Under the pieces are notes generated by a model that ran no database searches, was not told the DNA's origin, and saw only the letters and a list, made by a program, of their open reading frames with translations. Both the position numbers and the translations under genes were made by a program. Shown in pieces: positions 1-64,000 of a stretch of 64,000 bases of DNA. The DNA comes from Dietzia timorensis. Lineage in GTDB: Bacteria > Actinomycetota > Actinomycetes > Mycobacteriales > Mycobacteriaceae. Position 1 is the stretch's first letter. Every line of letters starts with the position of its first letter. The stretch spans positions 2,666,001 through 2,730,000 of the forward strand of contig NZ_CP015961.1 of NCBI RefSeq assembly GCF_001659785.1. The letters are read 5' to 3'.

Positions 1-1349
1 GAGCTGGCCGGTTCCCCGGCCCGGTCCGCGCCCTCTACTTCGGTAGAAAGATTTTCCTCGACGTCGACGTCCGTCGGGCCCGTAACCGGGCCATCTTCGA
101 GCTCCGGAACGGGAAGCCCCTTGACCCTCGCGATCGCGGCCTCGTAGACCTGCACGGTGCGCCTGGCGACGGCAGCCCAGCTGTATCGCTCCATCACGCG
201 CGCCCGCGCTCCTGTCGACAGGCGTTCACGCTCGGCCGGGTCCTCCAGTAGGGCCACGATATTCTTCGCCAGCTCTCCGTCATCCCCCGGTGTGACAAGG
301 ACGCCGGCGGACCCATCCGTCCCGACGACTTCGGGAAGTGCGCCCGCCTCGGAAGCGATGAGCGCACATCCCGAGGACATCGCCTCGACCGCAGGCAGCG
401 AGAATCCCTCGTACATGCTGGGCACGACGGCGATCTCGGCGGTGCCGACGAGGCGCGCGAGTTCGTCGTCGTCCACTCCGGAGACGACCTCGATCGAGTC
501 GCCGAGCCCGAGAGAATCGATGAGCGCTGCAGCCGCCCCGCCGCGCTTCAGCTTCGACACCAGCGTGAGCCGCGCCTCGGGGTGGGACTTTCGCACGGTC
601 GCGAGTGCGCGCAAGAGCACCGGTACGCCCTTGAGCGGCTCGTCGGCGCTTGCGACGGTGACGATGCGCCCAGGCTCGCGCTCGCGCCCGGGGTGGAAGC
701 GGTCGGTGTCGACGCCAAGCGGAACGGTCGCGATGGACTCCGGCGAGATCTCGAAATCGGTGACGATATCGCGCGCCGAGGACTCGGAGACCGTGAGAAT
801 CTCCGGAATCTTCCGCGCGACCTTCTTCTGCATCCCGAGGAAACCGAACCAGCGAGTCGTCGTGATCTTCTTGCGGATGCCCTTCGCCTCGGCAAGCGCG
901 AGCCTACGGTCGCGGGTAATCGGGTGGTGCAACGTAGCGACCACCGGGAAGCCCTGCTCCTGGAGATCGAGCAGCCCCGTGCCGAGGCACTGATTGTCGT
1001 GGATGACGTCGTAGTCCCCTAGCCTGCCCCGGAGAAGCTTGGCCATCCGCAGCGAGAAGGTGCGCGGTTCGGGGAAGCCGGCGGTGTACATCGTCCCGAG
1101 CTCGAGCAGGTCGATGCCGTCGCGGATCTCGCTCGGCCTCGGCGTGCGGAACGGGTTGACGTCGTTGTAGAGGTCCAGGCTCGGGACCTCGACGAGCCGC
1201 GGCCCGGGATCGAGTTCGGGGTACGGCTGCCCTGAGAAAACATCGACCTCGTGTCCCTGCTTGACCAGTTCCCTGGACAGGTGCCGGACGTAGACTCCCT
1301 GGCCACCACAGTGGGGTTTGCTCCGGTACGAAAGCAGGGCAATACGCAC
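1..1349 (-). CDS. Glycosyltransferase family 4 (partial, 3' end outside window)
   Basis: GT-B fold glycosyltransferase that probably transfers a sugar from a nucleotide-sugar donor. It reads from a GTG at 1349 to the window edge without a stop (449 codons). The N-terminus VRIALLSYRSKPHCGGQGVY carries the glycine-rich acceptor-side loop. The C-terminal half has the retaining GT4 E-x7-E motif (EGFSLPAVE) after a typical donor-site segment. An AGGAGG ribosome site lies about 9 nt upstream of the GTG. The sequence resembles the mycobacterial Rv0225-type glycosyltransferases as remembered; donor and acceptor are not known. It is transcribed away from rpoC across a terminator. Confidence 0.85.
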   Translation of the reverse strand, partial: MRIALLSYRSKPHCGGQGVYVRHLSRELVKQGHEVDVFSGQPYPELDPGPRLVEVPSLDLYNDVNPFRTPRPSEIRDGIDLLELGTMYTAGFPEPRTFSLRMAKLLRGRLGDYDVIHDNQCLGTGLLDLQEQGFPVVATLHHPITRDRRLALAEAKGIRKKITTTRWFGFLGMQKKVARKIPEILTVSESSARDIVTDFEISPESIATVPLGVDTDRFHPGREREPGRIVTVASADEPLKGVPVLLRALATVRKSHPEARLTLVSKLKRGGAAAALIDSLGLGDSIEVVSGVDDDELARLVGTAEIAVVPSMYEGFSLPAVEAMSSGCALIASEAGALPEVVGTDGSAGVLVTPGDDGELAKNIVALLEDPAERERLSTGARARVMERYSWAAVARRTVQVYEAAIARVKGLPVPELEDGPVTGPTDVDVEENLSTEVEGADRAGEPAS

Positions 1350-1491
1350 TGTGAGGGTCCTCCTAATTCTCGGGCAAATCCCCTTAATTCTAGAACACGT
1401 TCGCCCTCGCGCGCGTACGCGGTGCACTTCACACGGCCTGGACCGTGCCGAATGGCCACCCCCGCCACTTTACGCCGCCTCCGAAATGCAG

Positions 1492-1529
1492 AAGGCGCCC
1501 TCCCCCGCGTTTGCGGGAAAGGGCGCCTT
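1492..1529 (-). terminator. rpoC terminator hairpin
   Basis: The arms AAGGCGCCCT (1492-1501) and AGGGCGCCTT (1520-1529) pair perfectly. An inner stem CCCGC/GCGGG extends the hairpin with a GTTT loop. It lies about 40 nt after the rpoC stop. T-runs are short on both sides, so efficiency is uncertain. Of the 221 bp between rpoC and the glycosyltransferase, the rest holds only that gene's ribosome site. Confidence 0.75.
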
Positions 1530-1570
1530 TTGGCTGATCGAGCCGCGTTTACGGCAGCGCCGAGGTGGGG

Positions 1571-5515
<3,945 letters not shown>

Positions 5516-5545
5516 GTAACTTCCTTTCCCCGGTGTGGGTGGTAT

Positions 5546-5583
5546 GGCGGGCCCTGTTCGGAAAGTGCCCTTTCGGGCCCGCC
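5546..5583 (-). other. rpoB-rpoC intercistronic hairpin
   Basis: GGCGGGCCC (5546-5554) pairs with GGGCCCGCC (5575-5583), and the loop contains a second stem GAAAG/CTTTC. It sits in the 184-bp rpoB-rpoC spacer and lacks a T-tract. An RNA-processing or pausing element is more likely than a full terminator. This role is inferred. Confidence 0.5.
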
Positions 5584-5699
5584 GGGGTGGTTACTTCTTG
5601 CGGTTCACTGACCAGTGTGTTCTGGCCCCAAACCCTAAGGCAGTTACCGGGATTCCTGACGGCGCAGATGCTGCGCCCTCAGGTCACCGGTTCGATTCG

Positions 5700-8600
5700 C
5701 TACTGGATAGCCTCATCCGCCGAGGCACCCTCATCGCGCGAGAGGTTGATGCCCAGGTTCGCGGTGGCGCGATCCAGATCGTCGTCGTCTGCGCCTTCAC
5801 CGAGCGATACGGCGGTACCGTCCTGCGACAGCACCTCCACGTTGAGGCACAGCGACTGGAGCTCCTTGAGCAGAACCTTGAACGATTCCGGGATACCCGG
5901 CTCGGGGATGTTCTGCCCCTTGACGATCGCCTCGTACACCTTCACACGTCCGACCACGTCGTCGGACTTGATGGTGAGCAGCTCCTGCAGGGTGTATGCG
6001 GCGCCGTACGCCTGCATCGCCCAGCACTCCATCTCGCCGAAACGCTGGCCACCGAACTGGGCCTTACCGCCCAGCGGCTGCTGCGTAATCATCGAGTACG
6101 GGCCGGTCGAACGCGCGTGGATCTTGTCGTCGACCAGGTGGTGCAGCTTGAGGATGTACATGTAGCCGACAGCCACCGGGTACGGGTACGGCTCGCCGGA
6201 GCGGCCGTCGAACAAGGTGGCCTTGCCGTCCGCAGCGACCATGCGCTCTCCGTCGCGGTTCGGCAGCGTCGAACCGAGCAGACCGGCGAGCTCGTGGTCC
6301 TTGGCACCGTCGAACACCGGCGTCGCGGTATTCGTGTCGGCGGGAACCTCCATGAGCTCCTCGGGCAGCTTGCTGGCCCACTCCGGCAGGGACCCGTCCG
6401 CTTCGCGCGGCACTTCCCAACCGGTCTTGGCGAGCCAACCGAGGTGTGTCTCGAGGATCTGTCCGATGTTCATACGTCGCGGAACACCGTGGGTGTTCAG
6501 GATGATGTCGACCGGCGAACCATCCGGCATGAACGGCATGTCCTCGGCGGGGAGAATCTTGCCGATGACGCCCTTGTTGCCGTGACGGCCGGCGAGCTTA
6601 TCGCCGTCCTGGATCTTGCGCTTCTGCGCAACGTACACGCGGACCAGCTCGTTGACGCCGGGGCTCAGGCCCTCGTCGTCGTCCTCGCCGCGCGTGAACA
6701 CCCGGACGCCGATGACCTTGCCGGACTCGCCGTGCGGGACCTTGAGCGAGGTGTCGCGAACTTCCTTGGCCTTCTCGCCGAAAATCGCGCGCAGCAGGCG
6801 CTCCTCCGGGGTCAGCTCGGTCTCGCCCTTGGGCGTGACCTTGCCGACGAGGATGTCGCCGTCGCGAACCTCGGCACCGATGCGGATGATGCCGCGCTCG
6901 TCGAGGTCGGCGAGCACGTCGTCCGAAACGTTCGGGATGTCACGGGTGATCTCCTCGACACCGAGCTTGGTGTCGCGCGCGTCGATCTCGTGCTCCTCGA
7001 TGTGAATCGAGGTGAGAACGTCCTCTTCCACGAGGCGCTGCGACAGGATGATCGCGTCCTCGTAGTTGTGGCCCTCCCACGGCATGACCGCGACGAGAAG
7101 GTTCTTACCGAGCGCCATCTCGCCGTTGTCGGTCGCGGGACCATCGGCAAGAACCTGTCCTGCCTCGACGCGGGCGCCCTCGTCGACGATCGGCTTCTGA
7201 TTCGAGCACGTTCCCTGGTTCGAGCGGGCGAACTTGTTGAGGCGGTAGGTCTGCCGACCGCCCTCATCGTCCATCACAGTGATGTAGTCGGCGGAAACCT
7301 CTTCGACGACACCGGCGAAATCGCTGACGATCACGTCACCGGCATCGACGGCTGCGCGCAGCTCCATGCCGGTACCGACGAGCGGCGACTCGCTGCGCAC
7401 GAGCGGCACAGCCTGACGCTGCATGTTCGCACCCATGAGTGCACGGTTGGCGTCGTCGTGCTCGAGGAACGGAATCATCGCGGTGGCAACCGATGCGAGC
7501 TGGCGCGGCGACACATCCATGTAGCCGATGTCCGAGACCGGCACCTGCTCGACGTCACCGAACTTCTTGCGCACGAGAACCGTCTCGCCGAGGATATTGC
7601 CCTCGTTGTCGACAGGGGTGTTGGCCTGCGCGACGATGTGACGGTCTTCCTCGTCGGCGGTGAGGTAATCGACGTCATCGGTGATCTTGCCGTCGACGAC
7701 TCGCCGGTACGGCGTCTCGATGAAGCCGAACGGGTTTACCCGGGCGTACACCGACAGCGAACCGATCAGACCAATGTTCGGGCCCTCCGGGGTCTCGATC
7801 GGGCACATGCGTCCGTAGTGGGACGCGTGCACGTCGCGAACCTCCAGGCCGGCACGTTCACGCGAGAGGCCGCCGGGGCCGAGCGCCGACAGGCGACGCT
7901 TGTGCGTCAGACCCGACAGCGGGTTGTTCTGGTCCATGAACTGCGACAGCTGCGAGGTTCCGAAGAACTCCTTGAGCGCCGCGGTGATCGGACGGATGTT
8001 GATGAGCGACTGCGGGGTGATCGCCTCGGAGTCCTGCGTGGTCATGCGCTCGCGAACGACGCGCTCCATGCGGGACAGGCCGACGCGGACCTGGTTCTGG
8101 ATGAGCTCACCCACGGTGCGCAGGCGGCGGTTGCCGAAGTGGTCGATATCGTCGACCTCGACCGGAACCTCGCGCCCCTCGGGCAGCTCCATCGTCGGAT
8201 CACCGGCGTGCAGGCGAACGAGGTACTCGATCGTCGCAGCGATGTCCTCGCGGGTCAGCGTCGTCGTGGCGTCGAGCTCCGGATCGGGCAGGCCGAGCTT
8301 GCGGTTGACCTTGTAGCGGCCGACGCGCGCGAGATCGTAGCGCTTGTCCTTGAAGAACAGGTTGTCGAGCAGCGCGACGGCAGCGTCCTTCGTCGGCGGC
8401 TCGCCCGGGCGCAGCTTCCGATAGATCTCGAGCAGCGCGCCATCGGTGTCTTCGACGGCGTCCTTTTCGAGGGTCGACATCATGATCTCGGAGAAGCCGA
8501 AGCGCTCCTTGATCTCGGACTCGGTCCAGCCGAGAGCCTTGAGGAACACGGTGACCGACTGGCGACGCTTACGGTCTATACGGACACCGACGGTGTCGCG

Positions 8601-9197
8601 CTTATCGACGTCGAATTCGAGCCATGCGCCGCGCGACGGGATGACCTTGACCGAATGGACATCCTTTTCCGTGGACTTGTCGCGACTCCGGTCGAAGTAC
8701 ACGCCCGGAGAGCGGACGAGCTGCGACACGACGACACGCTCGGTGCCGTTGATGATGAACGTGCCCTTAGGCGTCATCATCGGGAAATCGCCCATGAACA
8801 CCGTCTGGGACTTGATCTCGCCGGTCTCGGTGTTCTCGAACTCGGCGGTCACGAAGAGCGGGGCCTCGTAGGTGAGGTCCTTTTCCTTGCAGGTGTCGAT
8901 GGACGCCTTGACCTCTTCGAAGTACGGCTCCGAGAACGACAGAGAAAGCGAACCCGAGAAATCTTCAATCGGAGAAATTTCGGTGAGAATGGAGTCGAGG
9001 CCACTCTCGAGATTGGTCACGCCACGCGCGGCGGCGTTCTCGGCCCAACGGTCCGAGCCGATGAACCATTCGAACGACTCGGTCTGCAGATCAAGCAGGC
9101 CGGGCACCGCGAGCGGCTCATTGATTTTCGCGAAAGATACGCGCCTGGGTGCACCAGGAACAGTGGAGACTGACTTGGTCTGGCGGGAGACTGCCAA
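5700..9197 (-). CDS. rpoB: DNA-directed RNA polymerase subunit beta
   Basis: Catalytic subunit beta, 1165 aa from the chosen start. The rifampicin pocket (about residues 412-445; [14 protein letters not shown] and [14 protein letters not shown]) has the wild-type Asp, His and Ser residues of drug-sensitive enzymes. The start is taken as TTG at 9197 (AVSRQTKSV follows) because GGAAGGA lies about 6 nt upstream. The longer reading from a GTG at 9242 would place this ribosome site inside the coding region. The upstream codons LEGPI are also similar in Corynebacterium glutamicum as remembered, as expected for a conserved ribosome site. First gene of rpoBC. Confidence 0.97.
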
Positions 9198-9419
9198 GAT
9201 GGGTCCTTCCAGCACCTCACGTGGCCACAAGTACGCAGCCACAAACTAGTTGTATTCGGCGAGCAGAAACCGGCTTACACTCACCGCTCATACCCCCGCT
9301 ATATGAGGCAACCAACCCGTGTTTGTGCAGTTCCAGGAGGCGACGACCAAAATAGGTGCGAAATCCTCGGAATGCGGACGGTTGGTGGAAACGACAAAAT
9401 GAAGCCAGCGCAACGTCCT

Positions 9420-9448
9420 ACTATAGCTACTCGCGACAAATGTGTCCA
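9420..9448 (-). promoter_or_regulatory. rpoB promoter (housekeeping sigma type)
   Basis: Reading the minus strand, TGGACA (9443-9448) is followed by a 17-nt spacer and TATAGT (9420-9425). This predicts a leader of roughly 210 nt before the rpoB TTG. The 462-bp gap 9198-9659 holds this promoter, the long leader and the hairpin at 9608-9640; no gene is seen. Confidence 0.6.
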
Positions 9449-9607
9449 GAGCGAGTTTTCGCCGCCCCCGATGTGGGAATCGGGGCGGGCGCGAGTCGAG
9501 CAACAAGCGGCTGGCGATGCGCCTGGCTCTCACGCCCGAACATCGGGCGTGTCGCGAACACTTTAAGAGTGAACCGTGTGCGGCGATTCGTCAAGGCCCA
9601 AATGGGC

Positions 9608-9640
9608 GAGTCGCCCCGCACGATGTGTGCGGGGCGACTC
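9608..9640 (-). terminator. Terminator of the Mce locus
   Basis: A perfect 14-bp stem, GAGTCGCCCCGCAC (9608-9621) with GTGCGGGGCGACTC (9627-9640), and a 5-nt loop. It starts 19 nt beyond the stop of the last Mce-associated gene. No strong T-run follows. It insulates the Mce locus from the rpoB promoter. Confidence 0.7.
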
Positions 9641-9659
9641 GGTTCTTCAGCCGGAAGGC

Positions 9660-10286
9660 CTAACTCGGCAGGTCGGGGATCGACGACAGCTTCCAGTCAC
9701 CGTCGACCTTCTCCAACCGAATCAGGTACGTGCCGTCGGTCGATCCGGCCGCTTGACCGTCCTGCGTAACGGAGACATTCTGCGCGATGAGCACCTCTGC
9801 GCGATTGTCCTCCAGGTACGTGACGCCGACGTCGCTGATCGTCACGTCGACCTTGGTTTTAGCCTGTTCGTACGTGTCGGAGAGCTGATCCCAGCTCTTC
9901 ATCAATTCGTCTTCGAGCCCCTGGGTCATAATGTCCGGAAGCCCGGCGACGTAATCATCCAGCGTTTCGTAGTCGATCGCCACCAACTTCTTGGCGTTCT
10001 CCGCCGCGGCCGTCGCCACAGCATCCGTCTCCGCGCGATCCGCATAGGCCTGATTCTCGAAGCCCAGACCGGGACGGAAGAACAAGACGACGGCTACGAC
10101 GATTCCGATGAGCCCGACCGCGAGAGCGGTCATGGGCCAAGCCGCGCTCATGCGCGTCTTCTTCATCTTCTTGCCCGCCTTCGCCGCCGCGTCAGAAGTG
10201 GTGTCCTCGGCGCCGGCAGATTTTTCCGCAGCCTGGTCGGCGTCCACGTCGGCGACGGCGTCGTTCTTTTTCGCATCTTTCGCCAT
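9660..10286 (-). CDS. Mce-associated membrane protein (second)
   Basis: 208 aa. The N-terminus is charged and Ala/Lys/Asp-rich (about 1-45). One transmembrane helix follows at about 50-70 (WPMTALAVGLIGIVVAVVLFF), then an extracytoplasmic domain ending in a short beta-rich segment (DGTYLIRLEKVDGDWKLSSI). This is the layout of Mas proteins that accompany mce operons and are thought to stabilise the Mce complex. It lies 3 nt after the other Mas gene, so the two are co-transcribed. No enzymatic motif is visible. Confidence 0.8.
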   Translation of the reverse strand: MAKDAKKNDAVADVDADQAAEKSAGAEDTTSDAAAKAGKKMKKTRMSAAWPMTALAVGLIGIVVAVVLFFRPGLGFENQAYADRAETDAVATAAAENAKKLVAIDYETLDDYVAGLPDIMTQGLEDELMKSWDQLSDTYEQAKTKVDVTISDVGVTYLEDNRAEVLIAQNVSVTQDGQAAGSTDGTYLIRLEKVDGDWKLSSIPDLPS

Positions 10287-10289
10287 GGC

Positions 10290-11303
10290 TTAGTTCCCTC
10301 CTGCCGTCGTCGCGGCTGCGCCACTCGTGGGCGAGGCGTCGTCGTCACCGTCTTCACCGTCGTCACCGGACGCGGAGCCACTACCGGAGTCCGCATCGGA
10401 TTCAGAGGCCGCGTCCGCGCCCTCACCTGCATCGCTGTCCTCGCCGCCCCCGGCACCGCCGGTCACGTTGTCGAGTTGCTGCACCCCTTCGGAGGACTCG
10501 CCGACGGGCACCTGGGCACCGATCGCGACGAGCTCGGCGACCTTCCACTGATCGCCTTCGCGAATGAGCTCCACGCGGGCCGCCTGACGCCCCGACACCG
10601 GGGGAAGCTCCTCTCGTTCGGACTGCGCCGTGTACACGAGGAGCACTGTCGCCGTGCCGGTGTCTTCGTCGATATCGCTCAACGCCGAATTGGAGATCTG
10701 CGCCGACGTCGTCGCGCCCTGATCCACCACGGTTTGCTTGATCTGCTCGGCGTATTCATCCTGCTGAGCGAGAAACTCACCTGTCGACCCCTCGCGCAAC
10801 CGCTCCTGGTCCTCATCGATCGTGTCGGCGGAAAACGACAACGAGTTGACCACGACCTGCGACGCGACGTCGATAACCTCGTCGCGCAGAGCGGCCGCAT
10901 TCTTGTCGCTGCGATCCTGGAAGTAACCGATGGCCTGCCACACAGCTCCCGCCACACCAATCACAAGTATGACGACGGAGAGCACCGCCACCCATGCCGG
11001 AACGCCACCGCGTTTCTTCGCGCCTTCGCCGCCGGCCGACGACGCGTCCCCGCCGTCCTCGCGGTTCTCGCGGTTCTCGCCGACGTCGTGGCCGGAGTCC
11101 TTGGATTTCTTGGACGCCTCGGATTTCTTGGCCTCCTTCGAGGAGGATGTGCTCGCCGCCTCGCTTTCGCGCTTCGAGGGCGGATTCCCAGTGTCCTTGG
11201 CGGAACCGGTTGCGGTGTCCTTAGAATCCTTTGGGTCCTTGGAATCCTTCGAGTCCTTGGGGTCCGCCGAATTCTCCGGCGGGGTCTTGTCGTCCTTGCT
11301 CAC
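10290..11303 (-). CDS. Mce-associated membrane protein (first)
   Basis: 337 aa. A long Lys/Ser/Asp/Glu-rich disordered N-terminus (about 1-98) contains repeated KDSKD units. A transmembrane helix lies near 100-123, followed by an outer domain of Mas type (residues about 125-265) and an acidic Ser/Gly/Asp tail. It is the first gene after mceF, separated by a terminator hairpin and a palindrome, so it may have its own promoter. Expected role: accessory protein of the Mce lipid importer, inferred from position and topology. Confidence 0.8.
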   Translation of the reverse strand: MSKDDKTPPENSADPKDSKDSKDPKDSKDTATGSAKDTGNPPSKRESEAASTSSSKEAKKSEASKKSKDSGHDVGENRENREDGGDASSAGGEGAKKRGGVPAWVAVLSVVILVIGVAGAVWQAIGYFQDRSDKNAAALRDEVIDVASQVVVNSLSFSADTIDEDQERLREGSTGEFLAQQDEYAEQIKQTVVDQGATTSAQISNSALSDIDEDTGTATVLLVYTAQSEREELPPVSGRQAARVELIREGDQWKVAELVAIGAQVPVGESSEGVQQLDNVTGGAGGGEDSDAGEGADAASESDADSGSGSASGDDGEDGDDDASPTSGAAATTAGGN

Positions 11304-11359
11304 TTCTCTCCTTGAACCACGGCATGCGAAAAGGGCGCACGCTTCTGCGGTCTCGGTAG

Positions 11360-11378
11360 TGACGGCCGTACGCCGTCA
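11360..11378. promoter_or_regulatory. Palindrome upstream of the mas genes
   Basis: TGACGGC (11360-11366) and GCCGTCA (11372-11378) are separated by CGTAC, about 55 bp before the first mas start. The size and symmetry fit an operator, but the binding protein is unknown. Confidence 0.3.
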
Positions 11379-11435
11379 GTAGAAAATGCCGTAACCACCC
11401 TAGGTGACGTACCTTACAGGCGGCTGGTAGCCGAA

Positions 11436-11469
11436 AGCCGGGCGCGGCGTTGTGTCGCTGCGCCCGGCT
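11436..11469 (-). terminator. Terminator after mceF
   Basis: A 10-bp stem, AGCCGGGCGC (11436-11445) with GCGCCCGGCT (11460-11469), followed on the minus strand by TTTCGG. It starts 5 nt beyond the mceF stop and may reduce read-through into the mas genes. Confidence 0.6.
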
Positions 11470-11474
11470 GTGGT

Positions 11475-12728
11475 CTAACCGCTCCCCTTCGGCACGGCCC
11501 CGGTGAACTCGGCGAGTTGTTGACCAACTGCCGACAGATCGAGACGGTCCGGCGCCACCTTCGGTTTGTTGTCCCAAGGCTGGACGACCTCCGGATCGGC
11601 CAGCTCGGCGCTCTCTTGACCACGAACCGAGGTCATCGAACCCTCGGGCACCTTACAGCCAGCGTCCCAGTTCACAGGGAAATCCTGCTCTTGGTAGTCG
11701 AAGCTCGGGTCCGCAGCCTTCATCTCGTCGAGCATTTCATGGGTGCGTTCGTAGCCGATGGTGCACGGCGGCGGATTGTTGTTCTCCAGCACGAGCCCGA
11801 AGTGGATCGTGCCATCGCCCGGCGCCACTGACTGCGAACCGGAGGACAGTACGGGCAACAGCTGCAGGAGCGTGCGAACACCCGCCGACCTCGGATCCAC
11901 GGCCTTCATCGTCGTAGACAGCCGTTCGGTGGCAACAGTGAGCGGAGGGCCGGACTGTCGCACGAGCTGGCTTGCCTCGGTGCTGAACTCGCCGGAGGTA
12001 TCGATGAGGCGGCGCAGATCGCTGTCCGAGTCTCGGAGCGCCTCGGTCACCGTGCGGAGGTCGCCGGAGAACGAGACAATCTCCGCCTGTTGCACCGCCT
12101 GCGTGTCGAGCACCACGGCACCATCCTGGATAAGCCGTTTGAGCTGTGGAAGCGTCTCGATTCCGGTTTCGGACAACTCGACGAGCGAGTCGGCGAGGTT
12201 TCGCAATTCCGGACCGCGATCGCGGACGGCATCGCCGAGTTCTTCCACAGTGATACGGAGCGGGTCCAGCGGAATCGAACGAGCGAGATCGTCGACGTTT
12301 TCGATGAGCTCCTCGACACGAACCGGAAGATCCTCGCGCGTGCCGCTCAGGGTGCTGCCGGCTTCGAGATACGGCTCGGAATCGCTGACGGGCCGTAGGT
12401 CAACGTACTGCTCACCGATCGCGGAGCGATTGGCCACCACTGCGCGAGCATTCGCGGGGATCTGCGGCGCATCCTTGTCGATCTCGAGCTCGACATTCAC
12501 ACCGTCGTTGGTCAGGCTCAGATCGCCGACACGCCCCACCTCGACGCCGCGGTAGGACACCGCAGCATTGGTGAAGATACCGCCGGAATCCGGCAGCTCG
12601 AGGTTGACGCTGTACTGCCCGAAGCCAAATAGCGTCGGAATGCGCACGTAGTTGATGCCGACATAGGCAACGCCGACTGCGGCGATGACACAGAACGCGA
12701 TCAGCTGGTAACGGATTGATTTTTTCAT
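11475..12728 (-). CDS. mceF: Mce family protein MceF
   Basis: 417 aa. An N-terminal transmembrane anchor (about 7-28) is followed by the MCE/MlaD domain (about 38-120; SYRGVEVGRVG) and a long helical region predicted to build the lipid tunnel. The C-terminal extension is Pro/Asp-rich. It is the sixth of six MCE subunits, which together form a hexameric substrate-binding tube in the envelope. Its ATG overlaps the mceE stop (ATGA), which indicates translational coupling. Letter order follows gene order. Confidence 0.9.
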   Translation of the reverse strand: MKKSIRYQLIAFCVIAAVGVAYVGINYVRIPTLFGFGQYSVNLELPDSGGIFTNAAVSYRGVEVGRVGDLSLTNDGVNVELEIDKDAPQIPANARAVVANRSAIGEQYVDLRPVSDSEPYLEAGSTLSGTREDLPVRVEELIENVDDLARSIPLDPLRITVEELGDAVRDRGPELRNLADSLVELSETGIETLPQLKRLIQDGAVVLDTQAVQQAEIVSFSGDLRTVTEALRDSDSDLRRLIDTSGEFSTEASQLVRQSGPPLTVATERLSTTMKAVDPRSAGVRTLLQLLPVLSSGSQSVAPGDGTIHFGLVLENNNPPPCTIGYERTHEMLDEMKAADPSFDYQEQDFPVNWDAGCKVPEGSMTSVRGQESAELADPEVVQPWDNKPKVAPDRLDLSAVGQQLAEFTGAVPKGSG

Positions 12729-13981
12729 CCCTGCGCCTCGTCTGCCTCTTCGAGGAGATGCTCCATCGTGGGCGAGAAGTCACTCAAGCCCGGAGTCTCC
12801 GGCCCTTCGACCGCGCGCGACATCATTCTCTGCGGCTCTGGGAATAGCGGGAGCGGAAGTACGATGGTCGTCCTCCGGTCCGGACCGTTCTCCCCCGCCC
12901 ACGGGTTACGCGGGTCTTCCGAGTACGGCCCCGACGTCGTCGTCGGTGCAATCGACTGCGGGTCGCCCTTGCCGACACCGAGGTTGGAAAGCACGTTCGC
13001 AACCTGGGTGTCGACGTTGAGGAACACGTTCGACGACGAACCGATCGTCGTATCCGCAGATGAGTCAGGGAACGGATACGTCGGCACGATGGCGGCGACA
13101 TCGACGAGTTCCGGAGTCACCTTGGACAGCTCCTGAAGCACCGGGCGCAAGGCGCGCAGATCTGCGATGAGATCCTCGCGAGAGCGCACCAGCAGATCCG
13201 TACCGGACTGTCCGAGAGCATCGATGCGCCGGAGCATCTCGACGAATTGCGGACGCTGCTCGTCAAGCACCCGCACACCTTCCGGGAGCTCGTCCAGGAT
13301 CGCCTCGATCTGCGGCGTCTGTTCCCGGGTATTTGCCGAGAGCTCATTGACCCCATCGATCGCATTGACGATCGAGTCCCGCTGACGATTGAGGGAGTTG
13401 ATGAGGTCGGCGGTGGTGTTGAGAGTGTCTTTCAGCTGATTCTCGCGACCGTTCGTCATGGAATTCAGTTCCGTAACGATCGACTGGATCTGGCTGAGGC
13501 CACCACCGTTGAGCACCAGGCTCAACGCACCGAGAACCTGCTCGATATTAGTCGCCGTCCTCGTCCGTTCCAGCGGGATGACGTCTCCATCGCCGAGCTT
13601 GCCGTGCGGAGTCCCACCTTCCGGCGCCGAGAGTTCAACGAATTTCTCACCCAGGAGGTTGGTCTGCTGAACGGAGGCGACGGCGTTGGCCGGGAGGGCG
13701 ACGTCGTTGCGCAATTCGATCTCGATCTGAGCGGTCCACCCGTCCTCAGCGAGCGAAATATTATCGATACGCCCTGCGGGGAGCCCGTTGACCTTTACCG
13801 TGCCCTGCCGGACAAGGTCGAGAACGTCCTCGAACTGGATGGACACATTGATCGGGTCGCTACCGGTATTCGCCCCACCGGGCAACGGCACGTCTTCGAG
13901 GCTCGTGCCACAGCCGGCGGTCAACGCGACGACCGCGCCGAGGGCGATAGCGGACGATGTGACCTTGATCCGGCGATTCAT
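12725..13981 (-). CDS. mceE: Mce family lipoprotein MceE
   Basis: 418 aa. The signal peptide ends in the lipobox LTAGC (Cys at about 24), so this subunit is lipid-anchored, as is normal for MceE (LprK/LprN type). The MCE domain follows (DVLDLVRQGTVKVNGLPAGR), then a helical domain with many Ser/Thr/Gln heptads. It overlaps both neighbours by 4 nt (ATGA). Role: a subunit of the lipid-conducting Mce tube. Confidence 0.92.
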   Translation of the reverse strand: MNRRIKVTSSAIALGAVVALTAGCGTSLEDVPLPGGANTGSDPINVSIQFEDVLDLVRQGTVKVNGLPAGRIDNISLAEDGWTAQIEIELRNDVALPANAVASVQQTNLLGEKFVELSAPEGGTPHGKLGDGDVIPLERTRTATNIEQVLGALSLVLNGGGLSQIQSIVTELNSMTNGRENQLKDTLNTTADLINSLNRQRDSIVNAIDGVNELSANTREQTPQIEAILDELPEGVRVLDEQRPQFVEMLRRIDALGQSGTDLLVRSREDLIADLRALRPVLQELSKVTPELVDVAAIVPTYPFPDSSADTTIGSSSNVFLNVDTQVANVLSNLGVGKGDPQSIAPTTTSGPYSEDPRNPWAGENGPDRRTTIVLPLPLFPEPQRMMSRAVEGPETPGLSDFSPTMEHLLEEADEAQG

Positions 13982-15207
13982 CGCGGGCTCCCTTCGGACG
14001 TCGGCGCACGATTGAATCCCTCGGTACCCGGAACGTATCCCGGCACCTGGAGCGTTTGCGCCAGCTCGGCGGTCATGATGCCGGTGGGAAGCTCCACGTT
14101 CTCCTTCAGAAAGGCGTTGCGCTCCTCCACCTGGGCCTCACATTCCTTGATGCCGGCCTCATCGGTGAGGTCTTCCAATACGGGATTTCCCGGCTGCAGC
14201 CGATTGATCTGCATCAGCTTGCACAAGACACCGGCGGGGCTCTGCGAATCGTGAAGTACGAGTCGCATATCTAACGTGCCCGATTCCGGGTTGTATGCCT
14301 CGATCAGGTTGGTCAATGCCAGCGGTGCCTGCACCAGGATTTCCTTGAGGTCCTCCGTGTGGTCTGCTGTGATACCGCCGACCGTGGCGAGTTTCTCGGC
14401 ATTGCGTTGGATGACATCCTGGTTGTCCCGGACCAGGCGCGCTACGTCGGCGAGGGCCCAGGAGAGTTCACCGAGCGCGGACTGCAGGTTTTCCCGTTGA
14501 TTGGCGACGGTCTGGTTGAACTGCGCCATCTGGTCATTGAACGTTCGCACCTGCTGATCATTTTCGGCCAGCATCGACACGAACGTTTGCAGATTGGTCA
14601 CGGTGCCGGCAAGGTCCTCGCGGGAGTCGGCCAACGTCGTGGACGCCTGCGAGAGCTGATCGATGGAATCGCCGAGTGCACGGCCGTTCTCGCCGAGAGT
14701 TCGTGCAGAGGTGTCGAGGAACCTGTTGACAGTGCCGTCCTTGTTCACGCCATCAGGGCCCAGCGCGGTCGACAGATCCTGCAAGGATTTATAGAGCTCA
14801 TCGACTTCCACGGGCGTCGTCGTGCGCTCGCGCTCGAGGACCGCACCGTCTTCCATCTTGGGCCCGTTGGAGTATGCCGGAAGCATTTGGATGTATCGGT
14901 CCGGGATGACCGATGGCGTCACCTGAGCAGCCTTGGCATCGGAGGGAAGGTCGACACCGCGGTTGACGAACGCCTTCACCTCGACCTGGTCGCCGCGCGG
15001 AGTCACTTCCTCGACGCTGCCGACCTTGACTCCCAGCACCCGGATATCGGTGCCCTCGGAGACACCCACCGAGGTATCGAAGTACGCCGTGAAGTGGGTA
15101 CGTCCGACCCGCGACCAGCTTCCCCATACCAATGCCGCGACAACGATCACGACGATGAGCACGAGAGCAACGAGCCAGATCGGGAACTTCTTCTGTGCGA
15201 GTTTCAT
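13978..15207 (-). CDS. mceD: Mce family protein MceD
   Basis: 409 aa. An N-terminal membrane anchor (about 8-31) is followed by the MCE domain (TDIRVLGVKVGSVEEV, about 50-125), a long coiled helical stretch with repeated LA/DN spacing (about 150-290), and a C-terminal domain containing two Cys that could pair outside the membrane. It starts 3 nt after mceC and overlaps mceE by 4 nt. It is part of the Mce importer. Confidence 0.9.
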   Translation of the reverse strand: MKLAQKKFPIWLVALVLIVVIVVAALVWGSWSRVGRTHFTAYFDTSVGVSEGTDIRVLGVKVGSVEEVTPRGDQVEVKAFVNRGVDLPSDAKAAQVTPSVIPDRYIQMLPAYSNGPKMEDGAVLERERTTTPVEVDELYKSLQDLSTALGPDGVNKDGTVNRFLDTSARTLGENGRALGDSIDQLSQASTTLADSREDLAGTVTNLQTFVSMLAENDQQVRTFNDQMAQFNQTVANQRENLQSALGELSWALADVARLVRDNQDVIQRNAEKLATVGGITADHTEDLKEILVQAPLALTNLIEAYNPESGTLDMRLVLHDSQSPAGVLCKLMQINRLQPGNPVLEDLTDEAGIKECEAQVEERNAFLKENVELPTGIMTAELAQTLQVPGYVPGTEGFNRAPTSEGSPR

Positions 15208-15210
15208 GGT

Positions 15211-16242
15211 TTACTGGCCCCCCTGCTGCAGCGTTTCGCGATTGCCGGGGATGAGCGGTAGTCCCGGCGGGAGCAGGTTCGTCACAGTTGTCTCGAACCA
15301 GCGGCCGTTGCCGAGGATGTCCGCGTAAATACCGTAGAACGGAGCGAGGTTCGTCAGCGACTGACGCAGGTCGTCCTCGTGCTCGGTGAGCACACCGAGC
15401 GCCTGGTCCAACTGGTCCAGGGTCGGACCGAACTGAGCCTCATTGTCCGCAACCAACTGCCGCAGCTCCCGGGCGAGCGAAGTTCCCGACGCGAGAACGA
15501 GCTTGATCGACTCGGAACGCGAGTTGAGCTCTGTGAGCAGATCGCCGACACCGGCGATAAGCTTGCGGAATTCCTCATTGCGTTCGGCGACGATCGTCGC
15601 CGACTGGCGTGTGGCCGCGAGAAGATCGCGTAGTTCCCGATCCCTGCTGGAGATCGTGCGGGATAAGCGGGATACTCCGTCGACTGCGGAACGAAATTCG
15701 CCCGGCGCCACGTCCATCGATTCAGTGAGTACATCGAGCGATTCGCCGAGACGTTCCTCGTCGATCCCCTCGACCACCTCGGCGGCCTGGCTGAACGCGG
15801 TCACGACGTCGTAAGGCGAGGTCGTGCGATCCAACGCGATCGGAGTATCGGTGTCCAGCTCCTCCCTGCCTGCGGGCTCCAGCGCAAGGAACTTCTGCCC
15901 CAGCACGGATTTGATCTGGATCGAGGCACGCGTCTCGTCGCCCAGCCACGCACCCTTGGAACGGAAGTCGATCTTGACCTTGTCACCTTCTAGGTCGACG
16001 TCGGTGACCTGCCCGACCTTGACTCCCGCGATGCGCACCTCGTCGCCGGACTGCATCCCGGCAGCCTCGGAGAAGTATGCGTGGTACTTCGGCCCGGCAC
16101 CGACATACGGCAGCGAACTGAAATTGGCGCTGAGCAGCGTCAAAGCGAGAATCGTGACGATGCCGATCAGGCCCAGCAACGGATTGGGGATCCGGTACTC
16201 TCCTGCCTTTTTACCTTTACGCTTTTTCGTCTCGGCAGCCAT
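15211..16242 (-). CDS. mceC: Mce family protein MceC
   Basis: 343 aa, short for MceC because the Pro-rich tail seen in some mycobacterial homologues is absent. A Lys-rich cytoplasmic start (KKRKGKK) precedes one membrane helix (about 20-42). The MCE domain follows (EVRIAGVKVGQVTDVDLEGD, about 66-130), then a helical region. The ATG overlaps the mceB stop by one base (TGATG). Confidence 0.9.
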   Translation of the reverse strand: MAAETKKRKGKKAGEYRIPNPLLGLIGIVTILALTLLSANFSSLPYVGAGPKYHAYFSEAAGMQSGDEVRIAGVKVGQVTDVDLEGDKVKIDFRSKGAWLGDETRASIQIKSVLGQKFLALEPAGREELDTDTPIALDRTTSPYDVVTAFSQAAEVVEGIDEERLGESLDVLTESMDVAPGEFRSAVDGVSRLSRTISSRDRELRDLLAATRQSATIVAERNEEFRKLIAGVGDLLTELNSRSESIKLVLASGTSLARELRQLVADNEAQFGPTLDQLDQALGVLTEHEDDLRQSLTNLAPFYGIYADILGNGRWFETTVTNLLPPGLPLIPGNRETLQQGGQ

Positions 16243-17372
16243 CAGTTCCCACCTCCGTTCGATTGTGCATTGGCCGCAGCCACCCCTTCTGCGCTACAGC
16301 GCGGCGCGGAGTTCGTGTAGATCGGTTGGCGTATGGTGTCGAGGTGCCCGACCAGAGGAAGGAGTGGATCGGACATATTCGGCGCGGAACCGGAGCCCAC
16401 TGTGACGTCGATGCCACAAAGGTAGAACTGGAACCACGAACCGAACGAGCCGGTTCGCACGAGCTTCTCCGTCTTCAGCGGCATGGTCTCGATCACCGAC
16501 TCCAGACTGTCGCTGTTGGCATTAAGGTCCGTCGCAACGGTGTTCAACGCCGTGATCGAATCGGTGACCGCAGGCCTGGTGTTCTCCAGCACGTTGTCGG
16601 TGACCGACGTCAGATCCGCGAGAGAGTCGAGCGAGGAACCGATCGCCTCGGAATCGGCAGACAACCCCTCGATCAGCGATGAGGTGTTGACGACCAGCTG
16701 GTCGAACTGATCTTCGCGATTATTGATCGTGTCGAGCACTGCCGTGAGATTGTCGATGACCTCTCCGATGACCTGGTCGCGATCGGCGAGCGTATTCGTC
16801 AGCGAACCGATATCGCGAACCAGCTGCTGGACCGTTCCGCTTTCGCCCTGAAGCACCTTGATCAGCGAGTCGGCGAGCTTGTTCACGTCCTCCGGATTGA
16901 GGGTGGTGAACAGCGGACGGAAACCATCGAACAAAGCCGTGAGGTTGACGGCGGGGGTCGTTTGCTCCAGCGGAATGGTGTCACCCGGCTCCATGTCTGC
17001 TCCGACTGCACCTTCTCCCCTGGACAGCGAGATATAGCGCTGGCCGATGAGGTTGCGGAACCGCATGTCGGCTTGGGTATTTTCCGGCAGGCTATCGCGT
17101 CCGCTGAGGACGAACGACACCCGAGCCTTGTCGTTGTCGTAGAGCTCGACGTTGGTGACACGGCCGACGGCGACGCCGGCGATGCGCACTTCGTCGCCGG
17201 CCTCGCTCTGCGTCGCGTCGGAGAAGATGGCGTGGTACTCTTCGCCATCGGTGGACCCGCTTCCTCGCATGGTGTTGGCGAGGATGACGATGGCCATCGA
17301 GGTGACGATGATGAAGATGATCAGCTTGATCATCGGAGCGGCGAGGCTCCGGTTGGAGGGATTCTTGCTCAT
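16242..17372 (-). CDS. mceB: Mce family protein MceB
   Basis: 376 aa. It has an N-terminal membrane helix (about 12-32), an MCE domain (EVRIAGVAVGRVTNVELYD) and a helical tunnel region. The C-terminal part has two Cys (FYLCGIDV and APRCSAEG) likely to be disulfide-bonded outside. It overlaps the mceA stop by 4 nt. Role: a subunit of the Mce lipid importer. Confidence 0.9.
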   Translation of the reverse strand: MSKNPSNRSLAAPMIKLIIFIIVTSMAIVILANTMRGSGSTDGEEYHAIFSDATQSEAGDEVRIAGVAVGRVTNVELYDNDKARVSFVLSGRDSLPENTQADMRFRNLIGQRYISLSRGEGAVGADMEPGDTIPLEQTTPAVNLTALFDGFRPLFTTLNPEDVNKLADSLIKVLQGESGTVQQLVRDIGSLTNTLADRDQVIGEVIDNLTAVLDTINNREDQFDQLVVNTSSLIEGLSADSEAIGSSLDSLADLTSVTDNVLENTRPAVTDSITALNTVATDLNANSDSLESVIETMPLKTEKLVRTGSFGSWFQFYLCGIDVTVGSGSAPNMSDPLLPLVGHLDTIRQPIYTNSAPRCSAEGVAAANAQSNGGGN

Positions 17373-18790
17373 CGGATGGTCACCTCCGCCCCGCGGAGGG
17401 CCGGAGCGCCGAGGCCTGCGACCCAGCCGGGTGTCGATTCGGGCGCTTCGCCCTTCGCTGCGCCGTAAATCGTCTGCACTGTGGCCACCTCGATCGGCGA
17501 ATTCTCGTATCCCATCGGTCGATCGTCGACGCCCGGGGGCAGCGGGCGATTCGGTTGTTCCGGAACGTAGCGTCCCGGCGCGTCGGGAACGCTGCCGCGC
17601 TGGCGCGGCTGCGTGATCGGCGCATCGGAACTTCGTGGGTCCGGTGCGTCGGGAATGACTGCAGGGCCCGGGTTACGCGTCGGGGGCTGGTAGGCGCCAT
17701 CGGCAAGCGCGCCGCCGGGTGCTGCCGGGAAATTCTCCCCGGGTCCCGGGGTTCCGTAGCAGCGCGCACCGCGGGTATCGAAGGCGCGCGGCTCATCCTG
17801 GTTCGGAAGGTATCGGCCACGCGGGTTGACGACCTCCACGGTGACGCGAATGCCCGGGTGCTCATCGCCGACACCAAGGATGTCGTCGGAATTCACACGG
17901 CTCTTTTGGAAGTTGAGCACCGAACATTCAAGCACCGGGGAGTACTGCGCAAGGTAATCGAGCGTCTGTCGCGAGTCCGCGAGCACGTCGATGACGCTCT
18001 GCTTGTTCACGTCGATGAACCCGGCAAGGTCGTTCGATGCCGTCGTCACCGACTGGATGGAGCCGCGCAGCGCGTCCTGCTTTTCCACGACGGTATGCGA
18101 TGTGGTGCGCAGGGCGTCGAGCGCGCCAATGAGATCGGGCACGGCCTCGGTGTAGGTCTGCGAGAAGGTCGCGAGATCCTGGAGACCGGATTCGAGCGCG
18201 GGGAGATCTTCGTTGATACCGCCGAATACCTTACCCAGCTGCTCGAAGGAGACACCGAGCCGATCGCCGTTGCCCTGCAGCGCCTGGCTCAGCGCGCCGA
18301 GGGTTGCGGCGAGCTCGTGGGGCGGAACGGCCTCGAGCACCGGGAGCAGCCCGTCGAGAACTCGGTCGAGCTCCACGGCGTTGCCGCGTTCGTCCTGGGC
18401 GATGGAGTCGACGTCCGCGAGTTTTCCAGAACCTCCGCCGTCAGGAATATAGATGTCCACGAAGCGCTCGCCGAACAGGGTCTTCGGGATGAGCCGCGCC
18501 GTGACATCGGCGGGGAGCTTCTCGGTGTAATCGGGGTCGATGGCGAGCTGCACTCGGACGCGATCGCCGTCGGGTTCGACCTCGGTGACGCGGCCGATAT
18601 TGACTCCGCGCACCTTGACGTCGGCATGTTTGGGCAGCGCGTATCCGACGTCGTCGGTGTAGAGGTCTATTTCGCTGACGCTGGTGAACGCCTTGTTGTA
18701 CATGGCGATGGAGCCGCCGATGAACGCCGCCACGATGATGACGAACAGGACGGCAAGGAGGCGACGAGCGGTCGCTGACATGCGGGTCAT
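17369..18790 (-). CDS. mceA: Mce family protein MceA
   Basis: 473 aa from the ATG at 18790 (MTRMSATARRLLAV), which overlaps the yrbEB stop as ATGA; a second ATG lies 9 nt further in. The frame is open far upstream, but that part runs through yrbEB in another frame and is not coding. It has a membrane helix (about 10-33), an MCE domain (DVKVRGVNIGRVTEVEPDGD), a helical region, and a long Pro/Gly-rich C-terminal tail (about 340-473), presumably unstructured in the envelope. Confidence 0.9.
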   Translation of the reverse strand: MTRMSATARRLLAVLFVIIVAAFIGGSIAMYNKAFTSVSEIDLYTDDVGYALPKHADVKVRGVNIGRVTEVEPDGDRVRVQLAIDPDYTEKLPADVTARLIPKTLFGERFVDIYIPDGGGSGKLADVDSIAQDERGNAVELDRVLDGLLPVLEAVPPHELAATLGALSQALQGNGDRLGVSFEQLGKVFGGINEDLPALESGLQDLATFSQTYTEAVPDLIGALDALRTTSHTVVEKQDALRGSIQSVTTASNDLAGFIDVNKQSVIDVLADSRQTLDYLAQYSPVLECSVLNFQKSRVNSDDILGVGDEHPGIRVTVEVVNPRGRYLPNQDEPRAFDTRGARCYGTPGPGENFPAAPGGALADGAYQPPTRNPGPAVIPDAPDPRSSDAPITQPRQRGSVPDAPGRYVPEQPNRPLPPGVDDRPMGYENSPIEVATVQTIYGAAKGEAPESTPGWVAGLGAPALRGAEVTIR

Positions 18791-19644
18791 CCGGCAATCC
18801 TCACACTCGTGGACGTGCCCCAGATGGCCAGGCCGATGAAGAAGTTGAGAATCGTGACGACAACGATCGCGGTACGCACCGCGCGGCCCACGGCAACGCC
18901 GACGCCGGCGGGTCCGCCGGACGCGGTGTAGCCGTAGAAGCAGTGGATCATCACGAGCGCGAAGGCGAAGATCAACACCTTGACGAACGAATACAAAACG
19001 TCCTGTGGCGGCAGGAACAAGTGGAAGTAGTGGTCGAACGCACCGGTCGACTGACCCTGCACGGTCGTGTTCACCAATCTCGTCGCAAGGTACGAGGCGG
19101 TGAGGCCGATGGTGTATAGCGGGATGACGGCGATGAAACCGGCCACGATGCGGGTGGAGACGAGATACGGCACCGACGGGATCCCCATGACCTCGAGGGC
19201 GTCGATCTCCTCGGAGATGCGCATGGCGCCGAGTTGCGCGGTGAAACCGCAACCGACCGTCGCCGACAGTGCGAGCGAGGTGACGATGGGCGCGATTTCG
19301 CGGGTGTTGACGTACGCGGACAGGAAGCCGGTGAGCACCGAGGCGCCGATCTGGTCCAGGGCGGCATTGCCCTGCAGGCCGACGACGACGCCGGTGAAGC
19401 CGGTCATCATGAAGATGACGCCGACGGTGCCGCCGAGCACCGCGAGCACGCCCACGCCGAAGGTGACCTCGGCGATGATTCGAAGCACCTCGTGGCGGAA
19501 GTGGAGAACCGCCTGCGGGATCGCGGAAATCGAGCGGATGTGGAAGGCGAGCTGATCGCCGAGGCTGTCGATGCCGTCGAGCGGCTTCTGCCACAGGCGG
19601 CGAAGCCGAGCCCGCCGCGGGCCGATGGACGTTGAGATAGTCAT
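18787..19644 (-). CDS. yrbEB: Mce ABC transporter permease YrbEB
   Basis: 285 aa, of the MlaE/YrbE permease family. It has five to six hydrophobic helices. The central signature GFTAQLGAMRISEEIDALEVMG contains the conserved E-x2-A/D-L region that couples to the ATPase. With YrbEA it forms the inner-membrane heterodimer of the Mce importer. It starts 10 nt after yrbEA and overlaps mceA by 4 nt. Confidence 0.93.
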   Translation of the reverse strand: MTISTSIGPRRARLRRLWQKPLDGIDSLGDQLAFHIRSISAIPQAVLHFRHEVLRIIAEVTFGVGVLAVLGGTVGVIFMMTGFTGVVVGLQGNAALDQIGASVLTGFLSAYVNTREIAPIVTSLALSATVGCGFTAQLGAMRISEEIDALEVMGIPSVPYLVSTRIVAGFIAVIPLYTIGLTASYLATRLVNTTVQGQSTGAFDHYFHLFLPPQDVLYSFVKVLIFAFALVMIHCFYGYTASGGPAGVGVAVGRAVRTAIVVVTILNFFIGLAIWGTSTSVRIAG

Positions 19645-19654
19645 GTCGCTCCCC

Positions 19655-20551
19655 CTATGAACCCTTCGGTGGAACGATCTGCAGGTAGACCGCCGTCAAG
19701 ATGAGATTGGCGAAGAACAGCAGAAGGAACGTGAGGACCACGCCGAGGTTGACGGCATCGCCCACGCCCTTAGGTCCGCCCTTCGGGTTCATGCCCGTGT
19801 ACGAGGCGACGACTCCGGCGATAAGACCGAAAACCGCCGCCTTGATCGTGGCCATCACGAGGTCCGGAAGCTGGGCAAGCGCCGAGAACGACATGAGGTA
19901 GGCGCCCGGCGTGCCTCCCTGCAACATGATGTTGAATACATAGCCGCCGGCGATGCCGACGATGCACACGAGCCCGTTGAGGAGGATGGCGATGAGGATC
20001 ATCGCGATCACGCGGGGAACCACGAGACGTTGAACCGGGTCGATACCGAGAACCCGCATCGCGTCGAGTTCCTCGCGAATGGTGCGGGCACCGAGGTCGG
20101 CGGCCACTGCGGAACCGGCGGCGCCGGCGATGAGAAGCGAAGTCACCAGCGGGGCACCCTGCTGGACGATGGCGAGCACGCCGGTGGCACCGGTAAACGC
20201 TTCAGCGCCGAGCTGTTTGATCAGCGAACCGGTCTGCATGGCCACGACCGCGCCGAACGGAATCGCAACGAGTGCCGAGGGCAAGATCGTCACCGACGCG
20301 ATGAACCACGCCTGCTCGATGAACTCGCGAAACTGGAACGGCCGCTTGAAGATGCCCCGGATGACCTCTAGAAAAAGACGGAAGATCTTACCGGCCTCGG
20401 AGAAGCCACCGCTGAACCAACCGGCGACGCCAGCAGCAGACACGCCCGTGGACTCGGAGTCCTTGGGCGTGCGCTTCTTCTTGGGCTTTGAGGGGGCGGG
20501 GCCTTCCTGCTGGCTCCCGCCTGGAGGCCCGGCGATGTGAGGGGTGCTCAT
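19655..20551 (-). CDS. yrbEA: Mce ABC transporter permease YrbEA
   Basis: 298 aa. A Lys/Pro-rich cytoplasmic N-terminus (about 1-50) precedes MlaE-family membrane helices. The coupling motif is ADLGARTIREELDAMRVLG. It is the partner of YrbEB. The start is 18 nt after the mceG stop, which places ATPase, permeases and MCE proteins in one transcription unit. Confidence 0.93.
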   Translation of the reverse strand: MSTPHIAGPPGGSQQEGPAPSKPKKKRTPKDSESTGVSAAGVAGWFSGGFSEAGKIFRLFLEVIRGIFKRPFQFREFIEQAWFIASVTILPSALVAIPFGAVVAMQTGSLIKQLGAEAFTGATGVLAIVQQGAPLVTSLLIAGAAGSAVAADLGARTIREELDAMRVLGIDPVQRLVVPRVIAMILIAILLNGLVCIVGIAGGYVFNIMLQGGTPGAYLMSFSALAQLPDLVMATIKAAVFGLIAGVVASYTGMNPKGGPKGVGDAVNLGVVLTFLLLFFANLILTAVYLQIVPPKGS

Positions 20552-20569
20552 ATGGTTCCTGGTGAGTTC

Positions 20570-21652
20570 TTATTGCGCGGACGAACCGTAGTGGTCGTCC
20601 ACCGAATCCGACGACGATGCGGCGGCTCCCGCTCCGACACCTGCGGTCGCGTTACCATTGCCGTGCCCGCGGGACGCCCATTCCTCGCGAATGGCGTCCT
20701 GGGCGTTCTGCGGCAGCGTGTCGAGCATGTCCCGAACTCGCTCCTCACGGCGGATCTCGCCCTGTCGAGTCGGTGAACCGGGCGTGGGCTGCATCTGCGG
20801 CGGCACGCCCCTCATTTCGTCTTCACCCACGGAACCGTCGCTATGTCCGGCTTCCGCCTGGGCGAGCTCTTCGCGCATCTGCGCGTCGTCCTTCTCCTCC
20901 GACATACCGATCGGTCCGATCTTCGAGCCGCGGAGGAACTGTCGCACGGAAGGCTCTTCGGATGTGAGGAGCACCTCTCGCGGACCAAACATTACCAAGC
21001 GCTTGCGGTAGAGCATCCCGAGGTTGTCCGGAACCGTGCGAGCGAGGTTGATGTTGTGCGTCACGATCAGGATCGTCGCATCGATCTGGGCGTTGATGTC
21101 GATGAGTGACTGCGCGAGGTAGGTGGTGCGCACCGGGTCGAGGCCGGAGTCCGGCTCGTCGACGAGGATGATCTCTGGGTCTAGCACGAGTGCGCGGGCG
21201 AGCCCAGCGCGCTTACGCATACCGCCGGAGATCTCGCCGGGGAGCTTGCCCTCGGCGCCGGTGAGACCGGTGAGCTCAAGCTTTTCCATCACGATCTTGC
21301 GCACTTCGGATTCGGACTTACGCGTGTGCTCGCGCAGCGGGAAGGCGACATTGTCGTAGAGGTTCATCGAACCGAACAGTGCGCCGTCCTGGAAGAGCAC
21401 GCCGAAGAGCTTGCGCACCTCGTAGAGCTCCTTGGAGGTGCACTGGAGGATGTCGGTGTCGCCGATATGGATCGACCCCGCCTCTGGGCGCAGGAGCCCG
21501 ATGAGGGACTTCAGGAACACCGATTTACCGGTGCCCGACGGCCCCAGCAGTGCGCTTACCTCGCCTTTGGGCAGCGTAAAGGTGACATCTTCCCAGATCT
21601 TTTGCGAACCGAAGGACTTGGTCAAACCCTCGACGGCAACTTCTACGCCCAC
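20570..21652 (-). CDS. mceG: Mce transporter ATPase MceG (Mkl)
   Basis: 360 aa ABC ATPase that powers Mce lipid import. The Walker A is GPSGTGKS, the signature is SGGMRKRAGLARAL, and the Walker B with its D-loop is IILVDEPDSGLD, the variant typical of the MlaF/MceG group. A C-terminal extension of about 120 residues, rich in Glu/Gln/Gly, matches the long tails of actinobacterial MceG. The GTG start at 21652 has GGGAGG just upstream. It is directly linked to yrbE/mce here, whereas in M. tuberculosis mkl lies apart from the mce operons but likewise near rplJ-rplL. Confidence 0.93.
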   Translation of the reverse strand: MGVEVAVEGLTKSFGSQKIWEDVTFTLPKGEVSALLGPSGTGKSVFLKSLIGLLRPEAGSIHIGDTDILQCTSKELYEVRKLFGVLFQDGALFGSMNLYDNVAFPLREHTRKSESEVRKIVMEKLELTGLTGAEGKLPGEISGGMRKRAGLARALVLDPEIILVDEPDSGLDPVRTTYLAQSLIDINAQIDATILIVTHNINLARTVPDNLGMLYRKRLVMFGPREVLLTSEEPSVRQFLRGSKIGPIGMSEEKDDAQMREELAQAEAGHSDGSVGEDEMRGVPPQMQPTPGSPTRQGEIRREERVRDMLDTLPQNAQDAIREEWASRGHGNGNATAGVGAGAAASSSDSVDDHYGSSAQ

Positions 21653-21741
21653 TCGTCCTCCCGTTTTCCCAGCTCTACAGCCATATTTGCTGAAAAGCCT
21701 CTGAGTCCAGCCTTAAAGCTGCGACCCTTGTGGCCCCAATC

Positions 21742-21747
21742 ACTATA
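21742..21747 (-). promoter_or_regulatory. Possible -10 box for the mce operon
   Basis: TATAGT on the minus strand, the same -10 as the rpoB promoter, about 90 nt before the mceG GTG. The matching -35 region is weak and lies in the end of the preceding gene. Confidence 0.35.
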
Positions 21748-21770
21748 AATGAGCAAGTTGTTATTACACA

Positions 21771-22775
21771 CTAGATTCGCCGTTTCCTCAGGAATTGCAC
21801 CCCCACGCCGATCAAAAGTGCTGCGCCACCGGCGATCCCAGCCACCCACGGGATGATGGTTTCGGCGAGCCGTGTATTATCGGCCACTTCCTGCGCGGCG
21901 GCGACTGCCTGCCGGCTACTTTCAGGAGACGTTTCCAGTGAGTAGTCCTTCGCGGTCACGGCCTCCTCGCCCGGATTCTCCCCGAGGTACTCGTGCACGG
22001 ACTCCTCGGCCTTGAGCACGCGGCCGGAATCGGGCTCGACGAACACCGTCCGGGTGGCCGAATAGAAGGTGTGCAGGCGTACCGGTTCGTCGGAGTCCCG
22101 AAGTTGCTCCGGGGCACTCTCGGGCAGTGCACCGGGGTCTACGGACACCACTGCCGAGGGATCCTCTTCCGACTTGTCTATGTCGCTGAGTTCCTGCGTA
22201 TAGATATATGCGGTTGTTCCGTCGACGTCGCCGTCTCCGGTGAATTCCATGGGCGCGGACCGGCGCGCCTCGACGTCAAAGAACGGGTAGTCGCGGCGCT
22301 CGGCGTTGCGCGGCCACGCGAACGTGAGACCATCGGCCCTGATCGGGGTCGACGGCTCCCCCGCTGTCGCCTGTAGCGAGGAGTTCGCGGCGTCGTCGGT
22401 GGCAAGCGCGCTGTTACGGTCCACCGAGACGCGCTGCACCGTCGCGCCCGCGAGTGCCTCAGCGCCCTCTCGGTCGTCTCTGGACAGTGTCGTGCCTATC
22501 TGTGCGGTCATGACGTCGGAGTCGCCGGGCTCGACCGAGAGCACCTGCTGCACGCGCGTGAGCGGAACGTCCTCGTCGATCCGGAGCCGCTCGGAGTCCA
22601 ACGACGCGGGGTCGAGGAGCGTGCCGGTGCCCTGGGCGACGGTCTTGGCCTCATAATCGAGTGGCAGCAAGGACGCGGACTTAGGAGCGAGCAGCCCCCA
22701 GGTCACGGCGAACGCCACGAGGGCTGCGCCGAGCGCAAGCAGCAGCACGCCCATGGGTTTGGCCGTCTTCGACAT
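21771..22775 (-). CDS. DUF3068 (PorA-like) membrane protein
   Basis: 334 aa. It has an N-terminal membrane helix (about 9-29), a large extracytoplasmic domain with conserved features of DUF3068 (LPLDYEAKTVAQGTGTLLD; GLTFAWPRNAERRDYPFFD), and a C-terminal helix (IPWVAGIAGGAALLIGVG) ending in KRRI. The family is found in mycolata and is described as porin PorA-like or of unknown function. It lies between rplL and mceG on the same strand, which suggests an envelope role beside the Mce system. This is context only. Confidence 0.75.
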   Translation of the reverse strand: MSKTAKPMGVLLLALGAALVAFAVTWGLLAPKSASLLPLDYEAKTVAQGTGTLLDPASLDSERLRIDEDVPLTRVQQVLSVEPGDSDVMTAQIGTTLSRDDREGAEALAGATVQRVSVDRNSALATDDAANSSLQATAGEPSTPIRADGLTFAWPRNAERRDYPFFDVEARRSAPMEFTGDGDVDGTTAYIYTQELSDIDKSEEDPSAVVSVDPGALPESAPEQLRDSDEPVRLHTFYSATRTVFVEPDSGRVLKAEESVHEYLGENPGEEAVTAKDYSLETSPESSRQAVAAAQEVADNTRLAETIIPWVAGIAGGAALLIGVGVQFLRKRRI

Positions 22776-22843
22776 ATTTTTCCCCTGAAAATCCTCGGGT
22801 GGTTCGCTAGCTGCAAACTACACCCTCGGCGTTCCCGGAAATG

Positions 22844-22888
22844 GCAGAACCCCACCGACCGCGATAAACGCGAGCGGTGGGGTTCTGC
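22844..22888 (-). terminator. rplL terminator
   Basis: A 14-bp stem, GCAGAACCCCACCG (22844-22857) with CGGTGGGGTTCTGC (22875-22888), with an inner CGCG/CGCG stem in the loop. It lies 55 nt after the rplL stop and separates the ribosomal operon from the DUF3068 gene. Confidence 0.8.
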
Positions 22889-22943
22889 AAAGGTGTGGCC
22901 GCAATCTGGTGCGGCCGATTCGCCCTGGGGCGAGGAAGCGGTC

Positions 22944-23333
22944 TTACTTGACCGAAACCTTGGCGCCGGCCTCTTCGAGCTTGGTCTTGGCGGCCTCGGC
23001 GGCCTCCTTGTCGACCTTCTCGAGGATCGGCTTCGGAGCGGACTCGACGAGATCCTTGGCTTCCTTGAGGCCCAGGCCGGAGACGAGCTCGCGGACGACC
23101 TTAATAACGCCGATCTTCTTGTCGCCGCCCGACTCGAGCACGACGTCGAACTCGTCCTGCTCCTCGGCAGCGGCGTCGCCGCCGGCAGCCGGTCCGGCAG
23201 CGCCGGCAACGGCGACCGGGGCGGCAGCGGTGACGTCGAAGGTGTCCTCGAAGAGCTTCACGAACTCGGAGAGCTCGAGGAGGGTCATCTCCTTGAAGGC
23301 TTCAAGCAGTTCATCGTTGGAGAGCTTCGCCAT
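22944..23333 (-). CDS. rplL: 50S ribosomal protein L7/L12
   Basis: 129 aa stalk protein that recruits translation GTPases. It has the N-terminal dimerisation domain, an Ala/Gly hinge (about 38-53), and the C-terminal domain with the conserved [22 protein letters not shown] helix region. The ATG at 23333 has AAAGGA 9 nt upstream. It is downstream of rplJ, as in all bacteria. Confidence 0.98.
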
Positions 23334-23435
23334 GGCGGAAGTCCTTTCTGTAGTTCCGGGCCGGGCCCGGGCTGTGGGCACATGTGGCCCGGATTATTTT
23401 CTTGATTCGTAAAGTGCTGTGAGCGTGGCGCCCGC

Positions 23436-23954
23436 TTACGCGGCCGGCTTCTCTTCCTGCAGCGCCGCGAAGAGGCGGGCAAGCTGGGATGCCGGGGCGT
23501 TGAACAGCCCGGCAGCCTTCGACTGGCCGCCCTTGAGCGCGCCGGCCATCTTGGAAAGCAGCACCTCGCGGGATTCGAGCTCGGCGATCTTCTCGATCTC
23601 GGCGACAGAGACGGGCGTGCCGTCCATGATGCCGCCCTTGATGACGAGCTCTTTGTTGTCCTTGGCGAAGTTCTTGAGCGCCTTGGCGGCGTCGACGACC
23701 TCACCGGTGACGAACGCAATGGCGGTGGGACCGGAGAGCAGCTCGTCGAGTCCCTCGACGTTCGCCTCGTTAGCCGCACGCTTGACGAGCGTGTTCTTCG
23801 CGACGGTGTACGACGCGGATTCGCCCAGAGCCTTGCGGAGTTCGGTGATCTGCGGAACAGACAGTCCGCGGTACTCGGTGATGAGCGCCGAGTCGGAGTT
23901 CTCGAACTGCTCCTTGAGCTCCGCAACTGCGGAGACCTTTTCGGGTTTTGCCAT
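23436..23954 (-). CDS. rplJ: 50S ribosomal protein L10
   Basis: 172 aa stalk-base protein that binds 23S rRNA and carries the L7/L12 dimers through its C-terminal helix. The start ATG at 23954 ([10 protein letters not shown]) follows a strong AAGGAGG. The open frame continues upstream, but that region is the leader. L10 with L12 normally autoregulates translation through the leader. Confidence 0.97.
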
Positions 23955-24253
23955 TTTCGCCTCCTTCCTACTTTCTCGTCCGCGCCCGGAAACGACGAAC
24001 GCCCCGGCGCAAAAGGCACGGGGCGCAAAGGAGGGCTCGCAGCGCACGTGGCGCCTGAAGCACAGCTGAACTCTTTGCTGACCTTCGTATCTCCTGCGTG
24101 GGCCGCCGGGCGTTCCCGGGCCTTCAATACCCTCCACGGAGTGTGTGAGGATATGACCAACGGTCTTCGGTGAAACTTGATCACATGCGCGTGCTGGGCA
24201 CGCGCGTTCAAACTTCGTCTAGAAGGTTAGCCTCCTCCGGCGTCATACTCCAA
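23955..24253 (-). promoter_or_regulatory. rplJL promoter and leader
   Basis: Minus-strand TTGGAG (24248-24253), an 18-nt spacer and TAACCT (24224-24229) form a plausible promoter, giving a leader of about 260 nt. The leader holds a hairpin with arms CGCCCCG (24000-24006) and CGGGGCG (24019-24025). Its position fits the L10-L12 autoregulatory leader, but the kink-turn consensus was not verified. No other gene is seen in this gap (384 bp up to the next gene). Confidence 0.4.
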
Positions 24254-24338
24254 ATCCTTTGTCCCGTACCGGGCGCCATGACGCCCCCTGCTGCCCTTCC
24301 CCGCCCCGCGCGAGCGAAGAAAATGGCACGGTAGAGGG

Positions 24339-25463
24339 GTGAATGTTGCCGGAAATAGTGGGGAGACGGCGGATAATCTGCCCCAGCGTGCCCATGCTGC
24401 GGTGGTGTACAACCCGGTCAAGGTCGACCTGGTCAAGCTGCGCCGGGTCGTCGACGAGCGCGAGCGCAAGCATGCGTGGGGACCGTCGCAGTGGATCGAG
24501 ACCACGGTAGAGGATCCGGGCGAGTCGATGGCTCGGCAGGCGGTCGCCGACGGCGCGCGGCTCGTGATCGCCTGCGGAGGCGACGGCACCGTCCGTTCCG
24601 TGGCCGCGGGCGTGCGCGGCGCCGGCGTGCCCATGGGGATCGTGCCGCTGGGCACCGGCAACCTGCTCGCTCGCAACCTCGAGATCCCCATCGACTCGCT
24701 CGACGCGGCCGTCGCCGTGGCGATGAGCGGCTCGATCCGGCCGATCGACCTCGGCACGGTGGACTACACCTCCACCGACGGCCGAAAGCGCAGCGAGGTG
24801 TTCCTCGTCATGGCGGGCGTCGGGATGGATGCGGACATGATCGCCGGCACGGACGACGACCTCAAGAGCCAGGTCGGTTGGGTGGCGTACGTGTCCACGT
24901 TCGTGCGGTCGGTCTTCACCGGGCACCGGATCCGGGCGGACTATTCGCTGGATGACGGCGATCTCACCCACGCGCACGCCCGCACGATCCTCGTCGGCAA
25001 CTGTGGCGTGTTGCAGGGCGGGATGGTGCTCATGCCGGGCGCGCTCGTCAGCGACGGCAAACTCGATCTGGTCGCACTGCGCCCCAAGGGAATTCTCGGC
25101 TGGCTACGCCTTGCCTACGCGGTCCTCGTGCGGAACACCCTGTTCGAGCGGCTGGGTGTGCCGCCGGCGCGCAAGTGGTCCGAGCAGTTCAACGCGCGGA
25201 TGCGCGCCCGGCGCGAGCATTGGGCCGAGTGGGCCGGCATCGACCTGCCCACGCCCACCGATAAGGCGGAGGCTCGCAAGCGCCGGCGCCGCGAGCGTCG
25301 CGCCGACGCGCAGACTCTCGTCCATCAGCAGGCGCGGAGCATCTCGGTCCGGGTGCAGGAAAAGCCGGCGAGTTTCCAGATCGACGGCGACGGTATCGGC
25401 GATGTCACCGAGTTCGTCGCGCAGGTGCAGCCGCATTCGCTGTCGATCCGCGTGCCCTTCTAG
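24339..25463 (+). CDS. Diacylglycerol kinase family lipid kinase
   Basis: 374 aa. The DAGK catalytic domain has the nucleotide-binding GGDGTVRSVAAG (about 85-96) and the second glycine motif PLGTGNLLARNL (about 107-118), followed by the family's C-terminal beta-rich lobe. It phosphorylates a lipid such as diacylglycerol or sphingoid base at the membrane. The resemblance is to M. tuberculosis Rv2252-type kinases. The GTG start is assumed because the upstream frame lacks alternatives. It is divergent from rplJ and convergent with the siderophore ATPase. Confidence 0.85.
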   Translation: MNVAGNSGETADNLPQRAHAAVVYNPVKVDLVKLRRVVDERERKHAWGPSQWIETTVEDPGESMARQAVADGARLVIACGGDGTVRSVAAGVRGAGVPMGIVPLGTGNLLARNLEIPIDSLDAAVAVAMSGSIRPIDLGTVDYTSTDGRKRSEVFLVMAGVGMDADMIAGTDDDLKSQVGWVAYVSTFVRSVFTGHRIRADYSLDDGDLTHAHARTILVGNCGVLQGGMVLMPGALVSDGKLDLVALRPKGILGWLRLAYAVLVRNTLFERLGVPPARKWSEQFNARMRARREHWAEWAGIDLPTPTDKAEARKRRRRERRADAQTLVHQQARSISVRVQEKPASFQIDGDGIGDVTEFVAQVQPHSLSIRVPF

Positions 25464-25499
25464 GCGCGCACACCGCTGGTGGCCGCGCGATCGGCCGGT

Positions 25500-26255
25500 T
25501 CAGAAATACACCGCCAGCGGCCCGCGCGGGCCGTCGATCACATCGACCTCCGTCTCGAACACGCGCGAGAGGATCTCGGCGTTGATGATCTCGCCGGGTG
25601 TTCCGAACTCTGCGACCTTCCCATCCTTCATGATGCAGATCCGGTCGGCGTAATGGCCGGCGAAGTTGATGTCGTGGAGAACGACGACGATGGTCCGTCC
25701 GAGCTCGTGGGCCGCCTTGTGCACCTGCTTCATCATCTGCACCGAGTGCCGCATGTCGAGGTTGTTCAGCGGCTCGTCGAGCAGAACGTACTCGGTGTCC
25801 TGGGTGAGCACCATCGCGACGTACGCCCGCTGGCGTTGCCCGCCCGAGAGCTGATCGAGATAGCGGTTCTCGAGATCGCCGAGCCCGAGGAAGTCGATCG
25901 ACTGAGAGATGATCCGCTCGTCCTCGGCGTTGATTCGTCCCTTCGTGTAAGGGAACCGTCCGAAACCGACGAGCTGGCGAACGGTGAGTCTGGTGATGAA
26001 ATGGTTCTCCTGTCGCAGGATCGACAGCACCTTCGCCAGGTCCCGGGATTTGGTGGTGCTGACGTCGAAGCCGGCGACCTCGATGACTCCCTCGTCGATC
26101 CCCAACAGCCGGCCGATCATCGTGAGCATCGTCGATTTGCCCGCGCCGTTGGGTCCGACGAGCGCGGTGACCCCGCCCTTCGGGATCTCCAGATCCAGCG
26201 GGCCGATCGTGACCTCGTCGGTGTAGTTCTTGGCAACCCGGGACAGCGAGATCAC
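25500..26255 (-). CDS. Iron-siderophore ABC transporter ATPase (FecE/FepC type)
   Basis: 251 aa from the GTG at 26255, which overlaps the upstream permease stop as GTGA; GAAAGGGG lies upstream. The Walker A is GPNGAGKST, the Q-loop is LRQENH, the signature is LSGGQRQRAYVAMVL, the Walker B is YVLLDEPLNNLD, and the switch His is in VLHDINFAGHY. It hydrolyses ATP to drive ferric-siderophore uptake and is the last gene of the four-gene importer operon. The frame is open further upstream inside the permease; that part is not coding. Confidence 0.93.
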   Translation of the reverse strand: MISLSRVAKNYTDEVTIGPLDLEIPKGGVTALVGPNGAGKSTMLTMIGRLLGIDEGVIEVAGFDVSTTKSRDLAKVLSILRQENHFITRLTVRQLVGFGRFPYTKGRINAEDERIISQSIDFLGLGDLENRYLDQLSGGQRQRAYVAMVLTQDTEYVLLDEPLNNLDMRHSVQMMKQVHKAAHELGRTIVVVLHDINFAGHYADRICIMKDGKVAEFGTPGEIINAEILSRVFETEVDVIDGPRGPLAVYF

Positions 26256-27325
26256 AGTCGCCCCTTTCTCAAGATGACGGTGAGGAACACGAGCCCGCCG
26301 ACGAGCTCGATGATGATGGATACGACCCCCTGCGCGTAGAACACGTGCCGCATGACGAAGTAGGCCCCGGTGAGCACCACATAACAGGTGAGCACGGCCA
26401 TCGGGAAGATGAGCCGGTGGTCGAAAGAATCGGAGAACTGGTAGGCCAGCGTGGCGACGAGGAACCCGAGGAACGTCATCGGACCGATGAGCGCGGTCGA
26501 CACCGCCATGAGCACCGATACGAGCACGAGCACCTTGAGGATTTCGCGCTTGTGGTTGTAGCCGAGGTTCGTGGCCACATCCCGCCCTAGCGAGATCACG
26601 TTGAGCCGCCGCGAACTGAGCCACAGCGTGCCGGCAGCTGCGAGGCACAGCGGGATGGCGATCGGCAGGTAGCTGGCGTCGGCGTTGGAGATATTGCCGA
26701 AGAGCCGCGCCGCGAGCACGTCGAACTCGCTCGGGGTGAGCAGCCGCTGCATGAACGTCGATATCGAGCCGAGTCCGCCGCCGATGATGATGCCGATGAG
26801 CAGCATGATCTGGATGTTGCCGAGGCGCCCGGACAGAAGCCAGCCGTACAGGAGCGTCGCCAAGCCGACCATGAGCACGAGTTGCAGCACGAACTGGCCT
26901 GTGCCCTGGAGGGCGAGGACTCCTGCAACACCGAGGAAGTACACCGCCGTGGTCTGCACGGCGACGTAGAGGGACTCGAAACCCATGATGGAAGGGGTGA
27001 TGATGCGGTTGTTCGTCACCGTCTGAAACGAGACCGTGGCGGTGGCCTGGCACACCGCGACCACGGCCATGACGATCACGTTCTCCATGCGCATCTCGGC
27101 GATGAGCCAGAAGCCGCGCGACCCCGGCGGCATCGGGTTGCCCCAGGCCAGTAGCCCGTAGGTAAATCCGGCGGACGCCACGACGAGGACCGCGATGATC
27201 GCCCAGAAACGCACGGCACTGCGGCGGTCCGGGAGCGTTTTCGCGCTGCGTTTGCAGTTCGGCTCCGGCGCGGCGTCCGCATCGGTCGACGTAGCGGGGT
27301 CGGTGGTTCTCTTCACTTCAGCCAT
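26252..27325 (-). CDS. Iron-siderophore ABC transporter permease (FecCD family, second)
   Basis: 357 aa. The hydrophilic N-terminus (about 1-38) includes the short Arg-rich segment before the first of roughly nine to ten membrane helices. FecCD hallmarks are the glycine-rich segment GIIIGGGLGS and the coupling region AVSTALIGPMTFLGFLVATL, where the ATPase docks. It overlaps the first permease by 8 nt and the ATPase by 4 nt. It forms the channel with the other permease. Confidence 0.92.
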   Translation of the reverse strand: MAEVKRTTDPATSTDADAAPEPNCKRSAKTLPDRRSAVRFWAIIAVLVVASAGFTYGLLAWGNPMPPGSRGFWLIAEMRMENVIVMAVVAVCQATATVSFQTVTNNRIITPSIMGFESLYVAVQTTAVYFLGVAGVLALQGTGQFVLQLVLMVGLATLLYGWLLSGRLGNIQIMLLIGIIIGGGLGSISTFMQRLLTPSEFDVLAARLFGNISNADASYLPIAIPLCLAAAGTLWLSSRRLNVISLGRDVATNLGYNHKREILKVLVLVSVLMAVSTALIGPMTFLGFLVATLAYQFSDSFDHRLIFPMAVLTCYVVLTGAYFVMRHVFYAQGVVSIIIELVGGLVFLTVILRKGRL

Positions 27326-28310
27326 TCCGGCGCTGCCTCAGGAGTAATGCGATGAATACGACGGCGCCGACGATCCCCAGGATCAGGGACACCGGCACCT
27401 CGAACGGCGCGATGATGGTCCGGCCGACGAGATCGCACACCGTGACGATGCCGATCCCCAGCAGCGCAACCCACGGCAGGTTCGACCGCAGGTCGTCCCC
27501 GCGAAGGAGCGAGACGATATTCGGCACTATGAGCCCGAGGAACGGCAGATTGCCCACGACCACGGTGACCACGCCCGTCGCCACCGCGATGAGTCCGGTC
27601 CCGAGCAGGACGACACGGTTGTAGTTGAGCCCGACGTTGGTGGCGATGTCCTCGCCGAGGCCCGCGACGGTGAACCGGTCGGACACCACGAATATCGCGA
27701 TGACGACGATGAGCACGAGCCACAAGGCCTCGTACTGCCCCCGGAGCACGGAGGTGAAACTCCCGGCGAACCACACGCCGAGGTTTTGCAGCATGTCCGT
27801 CTGCAGAGCGATGTATGTGGACACCGAACTGACCACGGCGCCGAGCATGATGCCCACGATCGGCACGATAAGCGAGGAGCGCAGCGTCACCCGGCGCAGA
27901 AACAGAAAGAAGATCCCGGTGCCGAGGAAGGCCGCGACGATCGCGCCCACCATCCGCTCCCCCACTCCGGCGCCGGGGACGAGGATAAGTGTGAGCATGA
28001 GACCGAGCCCGGCCCATTCGGTGGTGCCGGTGGTCGTGGGTTCGACGAACCTGTTCTGCGTGAGCAGCTGCATAACGAGCCCGCTCATCGCCATCGCGGC
28101 GCCGGCCAGCACCAGCGCGATGGTGCGCGGGATGCGGGTGATCCCGAACATCTCCCGCCCGTCGTCCGAGCCGAAAATGTCGTACTGACCGGTGAACAGC
28201 GACAGGGCGAGCAGCCCTGCCACGACGGCGATACCGAGGAGCAGCTTCCAGTCGAACAGCTTCTCTTTCGAGCGTTCTCGCCGATGGTTCTCGCGTGTGG
28301 TTGTCGTCAA
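27318..28310 (-). CDS. Iron-siderophore ABC transporter permease (FecCD family, first)
   Basis: About 330 aa. It has FecCD-type helices, the MSGLVMQLLTQNRFVEPTT motif after helix 2 and the coupling segment TVVVGNLPFLGLIVPNI. The start is uncertain: TTG at 28310 (TTTTREN) is used because it keeps the gene clear of the upstream hairpin, and a second TTG at 28346 would add 12 residues. Neither has a strong ribosome site, so translation may be weak or structure-dependent. Confidence 0.88.
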   Translation of the reverse strand: MTTTTRENHRRERSKEKLFDWKLLLGIAVVAGLLALSLFTGQYDIFGSDDGREMFGITRIPRTIALVLAGAAMAMSGLVMQLLTQNRFVEPTTTGTTEWAGLGLMLTLILVPGAGVGERMVGAIVAAFLGTGIFFLFLRRVTLRSSLIVPIVGIMLGAVVSSVSTYIALQTDMLQNLGVWFAGSFTSVLRGQYEALWLVLIVVIAIFVVSDRFTVAGLGEDIATNVGLNYNRVVLLGTGLIAVATGVVTVVVGNLPFLGLIVPNIVSLLRGDDLRSNLPWVALLGIGIVTVCDLVGRTIIAPFEVPVSLILGIVGAVVFIALLLRQRRNG

Positions 28311-28353
28311 GTCTGCGCCCGCCCTTTGCGCGATACAGGTGGCCAAGAAGTAT

Positions 28354-28413
28354 GACGGCGATCAAGCGACACCGTCCGGGCCGTGCCGTGTGCGGTGGTG
28401 CTTGATCGCCGTC
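28354..28413 (-). other. Large intercistronic hairpin between binding-protein gene and permease gene
   Basis: A perfect 14-bp inverted repeat, GACGGCGATCAAGC (28354-28367) with GCTTGATCGCCGTC (28400-28413), plus an inner CACCG/CGGTG stem. It has no T-run. It sits 29 nt after the binding-protein stop. It likely stabilises the upstream message or limits read-through, giving more binding protein than permease. This is inferred. Confidence 0.7.
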
Positions 28414-28442
28414 GCGGAGGAATTCGGACTCTCCCGGAGGTT

Positions 28443-29543
28443 CTAGTTCTCCGCTTCGTCGTCGTTCGTTGCCTCTGCGGTGGCCTGGGCGTCCGCACCT
28501 TCGGCATCGTCGCCCTCGGCCCCTGCGCCCGCGCCGGACTCGAGCGCGTCGGCGAGCGAGTTGAAGAATTCGGTGTAGGTCTGGATGCCCTCGTTGGTGT
28601 AGGTGTCCTCGGGCATGATCACGATGTTCCCGTCCTGCACCGCGCCGACGTTCTGCAGCGCCGGGGACTCCTCGATGAGAGCGTTCGCGGGCGTGTAGCC
28701 CTCTTCGTCCGCGCCCACTGCGGCGTCACGGTCCATGACGAGGATCAGGTCGGGATTAGAATCCGCGATGGCCTCAACGGAGATGTCGTCGCCCTGATGG
28801 TCGTCCGAGGCGTCGTCGACCTCGAGCGCCGGGCTGAAGTCGAAAATGTCGAAGACCGGACCGAGCGTGCGCCCGACCGTGGGTGCGAGGTAGTTGATGT
28901 TGCCACCCGATGTGTTCACCGCCATGACCGACGTTTCGGAGTCGTAGGCATTCTCAACTCGCTCGATGGACGCGTCGAACTCGTCGACGAGCACCTGGGC
29001 CTCGTCCTGCTTCTGGAAGATCTCGCCGAGGGTGGTCGTCTGCCGCTTGAGTTCCTCATCGAAGTCCTCGCCGTCCCGCGGTTCCAGATCGATGATCTCG
29101 GCGTCCGGAACGAGCCCCGCGATCTCCTCATTGAACTGCGTGAATCGCTGGCCACTGATGACCACGTCCGGCTCGGCCGCGACGATCGTCTCGAGGTTGG
29201 GCTCACGGTGGTTCCCCACGTCCGGGATCGACTCGTCGTCCACCATCGAGTTCGTGTCGGGCATGAGGGACCGCGCGGCTGCCGAGAGCTCGACGTCCCA
29301 GGAATCCAGCGTCTCGAAGGTGCGGTTATCGAGTGCCACGACGGAACTCGGCGGCGACGGAACGGTTTTGGCGCCCTCGTTGTCCTCGATCTCGACCTCG
29401 GAGGCGGCGTTATCGACGTTACCGCCGTCCGTTGAGTCGGATCCTTCGTCCGAAGAGCAGCCCGCCAGGACGAGCGCAGCTGCGGCGAATCCGGCAAAAA
29501 TGGCCCGCGAACGGCTCGTGGTGATCGTCGATGTAACTCGCAT
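28443..29543 (-). CDS. Iron-siderophore ABC transporter substrate-binding lipoprotein
   Basis: 366 aa. The signal peptide has lipobox LVLAGC (Cys about 29). The mature part is a class III periplasmic-binding fold (Fhud/FecB/YclQ type: SSVVALDNRTFETLDSWDVE; EPDVVISGQRFTQFNEEI). It captures the ferric siderophore outside the membrane and delivers it to the two permeases encoded downstream. The tail (about 333-366) is unusually acidic and Ala-rich. The ligand is unknown; catecholate binding is only a guess from YclQ-like features. Confidence 0.9.
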   Translation of the reverse strand: MRVTSTITTSRSRAIFAGFAAAALVLAGCSSDEGSDSTDGGNVDNAASEVEIEDNEGAKTVPSPPSSVVALDNRTFETLDSWDVELSAAARSLMPDTNSMVDDESIPDVGNHREPNLETIVAAEPDVVISGQRFTQFNEEIAGLVPDAEIIDLEPRDGEDFDEELKRQTTTLGEIFQKQDEAQVLVDEFDASIERVENAYDSETSVMAVNTSGGNINYLAPTVGRTLGPVFDIFDFSPALEVDDASDDHQGDDISVEAIADSNPDLILVMDRDAAVGADEEGYTPANALIEESPALQNVGAVQDGNIVIMPEDTYTNEGIQTYTEFFNSLADALESGAGAGAEGDDAEGADAQATAEATNDDEAEN

Positions 29544-29653
29544 CCAGGTGTCTCCTCACCGATAGATTTTGAACCCGTAACACCTATGGGCGTCGAGTAA
29601 TCAAGTGCCGGAACGAGTTCGACGCGCATAACGCCAAGCACCTCTCCGGCAGC

Positions 29654-29672
29654 TCAGGCCAGGCTAACAAAT
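29654..29672 (-). promoter_or_regulatory. DtxR/IdeR-type iron box
   Basis: TCAGGCCAGGCTAACAAAT matches 13 of 19 positions of the DtxR/IdeR consensus palindrome, including the full core AGGCTAAC. It lies about 110 bp upstream of the binding-protein ATG and overlaps minus-strand promoter-like sequence (TTGCCC, 16 nt, TAGCCT). Iron-replete repression is expected. The remaining 384-bp gap (29544-29927) holds this control region and the rplA terminator. Confidence 0.6.
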
Positions 29673-29830
29673 ATTTACGAAAGGGCAACTTAAGTTCCGC
29701 AGGCCACCCTAGCCAAAGTCCAGGGAATCGACGGTCGACCAATACACCGAGCTGAGATTGCCCTGTGCATACTTAGGTACCTGAAAGAGTCGGACGGCGC
29801 CATGCGCAGGCATTTCGTTGACACAACACA

Positions 29831-29875
29831 AACCGCCCTCCGCGCACTGCCTGTAGCAGGCGCCGGAGGGCGGTT
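29831..29875 (-). terminator. rplKA terminator
   Basis: A 12-bp stem, AACCGCCCTCCG (29831-29842) with CGGAGGGCGGTT (29864-29875), with an inner GCCTG/CAGGC stem, followed on the minus strand by the T-rich TTTGTGTTGTGT. It is a convincing intrinsic terminator after rplA. Confidence 0.85.
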
Positions 29876-29927
29876 CTGAATGCGGCGTATGTGGTGTGGG
29901 CTATCCCACAGCGCACGCACCTGGCAA

Positions 29928-30650
29928 TTACTCTGCGGCGTCCTCGCCGGAGCCGATCTTCGAGGTGATCGAGTGGTCGACCGGAATACCCGGACCGAAG
30001 GTCGTCGAGACCGAGATCTTCTTGACGTAGCGACCCTTGGCTGCGGACGGCTTGAGACGCATGACCTCGTCCATCACGGCGGCGTAGTTCTCGGTGAGCG
30101 CCTTCGCAGAGAAGGACGCCTTGCCGACGATGAGGTGCAGGTTGTTGGCCTTATCGGTACGGAAGTTGACCTTGCCGCCCTTGATGTCGTTGACGGCCTT
30201 CGTCACGTCCATGGTGACCGTGCCGGTCTTCGGGTTCGGCATGAGGCCACGGGGGCCGAGCACGCGGGCAACGCGGCCGACCTTGGCCATCTGGTCCGGG
30301 GTCGCGATCGCGGCGTCGAAGTCGAGCCAGCCGCCCTGGATCTTCTCGATCAGATCCTCGGCGCCGACCTCGTCCGCGCCTGCGGCGAGGGCCTCGTTGG
30401 CCTTCTCGCCGGCGGCGAACACGATCACGCGAGCGGTCTTACCGGTGCCGTGCGGAAGATTCACGGTACCGCGGACCATCTGATCGGCCTTGCGGGAGTC
30501 GACGCCAAGACGCATGGCGACCTCGACGGTGGCGTCCGTCTTGGTCGAGGAGGTGTCCTTGGCCAATTCCATGGCCTCCAGAGGCGTGTACAGCTTGTCG
30601 CGGTCGACCTTTTCGGCAGCGGCCTTGAAGGCCTTGCTGTTCTTGCTCAT
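29928..30650 (-). CDS. rplA: 50S ribosomal protein L1
   Basis: 240 aa, normal length. The L1 signature is visible around [19 protein letters not shown], with the N-terminal segment [20 protein letters not shown] typical of actinobacteria. L1 binds the mobile 23S rRNA stalk at the E-site exit. It follows rplK after a 120-bp spacer in the usual order. Confidence 0.98.
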
Positions 30651-30770
30651 TTGCTATCCATTCCTTCGCTCGAATCCACATCGGATGCGAGGTGGTGGGC
30701 AGTGGTACGGGCCTGAGCCGCCCTCCCACTATTTCTATTCATTCACATATGACGGCGGACGCCGGCATAT

Positions 30771-31202
30771 CTAGTCGACGGTGATGCCCATCGACCGTGC
30801 GGTTCCGGCGACGATCTTCGCGGCGGAATCGATGTCGTTGGCGTTGAGATCTTCCATCTTGGTCTGGGCGATTTCCTTGACCTGATCCATGGAGACCTTG
30901 CCGACCTTGGAGCTGTGCGGCGTGCCGGAGCCCTTCTGGATGCCGGCGGCCTTGAGCAGGAGCTTCGCAGCCGGGGGCGTCTTGAGCTTGAAGTCGAACG
31001 AACGGTCTTCGTAGACCGTGATCTCGACGGGCACGACGTTGCCGCGCTGGTTCTCGGTGGCGGCGTTGTACGCCTTGCAGAACTCCATGATGTTGACGCC
31101 GTGGGCACCGAGTGCCGGGCCAACCGGCGGTGCGGGGTTGGCCGCACCGGCCTGGATCTGCAGCTTGATGAGGCCTGAGACCTTCTTCTTCTTGGGAGGC
31201 AT
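30771..31202 (-). CDS. rplK: 50S ribosomal protein L11
   Basis: 143 aa from the ATG at 31202 ([16 protein letters not shown]), chosen over an ATG 27 nt upstream because AGGAAG precedes it and it matches the family N-terminus. It carries the Pro-rich switch region [14 protein letters not shown]. It binds the GTPase-associated centre of 23S rRNA. Confidence 0.98.
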
Positions 31203-31325
31203 ATCTTCCTGATTTCTCGTTGACGGCACGTGCTGTACACACGTGTTCGGGAGTGGCTACTGCGGCACTTTTCGGGCATGCCAATAGCCGTCTACCCGCT
31301 GAACAACTCGCACCACTTTACGCCA

Positions 31326-31368
31326 GAGCCGCGCGTTTCCCCTAATCGAAGGCGAATACGCGCGGCTC
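31326..31368 (-). terminator. Hairpin between nusG and rplK
   Basis: A 10-bp stem, GAGCCGCGCG (31326-31335) with CGCGCGGCTC (31359-31368), and a 23-nt loop, starting 18 nt after the nusG stop. There is no T-run. It may be an attenuator separating secE-nusG from rplK-rplA. Confidence 0.5.
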
Positions 31369-31386
31369 GAGGCGAGTGGCGAAGAC

Positions 31387-32271
31387 TTAGAGCTTGTCGA
31401 CCTGGTTGAAGCCCAGTTCGACCGGAGTCTCGCGACCGAAGATCGACACGAGCACCTTGAGCTTGCGTGAGGTGGTGTCCACCTCGGAGATCGACGCCGG
31501 CAGGGTGGCGAACGGACCGTCCTGGACGGTGACCGATTCGCCGACCTCGAACTCGACGACCTCGGCAGCCGCGCCGCCGTCGCCCTCGGTTCCCGCGGCC
31601 TCGGACCCGGCAGGGGCGCCCGCCGGCGCCTCGACCTTCGGCATGAGGAACTTCGCGACCTCGGACAACGAAAGCGCAGTCGGACGCGAGGTCGCGCCGA
31701 CGAAGCCGGTCACACCCGGGGTGTTGCGCACAACGTTCCAGGTCTGGTCGTCGAGATCGATGCGGACGAGCACGTAGCCGGGCAGCACCTTGCGGGTGGC
31801 CTTCTTCTTCTCGCCGTTCTTGATCTCGGTGTATTCCTCGGTGGGGACCTCGATCTGGTGGATCTGCTCCTCGACGTCGAGGGTCACCGCACGGGTCTCG
31901 AGGTTCTGCTTGACCTTGTTCTCGTAGCCCGCATAGGTGTGGATGACGTACCACTCGCCGGGCAGCTTCTTCAGCTCTCGTTTGAACTTCGCGAGCGCAA
32001 GCGCCGGGCTGAGCTCCTCCTCGGGCTCGGCGGCGGTCTCCGCCGCGGCCTCGGCCTCGGAGCCGTCTTCGGCGGCGGACTCGTCGTCCGAAGCGACCAT
32101 GTCCGGAACCTCGTCGACGGCAGTCTCGGATGCCGGCGCCTCCTCGGCGGGCGGCAGATCGGACCCGGAGAACTGCGCGGCGCCGAACTGGGCGGCGTCG
32201 ACCTCGGCGGCCTCGGCCTCTACCGGGTCGAGGTTTTCGGCGTTGTCGCCAGTGTTCTCGGTCTCGCTCAC
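31387..32271 (-). CDS. nusG: Transcription termination/antitermination factor NusG
   Basis: 294 aa from the GTG at 32271 (SETENTGDN), chosen because GGAAGGA lies 9 nt upstream; an ATG 63 nt earlier lacks one. An acidic disordered N-terminus (about 1-100) precedes the NGN domain ([20 protein letters not shown] to about residue 200). A Gly/Ala-rich linker (about 203-228) leads to the KOW domain ([19 protein letters not shown]). It binds RNA polymerase and couples transcription to Rho or the ribosome. The long acidic extension is an actinobacterial trait. Confidence 0.96.
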
Positions 32272-32493
32272 GAAACGGTTCCTTCCATCGGCACGTTGAC
32301 CCTCGTCGGCACCCCGTGCTGGACGTTCTGTCACTAAGTATTGACGAGTATTGCTTGTTTGCTAGCTACGTTACTTGCTCCGCGCGCCTCGCCCCTGCGC
32401 AAGCGCGGGGGCCAAATCACCGGCGGGCGCTGACCCCTCCCCTACGGAAGGCGGCCATACGCCCGGCTGTGCGGCTCGCTTTATACGAGTGGA

Positions 32494-32832
32494 TCAGCGG
32501 GCGAACGCCCACTCGATCCCCTTGCCCATCCCGAAGTCGACTCCGGAGACGAGCAGCGTCATAAACACGAGGAACAGCAGCACGACGGCCGTGTAGGTGA
32601 CCATCTGCGAGCGGGTCGGCCAGATGACCTTCTTCAGCTCCGAGCCGACCTGACCCACGTACTGCACCGGGTTCGCCCGCTTGACGGTGGTGTCCTCGGC
32701 GTCGTCACCGTCGGTGCGAACGCGGCGCTCGGCCACGTTGCCTCGTCCGGCCTTGCCGGTGGGCACGACGGGATTGTCGGCGCCGCCGACCTTCTTGTCG
32801 TCCCTCTCGACGTCGTCGCGATCGTCGCTCAC
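32494..32832 (-). CDS. secE: Preprotein translocase subunit SecE
   Basis: 112 aa from the GTG at 32832, with GGAGG upstream. A long charged N-terminus is followed by the SecE signature QVGSELKKVIWPTRSQMVTYT and a single membrane helix (about 80-100). It clamps SecY in the translocon. It lies between tRNA-Trp and nusG in canonical order. Confidence 0.95.
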   Translation of the reverse strand: MSDDRDDVERDDKKVGGADNPVVPTGKAGRGNVAERRVRTDGDDAEDTTVKRANPVQYVGQVGSELKKVIWPTRSQMVTYTAVVLLFLVFMTLLVSGVDFGMGKGIEWAFAR

Positions 32833-32889
32833 GCGGAAACCTCCGGCTTTCTTACTACCTAATCGGCCCGGGCTCGCACCCGGGGGATG

Positions 32890-32965
<76 letters not shown>

Positions 32966-33047
32966 TTGCGTCCACTTCGACTCTACGGCGTCTGCGACCA
33001 CAGTGTGGTGCAGTAGCGACCGCTCGCCACGGAGCACGCGAGGATCC

Positions 33048-33077
33048 ACTCTACACAATGGACGGAACCGGTCCCAA
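33048..33077 (-). promoter_or_regulatory. Putative tRNA-Trp/secE/nusG promoter
   Basis: Minus-strand TTGGGA (33072-33077), an 18-nt spacer and TAGAGT (33048-33053), about 80 nt before the tRNA 5' end. Confidence 0.35.
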
Positions 33078-33098
33078 CCGAACGCAGCGCGCCGCGTC

Positions 33099-33503
33099 TC
33101 ACGGCTTCACGGTGACCGCGGCCTTGCCATATATTTTCGCCCCGTCGTTCTTCGCCGTGAGCATCACCGTGGTGTACCCGGTCTCGGGATCGGGGTCCTT
33201 CACCCGCGCGGACAACACGATGGTCGCCACCCCGTCCATCGGCACCGGGACCGGGTTCGCAAAGCGCACCTCGCTGCGCACGATCTTGTGCGACCCTCCT
33301 GCCCAGTCGGCCACCTCCGCGAGCACCCGCGCCCAGGTGAGCATCCCGTGCGCGATGACCCCGTCGAGACCGAGGGCGCGCGCGGCCTCGTCGTCGAGGT
33401 GGATGGGATTGTGGTCCCCCGCGGCACGCGCGTAGTCGAGCAGGTCCTGCCGACTCAGCTCGATCGTGCGTTCGGCGAATTCCGAACACTGTGTGCTGCT
33501 CAT
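33099..33503 (-). CDS. hadB: (3R)-hydroxyacyl-ACP dehydratase subunit HadB
   Basis: 134 aa single hot-dog (MaoC-like) domain. The catalytic hydratase-2 motif is intact: Asp30 and His35 in YARAAGDHNPIH. It dehydrates 3-hydroxyacyl-ACP in the FAS-II elongation of mycolic-acid precursors. It overlaps hadA by 4 nt (ATGA) and lies upstream of tRNA-Trp/secE, the mycobacterial position. In M. tuberculosis hadC follows; none is present here. Confidence 0.88.
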   Translation of the reverse strand: MSSTQCSEFAERTIELSRQDLLDYARAAGDHNPIHLDDEAARALGLDGVIAHGMLTWARVLAEVADWAGGSHKIVRSEVRFANPVPVPMDGVATIVLSARVKDPDPETGYTTVMLTAKNDGAKIYGKAAVTVKP

Positions 33504-33946
33504 GCCGAACCTCCCCTGTTCTCGTCCGATTCGGGCAGCGCGGACAGCAGCGTCGTGCGCAGCGTCTGCACCGTGGTTCCGCCCGGGTCGCGGACCTCGG
33601 TGACGAAGGTGATGAGCCTGCCGCCTGCCGCTTTGCGGATCGATTCGACCGTCGCGCTCGCGGTGTACGTCGTGCCCACCTCGAGCGGATGGGAGGACTC
33701 GATGCGCTGCTCGGTGTGCATCGTCCGGGCGAGGTCGATCCCCAGGCGTTCGTCGCCGATGAGTGCATCCTGGACCCCCGCCGTGAGAGGCGCGGCGATC
33801 GTGTGGGGCACCTGCTCTCCGCCGTCATCGGAATGGGTGACCGCGGCGAACTCGCGCACCATGACCGGCGTGAGCTCCAGCGGCCCGGAGTCGACGCTGA
33901 TCCCGACGGGCCCGGGCCCGCCCGCCTCAATGTTCTGCTCGTCCAT
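33500..33946 (-). CDS. hadA: HadA-like dehydratase subunit (MaoC N-terminal type)
   Basis: About 148 aa, a FAS1-type/MaoC N-terminal hot-dog domain (VPHTIAAPLTAGVQDALIG; HPLEVGTTYTASATVESI). It lacks the catalytic Asp/His pair, as expected for the substrate-holding partner of HadB. The start is uncertain: ATG at 33946 has GAGGTGG 14 nt upstream, and GTG at 33964 in the same frame is possible. The sequence is divergent from mycobacterial HadA, so the call rests partly on its coupling to hadB. Confidence 0.72.
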   Translation of the reverse strand: MDEQNIEAGGPGPVGISVDSGPLELTPVMVREFAAVTHSDDGGEQVPHTIAAPLTAGVQDALIGDERLGIDLARTMHTEQRIESSHPLEVGTTYTASATVESIRKAAGGRLITFVTEVRDPGGTTVQTLRTTLLSALPESDENRGGSA

Positions 33947-33978
33947 GGTTGCCAAGTTACCCACCTCGGCGGGCGGGG

Positions 33979-34953
33979 CTAGGTCCCGGGCGCGCGCGGG
34001 GGCGCCGCGCCCATCTTGACCAGCGCGTCGACCCGCTCCCCGATGGGCGGGTGCGTCGCGAATGCGCCGGCGAATTTCGCCGGGTTGAAGAACGCGAGCG
34101 CGCCGACGGTCTTGTAGAACTTCTCGGCGCCCTTCTGGTTGTCCGCGCCGGACTGGTAGCTGTAGCCATCGATCTTGGCCAGCGCGCTCGCCATCGCGGT
34201 GGGATTGCGGGTGAATCGCACCGCGTTCGCATCGGCCTGCGATTCGCGCTTGCGCGACATGAAGGCGTTGCCGACGCGGGAAAGGATCGGCGCGACGAGC
34301 AGGAAGATCAGCGACAACACGATGATGACGATCGCCAGCGGATTGGCCTTGCCGTTATTGCCTCCGCCGCCGCGCCGTCCGTAGAACATGCGCGAGGACA
34401 AACCCGCGATGATCCCCACCGTCGACGTCAGCGCGATGAGCCTGGTCATCGCCACCGAGTCGCCGGTGTAGACGTGGCTGAGCTCGTGCGCCATGACCGC
34501 CTGGACCTCGGAACGGTCGAGCGTCTGCAGGATCTCCGCCGTGAATACGACGCGGGCGTGGCCCTTACGGTTACTGAGCGCGTAGGCGTTGGCGACCCCG
34601 GTGCCGTGCTGAATGTAGACATCGGGCACCTTCATCCCCGAGGCGATCGACATCTCCTCGGCGATGTTGTAGAGCTGCCCGCTGGTTACCCGCTCGTGGT
34701 CGCCACCCACAGAGCCCATGACGACGGACGACGAGAGCAGCATGACAAAAGCCAGGATGACTGCGGCGACGACCACTGCGACCCCGCCGTAGAGAAGAAG
34801 GTACCGCAGCAGTTCTTCGTTGGTGACATTGCTCGGCAGGGCGACGAAGAGCATCGCCGCGAGGATGGTCAGCGCGAGGAGGAGGAAATTGACCAGCCAC
34901 GCGACGAATACGCCCCGGCGGAGCCGTTTGAGTTCGGAGGAGAAGGACGCCAT
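33979..34953 (-). CDS. M48 family membrane metalloprotease HtpX-like
   Basis: 324 aa. Two N-terminal membrane helices (about 16-36 and 50-78) precede the zinc motif HELSH in VMAHELSHVYTGDSVAM (about 154-158). Two further hydrophobic segments surround a Gly/Asn-rich loop (about 180-235), followed by the downstream ESQADANA zinc-ligand region. It probably degrades damaged membrane proteins. It lies 25 nt after lemA; LemA/M48 pairs are a common arrangement. Confidence 0.9.
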   Translation of the reverse strand: MASFSSELKRLRRGVFVAWLVNFLLLALTILAAMLFVALPSNVTNEELLRYLLLYGGVAVVVAAVILAFVMLLSSSVVMGSVGGDHERVTSGQLYNIAEEMSIASGMKVPDVYIQHGTGVANAYALSNRKGHARVVFTAEILQTLDRSEVQAVMAHELSHVYTGDSVAMTRLIALTSTVGIIAGLSSRMFYGRRGGGGNNGKANPLAIVIIVLSLIFLLVAPILSRVGNAFMSRKRESQADANAVRFTRNPTAMASALAKIDGYSYQSGADNQKGAEKFYKTVGALAFFNPAKFAGAFATHPPIGERVDALVKMGAAPPRAPGT

Positions 34954-34978
34954 CAGAGGTTAACGCGACCTTCGCGCT

Positions 34979-35554
34979 CTAGAACTGGACGCCGGGCGCG
35001 CGACGAGCGGCTTCGTCCTCGACCTCGAAGAGCTCGGCGGCCTTGAAGTTGAACATCCCGGCGAAGATGTTCGACGGGAAGACCTCGCGCTTGGTGTTGT
35101 AGGAGTTGACGGCCTCGTTGTAGTGCTGGCGCGCGAACGACACCTTGTTCTCGGTGGTGGCGAGCTCTTCCTGCAGCGACAGGAAGTTCTGGCTCGCCTT
35201 GAGGTCCGGGTACTGTTCGGCCACGGCGTTGACGCGAACCATGGCGTCCTTATAAGCGGTTTCCGCAGCCTTCGCATCGCGAACCTCGCCGGTCTCGTGG
35301 GCCCGCTGCGCGGCGACACGCGCGTCCGTGACCCGCTGCAGTGTCTCGCTCTCGTGCTTTGCGTAGCCCTTCACGGTCTCGACGAGGTTGGGGATGAGGT
35401 CGGCGCGGCGCTGGAGCTGGGTGTCGATCTGCGCCCAGGCCTCCCGCGCGTTGTTCCGCATGCGGACGAGGCCGTTGTACATACCGATGGCGACCGCCAC
35501 CAATACCACCAACAAGATGATGACGACGATCAGAATCACGAGCCCGGTACCCAT
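34979..35554 (-). CDS. LemA family protein
   Basis: 191 aa. It has one N-terminal membrane helix (about 4-24) and the LemA helical domain with MYNGLVRMRNNAREAWAQID, QLQRRADLIPNLVETVKGYA and ARQHYNEAVNSYNTKREVFP. The function is not well defined. Genomic pairing with HtpX-type peptidases suggests membrane quality control. It is the first gene of a two-gene unit with the M48 protease. Confidence 0.92.
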   Translation of the reverse strand: MGTGLVILIVVIILLVVLVAVAIGMYNGLVRMRNNAREAWAQIDTQLQRRADLIPNLVETVKGYAKHESETLQRVTDARVAAQRAHETGEVRDAKAAETAYKDAMVRVNAVAEQYPDLKASQNFLSLQEELATTENKVSFARQHYNEAVNSYNTKREVFPSNIFAGMFNFKAAELFEVEDEAARRAPGVQF

Positions 35555-35690
35555 GTGGAACTGCCTTTCACCGCACGGAAGTGGTCTACGTCGAACCTAA
35601 CACGGTCGCCACCTCCCCGTGGGGAATGATCGTTCGCCCCCGGGGCCGCGCAGGCAGCGCCGTGGCGTCTTGATTCGTGCAAATCAGTAG

Positions 35691-35718
35691 TTGACATCAG
35701 GCGATGTCTACATAAGAC
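35691..35718 (+). promoter_or_regulatory. Promoter with overlapping operator for the BVMO operon
   Basis: A perfect -35 TTGACA (35691-35696) with a possible -10 TAAGAC (35713-35718). An imperfect palindrome, TGACATCA-GG-CGATGTCT (35692-35709), covers the -35 and spacer. The same half-site forms a perfect palindrome at 44014-44035. Repressor binding would block the polymerase here. Confidence 0.6.
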
Positions 35719-35791
35719 TGAAACACGTGTCACCCGACGCACGACTCGCCCCGGGCGCGCCGTCCACACCGGCTACGGCAAGGAGCTGTTC

Positions 35792-37333
35792 ATGGACACC
35801 GAGAACGACAGGATGTCGGACGAAATTCTCGACGTCGCGGTAATCGGCGCGGGGTTCGGCGGCATCTGCACCGCCAAGCGGCTGCTCGACGAGGGCACCA
35901 CGAACTTTCTCGTCTTCGACCGCGCCACGGAGGTCGGCGGCACCTGGCAGGCGAACACCTACCCGGGCGCGCAGTGCGATATCCCGGCGGCGCTGTACTC
36001 GTTCTCCTTCGCCCAGAAGCCCGACTGGTCGCGTCTCTATCCCCTGCAGCCGGAGCTGCTTTCCTACCTGCGCGAGGTGTGCGAGACGTTCGGCATCGAG
36101 CCCCATCTGCGGCTCGGCCACGAGATCCTCGACATGCGTTGGGACGAAACCGGTCAGCACTGGACGCTCGCGACCTCCGAGGGCACGTGGCGGGCGCGCG
36201 TGGTCGTCGGCGCGTTCGGCCCGTTCAGCGAACCGTCGACGCCGAGGTTCGAGGGCCTCGACGACTTCGAGGGCACCGTCCTGCACTCCGCGCGCTGGGA
36301 CCACACCAAAGACTGGAGCGGCAAGCGTATCGGGGTCATCGGCACGGGTGCCTCGGGCGTGCAGATCATTCCGCAGGCGGTGCGCGTGGGCAGCTCGCTC
36401 ACCGTTTTCCAGCGCACCCCGACGTGGATCTTCCCGCACCCCGATCAGCCAATCCCCTCCGCGCTGCAGAACCTCTTCGCGCGCGTCCCCGCCACCCAGC
36501 GGGCGCTGCGCCGCACCGTCGACGTCGTCCTCGAGTCCATGGTCTACGGCCTCGTGTTCCGCCCGGCCATGCTCAAGGGGATGGAGGCCATCGCGAAGGC
36601 GCACCTGCGGCGCCAGGTTCCCGATCCGGAACTGCGCGAAAAGCTCACCCCGGACTACATGTTCGGCTGCAAACGGCCGACGTTCTCGAATGCCTACTTC
36701 CCCGCCATGGCGGATGCGAAGACCGACGTCATCACCGAACCGATCCGGCGGATCGTGCCCACCGGCGTCGAGACCGCGGACGGCACGGTCCACGAACTCG
36801 ATGTCCTCGTGCTCGCGACGGGGTTCACGGTCTCCGGGCATCCGTTCTTTTCCCGCGTTCATGACGCCGGAGGCCGCTCCCTCGCCGAGAGCTGGGATCC
36901 CACGCCCCTGTGCTACCTGGGCACCGCGGCGGCCGGATTCCCCAACCTGTTCCAGATCCTCGGCCCGAACGCGGCGACGTACACCTCGATGGTCGTCGTC
37001 ATCGAGGCGCAGGTCGACTACATCATCAGCGCGCTGCGGGAGATGAAGGCGAACGGGTTGACGAGCCTCGAGGTGCGCGGCGACGCGGTGGAGCGGTTCG
37101 TCGACGAGATCGACACCAAGCTGTCGCGCTCGGTGTGGAACGTCGGCGGATGCGCGTCCTATTACATCGACGCCACCGGCCGGAACATCGCCTGGTTCCC
37201 CGGGTTCTTCCGCCAGTTCCGCGCGCGCACCCGGCGCATATTCCTCCCCGACTTCGTCCTCGGGGCCGGCAGCGACGTCGCCGAAGATACGTCCATCGAT
37301 CCCACCGAGACCAAGGAGCCCAGTAGGCCATGA
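35792..37333 (+). CDS. Flavin-containing Baeyer-Villiger-type monooxygenase
   Basis: 513 aa FAD/NADPH enzyme. It has an FAD Rossmann motif (GAGFGG, 19-24), a BVMO fingerprint F-x-G-x3-H-x3-W-D (FEGTVLHSARWD, about 159-170) and an NADPH Rossmann motif (GTGASG, about 189-194). It would insert oxygen next to a carbonyl, turning ketones into esters. AAGGAG lies 8 nt before the ATG. It is the first gene of a five-gene operon in which every junction overlaps. The substrate is unknown; the mycobacterial MymA family is a relative. Confidence 0.9.
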   Translation: MDTENDRMSDEILDVAVIGAGFGGICTAKRLLDEGTTNFLVFDRATEVGGTWQANTYPGAQCDIPAALYSFSFAQKPDWSRLYPLQPELLSYLREVCETFGIEPHLRLGHEILDMRWDETGQHWTLATSEGTWRARVVVGAFGPFSEPSTPRFEGLDDFEGTVLHSARWDHTKDWSGKRIGVIGTGASGVQIIPQAVRVGSSLTVFQRTPTWIFPHPDQPIPSALQNLFARVPATQRALRRTVDVVLESMVYGLVFRPAMLKGMEAIAKAHLRRQVPDPELREKLTPDYMFGCKRPTFSNAYFPAMADAKTDVITEPIRRIVPTGVETADGTVHELDVLVLATGFTVSGHPFFSRVHDAGGRSLAESWDPTPLCYLGTAAAGFPNLFQILGPNAATYTSMVVVIEAQVDYIISALREMKANGLTSLEVRGDAVERFVDEIDTKLSRSVWNVGGCASYYIDATGRNIAWFPGFFRQFRARTRRIFLPDFVLGAGSDVAEDTSIDPTETKEPSRP

Positions 37334-38226
37334 GTACCGAAACGCAGTCGAATACCCATACGGACGAGTCCTACTCCATCGAGGCGCGCGACGTGCATTT
37401 CGAATGGGACGGGATGCCGCTGCACTACGTTCCCGGCCAGCCGATGGCGGTGCACATGTACAACGCGATGCACCTCATCCTCCCCGAGGGTGAGCGCGCG
37501 ATGTCCTCCGCGCTCGCCGAGGCGCTGCCCTACATCGAGGATCCGCGGCTGGAGGAGGAGGTGCGCGGGTTCATCGGGCAGGAGACCCAGCACGCCGACT
37601 CGCACCGCGGCGCCCGCGAGTACCTCGCCGACCTCGGGCTCAACGTCGAGATGGGCGAGAAAATGGAGTGGATGGTCGACAACGTGCTCGGCTACAAGGG
37701 GCTCACCGGCCGCGCCCGCAAGGCGTGGCTGTGCGAGCGGCTCGGGCTGTTCGCCGCGATGGAGCACTACACCGCCGTCGTCGGGAACTGGTTCCTCGTC
37801 AGCGGCGGCCTCGAGGCGAACGACACCTACCCGGAGATGATGGACTTGCTCAAGTGGCACGGCGCCGAGGAGGTCGAGCACCGCAACGTCGTCTTCGATG
37901 CCTTCCAGTACGTCGACGGCTCGTACGCGCGGCGCGTGCGCACCTCGATTATCGCGAGCGTGATGCTCGGCGCCCTGTTCTTCTCGACGGCGCGGGACCT
38001 GTACAGGTCCGATCCGGAGCTGCCGAAGAAGAAGGAGCACTGGCTGCTGTCGTTCCGTAAGTCCATCAAGGCGAACGCGATCCCGGACGCGAAGTTCTTC
38101 ATCACCGAGATCCCGGTGTACCTGCGCCCGAAGTTCCACCCGGCGTCCTTCGGCAGCATCGACATGGCCGTGGAGTACCTGTCGCAATCCACCGCCGTGC
38201 ACCGGCACGAGGAGCAAGAGCAGTGA
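37330..38226 (+). CDS. PF10118 'metal-dependent hydrolase' with ferritin-like di-iron residue pattern
   Basis: 298 aa, of the COG3687/PF10118 family, usually named predicted metal-dependent hydrolase. The residues visible are E54, E85-x2-H88, E145 and E181-x2-H184. This spacing of single Glu and ExxH motifs on helices is that of ferritin-like di-iron carboxylate oxygenases, not of classical hydrolases. A hydrophobic segment near 205-222 may touch the membrane. It overlaps the BVMO and the reductase gene by 4 nt each. I infer an iron oxygenase fed by the next gene product; this is untested. Confidence 0.78.
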   Translation: MSTETQSNTHTDESYSIEARDVHFEWDGMPLHYVPGQPMAVHMYNAMHLILPEGERAMSSALAEALPYIEDPRLEEEVRGFIGQETQHADSHRGAREYLADLGLNVEMGEKMEWMVDNVLGYKGLTGRARKAWLCERLGLFAAMEHYTAVVGNWFLVSGGLEANDTYPEMMDLLKWHGAEEVEHRNVVFDAFQYVDGSYARRVRTSIIASVMLGALFFSTARDLYRSDPELPKKKEHWLLSFRKSIKANAIPDAKFFITEIPVYLRPKFHPASFGSIDMAVEYLSQSTAVHRHEEQEQ

Positions 38227-39326
38227 CCAAGTCCGCCGGCACGCGCGTCACAGCCGCGATGCGCATGTTCGACATCGCCGCGGACGGATACCGCCAGGTT
38301 TTCGCCCGCAGCCCACTGGCGCCGATGCTCTCGCGGCCCAGCCCGGTGCGGCGCACCGGGTACGACATCCCGGTAACCGTGACGCGCGTCCGGCGGCAGG
38401 CCCCCGACGTCGTCTCGTTTGAGCTGACGCCGGACAGCGGGAACCCCGTTCCCCTGTGGCGGCCCGGGGCGCACCTCGACGTGTTCCTTCCCTCCGGGCT
38501 GCAGCGCAGCTACTCGCTGTGCGGCGACCCCGAGGACCGCAGCCACTTCCGCATCGCGGTGCGGCGGATCTCCGCCGAGGCCGGCGGCGAGGGCGGCTCG
38601 GTACAGATGCATGCGCTGGCCGAGGGCGACCGGCTCACGGTGCGCGGGCCCCGCAACGCGTTCCCGTTCCGGCAGACGGAGAACTACTTCTTTATCGCCG
38701 GCGGCATCGGGATCACCCCGATCCTGCCGATGGTTCGGCACTCCGAGCGCGAGGGCGCGAACTGGAAGCTCGCCTTCCTCGGGCGCTCCCGCGACTCGTT
38801 GCCCTTCCTGGACGAGCTCGCCGAGATCGATGCGGGGCGCGGGCGCGTCGAGGTGCGCACCGACGACGAGCTCGGTCCCCCGTACATCCCCGAGGTCCTC
38901 GCCGGCGCCGACGCGGCCTCGGCGGTGTACATGTGTGGGCCGCCGTCGCTCATGGACACCGCGCGCATGGTGCTGCCGGACGTCGACCCCGCGGCGACGC
39001 TGCACACCGAAAGGTTCTCGCCGCCGGAGGTCGTCGGCGGCAAGCCGTTCACGCTGCTCATCGCCGGTTCGAGCGAGAAGGTGCAGGTGGCGGCGAACGA
39101 GACCACGCTCGACGCGATCCGCCGCGTCGAGCCCGGGGTGAGCTACTCCTGCCGGCAGGGATTCTGCAGCTCGTGCATGACCCGCGTGATCTCCGGCGAG
39201 GTCGACCACCGGGACCACCGGCTCACCGATTCCGAACGCTCCGAATACATGCTCACCTGTGTATCTCGGGCGGCCGGCTCCACTCTGACCGTCGACCTCA
39301 ATAACGAAGGACGTTTACTGCCATGA
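38223..39326 (+). CDS. Flavin reductase with C-terminal [2Fe-2S] ferredoxin domain
   Basis: 367 aa, phthalate dioxygenase reductase/VanB type. The flavin-binding RSYSLCG lies at about 97, the NAD(P)H-binding GGIGITPILPM at about 160-170, and the plant-type [2Fe-2S] ligands at Cys310, Cys315, Cys318 and a Cys near 350 (SCRQGFCSSC). It passes electrons from NAD(P)H to an oxygenase. It overlaps both neighbours by 4 nt, so its likely partner is the di-iron protein just upstream. Confidence 0.9.
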   Translation: MTKSAGTRVTAAMRMFDIAADGYRQVFARSPLAPMLSRPSPVRRTGYDIPVTVTRVRRQAPDVVSFELTPDSGNPVPLWRPGAHLDVFLPSGLQRSYSLCGDPEDRSHFRIAVRRISAEAGGEGGSVQMHALAEGDRLTVRGPRNAFPFRQTENYFFIAGGIGITPILPMVRHSEREGANWKLAFLGRSRDSLPFLDELAEIDAGRGRVEVRTDDELGPPYIPEVLAGADAASAVYMCGPPSLMDTARMVLPDVDPAATLHTERFSPPEVVGGKPFTLLIAGSSEKVQVAANETTLDAIRRVEPGVSYSCRQGFCSSCMTRVISGEVDHRDHRLTDSERSEYMLTCVSRAAGSTLTVDLNNEGRLLP

Positions 39327-40801
39327 CTCAAGTACACGCGCGCCCGGACGTCGCTTTCGACTCGCCCTCCGACGTCATACGTGATGTTCAATCCGCACGG
39401 TGGGCGCAGAAGCGCTGGCAGGACATGGGTTTCGCGAAGCGGCGCAAGGTGCTCGACGCGTGGCGGTCCGACCTCGCACGGAATGCGGACTCGATCGCGC
39501 GGACGATGAGCGACGAGATGGGCAAGCCGCATTCGGACGCGATGTTCGAGATCGTCATGTCGCTGGAGCACCTCGCGTGGGCGGCCGCGAACGCCGAGAA
39601 GGTGCTCGGGCGACGCAAGGTCGCGACGAGCGCGCTGACGAAGAACCTGCGGGCGACGGTCGAGTACCTGCCGTACGGGGTGGTCGGGGTGATCGGGCCG
39701 TGGAACTACCCGGTGTTCACGCCGATGGGGTCGATCGCGTTCGCGCTCGCCGCGGGAAACACGGTCGTGTTTAAACCGAGCGAGTGGACGCCGCGCACCG
39801 GTCAGGCGATTATCGCCTCGTTCCAGCGTGCCAGCGGCGAGTTCGACGTCGCGCACTGCGTGACCGGCGGCGGTGACGTCGGCGAGGCGCTGTGCCGCTC
39901 GGGCGTCGACAAGATCGGGTTCACCGGTTCGACGGCGACGGGCAGGAAGATTCTCGCGACGTGCGCGGAGAACCTCACGCCGGTGTTGTGCGAATGCGGC
40001 GGCAAGGATGCGCTGGTCGTCGACGCCGACGCCGATGTCGCGGCCGCCGCGGACGCCGCGGTGTGGGGCGCGATGTCGAACGCCGGACAGACGTGCCTCG
40101 CCGTCGAGCGCGTGTACGTGCACGCCGACGTCGCCGACGAGTTCGAAAGGCTCGTCACCGCGGAGGCGGGCCGGCTGCGGGCGGCGGCGGACGGGTCGAC
40201 GCAGATCGGCGCGATGACGATGCCGCGGCAGGTGGACATCGTGCGCTCGCACGTGGAGGACGCGCTCGCCAGCGGCGGGCGAGCGCTGGTCGGCGGCCTG
40301 GATTCGATCGACGGGCAGGTCGTCTCCCCCATCGTGTTGACCGATGTTCCGGAGGATTCGCCGGCCGTGGTCGAGGAGACGTTCGGCCCGACGATGACGA
40401 TCCGCCGCGTCGCCGATATGGACGAGGCTGTCCGCCTGGTAGAGGCCAGCGAGTACGGGCTCGGGCTTACCGTGTTCTCGCGCCGCAACGGCCGGGCGAT
40501 CGCCGACCGGATTACGAGCGGGAACGTGGCGATCAACGGGTTCGTGCTGCACGCGGCGGTGCCGACGCTTCCGCTTGGCGGCACCAAGCAGTCCGGGTTC
40601 GGGCGCGTGCATGGGCCGGACGGGCTGCGGGAGTTCGCCTATTCGCGTTCGTGCACGGAAACGCTCGTGCAGCTTCCGCTCCCGCTGACCTCGTTTAGGC
40701 GCGGGCCGAAGGTCGACCAGCTGATCAGCACGGTGATCGAGCAGGTCCACGGCAGGGCCGGGAAGGTGCGCGCCCTGCTCGACGGGAACGGGAAGCCCTG
40801 A
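39323..40801 (+). CDS. Aldehyde dehydrogenase family protein
   Basis: 492 aa NAD(P)-dependent ALDH. Visible are the cofactor motif GPWNYPVFTP, KPSEWTP, GFTGSTATGRKI, the catalytic Glu in LCECGGKDA and the nucleophilic Cys in NAGQTCLAVERVYV (about 257). The C-terminal half has EETFGPTMTI. It oxidises aldehydes to acids, and the CoA ligase at 44130 could activate the acid. Its start overlaps the reductase stop (ATGA). Confidence 0.92.
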   Translation: MTQVHARPDVAFDSPSDVIRDVQSARWAQKRWQDMGFAKRRKVLDAWRSDLARNADSIARTMSDEMGKPHSDAMFEIVMSLEHLAWAAANAEKVLGRRKVATSALTKNLRATVEYLPYGVVGVIGPWNYPVFTPMGSIAFALAAGNTVVFKPSEWTPRTGQAIIASFQRASGEFDVAHCVTGGGDVGEALCRSGVDKIGFTGSTATGRKILATCAENLTPVLCECGGKDALVVDADADVAAAADAAVWGAMSNAGQTCLAVERVYVHADVADEFERLVTAEAGRLRAAADGSTQIGAMTMPRQVDIVRSHVEDALASGGRALVGGLDSIDGQVVSPIVLTDVPEDSPAVVEETFGPTMTIRRVADMDEAVRLVEASEYGLGLTVFSRRNGRAIADRITSGNVAINGFVLHAAVPTLPLGGTKQSGFGRVHGPDGLREFAYSRSCTETLVQLPLPLTSFRRGPKVDQLISTVIEQVHGRAGKVRALLDGNGKP

Positions 40802-41649
40802 TGGGGATTTTTCGTCGGGGCGCGTCGTATGACCTCGACGGCCGTAGAGTCCTGATCACCGGCGCCGGGAACGGCATCGGCGCGGAGCTCGCCCGCAGCT
40901 GCCACGCGCGCGGGGCGAAGGTCGTGGCCGTCGATATCGACGCCGACGCGGTCGCGCGGCTCGCTACCGAGCTGGGGCCGCGCGCGGTTTCTGCGCGCGC
41001 GGATGTGACCGCGCCCGAGGACATGCGGGCCGCGACCGAGCTGGCGCTGGAAAGCTTCGGCGGGCTCGACGTGGTGATCGCCAACGCCGGAGTGACCCCG
41101 GATCCCGGGATGCTGCGGTCGACGGATCCGGCCGTGGTGCGGCGGGTGATCGATATCAACGTCTTCGGCGTGCTGCACACGGTGCAGACGGCGACCGATG
41201 CGCTCGCCGCGAGCGGTGGGCACGTCCAGATCACCGGATCCTGTTCGGCTTTTATGCCGGGTCCGGGCGGCGCCGCCTACATGATGTCGAAGGCGGCGCT
41301 CGAGTCGCTCGCGCGTTCGCTGCGGCTTGAGGTAGCCGGTTCGGGGATTTCCGTGGGGATCGCGATGCTCGGGATGATCGACACCTCGCTCGCGGCGAAG
41401 ACGTTGGACGACGACCCGTACGGCCAGACGCTTGGCGCGCAGCTGCCGTCGGTGCTGAGTTCGCGCATGTCCCCGCACGACGCAGCCGAGGCGATCTGCG
41501 GGCAGATCGAGAAACGCGCGGCGCGCAAGGTTATCCCCACCCCGTGGCTCCCGCTCGACCTCGCGCGCGGCGCGCTGCCCTACCTCGAGGGGCTCACGTT
41601 GAAGAGCAAGGACCTGGCGCGGGCGCTCGCCGAGCTCGACGCCCGGTAG
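40801..41649 (+). CDS. Short-chain dehydrogenase/reductase
   Basis: 282 aa classical SDR. It has the cofactor motif TGAGNGIG (about 20-27), NAGV, and the catalytic Ser in GSCSAF with Tyr160 and Lys164 (YMMSK). The acidic residue after strand 2 (VVAVDIDAD) favours NAD(H). It probably interconverts a secondary alcohol and a ketone, which would feed the BVMO. The ATG overlaps the ALDH stop by one base. Last gene of the operon. Confidence 0.92.
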   Translation: MGIFRRGASYDLDGRRVLITGAGNGIGAELARSCHARGAKVVAVDIDADAVARLATELGPRAVSARADVTAPEDMRAATELALESFGGLDVVIANAGVTPDPGMLRSTDPAVVRRVIDINVFGVLHTVQTATDALAASGGHVQITGSCSAFMPGPGGAAYMMSKAALESLARSLRLEVAGSGISVGIAMLGMIDTSLAAKTLDDDPYGQTLGAQLPSVLSSRMSPHDAAEAICGQIEKRAARKVIPTPWLPLDLARGALPYLEGLTLKSKDLARALAELDAR

Positions 41650-41670
41650 CCCGGCCCTAGTCGGCCGGGC
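41649..41670. terminator. Convergent terminator between SDR and TetR genes
   Basis: GCCCGGCC (41649-41656) and GGCCGGGC (41663-41670) with a 6-nt loop. It lies between two convergent genes and overlaps the TetR stop codon. Confidence 0.55.
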
Positions 41671-42322
41671 CGGGGAAGTCGACGCGCGCGACGATGGAGA
41701 TGAGGTAGGCGATGTACGCGGAGACGTCCTCCGCCGAGACACCCTTGGGGTCGAGCAGCCAGTCCTGATACACGAAGGCGAGGCCGCCGAAGAGGGCCAG
41801 CGGATCCCAGCGCGCGGTGAGTTCGTCATTGCGGGACAGGTTTCCTCCGGCGGCGGCGAAGGCGTCCTTGAGGCCACCGACGATGGCGGTGAAGCGGCCT
41901 ATGAGTTCGCGGCCGCGGGGGTAGAGCTCGCTGGTGACCGACTGGACGAACAGGATCTCGCCCCGGCGCGGGTCCTCGACGAGGAAGTCGGTAAACGCGG
42001 ACGCGATGTGCGAGATCGCGTCGGGGGGCTGCGGCGGCATGGACGCCACGGCCTCCTGCAGTGTTGCCTCGGCGTCCTCGACGACGAGGTCGAAGATCTG
42101 CACGAGGAACTTGTCGCGGTTATCGAAGCTCTCGTAGAAATAGCGTTCGGTGAGGCCTGCGCGGCGGCACACCCCGCGCATCGTCACCGCCCCAGGCCCC
42201 TCCGCGGCGAGCAGGTCGAGCCCGGATTCGATGAGCTTGAATCGTCGCTCGGCCTTGCGATCGCCGGGGTAGACGCCGCGCCAGCGGCGCCCGTCGGAGG
42301 AGCGTTGGGACGTTTCTACCAT
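41657..42322 (-). CDS. TetR family transcriptional regulator
   Basis: 221 aa. The N-terminal helix-turn-helix (about 30-75: TMRGVCRRAGLTERYFYESF) is followed by a variable ligand-binding C-terminal domain. It lies between two lipid-oxidation units that share a palindromic operator (35692-35709 and 44014-44035), so it is the natural candidate regulator, probably sensing an acyl-CoA or pathway intermediate. No copy of the operator is seen in its own short upstream gap (42323-42356). Confidence 0.9.
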   Translation of the reverse strand: MVETSQRSSDGRRWRGVYPGDRKAERRFKLIESGLDLLAAEGPGAVTMRGVCRRAGLTERYFYESFDNRDKFLVQIFDLVVEDAEATLQEAVASMPPQPPDAISHIASAFTDFLVEDPRRGEILFVQSVTSELYPRGRELIGRFTAIVGGLKDAFAAAGGNLSRNDELTARWDPLALFGGLAFVYQDWLLDPKGVSAEDVSAYIAYLISIVARVDFPGPAD

Positions 42323-42356
42323 GAGTCCATTTTGACGCTTCTCGATTTCCGCTTGG

Positions 42357-42794
42357 CTATCGGCCCGCGGCGACGAGTCGATTGGCGAGCAGCGAGATGG
42401 TGCGCTCCATGACCAACTTCAGCACCGGGCCGGAGCCGGGGACGGTGGTGTCGAAGTCGACTTTCCACGTGAGAACGCCACGTCCGACGTCATCCTTGGA
42501 TACCGACAAGGTGGCCGAATAATCGCGGATCCCGGCGCTCGGGTCCATCGAATAGGTGTGGTGGTCGCCCGGGACATAGGACACCGTGCGCTCGACGAGC
42601 GGGATCGGGCCGACGGAGAGGCGGCGCACGGCGCCCTCGCCGAGGTCGGCGGGCGGCGGGCTCTCCCACTGGAAGCGGTCGAAGGGCGTGCCCGCCCATT
42701 CGGGCCAGCGCGCGGTGTCCGCCTCGCGGGCGAGGAGATCGGTGAGATCGCCGTCGTAGCTGCGGGTGATAGTGAAGCTCTGGTGGCTGGGCAT
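42357..42794 (-). CDS. SRPBCC (START-like) family protein
   Basis: 145 aa, polyketide-cyclase/START-like fold by pattern: an N-terminal strand (SFTITRSYDGD), WPEWAGTPFDRFQWESPP and a C-terminal helix (GPVLKLVMERTISLLANRL). This family has a hydrophobic cavity and often binds lipids or acts as a non-redox auxiliary. It lies 21 nt downstream of the acyl-CoA dehydrogenase gene on the same strand, so it is probably co-transcribed. The exact role is unknown. Confidence 0.75.
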   Translation of the reverse strand: MPSHQSFTITRSYDGDLTDLLAREADTARWPEWAGTPFDRFQWESPPPADLGEGAVRRLSVGPIPLVERTVSYVPGDHHTYSMDPSAGIRDYSATLSVSKDDVGRGVLTWKVDFDTTVPGSGPVLKLVMERTISLLANRLVAAGR

Positions 42795-42815
42795 GATTCC
42801 TCGGGGATTCGGCGG

Positions 42816-43976
42816 CTACAGGGAGCGGCTGACGAGTTCTTTCATGATTTCGTTGGTGCCGCCGTAGATCTTCTGAACGCGGGCGGCCGCGTAGGCGCGG
42901 GCGATGGGGTATTCCATCATGTAGCCGTAGCCGCCGAAGAGCTGAAGGCAGCGATCGACGACGCTGCACTGCATGTCGGTGGTCCACAGCTTGGCCATCG
43001 ACGCGGTCGTCGGGTCGAGCGTGCCGGCATCGGCGAGGCCTTGGGCGACGTCGACCATCGCGCGGCCGGCGAAGACCTGCGATTTGCAGTCGGCGAGCTC
43101 GTAGCGGGTGTTCTGGAAATCGCCGATCGGACGGCCGAAGGCCTGGCGTTCGCGGGTGTAGTCGACCGCCTCGAGCACGGAGAACTCCGCGGCGGCGACG
43201 GCGGTGGAGGCGATGATGAGGCGCTCGCGGCCGAGCTGGCCCATGAGCTGGAAGAAGCCCTGCCCCTCCTGCGCGCCGAGGAGGTTGTCCACGGGCACGC
43301 GGACATCGTCGAAGAACAGCTCGCGCGTGTCCTGCCCGTGCATGCCGATCTTGTGCAGCACGCGGCCGCGCTCGAAGCCGGCGAGGTCTTTCGTCTCGAC
43401 GATGATGAGCGAAATGCCCTTCGCCTTGGCCTCGGGGTCGGTCTTGCACACGACGATGATGACGTCGCTGTGGGTGCCGTTGGTAATGAAGGTCTTTGAC
43501 CCGTTGATGACGTACTCGTCGCCCTCGCGCTTTGCGGTCGTGCGGATCGACTGGAGGTCGGAGCCAGCGGACGGCTCCGTCATGGCGATGGCGCCGACGA
43601 ATTCGCCCGAGGCGAGCCGCGGGAGGTAGCGCTTCTTCTGCTCCTCGGTCCCGAAGTTGAGGAAGTAGTGCGGCACGATCGTCGAGCCGACGGAGTAACC
43701 GAACGCGGTGTCGCCGCTGAGGGTGATCGCGTGCTGCACGGCAGCCTCGTGGCTGAACGTGCCCCCGATCCCCCCATATTCGGCGGGGATGTCTGCGCAC
43801 AGCAGGCCGGCGTCCCCGGCCTTGTTCCACAGCTCGCGGTCTACCTTCTGCTCATCGGCCCATCGTTCCTGGTGAGGGACTAATTCCTTCTGTGAGAACT
43901 CGAAGGCGTGCTCCATGAGCTCGCGGCGCTCGTCGGTGAGCCAGGCCGGTCGATAGTCAGGAAAAAGCGTTTTCAT
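42816..43976 (-). CDS. Acyl-CoA dehydrogenase, LCAD-like
   Basis: 386 aa flavoenzyme of beta-oxidation. The FAD-binding AMTEPSAGSDLQSI, FITNG, QLFGGYGYM and a C-terminal YGGTNEIMKELV are present. The Glu usual in the Y-E-G-T position is Gly, as in long-chain and isovaleryl-CoA dehydrogenases, where the base sits on an earlier helix; here the Glu in VLEAVDY is the candidate. GGGGAGG lies 8 nt before the ATG. It is divergent from the acyl-CoA synthetase across the shared palindrome. Confidence 0.92.
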   Translation of the reverse strand: MKTLFPDYRPAWLTDERRELMEHAFEFSQKELVPHQERWADEQKVDRELWNKAGDAGLLCADIPAEYGGIGGTFSHEAAVQHAITLSGDTAFGYSVGSTIVPHYFLNFGTEEQKKRYLPRLASGEFVGAIAMTEPSAGSDLQSIRTTAKREGDEYVINGSKTFITNGTHSDVIIVVCKTDPEAKAKGISLIIVETKDLAGFERGRVLHKIGMHGQDTRELFFDDVRVPVDNLLGAQEGQGFFQLMGQLGRERLIIASTAVAAAEFSVLEAVDYTRERQAFGRPIGDFQNTRYELADCKSQVFAGRAMVDVAQGLADAGTLDPTTASMAKLWTTDMQCSVVDRCLQLFGGYGYMMEYPIARAYAAARVQKIYGGTNEIMKELVSRSL

Positions 43977-44013
43977 AAGGAAATCCTCCCCGTAGGCGGC
44001 GGCTTATCGCTAT

Positions 44014-44035
44014 GCTGACATCACTTGATGTCAGC
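44014..44035. promoter_or_regulatory. Perfect palindromic operator in the divergent acyl-CoA dehydrogenase/synthetase promoter
   Basis: GCTGACATCA (44014-44023) and TGATGTCAGC (44026-44035) are exact reverse complements around CT. On the plus strand TTGATG (44025-44030), a 17-nt spacer and TGTACA (44048-44053) form a promoter overlapping the right half. On the minus strand CTGACA overlaps the same site with TAGCGA 16 nt on. A TetR-type repressor could silence both genes from here. Confidence 0.7.
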
Positions 44036-44129
44036 TCTGTCCTTCTGTGTACAGTACACCGCACCGGGACGCTAAAGGAGCGGCATTGAGAATTTCCCGC
44101 TCGACATTGGACACACCGATCCCCGGAGC

Positions 44130-45911
44130 ATGACCATGGCCACGACACTTTGCCACTACTTCCAGCAACGAGTCGCCGAGAACGGCGACGAGATTGCCAT
44201 CAAAAATGCGGACGGCAGCGTTCGCCTCACCTGGTCCGAATACGGTGCGCAGGTTCGACGAGCTTCGGCGGCGCTGGCCGCCGAGGGGCTGCGTTCCGGC
44301 GAGGTGGTGGCGATCATGCTGAGCAACCGTCCGGATTTCCACGTCATCGACGCGGGCGTCATGCACCTCGGCGCGATCGCTTACTCGGTATATAACACCA
44401 GTGCGCCCGAGCAGATCGACTACCTGTTCAGCAATTCGCGCCCGAAGATCGTGTTCACCGAGAAGCAGTTTGAGGGCAAGGTGCGCGAGGCGCTCGCCAT
44501 GCGCAAGGCCGAGGGTGACGCCTCCACCCAGCGGGTCGTCGTCATCGACTCCGCCGAAGAGGGCGAGGGCCTCGAGCCTTTCCTCGCGCAGGGCTCGGAC
44601 GACTTCGATTTCGACGGCGCCTGGCAGGCAGTCGACCCCGGCGAGGTGCTCACGCTGATCTATACCTCGGGCACCACGGGCAACCCGAAGGGCGTCGAGC
44701 TCACCCATTCGAACCTACTCTACCAATTGGGAGTCATCTCCGCGGTCGTGGGCGATCTCAGCAACGGCCGGGTCATCTCCTATCTTCCGGACGCGCACCT
44801 AATCAACCGCTGGATCTGCCAGTACGCGCCGATGTACTTCAACATCGAGGTCACCGACGTCGACGATCCGAAGATCCTCGTCGATGTGCTCGGCCAGGTG
44901 CATCCGACGTTCTTCGTCGCCGTGCCGATGCTCTGGTACAAGATCGTCGGAAAGGTGAAGGCGACGATCGACGCCGAAGAGGGCGTCAAAGGCAAGCTGC
45001 TGCGCTGGGCCACCGGTGTCGGCGAGCGCCGCGCCGACGCGCGCGTCGCGGGCACGTCCCCGTCGCGTCGCGATGCGCTCGCCTATGCGGTCGCCGACAA
45101 ACTCGTGCTGTCGAAGCTGCGCGAGAAGCTGGGCATGGATCAGCTCACCGCGGCGGTGTCGGGCGCGGCCCCGATCGACGCGAGCACCCTCGTGTTCCTG
45201 TCCTCGCTCGGCATCGACGTCCTCGAGGCCTGGGGCATGTCGGAAACCTCGGCGGTGACGACGGTGAACCCCGTGGCCAAGCCCAAGTTCGGCACGGTCG
45301 GCAAGGCCATCCCGGGCACTGAGGTCTCCCTCGACGAGGACGGCGAGGTCCTCGTGCGCGGCGGCGGCGTGATGCGCGGCTACCACCGCGATCCGGAGAA
45401 GACCGAGGACACGATCGACGAGGACAACTGGGTCCACACCGGCGATATCGGGCAGCTCGACGACGAGGGCTACCTCACGATCATCGACCGCAAGAAGGAA
45501 CTGATCATCAACGACGGCGGCAAGAACATCTCGCCGGCCAACATCGAGGGCGCGCTCAAGGCCGCGAGCACACTCATCGGCTCGGCCGTCGCCATCGGCG
45601 ATCGCCGCCCGCACATCTCCGCGCTCATCACCCTCGACCCGGACGTCGCCACCGAGTTCGCGGCGAAGGCGGGCGTCGAGGGCACGGACCCGGCGGATCT
45701 CGCGATCCACCCGGGGGTGCGCGACGCCATCGCCACGGCGGTCGAGGCGGCCAACGCGCGGCTGTCGCGGGTCGAGCACGTGCGCACGTGGGAAATCCTG
45801 CCGACGTTCTGGGCTCCCGGCAGCGACGAGCTCACGCCAACGCTCAAGCTGCGCCGGGTGCCGATCACGCGTAAGTACGCCGAGCAGATAGACGCGCTAT
45901 ACGCGAAGTAG
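44130..45911 (+). CDS. Long-chain acyl-CoA synthetase (FadD)
   Basis: 593 aa ANL-superfamily ligase. The AMP-binding signature is YTSGTTGNPKGVELTH (about 175-190); GWG-type AWGMSETSA, the TGD motif HTGDIGQL and the hinge/lysine region DRKKELIINDGGKNISP are present. It activates fatty acids to acyl-CoA at the membrane face, using ATP and CoA. The closest relatives are FadD15-like long-chain ligases. The ATG at 44130 is followed by another 6 nt on; either could be used. Confidence 0.93.
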   Translation: MTMATTLCHYFQQRVAENGDEIAIKNADGSVRLTWSEYGAQVRRASAALAAEGLRSGEVVAIMLSNRPDFHVIDAGVMHLGAIAYSVYNTSAPEQIDYLFSNSRPKIVFTEKQFEGKVREALAMRKAEGDASTQRVVVIDSAEEGEGLEPFLAQGSDDFDFDGAWQAVDPGEVLTLIYTSGTTGNPKGVELTHSNLLYQLGVISAVVGDLSNGRVISYLPDAHLINRWICQYAPMYFNIEVTDVDDPKILVDVLGQVHPTFFVAVPMLWYKIVGKVKATIDAEEGVKGKLLRWATGVGERRADARVAGTSPSRRDALAYAVADKLVLSKLREKLGMDQLTAAVSGAAPIDASTLVFLSSLGIDVLEAWGMSETSAVTTVNPVAKPKFGTVGKAIPGTEVSLDEDGEVLVRGGGVMRGYHRDPEKTEDTIDEDNWVHTGDIGQLDDEGYLTIIDRKKELIINDGGKNISPANIEGALKAASTLIGSAVAIGDRRPHISALITLDPDVATEFAAKAGVEGTDPADLAIHPGVRDAIATAVEAANARLSRVEHVRTWEILPTFWAPGSDELTPTLKLRRVPITRKYAEQIDALYAK

Positions 45912-45962
45912 GCCCGGGGCTCGATTGCGCGCGATCGGCCTATTCGACACCTGTTAACCACC

Positions 45963-45968
45963 TAGAAT
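45963..45968 (+). promoter_or_regulatory. -10 box implying a leaderless message
   Basis: TAGAAT ends 7 nt before the ATG at 45976 and no ribosome-binding site is visible, so transcription would begin at or next to the start codon. The -35 region is weak. Confidence 0.4.
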
Positions 45969-45975
45969 CTGGCAG

Positions 45976-46899
45976 ATGCGGATCCGAAACGTCATCGAGC
46001 TCCCCACGAAGATCACCTTCGCCACGGCGGCCAGCGCGCTCGCCGTGGCGGAGGCGTCCATTTCGTTGTCGCGGCTTGCCGTGGAGAACGTCCAGGCCGA
46101 GCTGGGCGCGGCCCTCGACATCGAAACGCCGAAGCGGTCGGGCACCCCGCTCGACCTGCTGTACAAGATCAACGAGCTGCTCAACGAGGACCGCTCACTC
46201 GGCCGCGTTCTCGCCCCGGGCGGGCCGCTGGAACGCCTGCTCGCCCCTGGCGGGGTCGTCGACCGGCTCACCGCGCCCGACGGCTTCGCCGAGAAGCTCG
46301 CCAAGCCCGGCGGCCTCCTCGACCGAGCCACGGACGAGGACGGGATCCTCATGCGCATCACTGCCGCGGGTGGACCACTGGACCGGCTTACCCGGCCGGG
46401 CGGCGTCATCGATCAGTTCACCGAGAACGAGGGCATCCTCGAGCGCCTCACCGGCGAGGGCGGCGTCATCGACAAGCTCACCGAGCCGGGCGGCGTGCTC
46501 GAGCGCGTCCTCGACACCGGCGGCATCCTCGACCAGCTCACCGCGGTCGACGGCCTTCTCACCAAGCTCTCCGAGGACGATGGCCTACTCGACCGTGCCG
46601 TCGCCGACGGCGGCATCCTCGACACTGCATTCGGCCCCGAGGGCACCATCGAGCGCGCCATCTCCCCCGGCGGCGCGATCGACCAGATCTCCGAATTGTC
46701 GGCCTCGATCGGCGAGATCGCGCCGACCATCGTCGAGCTCCAGAAGACCGTCGCCGAGCTCAACCTCGCCGCGGAAACACTCAACTCCGCCGTCGTACCC
46801 GTGGGTGAACTCGTCGGTCGCCTTCCCAAGCGGCTTACCCGCGGCGCCGACAAGGACTCCCGCGCCGGCAACGGCTCGGGCGCCGGTCAACTCCCCTGA
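45976..46899 (+). CDS. Decapeptide-repeat protein of unknown function
   Basis: 307 aa, not assigned to a family. Residues 1-74 form an Ala/Leu-rich helical start (TFATAASALAVAEASISLSRLAV). Residues 75-234 are sixteen consecutive 10-residue units without a gap, consensus [LI]-[DE]-[RKQ]-[LA]-[TL]-x-x-[GDE]-G-[VILP]. Residues 235-275 return to heptad-like helix (EIAPTIVELQKTVAELNLAAETLN). The tail is basic and Gly-rich. There is no signal peptide or membrane segment. It follows the acyl-CoA synthetase by 64 bp. A surface-binding role on lipid or membrane is conceivable but unproven. Confidence 0.85.
   Translation: MRIRNVIELPTKITFATAASALAVAEASISLSRLAVENVQAELGAALDIETPKRSGTPLDLLYKINELLNEDRSLGRVLAPGGPLERLLAPGGVVDRLTAPDGFAEKLAKPGGLLDRATDEDGILMRITAAGGPLDRLTRPGGVIDQFTENEGILERLTGEGGVIDKLTEPGGVLERVLDTGGILDQLTAVDGLLTKLSEDDGLLDRAVADGGILDTAFGPEGTIERAISPGGAIDQISELSASIGEIAPTIVELQKTVAELNLAAETLNSAVVPVGELVGRLPKRLTRGADKDSRAGNGSGAGQLP
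46198..46677 (+). repeat. Sixteen 30-bp (10-codon) coding repeats
   Basis: The units run from LGRVLAPGGP to IERAISPGGA, each exactly 10 codons. Examples are LERLLAPGGV, LDRLTRPGGV, LERLTGEGGV and IDKLTEPGGV. Identity is higher at positions 1, 9 and 10 than elsewhere, so selection on the protein rather than recent duplication maintains the pattern. Confidence 0.9.
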
Positions 46900-46929
46900 G
46901 CGACCTCAAACCCCGAGCTCGGCCGCACA

Positions 46930-46974
46930 CGCAAGAACCCCTCGCCACGTTTTCCGCCGCGAGGGGTTCTTGCG
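46930..46974. terminator. Strong bidirectional terminator
   Basis: A 16-bp perfect stem, CGCAAGAACCCCTCGC (46930-46945) with GCGAGGGGTTCTTGCG (46959-46974), between the repeat-protein gene and the oppositely oriented tRNAs. Confidence 0.85.
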
Positions 46975-46985
46975 TTATGTACTTG

Positions 46986-47057
46986 TAGCGATGGCCGGGT
47001 TCGAACCGGCGACACAACGATTATGAGTCGTTTGCTCTACCACTGAGCTACACCGCC
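46986..47057 (-). tRNA. tRNA-Met (CAT anticodon)
   Basis: 72 nt. The acceptor GGCGGTG pairs with CATCGCT (two G-T wobbles). The anticodon loop is CTCATAA, the T arm is GCCGG-TTCGAAC-CCGGC, and CCA is not encoded. The paired first acceptor position favours the elongator over the initiator. A lysidine-modified tRNA-Ile reading cannot be excluded from sequence alone. Confidence 0.9.
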
Positions 47058-47120
47058 GTGCCCTTACCCCGCCGCGCCTTGGCGCGAATCGCTGCCGCGA
47101 AAGCGACGAAGAAGAGTGCG

Positions 47121-47193
47121 AGCCCCCTGACGGAATCGAACCGTCGACCTTTTCCTTACCATGGAAACGCTCTGCCGACTGAGCTAAGGGGGC
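47121..47193 (-). tRNA. tRNA-Thr (GGT anticodon)
   Basis: 73 nt. The acceptor GCCCCCT pairs with AGGGGGC. The anticodon stem TTTCC/GGAAA encloses ATGGTAA, and the T arm is GACGG-TTCGATT-CCGTC. The discriminator is T and CCA is not encoded. It is 63 nt upstream of tRNA-Met and probably co-transcribed with it. The gap to crtI (47194-47348) shows no further gene. Confidence 0.95.
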
Positions 47194-47348
47194 CGGTCCA
47201 ACGCGCGACATTGCTACCCCGCGTTAAGGCCTAAAGTAGATTACATTGCCGCGCGGATATCTTCCAAATCCCCAGCGTTCACAGTTTTCGCCGCATCGCG
47301 GTCCCCCACCCATGACGGCGGGGGAAGCACTCATCCCGGCGCGTTCGT

Positions 47349-49166
47349 TCAGCGCCTACCGTGGCGATCCTGCGGCTGCATCGGCACCTCGGCCCGCGTC
47401 CCCTCCACCGCGTGCACGGCGAGTTCCGCTGAGATGAGGCACATGGGCAGACCGATCCCCGGCAGTGTTGATGAGCCCGCGTAATACAGTCCCTCGACTC
47501 GGCGCGAGGCATTCTTCGTCCGGAACATCGCGCTCTGGGCAAGCGTGTGCGCCGGCCCGAGCGCGGTGCCGCGCCAGGCGTACACGTCCTCGGCGAAATC
47601 GGCCGGGGTGATCACGTGCCGCTCAACGATCCGCTCGGCGAGATCGGGCACGCCGGTCCACTGCGCGATCTGCGCGATCACGCGGTGGGCCACGGCCTGC
47701 GCGGGATCGTCGGGATCCTCGGGGTCTCCGTCTCCGAAGCCGAGCGCGCCCGGGTCCTGCACGTGCCCGCCGGCGTCATCGACATCGGCGGGAACCGGCA
47801 CGAGCACGAACAGGTTCTCGTGCCCGTCCGGTGCCACCGTGGAATCGGTCGCGGACGGCTTACAAATGTAGAGCGACGCGGGATCCGGCACGTGTGGGTC
47901 CCCGCCGAAGATCGCCTCGAACCCGCCCTTCCAGTCGCTCGCGAACAGCAGATTGTGATGGCGCAGCTCCGGAAGCTCCCCGCGCACCCCGAGCATGAGC
48001 ACGAGCGCGCCCGGCCCCGGCGTCTTCTTGTCCCAGTATCGCTGCGGGTACGTGCGCCGATCCTCCTTGAGGAGGTGCTCCTCGAGGTGTTGGATATCGT
48101 GCGCGCCGATGACGGCGTCCGCGGGCAGCACCCGTGGGTTCGGCTCCCCCGCGGTGCGGATCCGCACACCGGTGGCGACGTATTCGCGCGGACCGTATCC
48201 CGTGGCGCGAGTGAATGCGCCGGCAAGTACCGGTCCCTTCCTCTGCAGGTACGGCACGTTCCACCTCAGCCAGTCGGCGATCCCCGAGGGCTTTCGCGAG
48301 GTGTACCTGGATACCGAGCTGCTCGTACGCGCTTTGATCTCCAGCGCCTCGGTATCGGTGAGGATCTCCGCGCCTTCGCGCTCGGCTGCGCGCCGAAGCG
48401 ACTCTACGAATGTGGTGAATCCGGCGCGCGGGTAGTAAACGCCGTCGTCGAGGTCGAGGTGGCTCATCAGGTGGTAGAGCGCGGGCGTGCGATACGGGGA
48501 GGAGCCGAGGAACACGGCCGGGTAGTCGAGGATCTTGCGGATCGTAGGGTTGCGGAACCGCCCGGACACGAACGAGTGCAGATTGCGCAGCAGGAGCGGC
48601 ACGAGCCGCGGGGCAACGGCGAGCACGTCGCGGCGGGCGAACGCGGCGGCGAGTCCACGCGCGCCGAAACGAGTGTAGAGGAAACGGCGCAGCGCGAGCG
48701 CATACGTGTGGCCGGCGGAGTCGAGGTAGTCGTCGAACGTGGCGCCGGCCCCGGGCTCGAGGGATTCGAAGAGTGCGCGCACGTTTGCGCGCCCGGAGCG
48801 CACCTCGATCGGCTCGGTGCCGCCGCGCTCGCCATCCCAGACCGCGTAGGCGGGATCGAGGCGGGCCAGGTCGAGTTCGTCTTCCGGCGTCATCCCCAGA
48901 AGCGAATAGAACTGCGCGAACACCTCGGGCATGAGGTACCACGACGGGCCGGTGTCCCAGCGGAAGCCGCCGGATTCGCGGGAGCCCGCACGCCCGCCGA
49001 GCGTCGGATTCTTCTCGACGAGGGTGACGGCGTGGCCGCGCCGCGCGAGCAGCGCCGCCGTCGCGAGCCCCGACACCCCGCCACCGATCACGACGACAGT
49101 CTTGCGCTCCCCTGCCGCCAGCCGGCCGAGGCCCGCGCGGGTAATGCTTTCGTCCTTCGGACTCAT
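47349..49166 (-). CDS. crtI: Phytoene desaturase CrtI
   Basis: 605 aa, longer than the usual 490-550. The FAD dinucleotide motif is VVIGGGVSGLATAALLARRGHAVTLVEKN (about 25-53), with GPSWYLMPEVF and the C-terminal CrtI signature YYAGSSTLPGIGLPMCLISAEL. It desaturates phytoene towards lycopene. An insert of about 45 residues (about 278-322), basic and Ser/Arg-rich, lies where other CrtI proteins have a short turn, and the acidic PEDPDD stretch near 500 is also extra. It starts 10 nt after crtB, forming one operon. Confidence 0.93.
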   Translation of the reverse strand: MSPKDESITRAGLGRLAAGERKTVVVIGGGVSGLATAALLARRGHAVTLVEKNPTLGGRAGSRESGGFRWDTGPSWYLMPEVFAQFYSLLGMTPEDELDLARLDPAYAVWDGERGGTEPIEVRSGRANVRALFESLEPGAGATFDDYLDSAGHTYALALRRFLYTRFGARGLAAAFARRDVLAVAPRLVPLLLRNLHSFVSGRFRNPTIRKILDYPAVFLGSSPYRTPALYHLMSHLDLDDGVYYPRAGFTTFVESLRRAAEREGAEILTDTEALEIKARTSSSVSRYTSRKPSGIADWLRWNVPYLQRKGPVLAGAFTRATGYGPREYVATGVRIRTAGEPNPRVLPADAVIGAHDIQHLEEHLLKEDRRTYPQRYWDKKTPGPGALVLMLGVRGELPELRHHNLLFASDWKGGFEAIFGGDPHVPDPASLYICKPSATDSTVAPDGHENLFVLVPVPADVDDAGGHVQDPGALGFGDGDPEDPDDPAQAVAHRVIAQIAQWTGVPDLAERIVERHVITPADFAEDVYAWRGTALGPAHTLAQSAMFRTKNASRRVEGLYYAGSSTLPGIGLPMCLISAELAVHAVEGTRAEVPMQPQDRHGRR

Positions 49167-49176
49167 CGGGGCCTCG

Positions 49177-50097
49177 CTATCGTCTCTTGCTGACGGCGGA
49201 GTCGCGCACCGCCCTGGCGACGATGATCGCCTTCTCCCTGTTCGGGATACTCACGCGGCCGGCGGCGATGCATTCCGGACCGGCGGAGCGCAGGCGGCGC
49301 GACAGCTCGGCGAAGAGATCGTGTGCGGCGAGGACGGCGGCCCGATCGCGTCCGGGGATGCGCGCGATGCCCTCGCGGGCATGGGCGAAATCGGCGTCCA
49401 TCTCGTCGCACAGCTCGGCGATATCGCCCTCGGTGAGGGCGTACGGATCGCGGCCGGGAAAGTAGTTGCGGCCGAGCTCGGTCGTATCCTCGCGAACGTC
49501 GCGCAGGAAGTTGACCTTCTGGAATCCGGCGCCGAGCGAGCGGGCGGACGCCGCGGCCTCGGCGTCCCCGGCGAGCGCGCCGCCGGCGAAGACGCGCATG
49601 CACATCTCGCCGATCACCTCGGCCGAGCCGTGGATGTATTCGGCCAGCTGTTCGCGGGTGTATTCGGTGCGCGTGATGTCCATGCCCATCGAGCGAAAGA
49701 ACGGGTCGATGAGCTCGGCGCCGATGCCGTACTCGGTCGCGGTAGCTGCGAAGGAGTGGACGATCGGGTCGGTGGAGAACCCGCGTACCAGCGCCGCGTA
49801 GACCTCGTCGCGGTAGCCAGAGAGGCGGGCGGCGAGCTGCTCGGCGTCGCGGTCCTGGTTGTCGCCGGGCGTTGCCGTTCCAGTAGGCGGCGGGGCGAAG
49901 GTGCCGTCGACGATTTCGTCGGCGACGCGAACGAGAGCGTAGATCGCCGCGATGTGCTCGCGGGTTCTAGGCGCGAAGAGCCTGCTGGCGAGGGTGAATG
50001 AGGACGAGTACGCGGCGAGTAGCTGCCAGGAGCAGCGCCGCGCTGCTGCGGTGAATCGCGCGAGATTGGCCTCGTGTGGTGTTGTCACGCCTGCCAT
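49177..50097 (-). CDS. crtB: Phytoene synthase CrtB
   Basis: 306 aa from the ATG at 50097 (MAGVTTPHEANL); the frame is open upstream, but that segment runs into the tRNA-Tyr terminator. The squalene/phytoene synthase motifs are the first Asp-rich YALVRVADEIVDG and the second, around NFLRDVREDTTELGRNYFP. It joins two geranylgeranyl diphosphates into phytoene, which CrtI then desaturates. Confidence 0.93.
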   Translation of the reverse strand: MAGVTTPHEANLARFTAAARRCSWQLLAAYSSSFTLASRLFAPRTREHIAAIYALVRVADEIVDGTFAPPPTGTATPGDNQDRDAEQLAARLSGYRDEVYAALVRGFSTDPIVHSFAATATEYGIGAELIDPFFRSMGMDITRTEYTREQLAEYIHGSAEVIGEMCMRVFAGGALAGDAEAAASARSLGAGFQKVNFLRDVREDTTELGRNYFPGRDPYALTEGDIAELCDEMDADFAHAREGIARIPGRDRAAVLAAHDLFAELSRRLRSAGPECIAAGRVSIPNREKAIIVARAVRDSAVSKRR

Positions 50098-50225
50098 TGT
50101 TGCAGGCGGCCGTCTTTTCCTGCGCGCCGCTCTCGGCAGCCCCGTGTCGACGGTGCCGTATCGGCCGTGCCATTTCGGGGCGGCATTTCGGCGGGAATAC
50201 TTCCATGACCAGTCGAAACGCGAAA

Positions 50226-50254
50226 ACCCAGCCGACACGAATGTGTGGCTGGGT
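50226..50254 (-). terminator. tRNA-Tyr terminator
   Basis: ACCCAGCC (50226-50233) pairs with GGCTGGGT (50247-50254), with an inner ACAC/GTGT stem. On the minus strand it is followed by TTTTCGCGTTT. It is a typical intrinsic terminator 11 nt after the tRNA. Confidence 0.85.
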
Positions 50255-50264
50255 CTTCTTGTTG

Positions 50265-50346
50265 TGCCAGATCAAGGATTCGAACCTTGGAAGGCAATGC
50301 CGACGGATTTACAATCCGCTCCCTTTGGCCGCTCGGGCAATCTGGC
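50265..50346 (-). tRNA. tRNA-Tyr (GTA anticodon)
   Basis: 82 nt, class II with a long variable arm. The acceptor GCCAGAT pairs with ATCTGGC. The anticodon loop is TTGTAAA, and the T arm contains GTTCGAATC. The discriminator is A and CCA is not encoded. Confidence 0.95.
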
Positions 50347-50547
50347 GTGCGCCGTGTCGCGAAACCTGCGGTTCCGCCGTTAGGCGCGATGGATACAGTA
50401 CCAAGCGCGCCGTGAAGATGGAAAATCGCGGTGCGTCCGACGTCAACAAGCGAGCTTGTGCCGCAGAAGGCCGATGCCCGCGGCTACCCTGGCGGTAATG
50501 CATCCGGGCGCTTTCGGGCGCTGAGGCGAAACGTTAGGAGTACAGCA

Positions 50548-51042
50548 ATGGCTTCGGAATCCTCGTTCGACGTGGTCAGCGAATACGACCGGCAAGAGGT
50601 CGACAACGCGGTCAACCAGGCGGCGAAGGAACTCGGCAACCGCTACGACTTCCGCGGCACCGACACCACCATCGAATGGAAGGGCGAGGAGGTCGTCGAG
50701 ATCTACGCCAACGCCGAGGAGCGCACGCAGGCGGCGAAGGACGTGTTCATCGAGAAGCTCGTGCGCCGCGGCATCTCGATGAAGACCGTCGACTTCGGCG
50801 ATCCGATGTCCTCGGGCAAAGGCTACCGCCTCGTCGGCTCGCTGAAGAAGGGCATCGACAAGGAGCAGGCGAAGAAGATCACGAAGCTCATCCGCGACGA
50901 GGGACCCAAGGGCGTGAAGCCGACGATCCAGGGCGAGGAGGTTCGCGTGTCCTCGAAGTCGCGCGACGACCTGCAGGCCGTGATCTCTCTCCTCAAGGGC
51001 GCCGACCTCGACGTCGCGTTACAGTTCCAGAACTACCGCTAA
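50548..51042 (+). CDS. yajQ: YajQ family nucleotide-binding protein
   Basis: 164 aa from the ATG at 50548 ([20 protein letters not shown]), with TTAGGAG 8 nt upstream; an earlier in-frame ATG would add 39 non-conserved residues. It has the YajQ double ferredoxin-like fold with conserved [28 protein letters not shown] and the C-terminal LQFQNYR. Relatives bind nucleotides, including cyclic di-GMP, and RNA. It lies 12 nt upstream of the TRIC-like gene. Confidence 0.95.
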
Positions 51043-51054
51043 CCACCCGCGACC

Positions 51055-51699
51055 ATGGTGTCCTCCGAGCTCCTCGTCCTGCTGCTCGACCTGGCGGGGA
51101 CCGTCGCGTTCGCCGTGTATGGCGCACTGTCCGCGATCCGCTACACGCGGCTGGATCTCGTCGGCGTGCTCGTCCTGGGCTCGGTGACGGCGATGGGCGG
51201 TGGCGCCATGCGCGACGCGATCCTCGGAGCGACGCCGGTCAACGCGGTGTCCGATTGGCGCTACCCCGCCGCCGCCCTCTTCGGCGCGCTGATCACGTTC
51301 TTTGCCGCGCGGTGGCTCGCCCGCCTCGAACCGGCGATCGTGGTCTTCGACGCCCTCGGCCTCGGCTTCTTCGCAGTCTCCGGTGCGGGGACGGCGCTCG
51401 CGTTCGGGGCTTCGCCCGTGGGGGCCGTGCTGCTCGGGATGCTCACCGCGGTGGGCGGAGGGACCGTGCGGGACATCATGCTCAGCCGCATCCCCTCGAT
51501 CCTGTACCAGGATCTCTACGCAACGTCCGCGCTGGTCGGAGCGTTGATCGTCGTCGTGTGCGAGGAGTTCGGCCTCGACGAGCTCGTCCCGGCTACGGTG
51601 GCTGTGCTCACGGCGATCACCATCCGCCTCGTGGCGTGGCGGTGGAAGATCTCGGCGCCCGGTGTGCCGTGGCGTGATTCGATTTCGGGTGCCGACTAG
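51055..51699 (+). CDS. Trimeric intracellular cation channel (TRIC/UPF0126) family protein
   Basis: 214 aa with seven hydrophobic helices in two repeats. Each half carries the family glycine motif before Arg-Asp: MGGGAMRDAILG and VGGGTVRDIMLS. Bacterial TRIC homologues form K+-permeable trimers. It is probably co-transcribed with yajQ, although no functional link is known. Confidence 0.88.
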   Translation: MVSSELLVLLLDLAGTVAFAVYGALSAIRYTRLDLVGVLVLGSVTAMGGGAMRDAILGATPVNAVSDWRYPAAALFGALITFFAARWLARLEPAIVVFDALGLGFFAVSGAGTALAFGASPVGAVLLGMLTAVGGGTVRDIMLSRIPSILYQDLYATSALVGALIVVVCEEFGLDELVPATVAVLTAITIRLVAWRWKISAPGVPWRDSISGAD

Positions 51700-51760
51700 A
51701 TTTCGCCTGCCGGCGGCTGGATTCTGCGTTGCAGGTCGCGACTCTCGCCGGGTTCGGCGA

Positions 51761-51848
51761 TACACACCAACCCGAGGCTCTACACACCAACCTCCGGGTT
51801 ATAAATTCGCCGAAATCACCGGGTTTTTCGACCCTCGGGTTGGTGTGT
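51761..51848. repeat. Long inverted repeat with an extra direct copy
   Basis: ACACACCAACCCGAG (51762-51776) and CTCGGGTTGGTGTGT (51834-51848) are exact inverted copies 57 bp apart. TACACACCAACC occurs again at 51781-51792, and a looser inverted copy (GCGTTGGTG) follows at 51857. The 397-bp gap 51700-52096 has no convincing gene. Confidence 0.75.
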
Positions 51849-51944
51849 GCCCCTTCGCGTTGGTGCCTAACCCGCCGGACAACTGGCATGGCAACTCCGC
51901 AGCCCCTGGGTCTCCTTCCGCCACACGCGACAGCGCCGAAATTT

Positions 51945-52014
51945 CCAGAAACCGTCGAGAGTGTCGAAATTGGGCGTGCACAGAACGGTTTCTAAACATT
52001 TCGACGGTTTCTGG
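51945..52014. repeat. Second inverted repeat in the same gap
   Basis: CCAGAAACCGTCGA (51945-51958) and TCGACGGTTTCTGG (52001-52014) are perfect inverted copies. ACGGTTTCT also recurs at 51985. The element ends about 80 bp before the YjbR gene and could be a structured leader or protein-binding region. Confidence 0.7.
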
Positions 52015-52096
52015 CTCCGCTAGTCTGGCCTCACAGTCGCGTCCGGCTCCCGCGCAAGTCTCCTCTGCCGCCGGCTCGACGAAGGAGGGGCCAGGA

Positions 52097-52435
52097 ATGA
52101 CCGACGACATCGCACGAGTGCGGCCGATCGCGCTCGATCTTCCCGGCAGCGAAGAGAAATCCTCCCACGGATGTCCGGCGTTTTACGTGCAAGGAAAACC
52201 CTTTGCCCGAATCCACGAGCAACCCGGGGTGCTGCTGCTGTGGCGGCCGAGCATCCTCGATCGAGAGGAATTGATCGCGGCCGAGCCGGCGAAGTTCTTC
52301 ACCACCGACCACTACGCCCGGCACGCGAGTGTGCTGCTCCGGCTTTCCGAGGTGGACGAGATCGAACTTCGAGAACTCATCACCGAGTCTTGGGAGCTCC
52401 GCGCTCCGAAGCGACTTCGCGAATCGATGGAGTGA
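52097..52435 (+). CDS. MmcQ/YjbR family protein
   Basis: 112 aa from the ATG at 52097 (TDDIARVRPIALDLPGSEEK), with AGGAGG 9 nt upstream; a much longer open frame reads through the palindromic gap and is not believed. Family features are the GSEEKSSHGCPAFYV start and KFFTTDHYARHASVLLRL. The fold is a double-wing DNA-binding-like domain of unknown function. It lies 9 nt upstream of a zinc-ribbon gene. Confidence 0.85.
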   Translation: MTDDIARVRPIALDLPGSEEKSSHGCPAFYVQGKPFARIHEQPGVLLLWRPSILDREELIAAEPAKFFTTDHYARHASVLLRLSEVDEIELRELITESWELRAPKRLRESME

Positions 52436-52444
52436 GGAACACCC

Positions 52445-52687
52445 ATGCTGGCTATGAAGAAGTCCTGCGAACTGTGCGGCACGTCGATCGTCGCCGACGG
52501 TCGCGCGTATATCTGCAGCTACGAGTGCACGTACTGCGAGAGCTGCAACGCGAGGCTCGACGAGTGCCCCAACTGCGCCGGGGACCTCCAGCCGCGGCCC
52601 ACGAGAACAACCGGCGTTTCGGAGATCTCCGCGCGCCTGCCGCAAATAATTCGCCGGCGCATAGGGACTCGCCGTCCCGGCCGCTGA
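52445..52687 (+). CDS. DUF1272 zinc-binding protein
   Basis: 80 aa. Eight cysteines (8, 11, 24, 28, 31, 34, 41, 44) arranged as C-x2-C pairs in CELCG, ICSYECTYCESC and CPNC match DUF1272, probably binding two zinc ions. The C-terminal third is basic and extends past the family core. It is co-transcribed with the YjbR gene. The function is unknown. Confidence 0.85.
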   Translation: MLAMKKSCELCGTSIVADGRAYICSYECTYCESCNARLDECPNCAGDLQPRPTRTTGVSEISARLPQIIRRRIGTRRPGR

Positions 52688-52772
52688 CCAGGGACGCCGG
52701 GTACTCGATCGCACGGCGACTGGCGGGCGGCGGGAGGCGCCGCGCGCGGCGGCCGGCGGAACCGCAGGCCCC

Positions 52773-53876
52773 TTAGCCGACGCGGGAGACCGTGAAGTTC
52801 ACCAGCGCCCGGAGCGCATCGTTGGCCGGGCCCGCCGGAAGCGTGTCGAGCTCGGATTCGGCGGCACGGACGTACTCGGCGAGCTTGTCTTTCGCCTGTT
52901 GCATGCCCGCCGAATCGGCGAGCAGGCTGATTGCTTCGGCAACGTCGGCGTCATCGTCGATGGGCGCGGAAACCAGCTCGCGCAGGCGCGCCTCGCCCGG
53001 ATCGGTGCCCTCGAGGACGTAGATGATCGGCAGCGTCGGGACGCCTTCGCGCAGGTCGGTACCAGGGACCTTGCCGGAGTCGCTGCTCGCCGAGGAGATG
53101 TCGATGATGTCGTCGGCGATCTGGAACGCCACGCCCACGGCGTCGCCATAGCGGCCGAGCGCCTCGATTTGCGCGTCGTCCAGGCCAGAGTAGATGCCGC
53201 CGAAACGGGCGGCGGTCGCGATGAGCGAACCCGTCTTCTCCCAGATGACCCGCACATAGTGGTCGACGGGATCGGCGGCGCGCGCGGCGACCTCGTTCTC
53301 GTCCGGCGAGTCCGTGCCCTGCGCGGCCTGCGCGTCGATTCGGGCGACGCCGAGACGTCCGACGGTCTCGCGCATCTGTCCCGTGACCAGCTCCGAGAAC
53401 GTCCCCGCGATGAGCTCGACCGCGCGCGGGCCGAGCTGCGCCACGAGCATCGAGCCGTGGGCGAAAAGGAAGTCGCCCGCGAGGATGGCCATCGAGTTCG
53501 TCCACGCAGAGTTCGCCGACTCGACGCCGCGGCGCACGTCGGCCTCGTCCATCACGTCGTCGTGATACAGGGTGGCAAGGTGCACCATCTCGCACGCCAC
53601 GCCTGCGGCGACAATGGATTCCGGATCGCGGTGGGGGCCGAGGTGGCCGGCCATCACCGTGAGCAGCGGGCGGAAGCGCTTGCCACCGGCCTTGACCAGG
53701 TGCAGCGCGATGTCGGAGAGGAACTTCTCGCCCGATTCGATGCGTGAGACGAGCAGATCTTCGACGGAAGCGAGGTCTTCGCGCAGCGCGGCAGCGAGCT
53801 CCGGGTCGCCGATATCCACGCCGGCGACGACGCTTGCCGCGCCTGACCCGGAATTAGCGGGCGCACTACTCGACAT
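52773..53876 (-). CDS. grcC1: Polyprenyl diphosphate synthase (menaquinone side chain)
   Basis: 367 aa trans-prenyltransferase. The first Asp-rich motif is LYHDDVMDEADVRRG (DDxxD) and the second is QIADDIIDISS. The conserved KAGGKRFRP lies upstream. It builds the isoprenoid tail of menaquinone from IPP. It is divergent from menJ, the arrangement seen at M. tuberculosis Rv0561c-Rv0562. Confidence 0.92.
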   Translation of the reverse strand: MSSSAPANSGSGAASVVAGVDIGDPELAAALREDLASVEDLLVSRIESGEKFLSDIALHLVKAGGKRFRPLLTVMAGHLGPHRDPESIVAAGVACEMVHLATLYHDDVMDEADVRRGVESANSAWTNSMAILAGDFLFAHGSMLVAQLGPRAVELIAGTFSELVTGQMRETVGRLGVARIDAQAAQGTDSPDENEVAARAADPVDHYVRVIWEKTGSLIATAARFGGIYSGLDDAQIEALGRYGDAVGVAFQIADDIIDISSASSDSGKVPGTDLREGVPTLPIIYVLEGTDPGEARLRELVSAPIDDDADVAEAISLLADSAGMQQAKDKLAEYVRAAESELDTLPAGPANDALRALVNFTVSRVG

Positions 53877-53994
53877 CCCTCACCTCACACGTTGTCCAGG
53901 GCCCAAAAACGGTGCCCTGCGGCACTATTGCACCCGCAGAAGGTAACGGGCGCTATGCGCTAGCCTACGTTCTCCGCCGCCTTCGCGGCGCACC

Positions 53995-54014
53995 GCGCCC
54001 GCGCGCGCGGGCGC
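53995..54014. promoter_or_regulatory. 20-bp perfect palindrome in the grcC1-menJ gap
   Basis: The 20 bases at 53995-54014 (arms GCGCCCGCGC) are self-complementary. Immediately left, CGCCGC-CTTC-GCGGCG forms another stem (about 53974-53989). It is either a shared divergent regulatory region or a GC-rich structural element; no known operator is recognised. Confidence 0.35.
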
Positions 54015-54087
54015 AGGTGTGGCGGACACCTCATTCTAGGCACTCCGAATCCGCGAGCCCACTCATGTCGATGCCAAGATGGAGGGC

Positions 54088-55419
54088 GTGAGTGAGACAG
54101 CCGAGAACGCGCCCCGCCCGACCCCCGAGAACCACGCGCCACCCGCCGAGTGCGACGTGCTCATCGTCGGCGCCGGGCCCGCGGGTTCGGCGGCGGCCAC
54201 GTGGCTCGCGCGGCGCGGCATCGACGTTGTCCTCGCCGACCGCGCGCCGCTCGGCCGGGACAAGACGTGCGGTGACGGGCTCACCCCCCGCGCGATGGCC
54301 GAGATGCGGCGCCTCGGGCTCTCCGAGTGGGCCGGCGAGCGGATCTCGATCCAGGGGCTGCGGCTACGCGGCTTCGGCACGGAGCACGAGATTCCGTGGC
54401 CCGCCGGGCGCTTCGGCACGCGTGGCTCCGCCGTGCCGCGGCGCGAGCTCGACCGCGCCCTCGCCGAGAAGGCTGCCGAAGAAGGTGCGCGGCTCCACGC
54501 GGGCTGGACCGCCCGGATTACCGGCACGTCCGACGTCATGGGCGGAGTTACCCCCTCCGAGGTGACGCTCTCCGGGCCGGACGGCGCCGAGCAGCAGATT
54601 TCGGCGCGCGTCGTCGTCGGCGCGGACGGGGCTCGCTCTTCGGTCGGCCGCGCGCTCGGCCGCCGCTGGCACAGGGACCTCCCCTTCGCGGTCGCCGCCC
54701 GGTCGTATATGACGGCGGACGCGCACGATCGCCCGTGGATCGGCTCCGACCTGGAGCTGCGCGATGCGGCCGGTGCCATCCAGCCCGGCTATGGCTGGGT
54801 GTTCCCGCTCGGCGATGGTTCGGTCAACCTCGGTGTCGGCGCGCTCGCGACGTCGGATCGGCCGGCGAACGTCAACGTCCGCGAACTGCTCGCGGCGTAC
54901 GTGCCGAAGGTGCGCGAGGAGTGGGGCCTGCACGGTGAGCCGCGCGAAGTGGCCAGCGCGTTCCTGCCGATGGGCGGGGCGGTGTCCGGCGTGGCGGGGC
55001 CCAACTGGGCGCTCACCGGCGACGCTGCGGGGCTCATCAACCCGCTCAACGGCGAGGGTATCGACTACGGGCTCGAGGCGGGCCGCCTGCTCGCCGGGGT
55101 TGTCGCAGAGCATCTTTCCTCCACAGATCCGCTGGGCGCGGGCGCGCTGACCAAGGTGTGGCCGCAGGTGCTTCGGAAGGAGTTCGGCCCTTCCTTCGCG
55201 CTGGCGCGGCGGCTCGCGGCGCTGCTCACCTACCCGCGATTCCTGCCTGCGGTCGGGCCGACAGGAATGGGTTCGGAAACGTTGATGACGGCGGCGGTGC
55301 GGTGCATGGGCAACGTGGTGACCGAGGACGACGCGGACCTGGTCTCGGCGCTGTGGCGCGGTTTCGGCAGGGGCCACCGGCTCATCGACCGCGTGCAGGG
55401 GCGGCCGCTGTTCGCCTGA
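54088..55419 (+). CDS. menJ: Menaquinone reductase MenJ (geranylgeranyl reductase family)
   Basis: 443 aa flavoprotein that reduces one double bond of the menaquinone side chain. The FAD motif is DVLIVGAGPAGSAAATWLARRG (about 26-47); CGDGLTPRAM, VVGADGARSSVGRAL and GDAAGLINPLNGEGIDYGLEAG are present. The GTG at 54088 is preferred because GGAGG lies 1-5 nt upstream within GGAGGGC; an ATG 9 nt earlier is in frame. It is convergent with menG. Confidence 0.9.
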   Translation: MSETAENAPRPTPENHAPPAECDVLIVGAGPAGSAAATWLARRGIDVVLADRAPLGRDKTCGDGLTPRAMAEMRRLGLSEWAGERISIQGLRLRGFGTEHEIPWPAGRFGTRGSAVPRRELDRALAEKAAEEGARLHAGWTARITGTSDVMGGVTPSEVTLSGPDGAEQQISARVVVGADGARSSVGRALGRRWHRDLPFAVAARSYMTADAHDRPWIGSDLELRDAAGAIQPGYGWVFPLGDGSVNLGVGALATSDRPANVNVRELLAAYVPKVREEWGLHGEPREVASAFLPMGGAVSGVAGPNWALTGDAAGLINPLNGEGIDYGLEAGRLLAGVVAEHLSSTDPLGAGALTKVWPQVLRKEFGPSFALARRLAALLTYPRFLPAVGPTGMGSETLMTAAVRCMGNVVTEDDADLVSALWRGFGRGHRLIDRVQGRPLFA

Positions 55420-55470
55420 TGCGGATGCAGCTGCGGATTAGGACCCCAGCGGCTTGCGCCGCTAACGCCG

Positions 55471-56175
55471 CTAGCGCTTCTTCGGGGCCGAGGGCTTCTC
55501 GGCGATGTGCAGCGCGACCATCCCGCCGGTGAGATTGACGACGCGGCACGCGGTCCACCCGGAGTCCTCGATGATGTCGGCGAGCTCCGCCTGGGCAGGC
55601 CATTCGCGGATGGACTCGGCGAGGTAACTGTAGGCGTCGGGGTTCGAGGACACGCGCGTGGCGATCGCCGGGAGCGCGCGCATGATGTATTCGATGTAGA
55701 CCTTGCGGAAGGGGCCGAACACCGGCTGCGAGAACTCGCAGACCACGAGGCGGCCGCCCGGGCGAGTCACCCTCGCCATGTCGGCGAGGCCCGCCTTGGT
55801 GTCGGCGACGTTGCGCAGGCCGAAGGATATGGTGACCGCGTCGAAGGACAGATCGGCGAACGGAAGCGCCATCGCATCCGCGGCGACCTTCGGCACATCG
55901 CGCTTCGCACCGTTTTTGAGCATGCCGAGCGAGAAATCCGCCGCGACGCAGAACGCGCCGGACTTGGCCAACCCCTCGGTGGATACCGACGTGCCGGCGG
56001 CGATATCGAGGATCCGCTCGCCCGGCCGCGGCGAGAGCTCCGCGCGGGTGCGCGCCCGCCAGGCCTTGTCGAGCCCGGCCGTCATCACCGTATTGGTGAG
56101 GTCGTAGCGGGCGGCGACGCCGTCGAACATCGAGGCGACATCGCCGGGCTGCTTGTCTAGATTTGCGCGTGACAC
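55471..56175 (-). CDS. menG: Demethylmenaquinone methyltransferase
   Basis: 234 aa. It has the UbiE/MenG signature: [17 protein letters not shown] at the start, the SAM loop [16 protein letters not shown] (about 52-67), [13 protein letters not shown] and CEFSQP. It makes menaquinone from demethylmenaquinone. The GTG at 56175 is used; a GTG two codons upstream is possible, and the remaining open frame upstream is not conserved-looking. Confidence 0.92.
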
Positions 56176-56339
56176 GCCCACGAGCTTACCGCCTCGCGGC
56201 CCCGGAGCGCGCGCGTGCCCTGGGCTCCTGCATACCCGGCGACGTGCCGCGTAGCGTCGGTGGAGCAGGGATTTTCGCCCTGACTCGGCGGGCACGCCCC
56301 GCCGTCATACGACGCTTCCACGCTTCGTGAGGAGAAAAA

Positions 56340-56870
56340 ATGGCCAAGAAGATCGTTATCCTTTCCACCGATTTCGGCACCGAGCGCGACGAGATCACGG
56401 TCCCGCTACGCAAGCTGCGCGAGTCCGGCAACGACGTGACGGTCGCGACGCCGTCCGGCGAAGACGTACAGACCTTCCTCCACGACAGAGACCGCGACGT
56501 CGCCGTGCCCACCGATACCAAGGTCGCGGACCTGAGCGGCGAGTTCGATGTGGTCGTGCTCCCCGGTGGCACGCTCAATGCCGATGCCGCGCGCGTCGAT
56601 GAGGGCATCCGCACGCTGGTCAAGAAACAGGCGGACGCGGGCCGCACCATTGCCGCCATCTGCCACGCCCCGTGGGTGTTGGTCGACGCGGGGCTCGCGA
56701 AGAACAAGAACCTCACCTCGGTCGGCAACATCCGAGCCGACATGATCAACGCCGGTGCAACGTGGCACGACGAGCCCGTCGTCACATGCGAGACCGGGGG
56801 CTGGCCGCTCATCACCTCGCGAACCCCGGACGATCTCGACGCATTCGTCGAAGCTATCGAGAAGGCGTAG
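56340..56870 (+). CDS. DJ-1/PfpI family protein
   Basis: 176 aa, class-I glutamine-amidotransferase-like fold. The nucleophile Cys sits in the elbow AAICHAPWVL (about 107), with the conserved acidic residue near ERDEITVP (about 20) and the GGTLNAD loop. Members act as glyoxalases, deglycase-like enzymes or stress proteins; the activity here is unassigned. AGGAGAA precedes the ATG. It stands alone between menG and mgtA. Confidence 0.9.
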   Translation: MAKKIVILSTDFGTERDEITVPLRKLRESGNDVTVATPSGEDVQTFLHDRDRDVAVPTDTKVADLSGEFDVVVLPGGTLNADAARVDEGIRTLVKKQADAGRTIAAICHAPWVLVDAGLAKNKNLTSVGNIRADMINAGATWHDEPVVTCETGGWPLITSRTPDDLDAFVEAIEKA

Positions 56871-56957
56871 CCGGCCTTGCCGAGCGGGGCTCCGCTCGGC
56901 CATCACGGCGCGACGCCGATGCCAAGGCACGACGCAGCGACGCGTTAGAGTGCCGCG

Positions 56958-58247
56958 TTAGAGCGCTGCGAGTGGGGCGCGTCGGCGTGAAATCCAGGTC
57001 CGCGGGGCGAGCGGCTCGAACGCCCACGGGCGGACGACGCGCCGCGAGCGAGCGCCAACCGCCTCGTAGTGCTCCATGAGCGGCTCGCACAGCGAGTCCC
57101 AGGTGCGCTCGGCGACGGTGTCGCGCGCGGCGAGCCGGTAGCGCGGCAGGTCGGTAAGGATCTCGTCGACCGTCGTGGAGACCCGCGCGGCGTACTCGCT
57201 CGGCGCGAGCAGGAAGCCGTTGATCCCGTCCTGCACGAGGTCGCGCGGTCCGCCTGCGCGCGGGCCCACGACGGGAACGCCGGAGGCGTGCGCCTCCTGG
57301 ATGGCCTGACAGAACGTCTCGAACTCGCCGGCGTGGCAGAACACGTCCATCGTCGCGTACGCGGCGTGGAGCTCGGCCCCGCCGAGCGCGCCAGTGAATA
57401 CGGCATGCGGCATCGCGCGTTCGAGCGCGCCGCGCTCCGGCCCGTCACCGACGATGACCAGCTGGATGTCGCCGCCGGGTCCCGAACGGTCGGCCAGTGC
57501 CTGCAGCCGCTCGACATGCTTCTCCGGGGCGAGCCGTCCGACGAAACCGACGACCGGGCGCCCCTGCGGGGACCAGAAGTTGTGCAGTTCCTCGCGGCGC
57601 TTGGACGGGTTGAATCCTTCCGCGTCGACCCCGCGGCCCCAACGGTGCAGGCGCGGAATGTGATGCGCGGCGAGATCCTCCATCGCGGCCGTCGACGGCG
57701 CGAGGGTCCGCGCGCAGGAGGCGTGCACTGTCCGGATCCACGCCCACACGGCCTCCGAGAGCATGGAGTACCCGTAGGACTCGGAGAATCCGGCGACATC
57801 GGTCTGGTACACGGCGACGCACGGCACGCCGAGGGCCTTCGCGGCCGCCGCGCCGGCGGCGCCGAGGGAGAACGGCGAGGCGAGGTGCACCACGTCCGCG
57901 TCGAACATCTTGAGCGCGGCGTAGACGCTCGGGCTCGGCGCGGCCACCGGGAGCGAGGAGATCCCCGGCACTCGCACAGCCGTCACGCGGTGGATCGGAT
58001 AGCCGAGGTAGTGGTCGCGGTCCCCGTAATGCACGGACTCCGCCGTCAACAAGGGACTGAGCGCCTGCACGTACGGATTCGCCCGCACGGCGGTGGTGGC
58101 GCCCTCGATCAGCCCGACCTCGGCGCGTGGCGCGATGACAAGGCATTCGTGCCCGTGCCGCCGCGCGTATTCGAGCACACGCAGCACGGAGTTGGTGACC
58201 CCATTGACGTTGGGAAGGAACGACTCGGCAACGATTGCGATACGCAC
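56958..58247 (-). CDS. mgtA: GDP-mannose-dependent alpha-mannosyltransferase MgtA-like
   Basis: 429 aa GT4 enzyme. The N-terminus MRIAIVAESFLPNVNGVTNS, VYQTDVAGFSESYG, GFVGRLAPEKHVERL and the E-x7-E motif in GEFETFCQAIQEAHASG match M. tuberculosis Rv0557 (MgtA/PimB) as remembered. It adds mannose to a glucuronyl-diacylglycerol or PIM-type lipid anchor on the way to lipomannan-like glycolipids. It is downstream of the DUF3592 gene, on the menD strand. Confidence 0.9.
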   Translation of the reverse strand: MRIAIVAESFLPNVNGVTNSVLRVLEYARRHGHECLVIAPRAEVGLIEGATTAVRANPYVQALSPLLTAESVHYGDRDHYLGYPIHRVTAVRVPGISSLPVAAPSPSVYAALKMFDADVVHLASPFSLGAAGAAAAKALGVPCVAVYQTDVAGFSESYGYSMLSEAVWAWIRTVHASCARTLAPSTAAMEDLAAHHIPRLHRWGRGVDAEGFNPSKRREELHNFWSPQGRPVVGFVGRLAPEKHVERLQALADRSGPGGDIQLVIVGDGPERGALERAMPHAVFTGALGGAELHAAYATMDVFCHAGEFETFCQAIQEAHASGVPVVGPRAGGPRDLVQDGINGFLLAPSEYAARVSTTVDEILTDLPRYRLAARDTVAERTWDSLCEPLMEHYEAVGARSRRVVRPWAFEPLAPRTWISRRRAPLAAL

Positions 58248-58310
58248 AGCCCTTATCGTCGCTCCACCAGCTGGACTACGGGTGAGTCGAGGTCAACGCG
58301 TCGGCCACCT

Positions 58311-58859
58311 TTAGGTGACATCTTGGCGACCCGGGTTAACGTCTCGTGTCCCATGGGTGTCCTCGTGCGCCTCGTCGTGAGAATCAGCGCCGGACCGTTC
58401 GCCGGATCGACCGCCCGCCCCGGAGCGCCGCAGTACCCGCCCGGCCCCCAGGTACGCGAGCAGGCACGGACCACCACCGAGTATGACGACGGAGGCGATG
58501 GGCCACGCGGCGACGGTCCATGATCTCCCCGATACTCGGACCAGCGACGGATTGGCGCGGCGGTAATCGACCTGAATGCGCTGCCCCTCGGCGAGCCCGG
58601 TGGGATAGAAGACCCCCTCGGGCGGGCGCACGTGCTGCCCGGTCTCGGTGGTGAACGAAATGGCCGCGCGACGCGGGGACACATCGGTGACCAAAGCGGT
58701 AGCGGTCGCGCGGTCGGCGTCGATGCGCACGTCGTCGATCACCACCGACGCTGCAAGCAATCCGGCGCCGACGACGATGAAGATCCCGAGCGTCGCGGCG
58801 ACGATCTGGACGATGCGCGCGGGCCTGCGCTTGCGGCGCCGGCGGACCGAGGCGGCCAT
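58311..58859 (-). CDS. DUF3592-type membrane protein
   Basis: 182 aa from the ATG at 58859, which overlaps the menD stop by one base. A very basic start (RRRRKRRPAR) precedes a membrane helix (about 17-38). An extracytoplasmic beta domain (TATALVTDVSPRRAAISFTT; GVFYPTGLAEGQRIQVDYR) follows, then a second helix (about 120-140) and a charged tail. It corresponds in position to M. tuberculosis Rv0556. The function is unknown. Confidence 0.75.
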   Translation of the reverse strand: MAASVRRRRKRRPARIVQIVAATLGIFIVVGAGLLAASVVIDDVRIDADRATATALVTDVSPRRAAISFTTETGQHVRPPEGVFYPTGLAEGQRIQVDYRRANPSLVRVSGRSWTVAAWPIASVVILGGGPCLLAYLGAGRVLRRSGAGGRSGERSGADSHDEAHEDTHGTRDVNPGRQDVT

Positions 58860-60583
58860 CACCGGCCCCCGATGCGGCGGTGGCGTTCCCGTAGCCCGCG
58901 GCGCGAGGTGCGCACCTCGAGCACGCGCACACCGCCCGCGCCACCGGCGAGTAGCCCGGGGAGCTCGCCGATCTCCGGCGCCGCGTACGCGATGCCGTAG
59001 CCGGCGCACAGCGCGGCGAGGTCGGCGTGGTGCGGGGTGCCGAAGACCCGCTCGAAGTGCGTGGCGAACCGTTCATCGCCCTGTTCTAGGAGGGAGAAGA
59101 TGCCTCCGCCCGAATCGTTGGCGACGACGATGGTGAGGTCCGCGGGGCGCGGCTCCCCCGGGCCGACGAGCAGCGCGCCGATGTCGTGGAGGAACGTGAG
59201 ATCGCCGACGAGCGCGACCGTCCGGCCGCTCGCCGTCCCGCCGTCGCGAGACAGCGCGATCCCCGTCGCGGTCGAGACGTTGCCGTCGATGCCGGAGGCG
59301 CCGCGGTTCGAGTAGACCCGCACCCCGCCGGGCAGGGCGTCGACGAGCGAGACGTCGCGGATGGGGTTCGATGCGCCGACGAATAGCGCGTCCCCCTGCG
59401 CCAATCCGCGCATGACGGCGGAGGCCACGTCCATCCCCGTCGGCGGCACCTCCCCGTCCGCTGATTTCCGCAATTCGGCGTGTACCGCCTGTCGGGCTTT
59501 CGTGTTCGCGTTCGACGCCTCGGCGAGCCACTCCTCGCCGGCCTGCCATTCGGCGGCACCGGACCGGGGCGCAGGCAGCGCCGGCAACTGGGTCTGCGCT
59601 GCGCCCGAGGGGTTGTAATACAGGTGCGAACGCCCGCGGATGGCGAACACCTCCACCCCTTGCCTGGACAGCAGCGTGTTCACCGGCCGGTGGAGGGTGG
59701 GCCGGCCGACGACGATCACGCGGTCCGGCGACAGCGCGGGCACGGCGAGTGGGTGCACGGAGTGGCGCGGCACGGCCGCACCGGGCTCGGCGAACGTCGG
59801 GAGGCCGGCGAGAGGGCCGAGCTCTCCGGCATCGGAGCCGGCAATGACGAGCGTGCGCGTCGCGGGCCCGAAGTCGAGGCCGTCGAAGTGGGCGGCCGGG
59901 GCCGCCTGCCCCGGGCCGGGGCGCGCGGAGGCCGCGGGGGTTGCGGCGTCCGACGTCATCAAGCGGGTGATCCATGGATTGGCGGCCTCGCCCTCGCCGG
60001 CGCCCAAGAATGCGGCGGTGTCGTCCTCGTCGCCCTCGCCGGGCACGAGCGGCTCGACGAAGGGCAGGTCGAGCTGCACGGGGCCGGGCGCCGGATCCTG
60101 CGACAGGTGCATCGCGCGGCCGACGAGCGAACGCCAGCGTGGCGCCTCGGCGAGGTCGCGCGCGAGCGGCATGTGCGCCGTCGGCGCGTGCTGGCCGAAG
60201 GCGCGGTGCTGCTCGATGGTCTGGTTCGCGCCGCTGCCCCACAGCGAGGGCGGGCGGTTCGCGGTGACCGCGATGACCTGCACACACGACTCGTGCGCCT
60301 CGATGATCGCCGGGTGCAGGTTCGCCACGGCGGTGCCGCTGGTGACGACGACCGGCACCGGCAGGTCCGAGTCAAGGGAGAGACCGAGAGCAAGAAAGCC
60401 CGCGCTGCGCTCGTCGATCCGCACGTGCAGCCGCACCCGCTCCTCCGCCGCCGCCGCGGCGAGCGCGAACGCGACGCCCGCGCTGCGCGAGCCCGGGCAC
60501 AGCACGACATCGCGCACCCCGTGGCGCAGGAGTTCGTCGACGACGATGCGCGACTGGGCGGTGGAGGGGTTTGCGGAAGTCAT
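58859..60583 (-). CDS. menD: 2-succinyl-5-enolpyruvyl-6-hydroxy-3-cyclohexene-1-carboxylate synthase
   Basis: 574 aa ThDP enzyme of menaquinone synthesis, joining isochorismate and 2-oxoglutarate. N-terminal features are VLCPGSRSAGVAFAL and VTSGTAVANLHPAIIEAH. The ThDP-Mg region is VGDLTFLHDIGALLVG through VVANDSGGGIFSLLEQ. The ATG at 60583 (TSANPSTAQ) has GGGAGC upstream; the frame is open a further 15 codons. First gene of the menD/DUF3592 unit. Confidence 0.95.
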   Translation of the reverse strand: MTSANPSTAQSRIVVDELLRHGVRDVVLCPGSRSAGVAFALAAAAAEERVRLHVRIDERSAGFLALGLSLDSDLPVPVVVTSGTAVANLHPAIIEAHESCVQVIAVTANRPPSLWGSGANQTIEQHRAFGQHAPTAHMPLARDLAEAPRWRSLVGRAMHLSQDPAPGPVQLDLPFVEPLVPGEGDEDDTAAFLGAGEGEAANPWITRLMTSDAATPAASARPGPGQAAPAAHFDGLDFGPATRTLVIAGSDAGELGPLAGLPTFAEPGAAVPRHSVHPLAVPALSPDRVIVVGRPTLHRPVNTLLSRQGVEVFAIRGRSHLYYNPSGAAQTQLPALPAPRSGAAEWQAGEEWLAEASNANTKARQAVHAELRKSADGEVPPTGMDVASAVMRGLAQGDALFVGASNPIRDVSLVDALPGGVRVYSNRGASGIDGNVSTATGIALSRDGGTASGRTVALVGDLTFLHDIGALLVGPGEPRPADLTIVVANDSGGGIFSLLEQGDERFATHFERVFGTPHHADLAALCAGYGIAYAAPEIGELPGLLAGGAGGVRVLEVRTSRRGLRERHRRIGGR

Positions 60584-60741
60584 TGCTCCCAAGCCTAATC
60601 GGGTGGGCCGCGCACCGGACATCGACACTCATTTCGGCCGCGCCATCTGGGATTATGAAATCTTTTTCGATGTTGACGGTTATAGGGCGTAACGATTTCC
60701 GCGCCCGATGCAATGTCGTAATTGTCCCCTCGATGGACACT

Positions 60742-60764
60742 GCGCACCGCACAACGCGGTGCGC
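60742..60764. other. Stable small hairpin upstream of menD
   Basis: A 9-bp stem, GCGCACCGC (60742-60750) with GCGGTGCGC (60756-60764), and a 5-nt loop. It lies in the 325-bp non-coding stretch 60584-60908, where no gene is convincing. Confidence 0.5.
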
Positions 60765-60832
60765 CCGCGAGAATTGCCCCGCGGCGTAAACCCTCGTCCG
60801 GCCGCAAGAGTCGGTCGACGCCCCGGGCAGCG

Positions 60833-60896
60833 AATGGCTCCGAGCGCGCAGCGTGTCACCTCCACGCGAAATACCTTGGTCGCGCTCGGAGCCATT
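60833..60896 (+). terminator. Long terminator-like inverted repeat
   Basis: AATGGCTCCGAGCGCG (60833-60848) and CGCGCTCGGAGCCATT (60881-60896) are a perfect 16-bp inverted repeat, followed on the plus strand by AAATTTT. It looks like a plus-strand terminator, yet no plus-strand gene precedes it. Confidence 0.5.
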
Positions 60897-60908
60897 AAAT
60901 TTTCCGCC

Positions 60909-60916
60909 CGTCACGC
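60909..60916. repeat. Target-site duplication, left copy
   Basis: CGTCACGC directly abuts the left end of the insertion sequence and is identical to the copy at 62272-62279. Confidence 0.92.
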
Positions 60917-60942
60917 GGGCTAAGGGACAAAATGTGTGTCTG
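60917..60942. repeat. Left terminal inverted repeat of the IS
   Basis: It begins GGGCTAAGGGACAAAA and ends GTGTGTCTG, and is complementary to 62246-62271 except at one base. Confidence 0.9.
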
Positions 60943-60956
60943 GCTCGGGCGTGTCG

Positions 60957-62150
60957 TTAGTGGATCCATCCTTTTTGGATGCCTTGGGAGTTGGACCATT
61001 CGATAGCGTTGTCGTAGAGGGCTGGTCGTCCGGTTTCGTGGTCGGCGAGGTTCTCGTTGTGGGTGAGGGCTTGTGCTTTGGCGAGTGCGTTCTTGCCCCA
61101 CTGTTGGCCTCTGGCGATCTGTAGCGGGTCGTCAGGGGCTTCGGTTTTGAGATAGAGCCACCATTCGCACATCAGGCGTTGGTGTTCGGCGGCTTGTCCG
61201 CGGTGGGCGAAGGCGTGGACTTTGATCCCGGCATTGATGCCGCCCTCGAGAGTGTTCGTGGTTGCTGTGATGAGTTCGGGGGCTATCGCGCCCGGTGGCG
61301 GGTCGAGATAGCGAAATAACAGTTTGTGTCTGTGCAGGTAGAGCAGGCTGTTATACGCTTTCCGGGTTCGGTCGTGGGTGAAGGTCCACGCGCCGGTCTT
61401 ACCTGGAGGTGGCGGGGTCTTTTCGTTGAGCCAGTGTTTGTAGATCCGTCCGAAGTCGTTGAGGTGGACGATCCATTCGGTGGCCTGTTCCACGGTCGTG
61501 ATGCGGGTCAGTTGCAGGGCAAGTTGGTAGATCGCTCGACCGGCGTCGGTTCGTGGCCTGCTGGTGGTGTGGCGGCGGACGTTGCGTTGGGCATGGACCA
61601 GGCAGCGTTGCACGATCGTGCGAGGCCATTGCTTGGCGATCGCGGTGGCAGCGCCTTGGCCGCCGTCGATGACGACCATCAGTGGTGGGGCCATATGTTC
61701 GAGCAAGGTGCGGTAGGCCTGGATATTTTCACGGCGGGCCCAGTGCCAGGCCACAACGTGTGTGCGGGTCGCGGCCACCAGCAGGCACCCGGCTGCGGTA
61801 TAGGTTCCGTCGATAAATAGCTGGTCATAGACGCGGAAACGGTCGGCGGGGACCGGGACTTGGACGTACCAGAACGTGTGGAAATAGCGATTGAGGGTGC
61901 GCCTGGAAATTCCGTGGTCGGCCGCAACCTGGTCGAGAGAGCCGGTTCCGGTGAGGTAATCGATGAACCAGCGGAAACGAGCATCGAGCCGCCGATCGGG
62001 GCGGTGTTTGGTCGAAGAGGATCCACACGATCGGCATCGCCATCTGGTCGTGCCGGCGCCTGTTGTGCCGTTGCGTTTCATCGTGTGACCACATATCGGG
62101 CATGCGGGGTGATTTTGGGCCATTACGCCAGCACACGCCCCGGCACTCAT
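60957..62150 (-). CDS. IS1249 family transposase
   Basis: 397 aa. The N-terminal zinc ribbon uses Cys17, Cys20, Cys39 and Cys42 (CPIC; WRCRSC). A helix-turn-helix follows (about 71-92). The DDE catalytic core of MULE type has Asp114 (FIDGTY), Asp162 (VVIDGGQG) and Glu302 (NTLEGG), with the conserved CLVHAQRNVRRH. All catalytic residues and the frame are intact, so the enzyme is probably active. Translation may begin at Met10 rather than Met1. Confidence 0.93.
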   Translation of the reverse strand: MSAGACAGVMAQNHPACPICGHTMKRNGTTGAGTTRWRCRSCGSSSTKHRPDRRLDARFRWFIDYLTGTGSLDQVAADHGISRRTLNRYFHTFWYVQVPVPADRFRVYDQLFIDGTYTAAGCLLVAATRTHVVAWHWARRENIQAYRTLLEHMAPPLMVVIDGGQGAATAIAKQWPRTIVQRCLVHAQRNVRRHTTSRPRTDAGRAIYQLALQLTRITTVEQATEWIVHLNDFGRIYKHWLNEKTPPPPGKTGAWTFTHDRTRKAYNSLLYLHRHKLLFRYLDPPPGAIAPELITATTNTLEGGINAGIKVHAFAHRGQAAEHQRLMCEWWLYLKTEAPDDPLQIARGQQWGKNALAKAQALTHNENLADHETGRPALYDNAIEWSNSQGIQKGWIH

Positions 62151-62245
62151 AACCGGCTGCAGATGTCACGTAAGGTCGCGAAATAATGATCAGCGGATTA
62201 TAAATATCGAATCCGCGCAGCTCATCCCTCACAAATCACCGATCT

Positions 62246-62271
62246 CAGACACACTTTTTGTCCCTTAGCCC
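62246..62271. repeat. Right terminal inverted repeat of the IS
   Basis: It starts CAGACACAC and ends TTTTGTCCCTTAGCCC, pairing with 60917-60942 with one mismatch. Confidence 0.9.
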
Positions 62272-62279
62272 CGTCACGC
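62272..62279. repeat. Target-site duplication, right copy
   Basis: CGTCACGC, identical to 60909-60916. Confidence 0.92.
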
Positions 62280-62316
62280 GCAGCGACCTCGGGCGAACGC
62301 CGGTAATGGCGACCGT

Positions 62317-62322
62317 TAAGAT
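62317..62322 (+). promoter_or_regulatory. Putative purU -10 box
   Basis: TAAGAT ends 8 nt before the ATG at 62331, again suggesting a leaderless or near-leaderless message. The IS lies about 45 bp upstream and leaves this box intact. Confidence 0.35.
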
Positions 62323-62324
62323 TA

Positions 62325-63191
62325 ATGCCCATGAGCACCCTCCGCCAGTCGGAATTCGTCGTGACCCTCGTGTGCCCGGACGGGCCGGGCATCGTCCACG
62401 CGGTCACGGGCGCTGTGCTCTCCGTCGACGGCAACGTCACCGAGAGCCAGCAGTTCGTCAACGCCGATAATGGCCACTTCTACATGCGCCTGCAGGTGCA
62501 GACCGACGCGAGCGCGGACGCGCTTCGGGAGGCGCTCGACTCCGTCGTCACACGGCATAAGGCGGATTTGTCCGTTGACGTCGCCGGCCGGCAATGCAAG
62601 ACATTGATCCTCGCGTCGAAGGAGGAGCATTGCCTCGGCGACCTGCTGTTCCAGCGCAGCAGCGGCAATGTGCCCATCGATGTGCCGGTGGTGCTCGCGA
62701 ACCATCCGAACCCGGGGCCGCTGTCGCAGTTCTACGGCGTCGATTTCGAATACCGGCCGATCGGCGGCGCAGAGGACAGGGACGCGTTCGAGCGGCGGGT
62801 GCTCGAGCTCGTCGACGCCTACGACATCGAGCTCGTCGTGCTCGCCCGGTACATGCAGATCCTCTCGCCTGAGCTGTGCAAGAAGCTCGCGGGGCGGTGC
62901 ATCAACATCCACCACTCGTTCCTGCCCGGATTCAAGGGCGCGAACCCGTACCGGCAGGCGCACGCGCGCGGGGTCAAGCAGATCGGCGCGACCGCTCATT
63001 TCGTCACCGCCGATCTCGACGAGGGGCCGATCATTGAGCAGGAGGTCACGCGCGTCGACCACACGCGCTCGGTGGACGAGCTCCGCGCGATCGGGCAGGA
63101 CACCGAATCGCGGGCGCTGCGTCAGGCGGTGACATGGTTCGCGCAGTCCCGGGTCCTGCTCGACGGGCAGCGGAAGATCATCTTCCCGTAG
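62325..63191 (+). CDS. purU: Formyltetrahydrofolate deformylase
   Basis: 288 aa. It splits 10-formyl-THF to formate and THF, supplying formate for purine synthesis and balancing one-carbon pools. It has an N-terminal ACT domain (VVTLVCPDGPGIVHAVTGAV, about 9-90) and a formyltransferase-type domain with the catalytic Asn/His in INIHHSFLPGFKGANPYRQA and Asp in TADLDEGPIIEQ. A start at the second ATG (62331, MSTLRQSEF) is equally likely. Its 3' end overlaps the convergent glycosyltransferase gene by 14 bp. Confidence 0.94.
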   Translation: MPMSTLRQSEFVVTLVCPDGPGIVHAVTGAVLSVDGNVTESQQFVNADNGHFYMRLQVQTDASADALREALDSVVTRHKADLSVDVAGRQCKTLILASKEEHCLGDLLFQRSSGNVPIDVPVVLANHPNPGPLSQFYGVDFEYRPIGGAEDRDAFERRVLELVDAYDIELVVLARYMQILSPELCKKLAGRCINIHHSFLPGFKGANPYRQAHARGVKQIGATAHFVTADLDEGPIIEQEVTRVDHTRSVDELRAIGQDTESRALRQAVTWFAQSRVLLDGQRKIIFP

Positions 63192-64000
63192 GCGCCCCGC
63201 AGCTCGCGGGGATGCCGTTCGCGTCGGCGGGCTCCGACGCTTCGGCCCGTTCGGGCGGTTCGACCCCGTCCACCCTTCGCCAGCGGCGCATGACAAAGAA
63301 CTTCACCACCGTCGCCGCGATCGTCCCCACCCCGACGGTGACCGTCTGCACGGCCGTCGGCGCGCCCGGCCACACCGCGCCGAGCACGGCCAGCGCGCCA
63401 GCGGTGAGCAGCCACGTGAGCCCGAGAATCGCCAGCCCCTGCACCTGGTGCCACAGGGTTCCGCGCCGGGACACGACGTTGAACGTCCACGACCGGTTGA
63501 GCGCGGTGTTAATGACCGTCGCGGCAGCGAGCGCCACGATATTCGCGATCTGCGCCGTCATGATTCCCAAGACCTGCAGAACGGCGAACCCGCCCAGGTG
63601 GAGGACGGTGGTCAGCGCTCCGACGGCGGCGAAGCGGATCACCTGGCCGCCGGTCTGCGCCGAGGGCATCGTGCGGCCGATCCGCGCGCGGATCTCGTCG
63701 ACCGGCAGCGCGCCGCGCCGCAGCGAGCGGCGCACCCGCAGAACTCCGCGGATGTCGTCGAGCGCGGTGCCGACCACGTCGACCCGCGAATCGGGGTCGT
63801 CGTACCAATCGACGGGCACCTCGTGGATGCGAAGTCCGCTGCGCTCGGCGAGCACGAGAAGCTCGGTGTCGAAGAACCATGCGTTATCGCCGACGAGCGG
63901 CAACAGCTGCGCGGCGACGTCCGCGCGGATCGCCTTGAACCCGCACTGCGCGTCGGTGAACCCCGCGCCGAGTGCCACCGACAGGCCCGCGTTGTAGCAG
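63178..64000 (-). CDS. Glycosyltransferase-GtrA fusion (partial, 5' end outside window)
   Basis: 274 codons to the window edge. The N-terminal visible part is the end of a GT2 polyprenyl-phosphate sugar transferase domain (DAQCGFKAIRADVAAQLLPL; WFFDTELLVLAERSGLRIHE). A GtrA-like domain with four membrane helices follows (about 118-250), then a hydrophilic tail. Such fusions charge a lipid carrier with sugar and help flip it. Donor and length cannot be judged without the missing start. Confidence 0.85.
   Translation of the reverse strand, partial: CYNAGLSVALGAGFTDAQCGFKAIRADVAAQLLPLVGDNAWFFDTELLVLAERSGLRIHEVPVDWYDDPDSRVDVVGTALDDIRGVLRVRRSLRRGALPVDEIRARIGRTMPSAQTGGQVIRFAAVGALTTVLHLGGFAVLQVLGIMTAQIANIVALAAATVINTALNRSWTFNVVSRRGTLWHQVQGLAILGLTWLLTAGALAVLGAVWPGAPTAVQTVTVGVGTIAATVVKFFVMRRWRRVDGVEPPERAEASEPADANGIPASCGAPTGR

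What the first reader, a model, noticed from the sequence alone, without database searches (positions are those of the whole stretch)
37330..39326. A 'metal-dependent hydrolase' that looks like a di-iron oxygenase paired with its own reductase
The PF10118 protein shows E54, E85-x2-H88, E145 and E181-x2-H184, the residue order of ferritin-like di-iron enzymes. Its gene overlaps by 4 nt the gene for a flavin/[2Fe-2S] reductase of the type that feeds oxygenases. I infer a two-component oxygenase, not a hydrolase.
Basis: partly seen in the sequence, partly recalled or inferred. Interest (0 to 1): 0.78.

Follow-up and report, generated by a model that had tools for sequence, protein, structure and literature searches.

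The report
Misnamed hydrolase is likely di-iron oxygenase
A bacterial protein family filed as "metal-dependent hydrolases" carries conserved metal-binding residues typical of enzymes that use two iron atoms and oxygen, and in one branch its genes sit next to their own electron-supplying partners, so the name is probably wrong and the enzymes probably insert oxygen.

Summary
The PF10118 gene (37330-38226) overlaps a phthalate-dioxygenase-reductase-type gene (38223-39326) by 4 nt. One residue is misnumbered: position 54 is Gly; the conserved Glu is E55. In 91 of the 92 PF10118 copies found in 396 actinobacterial genomes, E55, Q84, E85, H88, H92, E145, H177, E180, E181 and H184 are constant except in one truncated frame. 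The predicted structure is a confident helical bundle whose listed matches are ferritin-like dimetal proteins, though remote. Genomic evidence is strongest: among close actinobacterial relatives 34 of 52 have this reductase just downstream and 8 others a ferredoxin plus ferredoxin reductase; 0 of 39 distant copies in the census have either. Four proteobacterial copies of 33-35% identity lack it. Two unrelated electron chains beside one family fit an O2-activating enzyme, not a hydrolase. The nearest relatives (9 of 9 fetched at about 50% identity or more) also carry a Baeyer-Villiger monooxygenase and a short-chain dehydrogenase, suggesting subterminal oxidation (inferred). Iron, activity and substrate are untested. 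No paper making this assignment was found in the library searched.

The parts
37330..38226 (+). PF10118 protein (298 aa), proposed ferritin-like di-iron oxygenase component
   Evidence: Pfam PF10118 E 3.4e-66; invariant Glu/His set; AF2 model pLDDT 93.3
37492..37494 (+).
   Evidence: 91 of 91; coordinate; helix
37579..37605 (+). Q84-E85-x2-H88-x3-H92 on helix 72-101: E85 and H88 proposed ligands, Q84 second sphere, H92 a further histidine of unknown role
   Evidence: each 91 of 91; coordinates; helix
37762..37764 (+). E145, proposed ligand on helix 127-157
   Evidence: 90 of 91, exception truncated L209; coordinate
37855..37881 (+). W176-H177-x2-E180-E181-x2-H184 on helix 168-195: H177, E181, H184 proposed ligands, E180 second sphere
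   Evidence: W176, H177, E181, H184 90 of 91; E180 91 of 91; coordinates
38223..39326 (+). Phthalate dioxygenase reductase (PDR/VanB)-type reductase, GTG start: RSYS motif 38505-38516, GGIGITP 38700-38720, C-x4-C-x2-C...C [2Fe-2S] motif 39150-39260
   Evidence: Pfam FAD_binding_6, NAD_binding_1, Fer2; PDB 2pia E 6.3e-56; motifs
38223..38226 (+). GTGA: stop of PF10118 overlapping the start of the reductase
   Evidence: a possible start codon overlaps the PF10118 stop in six of six relatives looked at (L066, L128, L129, L144, L145, L146), but in L066 the record annotates the reductase start 38 nt further on
35792..37333 (+). Type I Baeyer-Villiger monooxygenase-like flavoprotein (FEGTVLHSARW), first gene of the chain
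   Evidence: Pfam FMO-like; PDB cyclohexanone/phenylacetone/steroid monooxygenases, E down to 7.5e-76; motif (fingerprint recalled)
39323..40801 (+). Aldehyde dehydrogenase, overlapping the reductase by 4 nt
   Evidence: Pfam Aldedh E 4.5e-119; overlap
40801..41649 (+). Short-chain dehydrogenase/reductase (TGAGNGIG, YMMSK), proposed alcohol-to-ketone step
   Evidence: Pfam adh_short; motifs
41657..42322 (-). TetR-type regulator, possible regulator of the operon (inferred)
   Evidence: Pfam TetR_N
44130..45911 (+). AMP-binding acyl-CoA ligase, possible downstream step (inferred); the Dietzia alimentaria operon is followed by one too
   Evidence: L145

Best explanation
The PF10118 protein is the oxygenase component of a two-component, O2-dependent system and the next gene is its electron donor. 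NADH reduces the reductase's flavin; electrons pass through its [2Fe-2S] domain to a dinuclear iron site in a ferritin-like four-helix bundle (E55, E85, H88, E145, E181, H184, plus H177 and possibly H92). The diferrous site activates O2 and oxygenates an organic substrate. In the closest relatives the product probably goes to the SDR (alcohol to ketone) and the BVMO (ketone to ester), then by hydrolysis, ALDH and an acyl-CoA ligase to beta-oxidation: subterminal oxidation of a lipophilic substrate. Shown by computation: residue constancy, placement on four helices, remote fold resemblance, recurrent reductase neighbourhood, its replacement by a ferredoxin chain in one clade, recurrent operon content. 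Inferred: iron as the metal, O2 activation, electron transfer, the reaction, substrate and pathway order.
Confidence: 0.8

Rival explanations
1. Ferritin-like dimetal protein that is not an oxygenase: a rubrerythrin-like peroxidase, ferroxidase, oxidase or desaturase using the same electrons.
For: The most frequent second Pfam match is Rubrerythrin (24 of 78); an R2-like ligand-binding oxidase is Foldseek's first match. The fold does not tell these apart.
Against: Catabolic-looking operon with BVMO, SDR and ALDH; oxygenase-type electron donors of two unrelated kinds.
Confidence: 0.12
2. True metal-dependent hydrolase as annotated, with the reductase serving another enzyme.
For: The Pfam name and the product names in plasmid records. 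In Acinetobacter sp. KCTC 92772 the next gene is an alpha/beta hydrolase and no reductase is near.
Against: Constant ferritin-like residue pattern on four helices; no hydrolase family matched by more than one of 78 members among the 25 of 32 families shown; two unrelated redox chains next to it; no P450 or Rieske motif in those loci. Other oxygenases do occur in a few of them: a PhyH protein in L170 and luciferase-like proteins in four loci.
Confidence: 0.05
3. Halogenase of the CylC/NocO kind rather than an oxygenase.
For: PF10118 shares QExxH with CylC (Q84 is 91 of 91; motif from PMC12101540, passages).
Against: The published family motifs are ExxQExxH and HxxDExxH (PMC12871659, passages); PF10118 has F81 in 89 of 91 and E180 in 91 of 91. 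The window context looks catabolic.
Confidence: 0.03

Closest known systems
AurF/CmlI arylamine N-oxygenases (PF11583)
   Different: No significant PF11583 match for the window protein; Q84 where AurF has D135; constant H92 where an AurF-family alignment has Phe; reductase genes alongside in one clade
CylC/NocO dimetal halogenases
   Same: QExxH motif and an AurF-like HxxxExxH
   Different: F81 instead of Glu in ExxQExxH, E180 instead of Asp in HxxDExxH; constant H92
Soluble di-iron monooxygenases (MMO, toluene and propane monooxygenases)
   Different: One oxygenase gene, no second subunit or effector gene among the ten genes scanned; PDR-type reductase with the ferredoxin domain at the C-terminus; extra histidines
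Phthalate dioxygenase reductase / VanB reductases
   Same: The window reductase is of this type (2pia E 6.3e-56)
   Different: These serve Rieske oxygenases (recalled) or are fused to P450s (6laa, 6kbh); here the neighbour is PF10118

Membership tests
PF10118 (Metal_hydrol) | Score above the Pfam gathering cut-off | tested here: met
   223.9 bits against 33.2
Ferritin-like di-iron oxygenases/oxidases | Two ExxH motifs plus two further carboxylates, spread over four helices and conserved in the family | tested here: met
   helices from a model, distances not measured
Ferritin-like di-iron oxygenases/oxidases | Ferritin-like fold | tested here: inconclusive
Ferritin-like di-iron oxygenases/oxidases | Binds two iron ions and activates O2 | not testable with these tools
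   needs purified protein
Two-component (reductase-fed) oxygenases | NAD(P)H reductase or ferredoxin chain encoded with the oxygenase | tested here: met
   window, and 34 + 8 of 52 close census loci; 0 of 39 distant census loci, so true of this clade only
Two-component (reductase-fed) oxygenases | Electron transfer from the reductase to the oxygenase | not testable with these tools
   needs biochemistry
AurF/CmlI (PF11583) | Pfam PF11583 match | tested here: not met
   window protein matches only PF10118 at E up to 1; 12 of 78 members match AurF weakly, best E 0.0074
AurF/CmlI (PF11583) | Residue pattern with the third histidine, HxxxExxH | tested here: met
   H177-x3-E181-x2-H184, each 90 of 91
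CylC/NocO dimetal halogenases | Motifs ExxQExxH and HxxDExxH | tested here: not met
   F81 in 89 of 91 and E180 in 91 of 91; motifs from PMC12871659
Soluble di-iron monooxygenases (multi-subunit) | Second hydroxylase subunit and effector protein in the operon (recalled) | tested here: not met
   none of the ten genes scanned in and around the operon is one
Metal-dependent hydrolases | Relation to a hydrolase family of known mechanism | tested here: inconclusive
   no such family recurs among the 25 of 32 Pfam families shown; hydrolysis itself not tested

The most novel reading that the evidence does not exclude
PF10118 is a separate class of ferritin-like di-iron oxygenase with an eight-residue, four-Glu/four-His core (H92 and H177 both at or next to the metals), distinct from the 2His/4Glu hydroxylases and the 3His AurF type. 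It has recruited at least two unrelated electron-delivery chains, and in Dietzia and Rhodococcus it is the single-gene C-H hydroxylase that starts a subterminal oxidation pathway (hydroxylase, SDR, BVMO, ALDH). A widespread 'hydrolase' family would then be a reservoir of simple oxygenases.
Probability: 0.35. Interest if true: 0.85.

Novelty: new variant of a known kind. Interest (0 to 1): 0.7.

Why it matters
PF10118 proteins occur in 43 of 396 sampled genomes of the window's phylum, in 98 of 121 genomes of its own family, and in spirochaetes, a Nostoc and proteobacteria, up to 17 copies in one genome, under a Pfam name that hides an oxidative function. If they are di-iron oxygenases, the annotation should change, a new set of metal-site residues becomes available for the study of O2 activation, and operons with one oxygenase gene plus one reductase gene become simple candidates for C-H oxidation work. 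The claim is directly testable with two purified proteins.

Tried and rejected
Sequence search of the PDB with the single protein and with the A2 profile found no relative (best E 0.42 and 0.065, the latter a designed protein). The A2 profile in 117 cyanobacterial genomes found 2 clear members and 8 genomes with only weak matches (E 0.03-0.86), so no CylC-like link by sequence. AurF family in the window's genome: no match at E up to 0.001. Paper searches: 'PF10118' (1 paper, on lanthipeptide proteases by title, not opened), 'COG3687' (0), metal-dependent hydrolase combined with diiron, ferritin-like, AurF, Baeyer-Villiger or ferredoxin reductase, and 'UCP07580/PIRSF007580/IPR016516/Metal_hydrol' (0): no title listed assigns the family (the papers listed in 61 and 92 were not opened). 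The library holds open-licence PMC papers only.

I considered that the reductase might serve a neighbouring P450 or Rieske oxygenase; a motif search in the 42 redox-paired loci found neither (flanks about 1.5 or 4 kb, more for the window). A PhyH protein (L170) and luciferase-like proteins (four loci) do occur near some. On Acinetobacter plasmids a PF10118 gene lies beside a ferredoxin-P450-FAD oxidoreductase set, where the redox genes probably serve the P450; these were not counted. The 34% limit between close and distant copies was chosen after seeing the data; with 34.5% the counts (PDR type only) are 33 of 51 and 1 of 40; the tree test does not use it. One of the 92 matches (G038:C1:3532784, in L142) was left out of the census by oversight; it has the reductase next to it. 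L209 (truncated frame) was dropped from the tree. Outside the census, two distant copies have remote reductase-like frames in reach: L057 (24% identity, E 7e-7) and L143 (27-28%, E 5e-14 and 2e-19). Loci fetched twice: L145 = L002 (taken from equal contig length 158133), L128 = L034, L129 = L061, counted once in the 9 of 9; the 97-row and 86-row sets still hold a few double loci (L003/L077 in both; L007/L076 in the former). No ligand distances could be computed, as no coordinates are given out.
Full report
OBSERVATION. The PF10118 gene is 37330-38226 and the reductase gene 38223-39326, overlapping in GTGA. PF10118 matches at 3.4e-66. The genome carries one copy. It is very probably a Dietzia: a genome listed as the same genus (G458) has a PF10118 contig of the same length, 158133, as NZ_AGFF01000025.1 of Dietzia alimentaria. 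The two genes belong to a five-gene chain, BVMO / PF10118 / reductase / ALDH / SDR, joined by 4-nt or 1-nt overlaps.

CONSERVATION. In 97 rows from actinobacteria, spirochaetes, a Nostoc and proteobacterial plasmids (a few loci are in twice), E55, Q84, E85, H88, H92 and E145 are 97 of 97, and H177, E180, E181 and H184 96 of 97. One search found 92 copies in 43 of 396 genomes of the phylum; 91 were read and aligned without choice by score (the one left out by oversight lies in L142). E55, Q84, E85, H88, H92 and E180 are 91 of 91; E145, H177, E181 and H184 are 90 of 91, the exception being L209, a 169-aa truncated frame. This holds in the most divergent group (L193-L209, 48-141 bits with the A2 profile, 23-31% identity). 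Nine of the 13 invariant columns of an 86-row alignment are Glu or His (P = 7e-6). One protein's motifs alone would not have shown this.

WHAT THE PATTERN IS. E / QExxHxxxH / E / HxxEExxH. A 2025 paper on NocO describes AurF as having a 3-His/4-carboxylate site, naming D135, H139, E196, D226 and H230, and CylC homologues with QExxH and HxxDExxH (PMC12101540, passages). The spacing between successive Glu in the window protein (30, 60, 36) resembles AurF's (35, 60, 31, from recalled numbers E101, E136, E227). An AurF-family alignment made here shows invariant E / ExxH / E / HxxEExxH columns, and hhalign sets its Phe against H92. That comparison puts both motifs in register but at 3.7% probability, so homology to AurF in particular is not shown. 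Scanned one by one against Pfam, 78 members give Rubrerythrin (24), AurF (12) and Ferritin_2 (8) as the most frequent second matches, then COQ7 (4, tied with the unrelated Cbl_N); all are weak, and unrelated families reach like E-values in single members.

REDOX PARTNERS. The window reductase is of phthalate dioxygenase reductase type (2pia, E 6.3e-56) with RSYS, GGIGITP and C-x4-C-x2-C...C. In the 91-locus census, 52 copies of at least 34% identity to the window protein (window included) form the close group: 34 have a reductase of this type downstream on the same strand (6 of them 580-930 nt away with a gene's room between), 8 have a ferredoxin reductase downstream, 10 have neither; of 39 distant copies none has either in the flanks read, 1.5 or 4 kb. 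The limit was set after seeing the data; at 34.5% the PDR counts are 33 of 51 against 1 of 40. In all 8 ferredoxin-reductase loci a 62- or 63-aa ferredoxin with C-x5-C-x3-C...CP sits between the two genes; one was tested by Pfam (PF13370), as was one reductase (PF07992, PF14759). In the other 83 loci the motif gave two matches, both in frames that look spurious. On a 90-row tree the three states need 3 changes (shuffled mean 34.1, 0 of 200 as low), and the ferredoxin set is one clade with SH-aLRT 100 (quick method; long branches are flagged). No P450 haem-loop or Rieske motif was found in a long frame in these 42 loci. A possible start codon overlaps the PF10118 stop in six of six relatives looked at, though in L066 the record puts the reductase start 38 nt on.

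LIMITS OF THE PAIRING. Outside the census, 4 of 9 plasmid copies at 33-50% identity have the reductase, all 4 actinobacterial (L066, L067, L071, L211); L068 from Tsukamurella and four proteobacterial copies (L069, L070, L149, L210) have none in the 4-6 kb read. Two distant copies, L057 and L143, have remote reductase-like frames near. So the pairing is a trait of an actinobacterial clade; other members would have to use general electron donors or work otherwise.

OPERON AND PATHWAY. PF10118, reductase, BVMO and SDR are together in 9 of 9 distinct fetched loci at about 50% identity or more (window, L002, L034/L128, L061/L129, L066, L144, L146, L166, L176); ALDH is near in at least 4 (window, L002, L066, L146). 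Nearby are acyl-CoA ligases (window 44130-45911; L145, L146), enoyl-CoA hydratase/3-hydroxyacyl-CoA dehydrogenases (L144, L146) and an acyl-CoA dehydrogenase (window 42816-43976). In another close locus the SDR is fused to an alpha/beta hydrolase (L154), which could supply the ester-cleaving step. This reads as hydroxylation, alcohol oxidation, Baeyer-Villiger oxidation, hydrolysis, acid formation and beta-oxidation (inferred). Against a single substrate: some loci carry a carboxylic-acid-reductase-like protein upstream (L158 tested by Pfam; same cluster in L159 and L165), and one is next to a gene annotated as limonene-1,2-epoxide hydrolase family (L071).

VERDICT. A dimetal ferritin-like enzyme is very likely (my estimate 0.9), a reductase-fed oxygenase likely (0.8), the subterminal hydroxylase role plausible (about 0.4). 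The name hydrolase has no support here beyond annotation. The window protein fails the Pfam test for AurF and the motif test for CylC-type halogenases, so I file it as its own family that works like them. Novelty in print was checked only in the open-licence library; for PMC12101540, PMC8406957 and PMC12871659 (a preprint) I read passages, for all others listings only.

Noticed in passing
window 35690-35711: Imperfect palindrome GTTGACATC-N4-GATGTCTAC, overlapping a TTGACA, between the LemA gene and the BVMO start: a possible operator for the nearby TetR-type regulator.
   Followed up: no
G428: A 3.6-Mb genome of the same taxonomic family with 17 PF10118 matches, an unusual expansion.
   Followed up: no
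L073 and L148 (Acinetobacter plasmids): PF10118 beside a ferredoxin-P450-FAD oxidoreductase set, a TetR gene, thioesterases and a Tn3-like ISAcsp1 transposase. 54 of 74 plasmid records matched are Acinetobacter, and 21 of the 40 rows shown have the same match figures, suggesting a mobile cassette.
   Followed up: partly
L158, L159, L165: A 1099-aa AMP-binding plus reductase-domain protein (carboxylic-acid-reductase-like; Pfam run on L158 only) upstream of PF10118: an aldehyde may be involved in that clade.
   Followed up: partly
L143 (G408:C12:106000-122000): Two tandem distant PF10118 genes followed by BVMO-like, SDR-like and two remote reductase-like frames; BVMO-like genes also adjoin distant copies in L084, L153, L175, L181 and L182.
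   Followed up: partly
L071 (Rhodococcus fascians pGS01): PF10118, PDR-type reductase and a gene annotated as limonene-1,2-epoxide hydrolase family in a row: epoxidation is possible in that branch.
   Followed up: no
window 33979-35554: LemA and M48 peptidase genes side by side on the minus strand just upstream of the operon.
   Followed up: no
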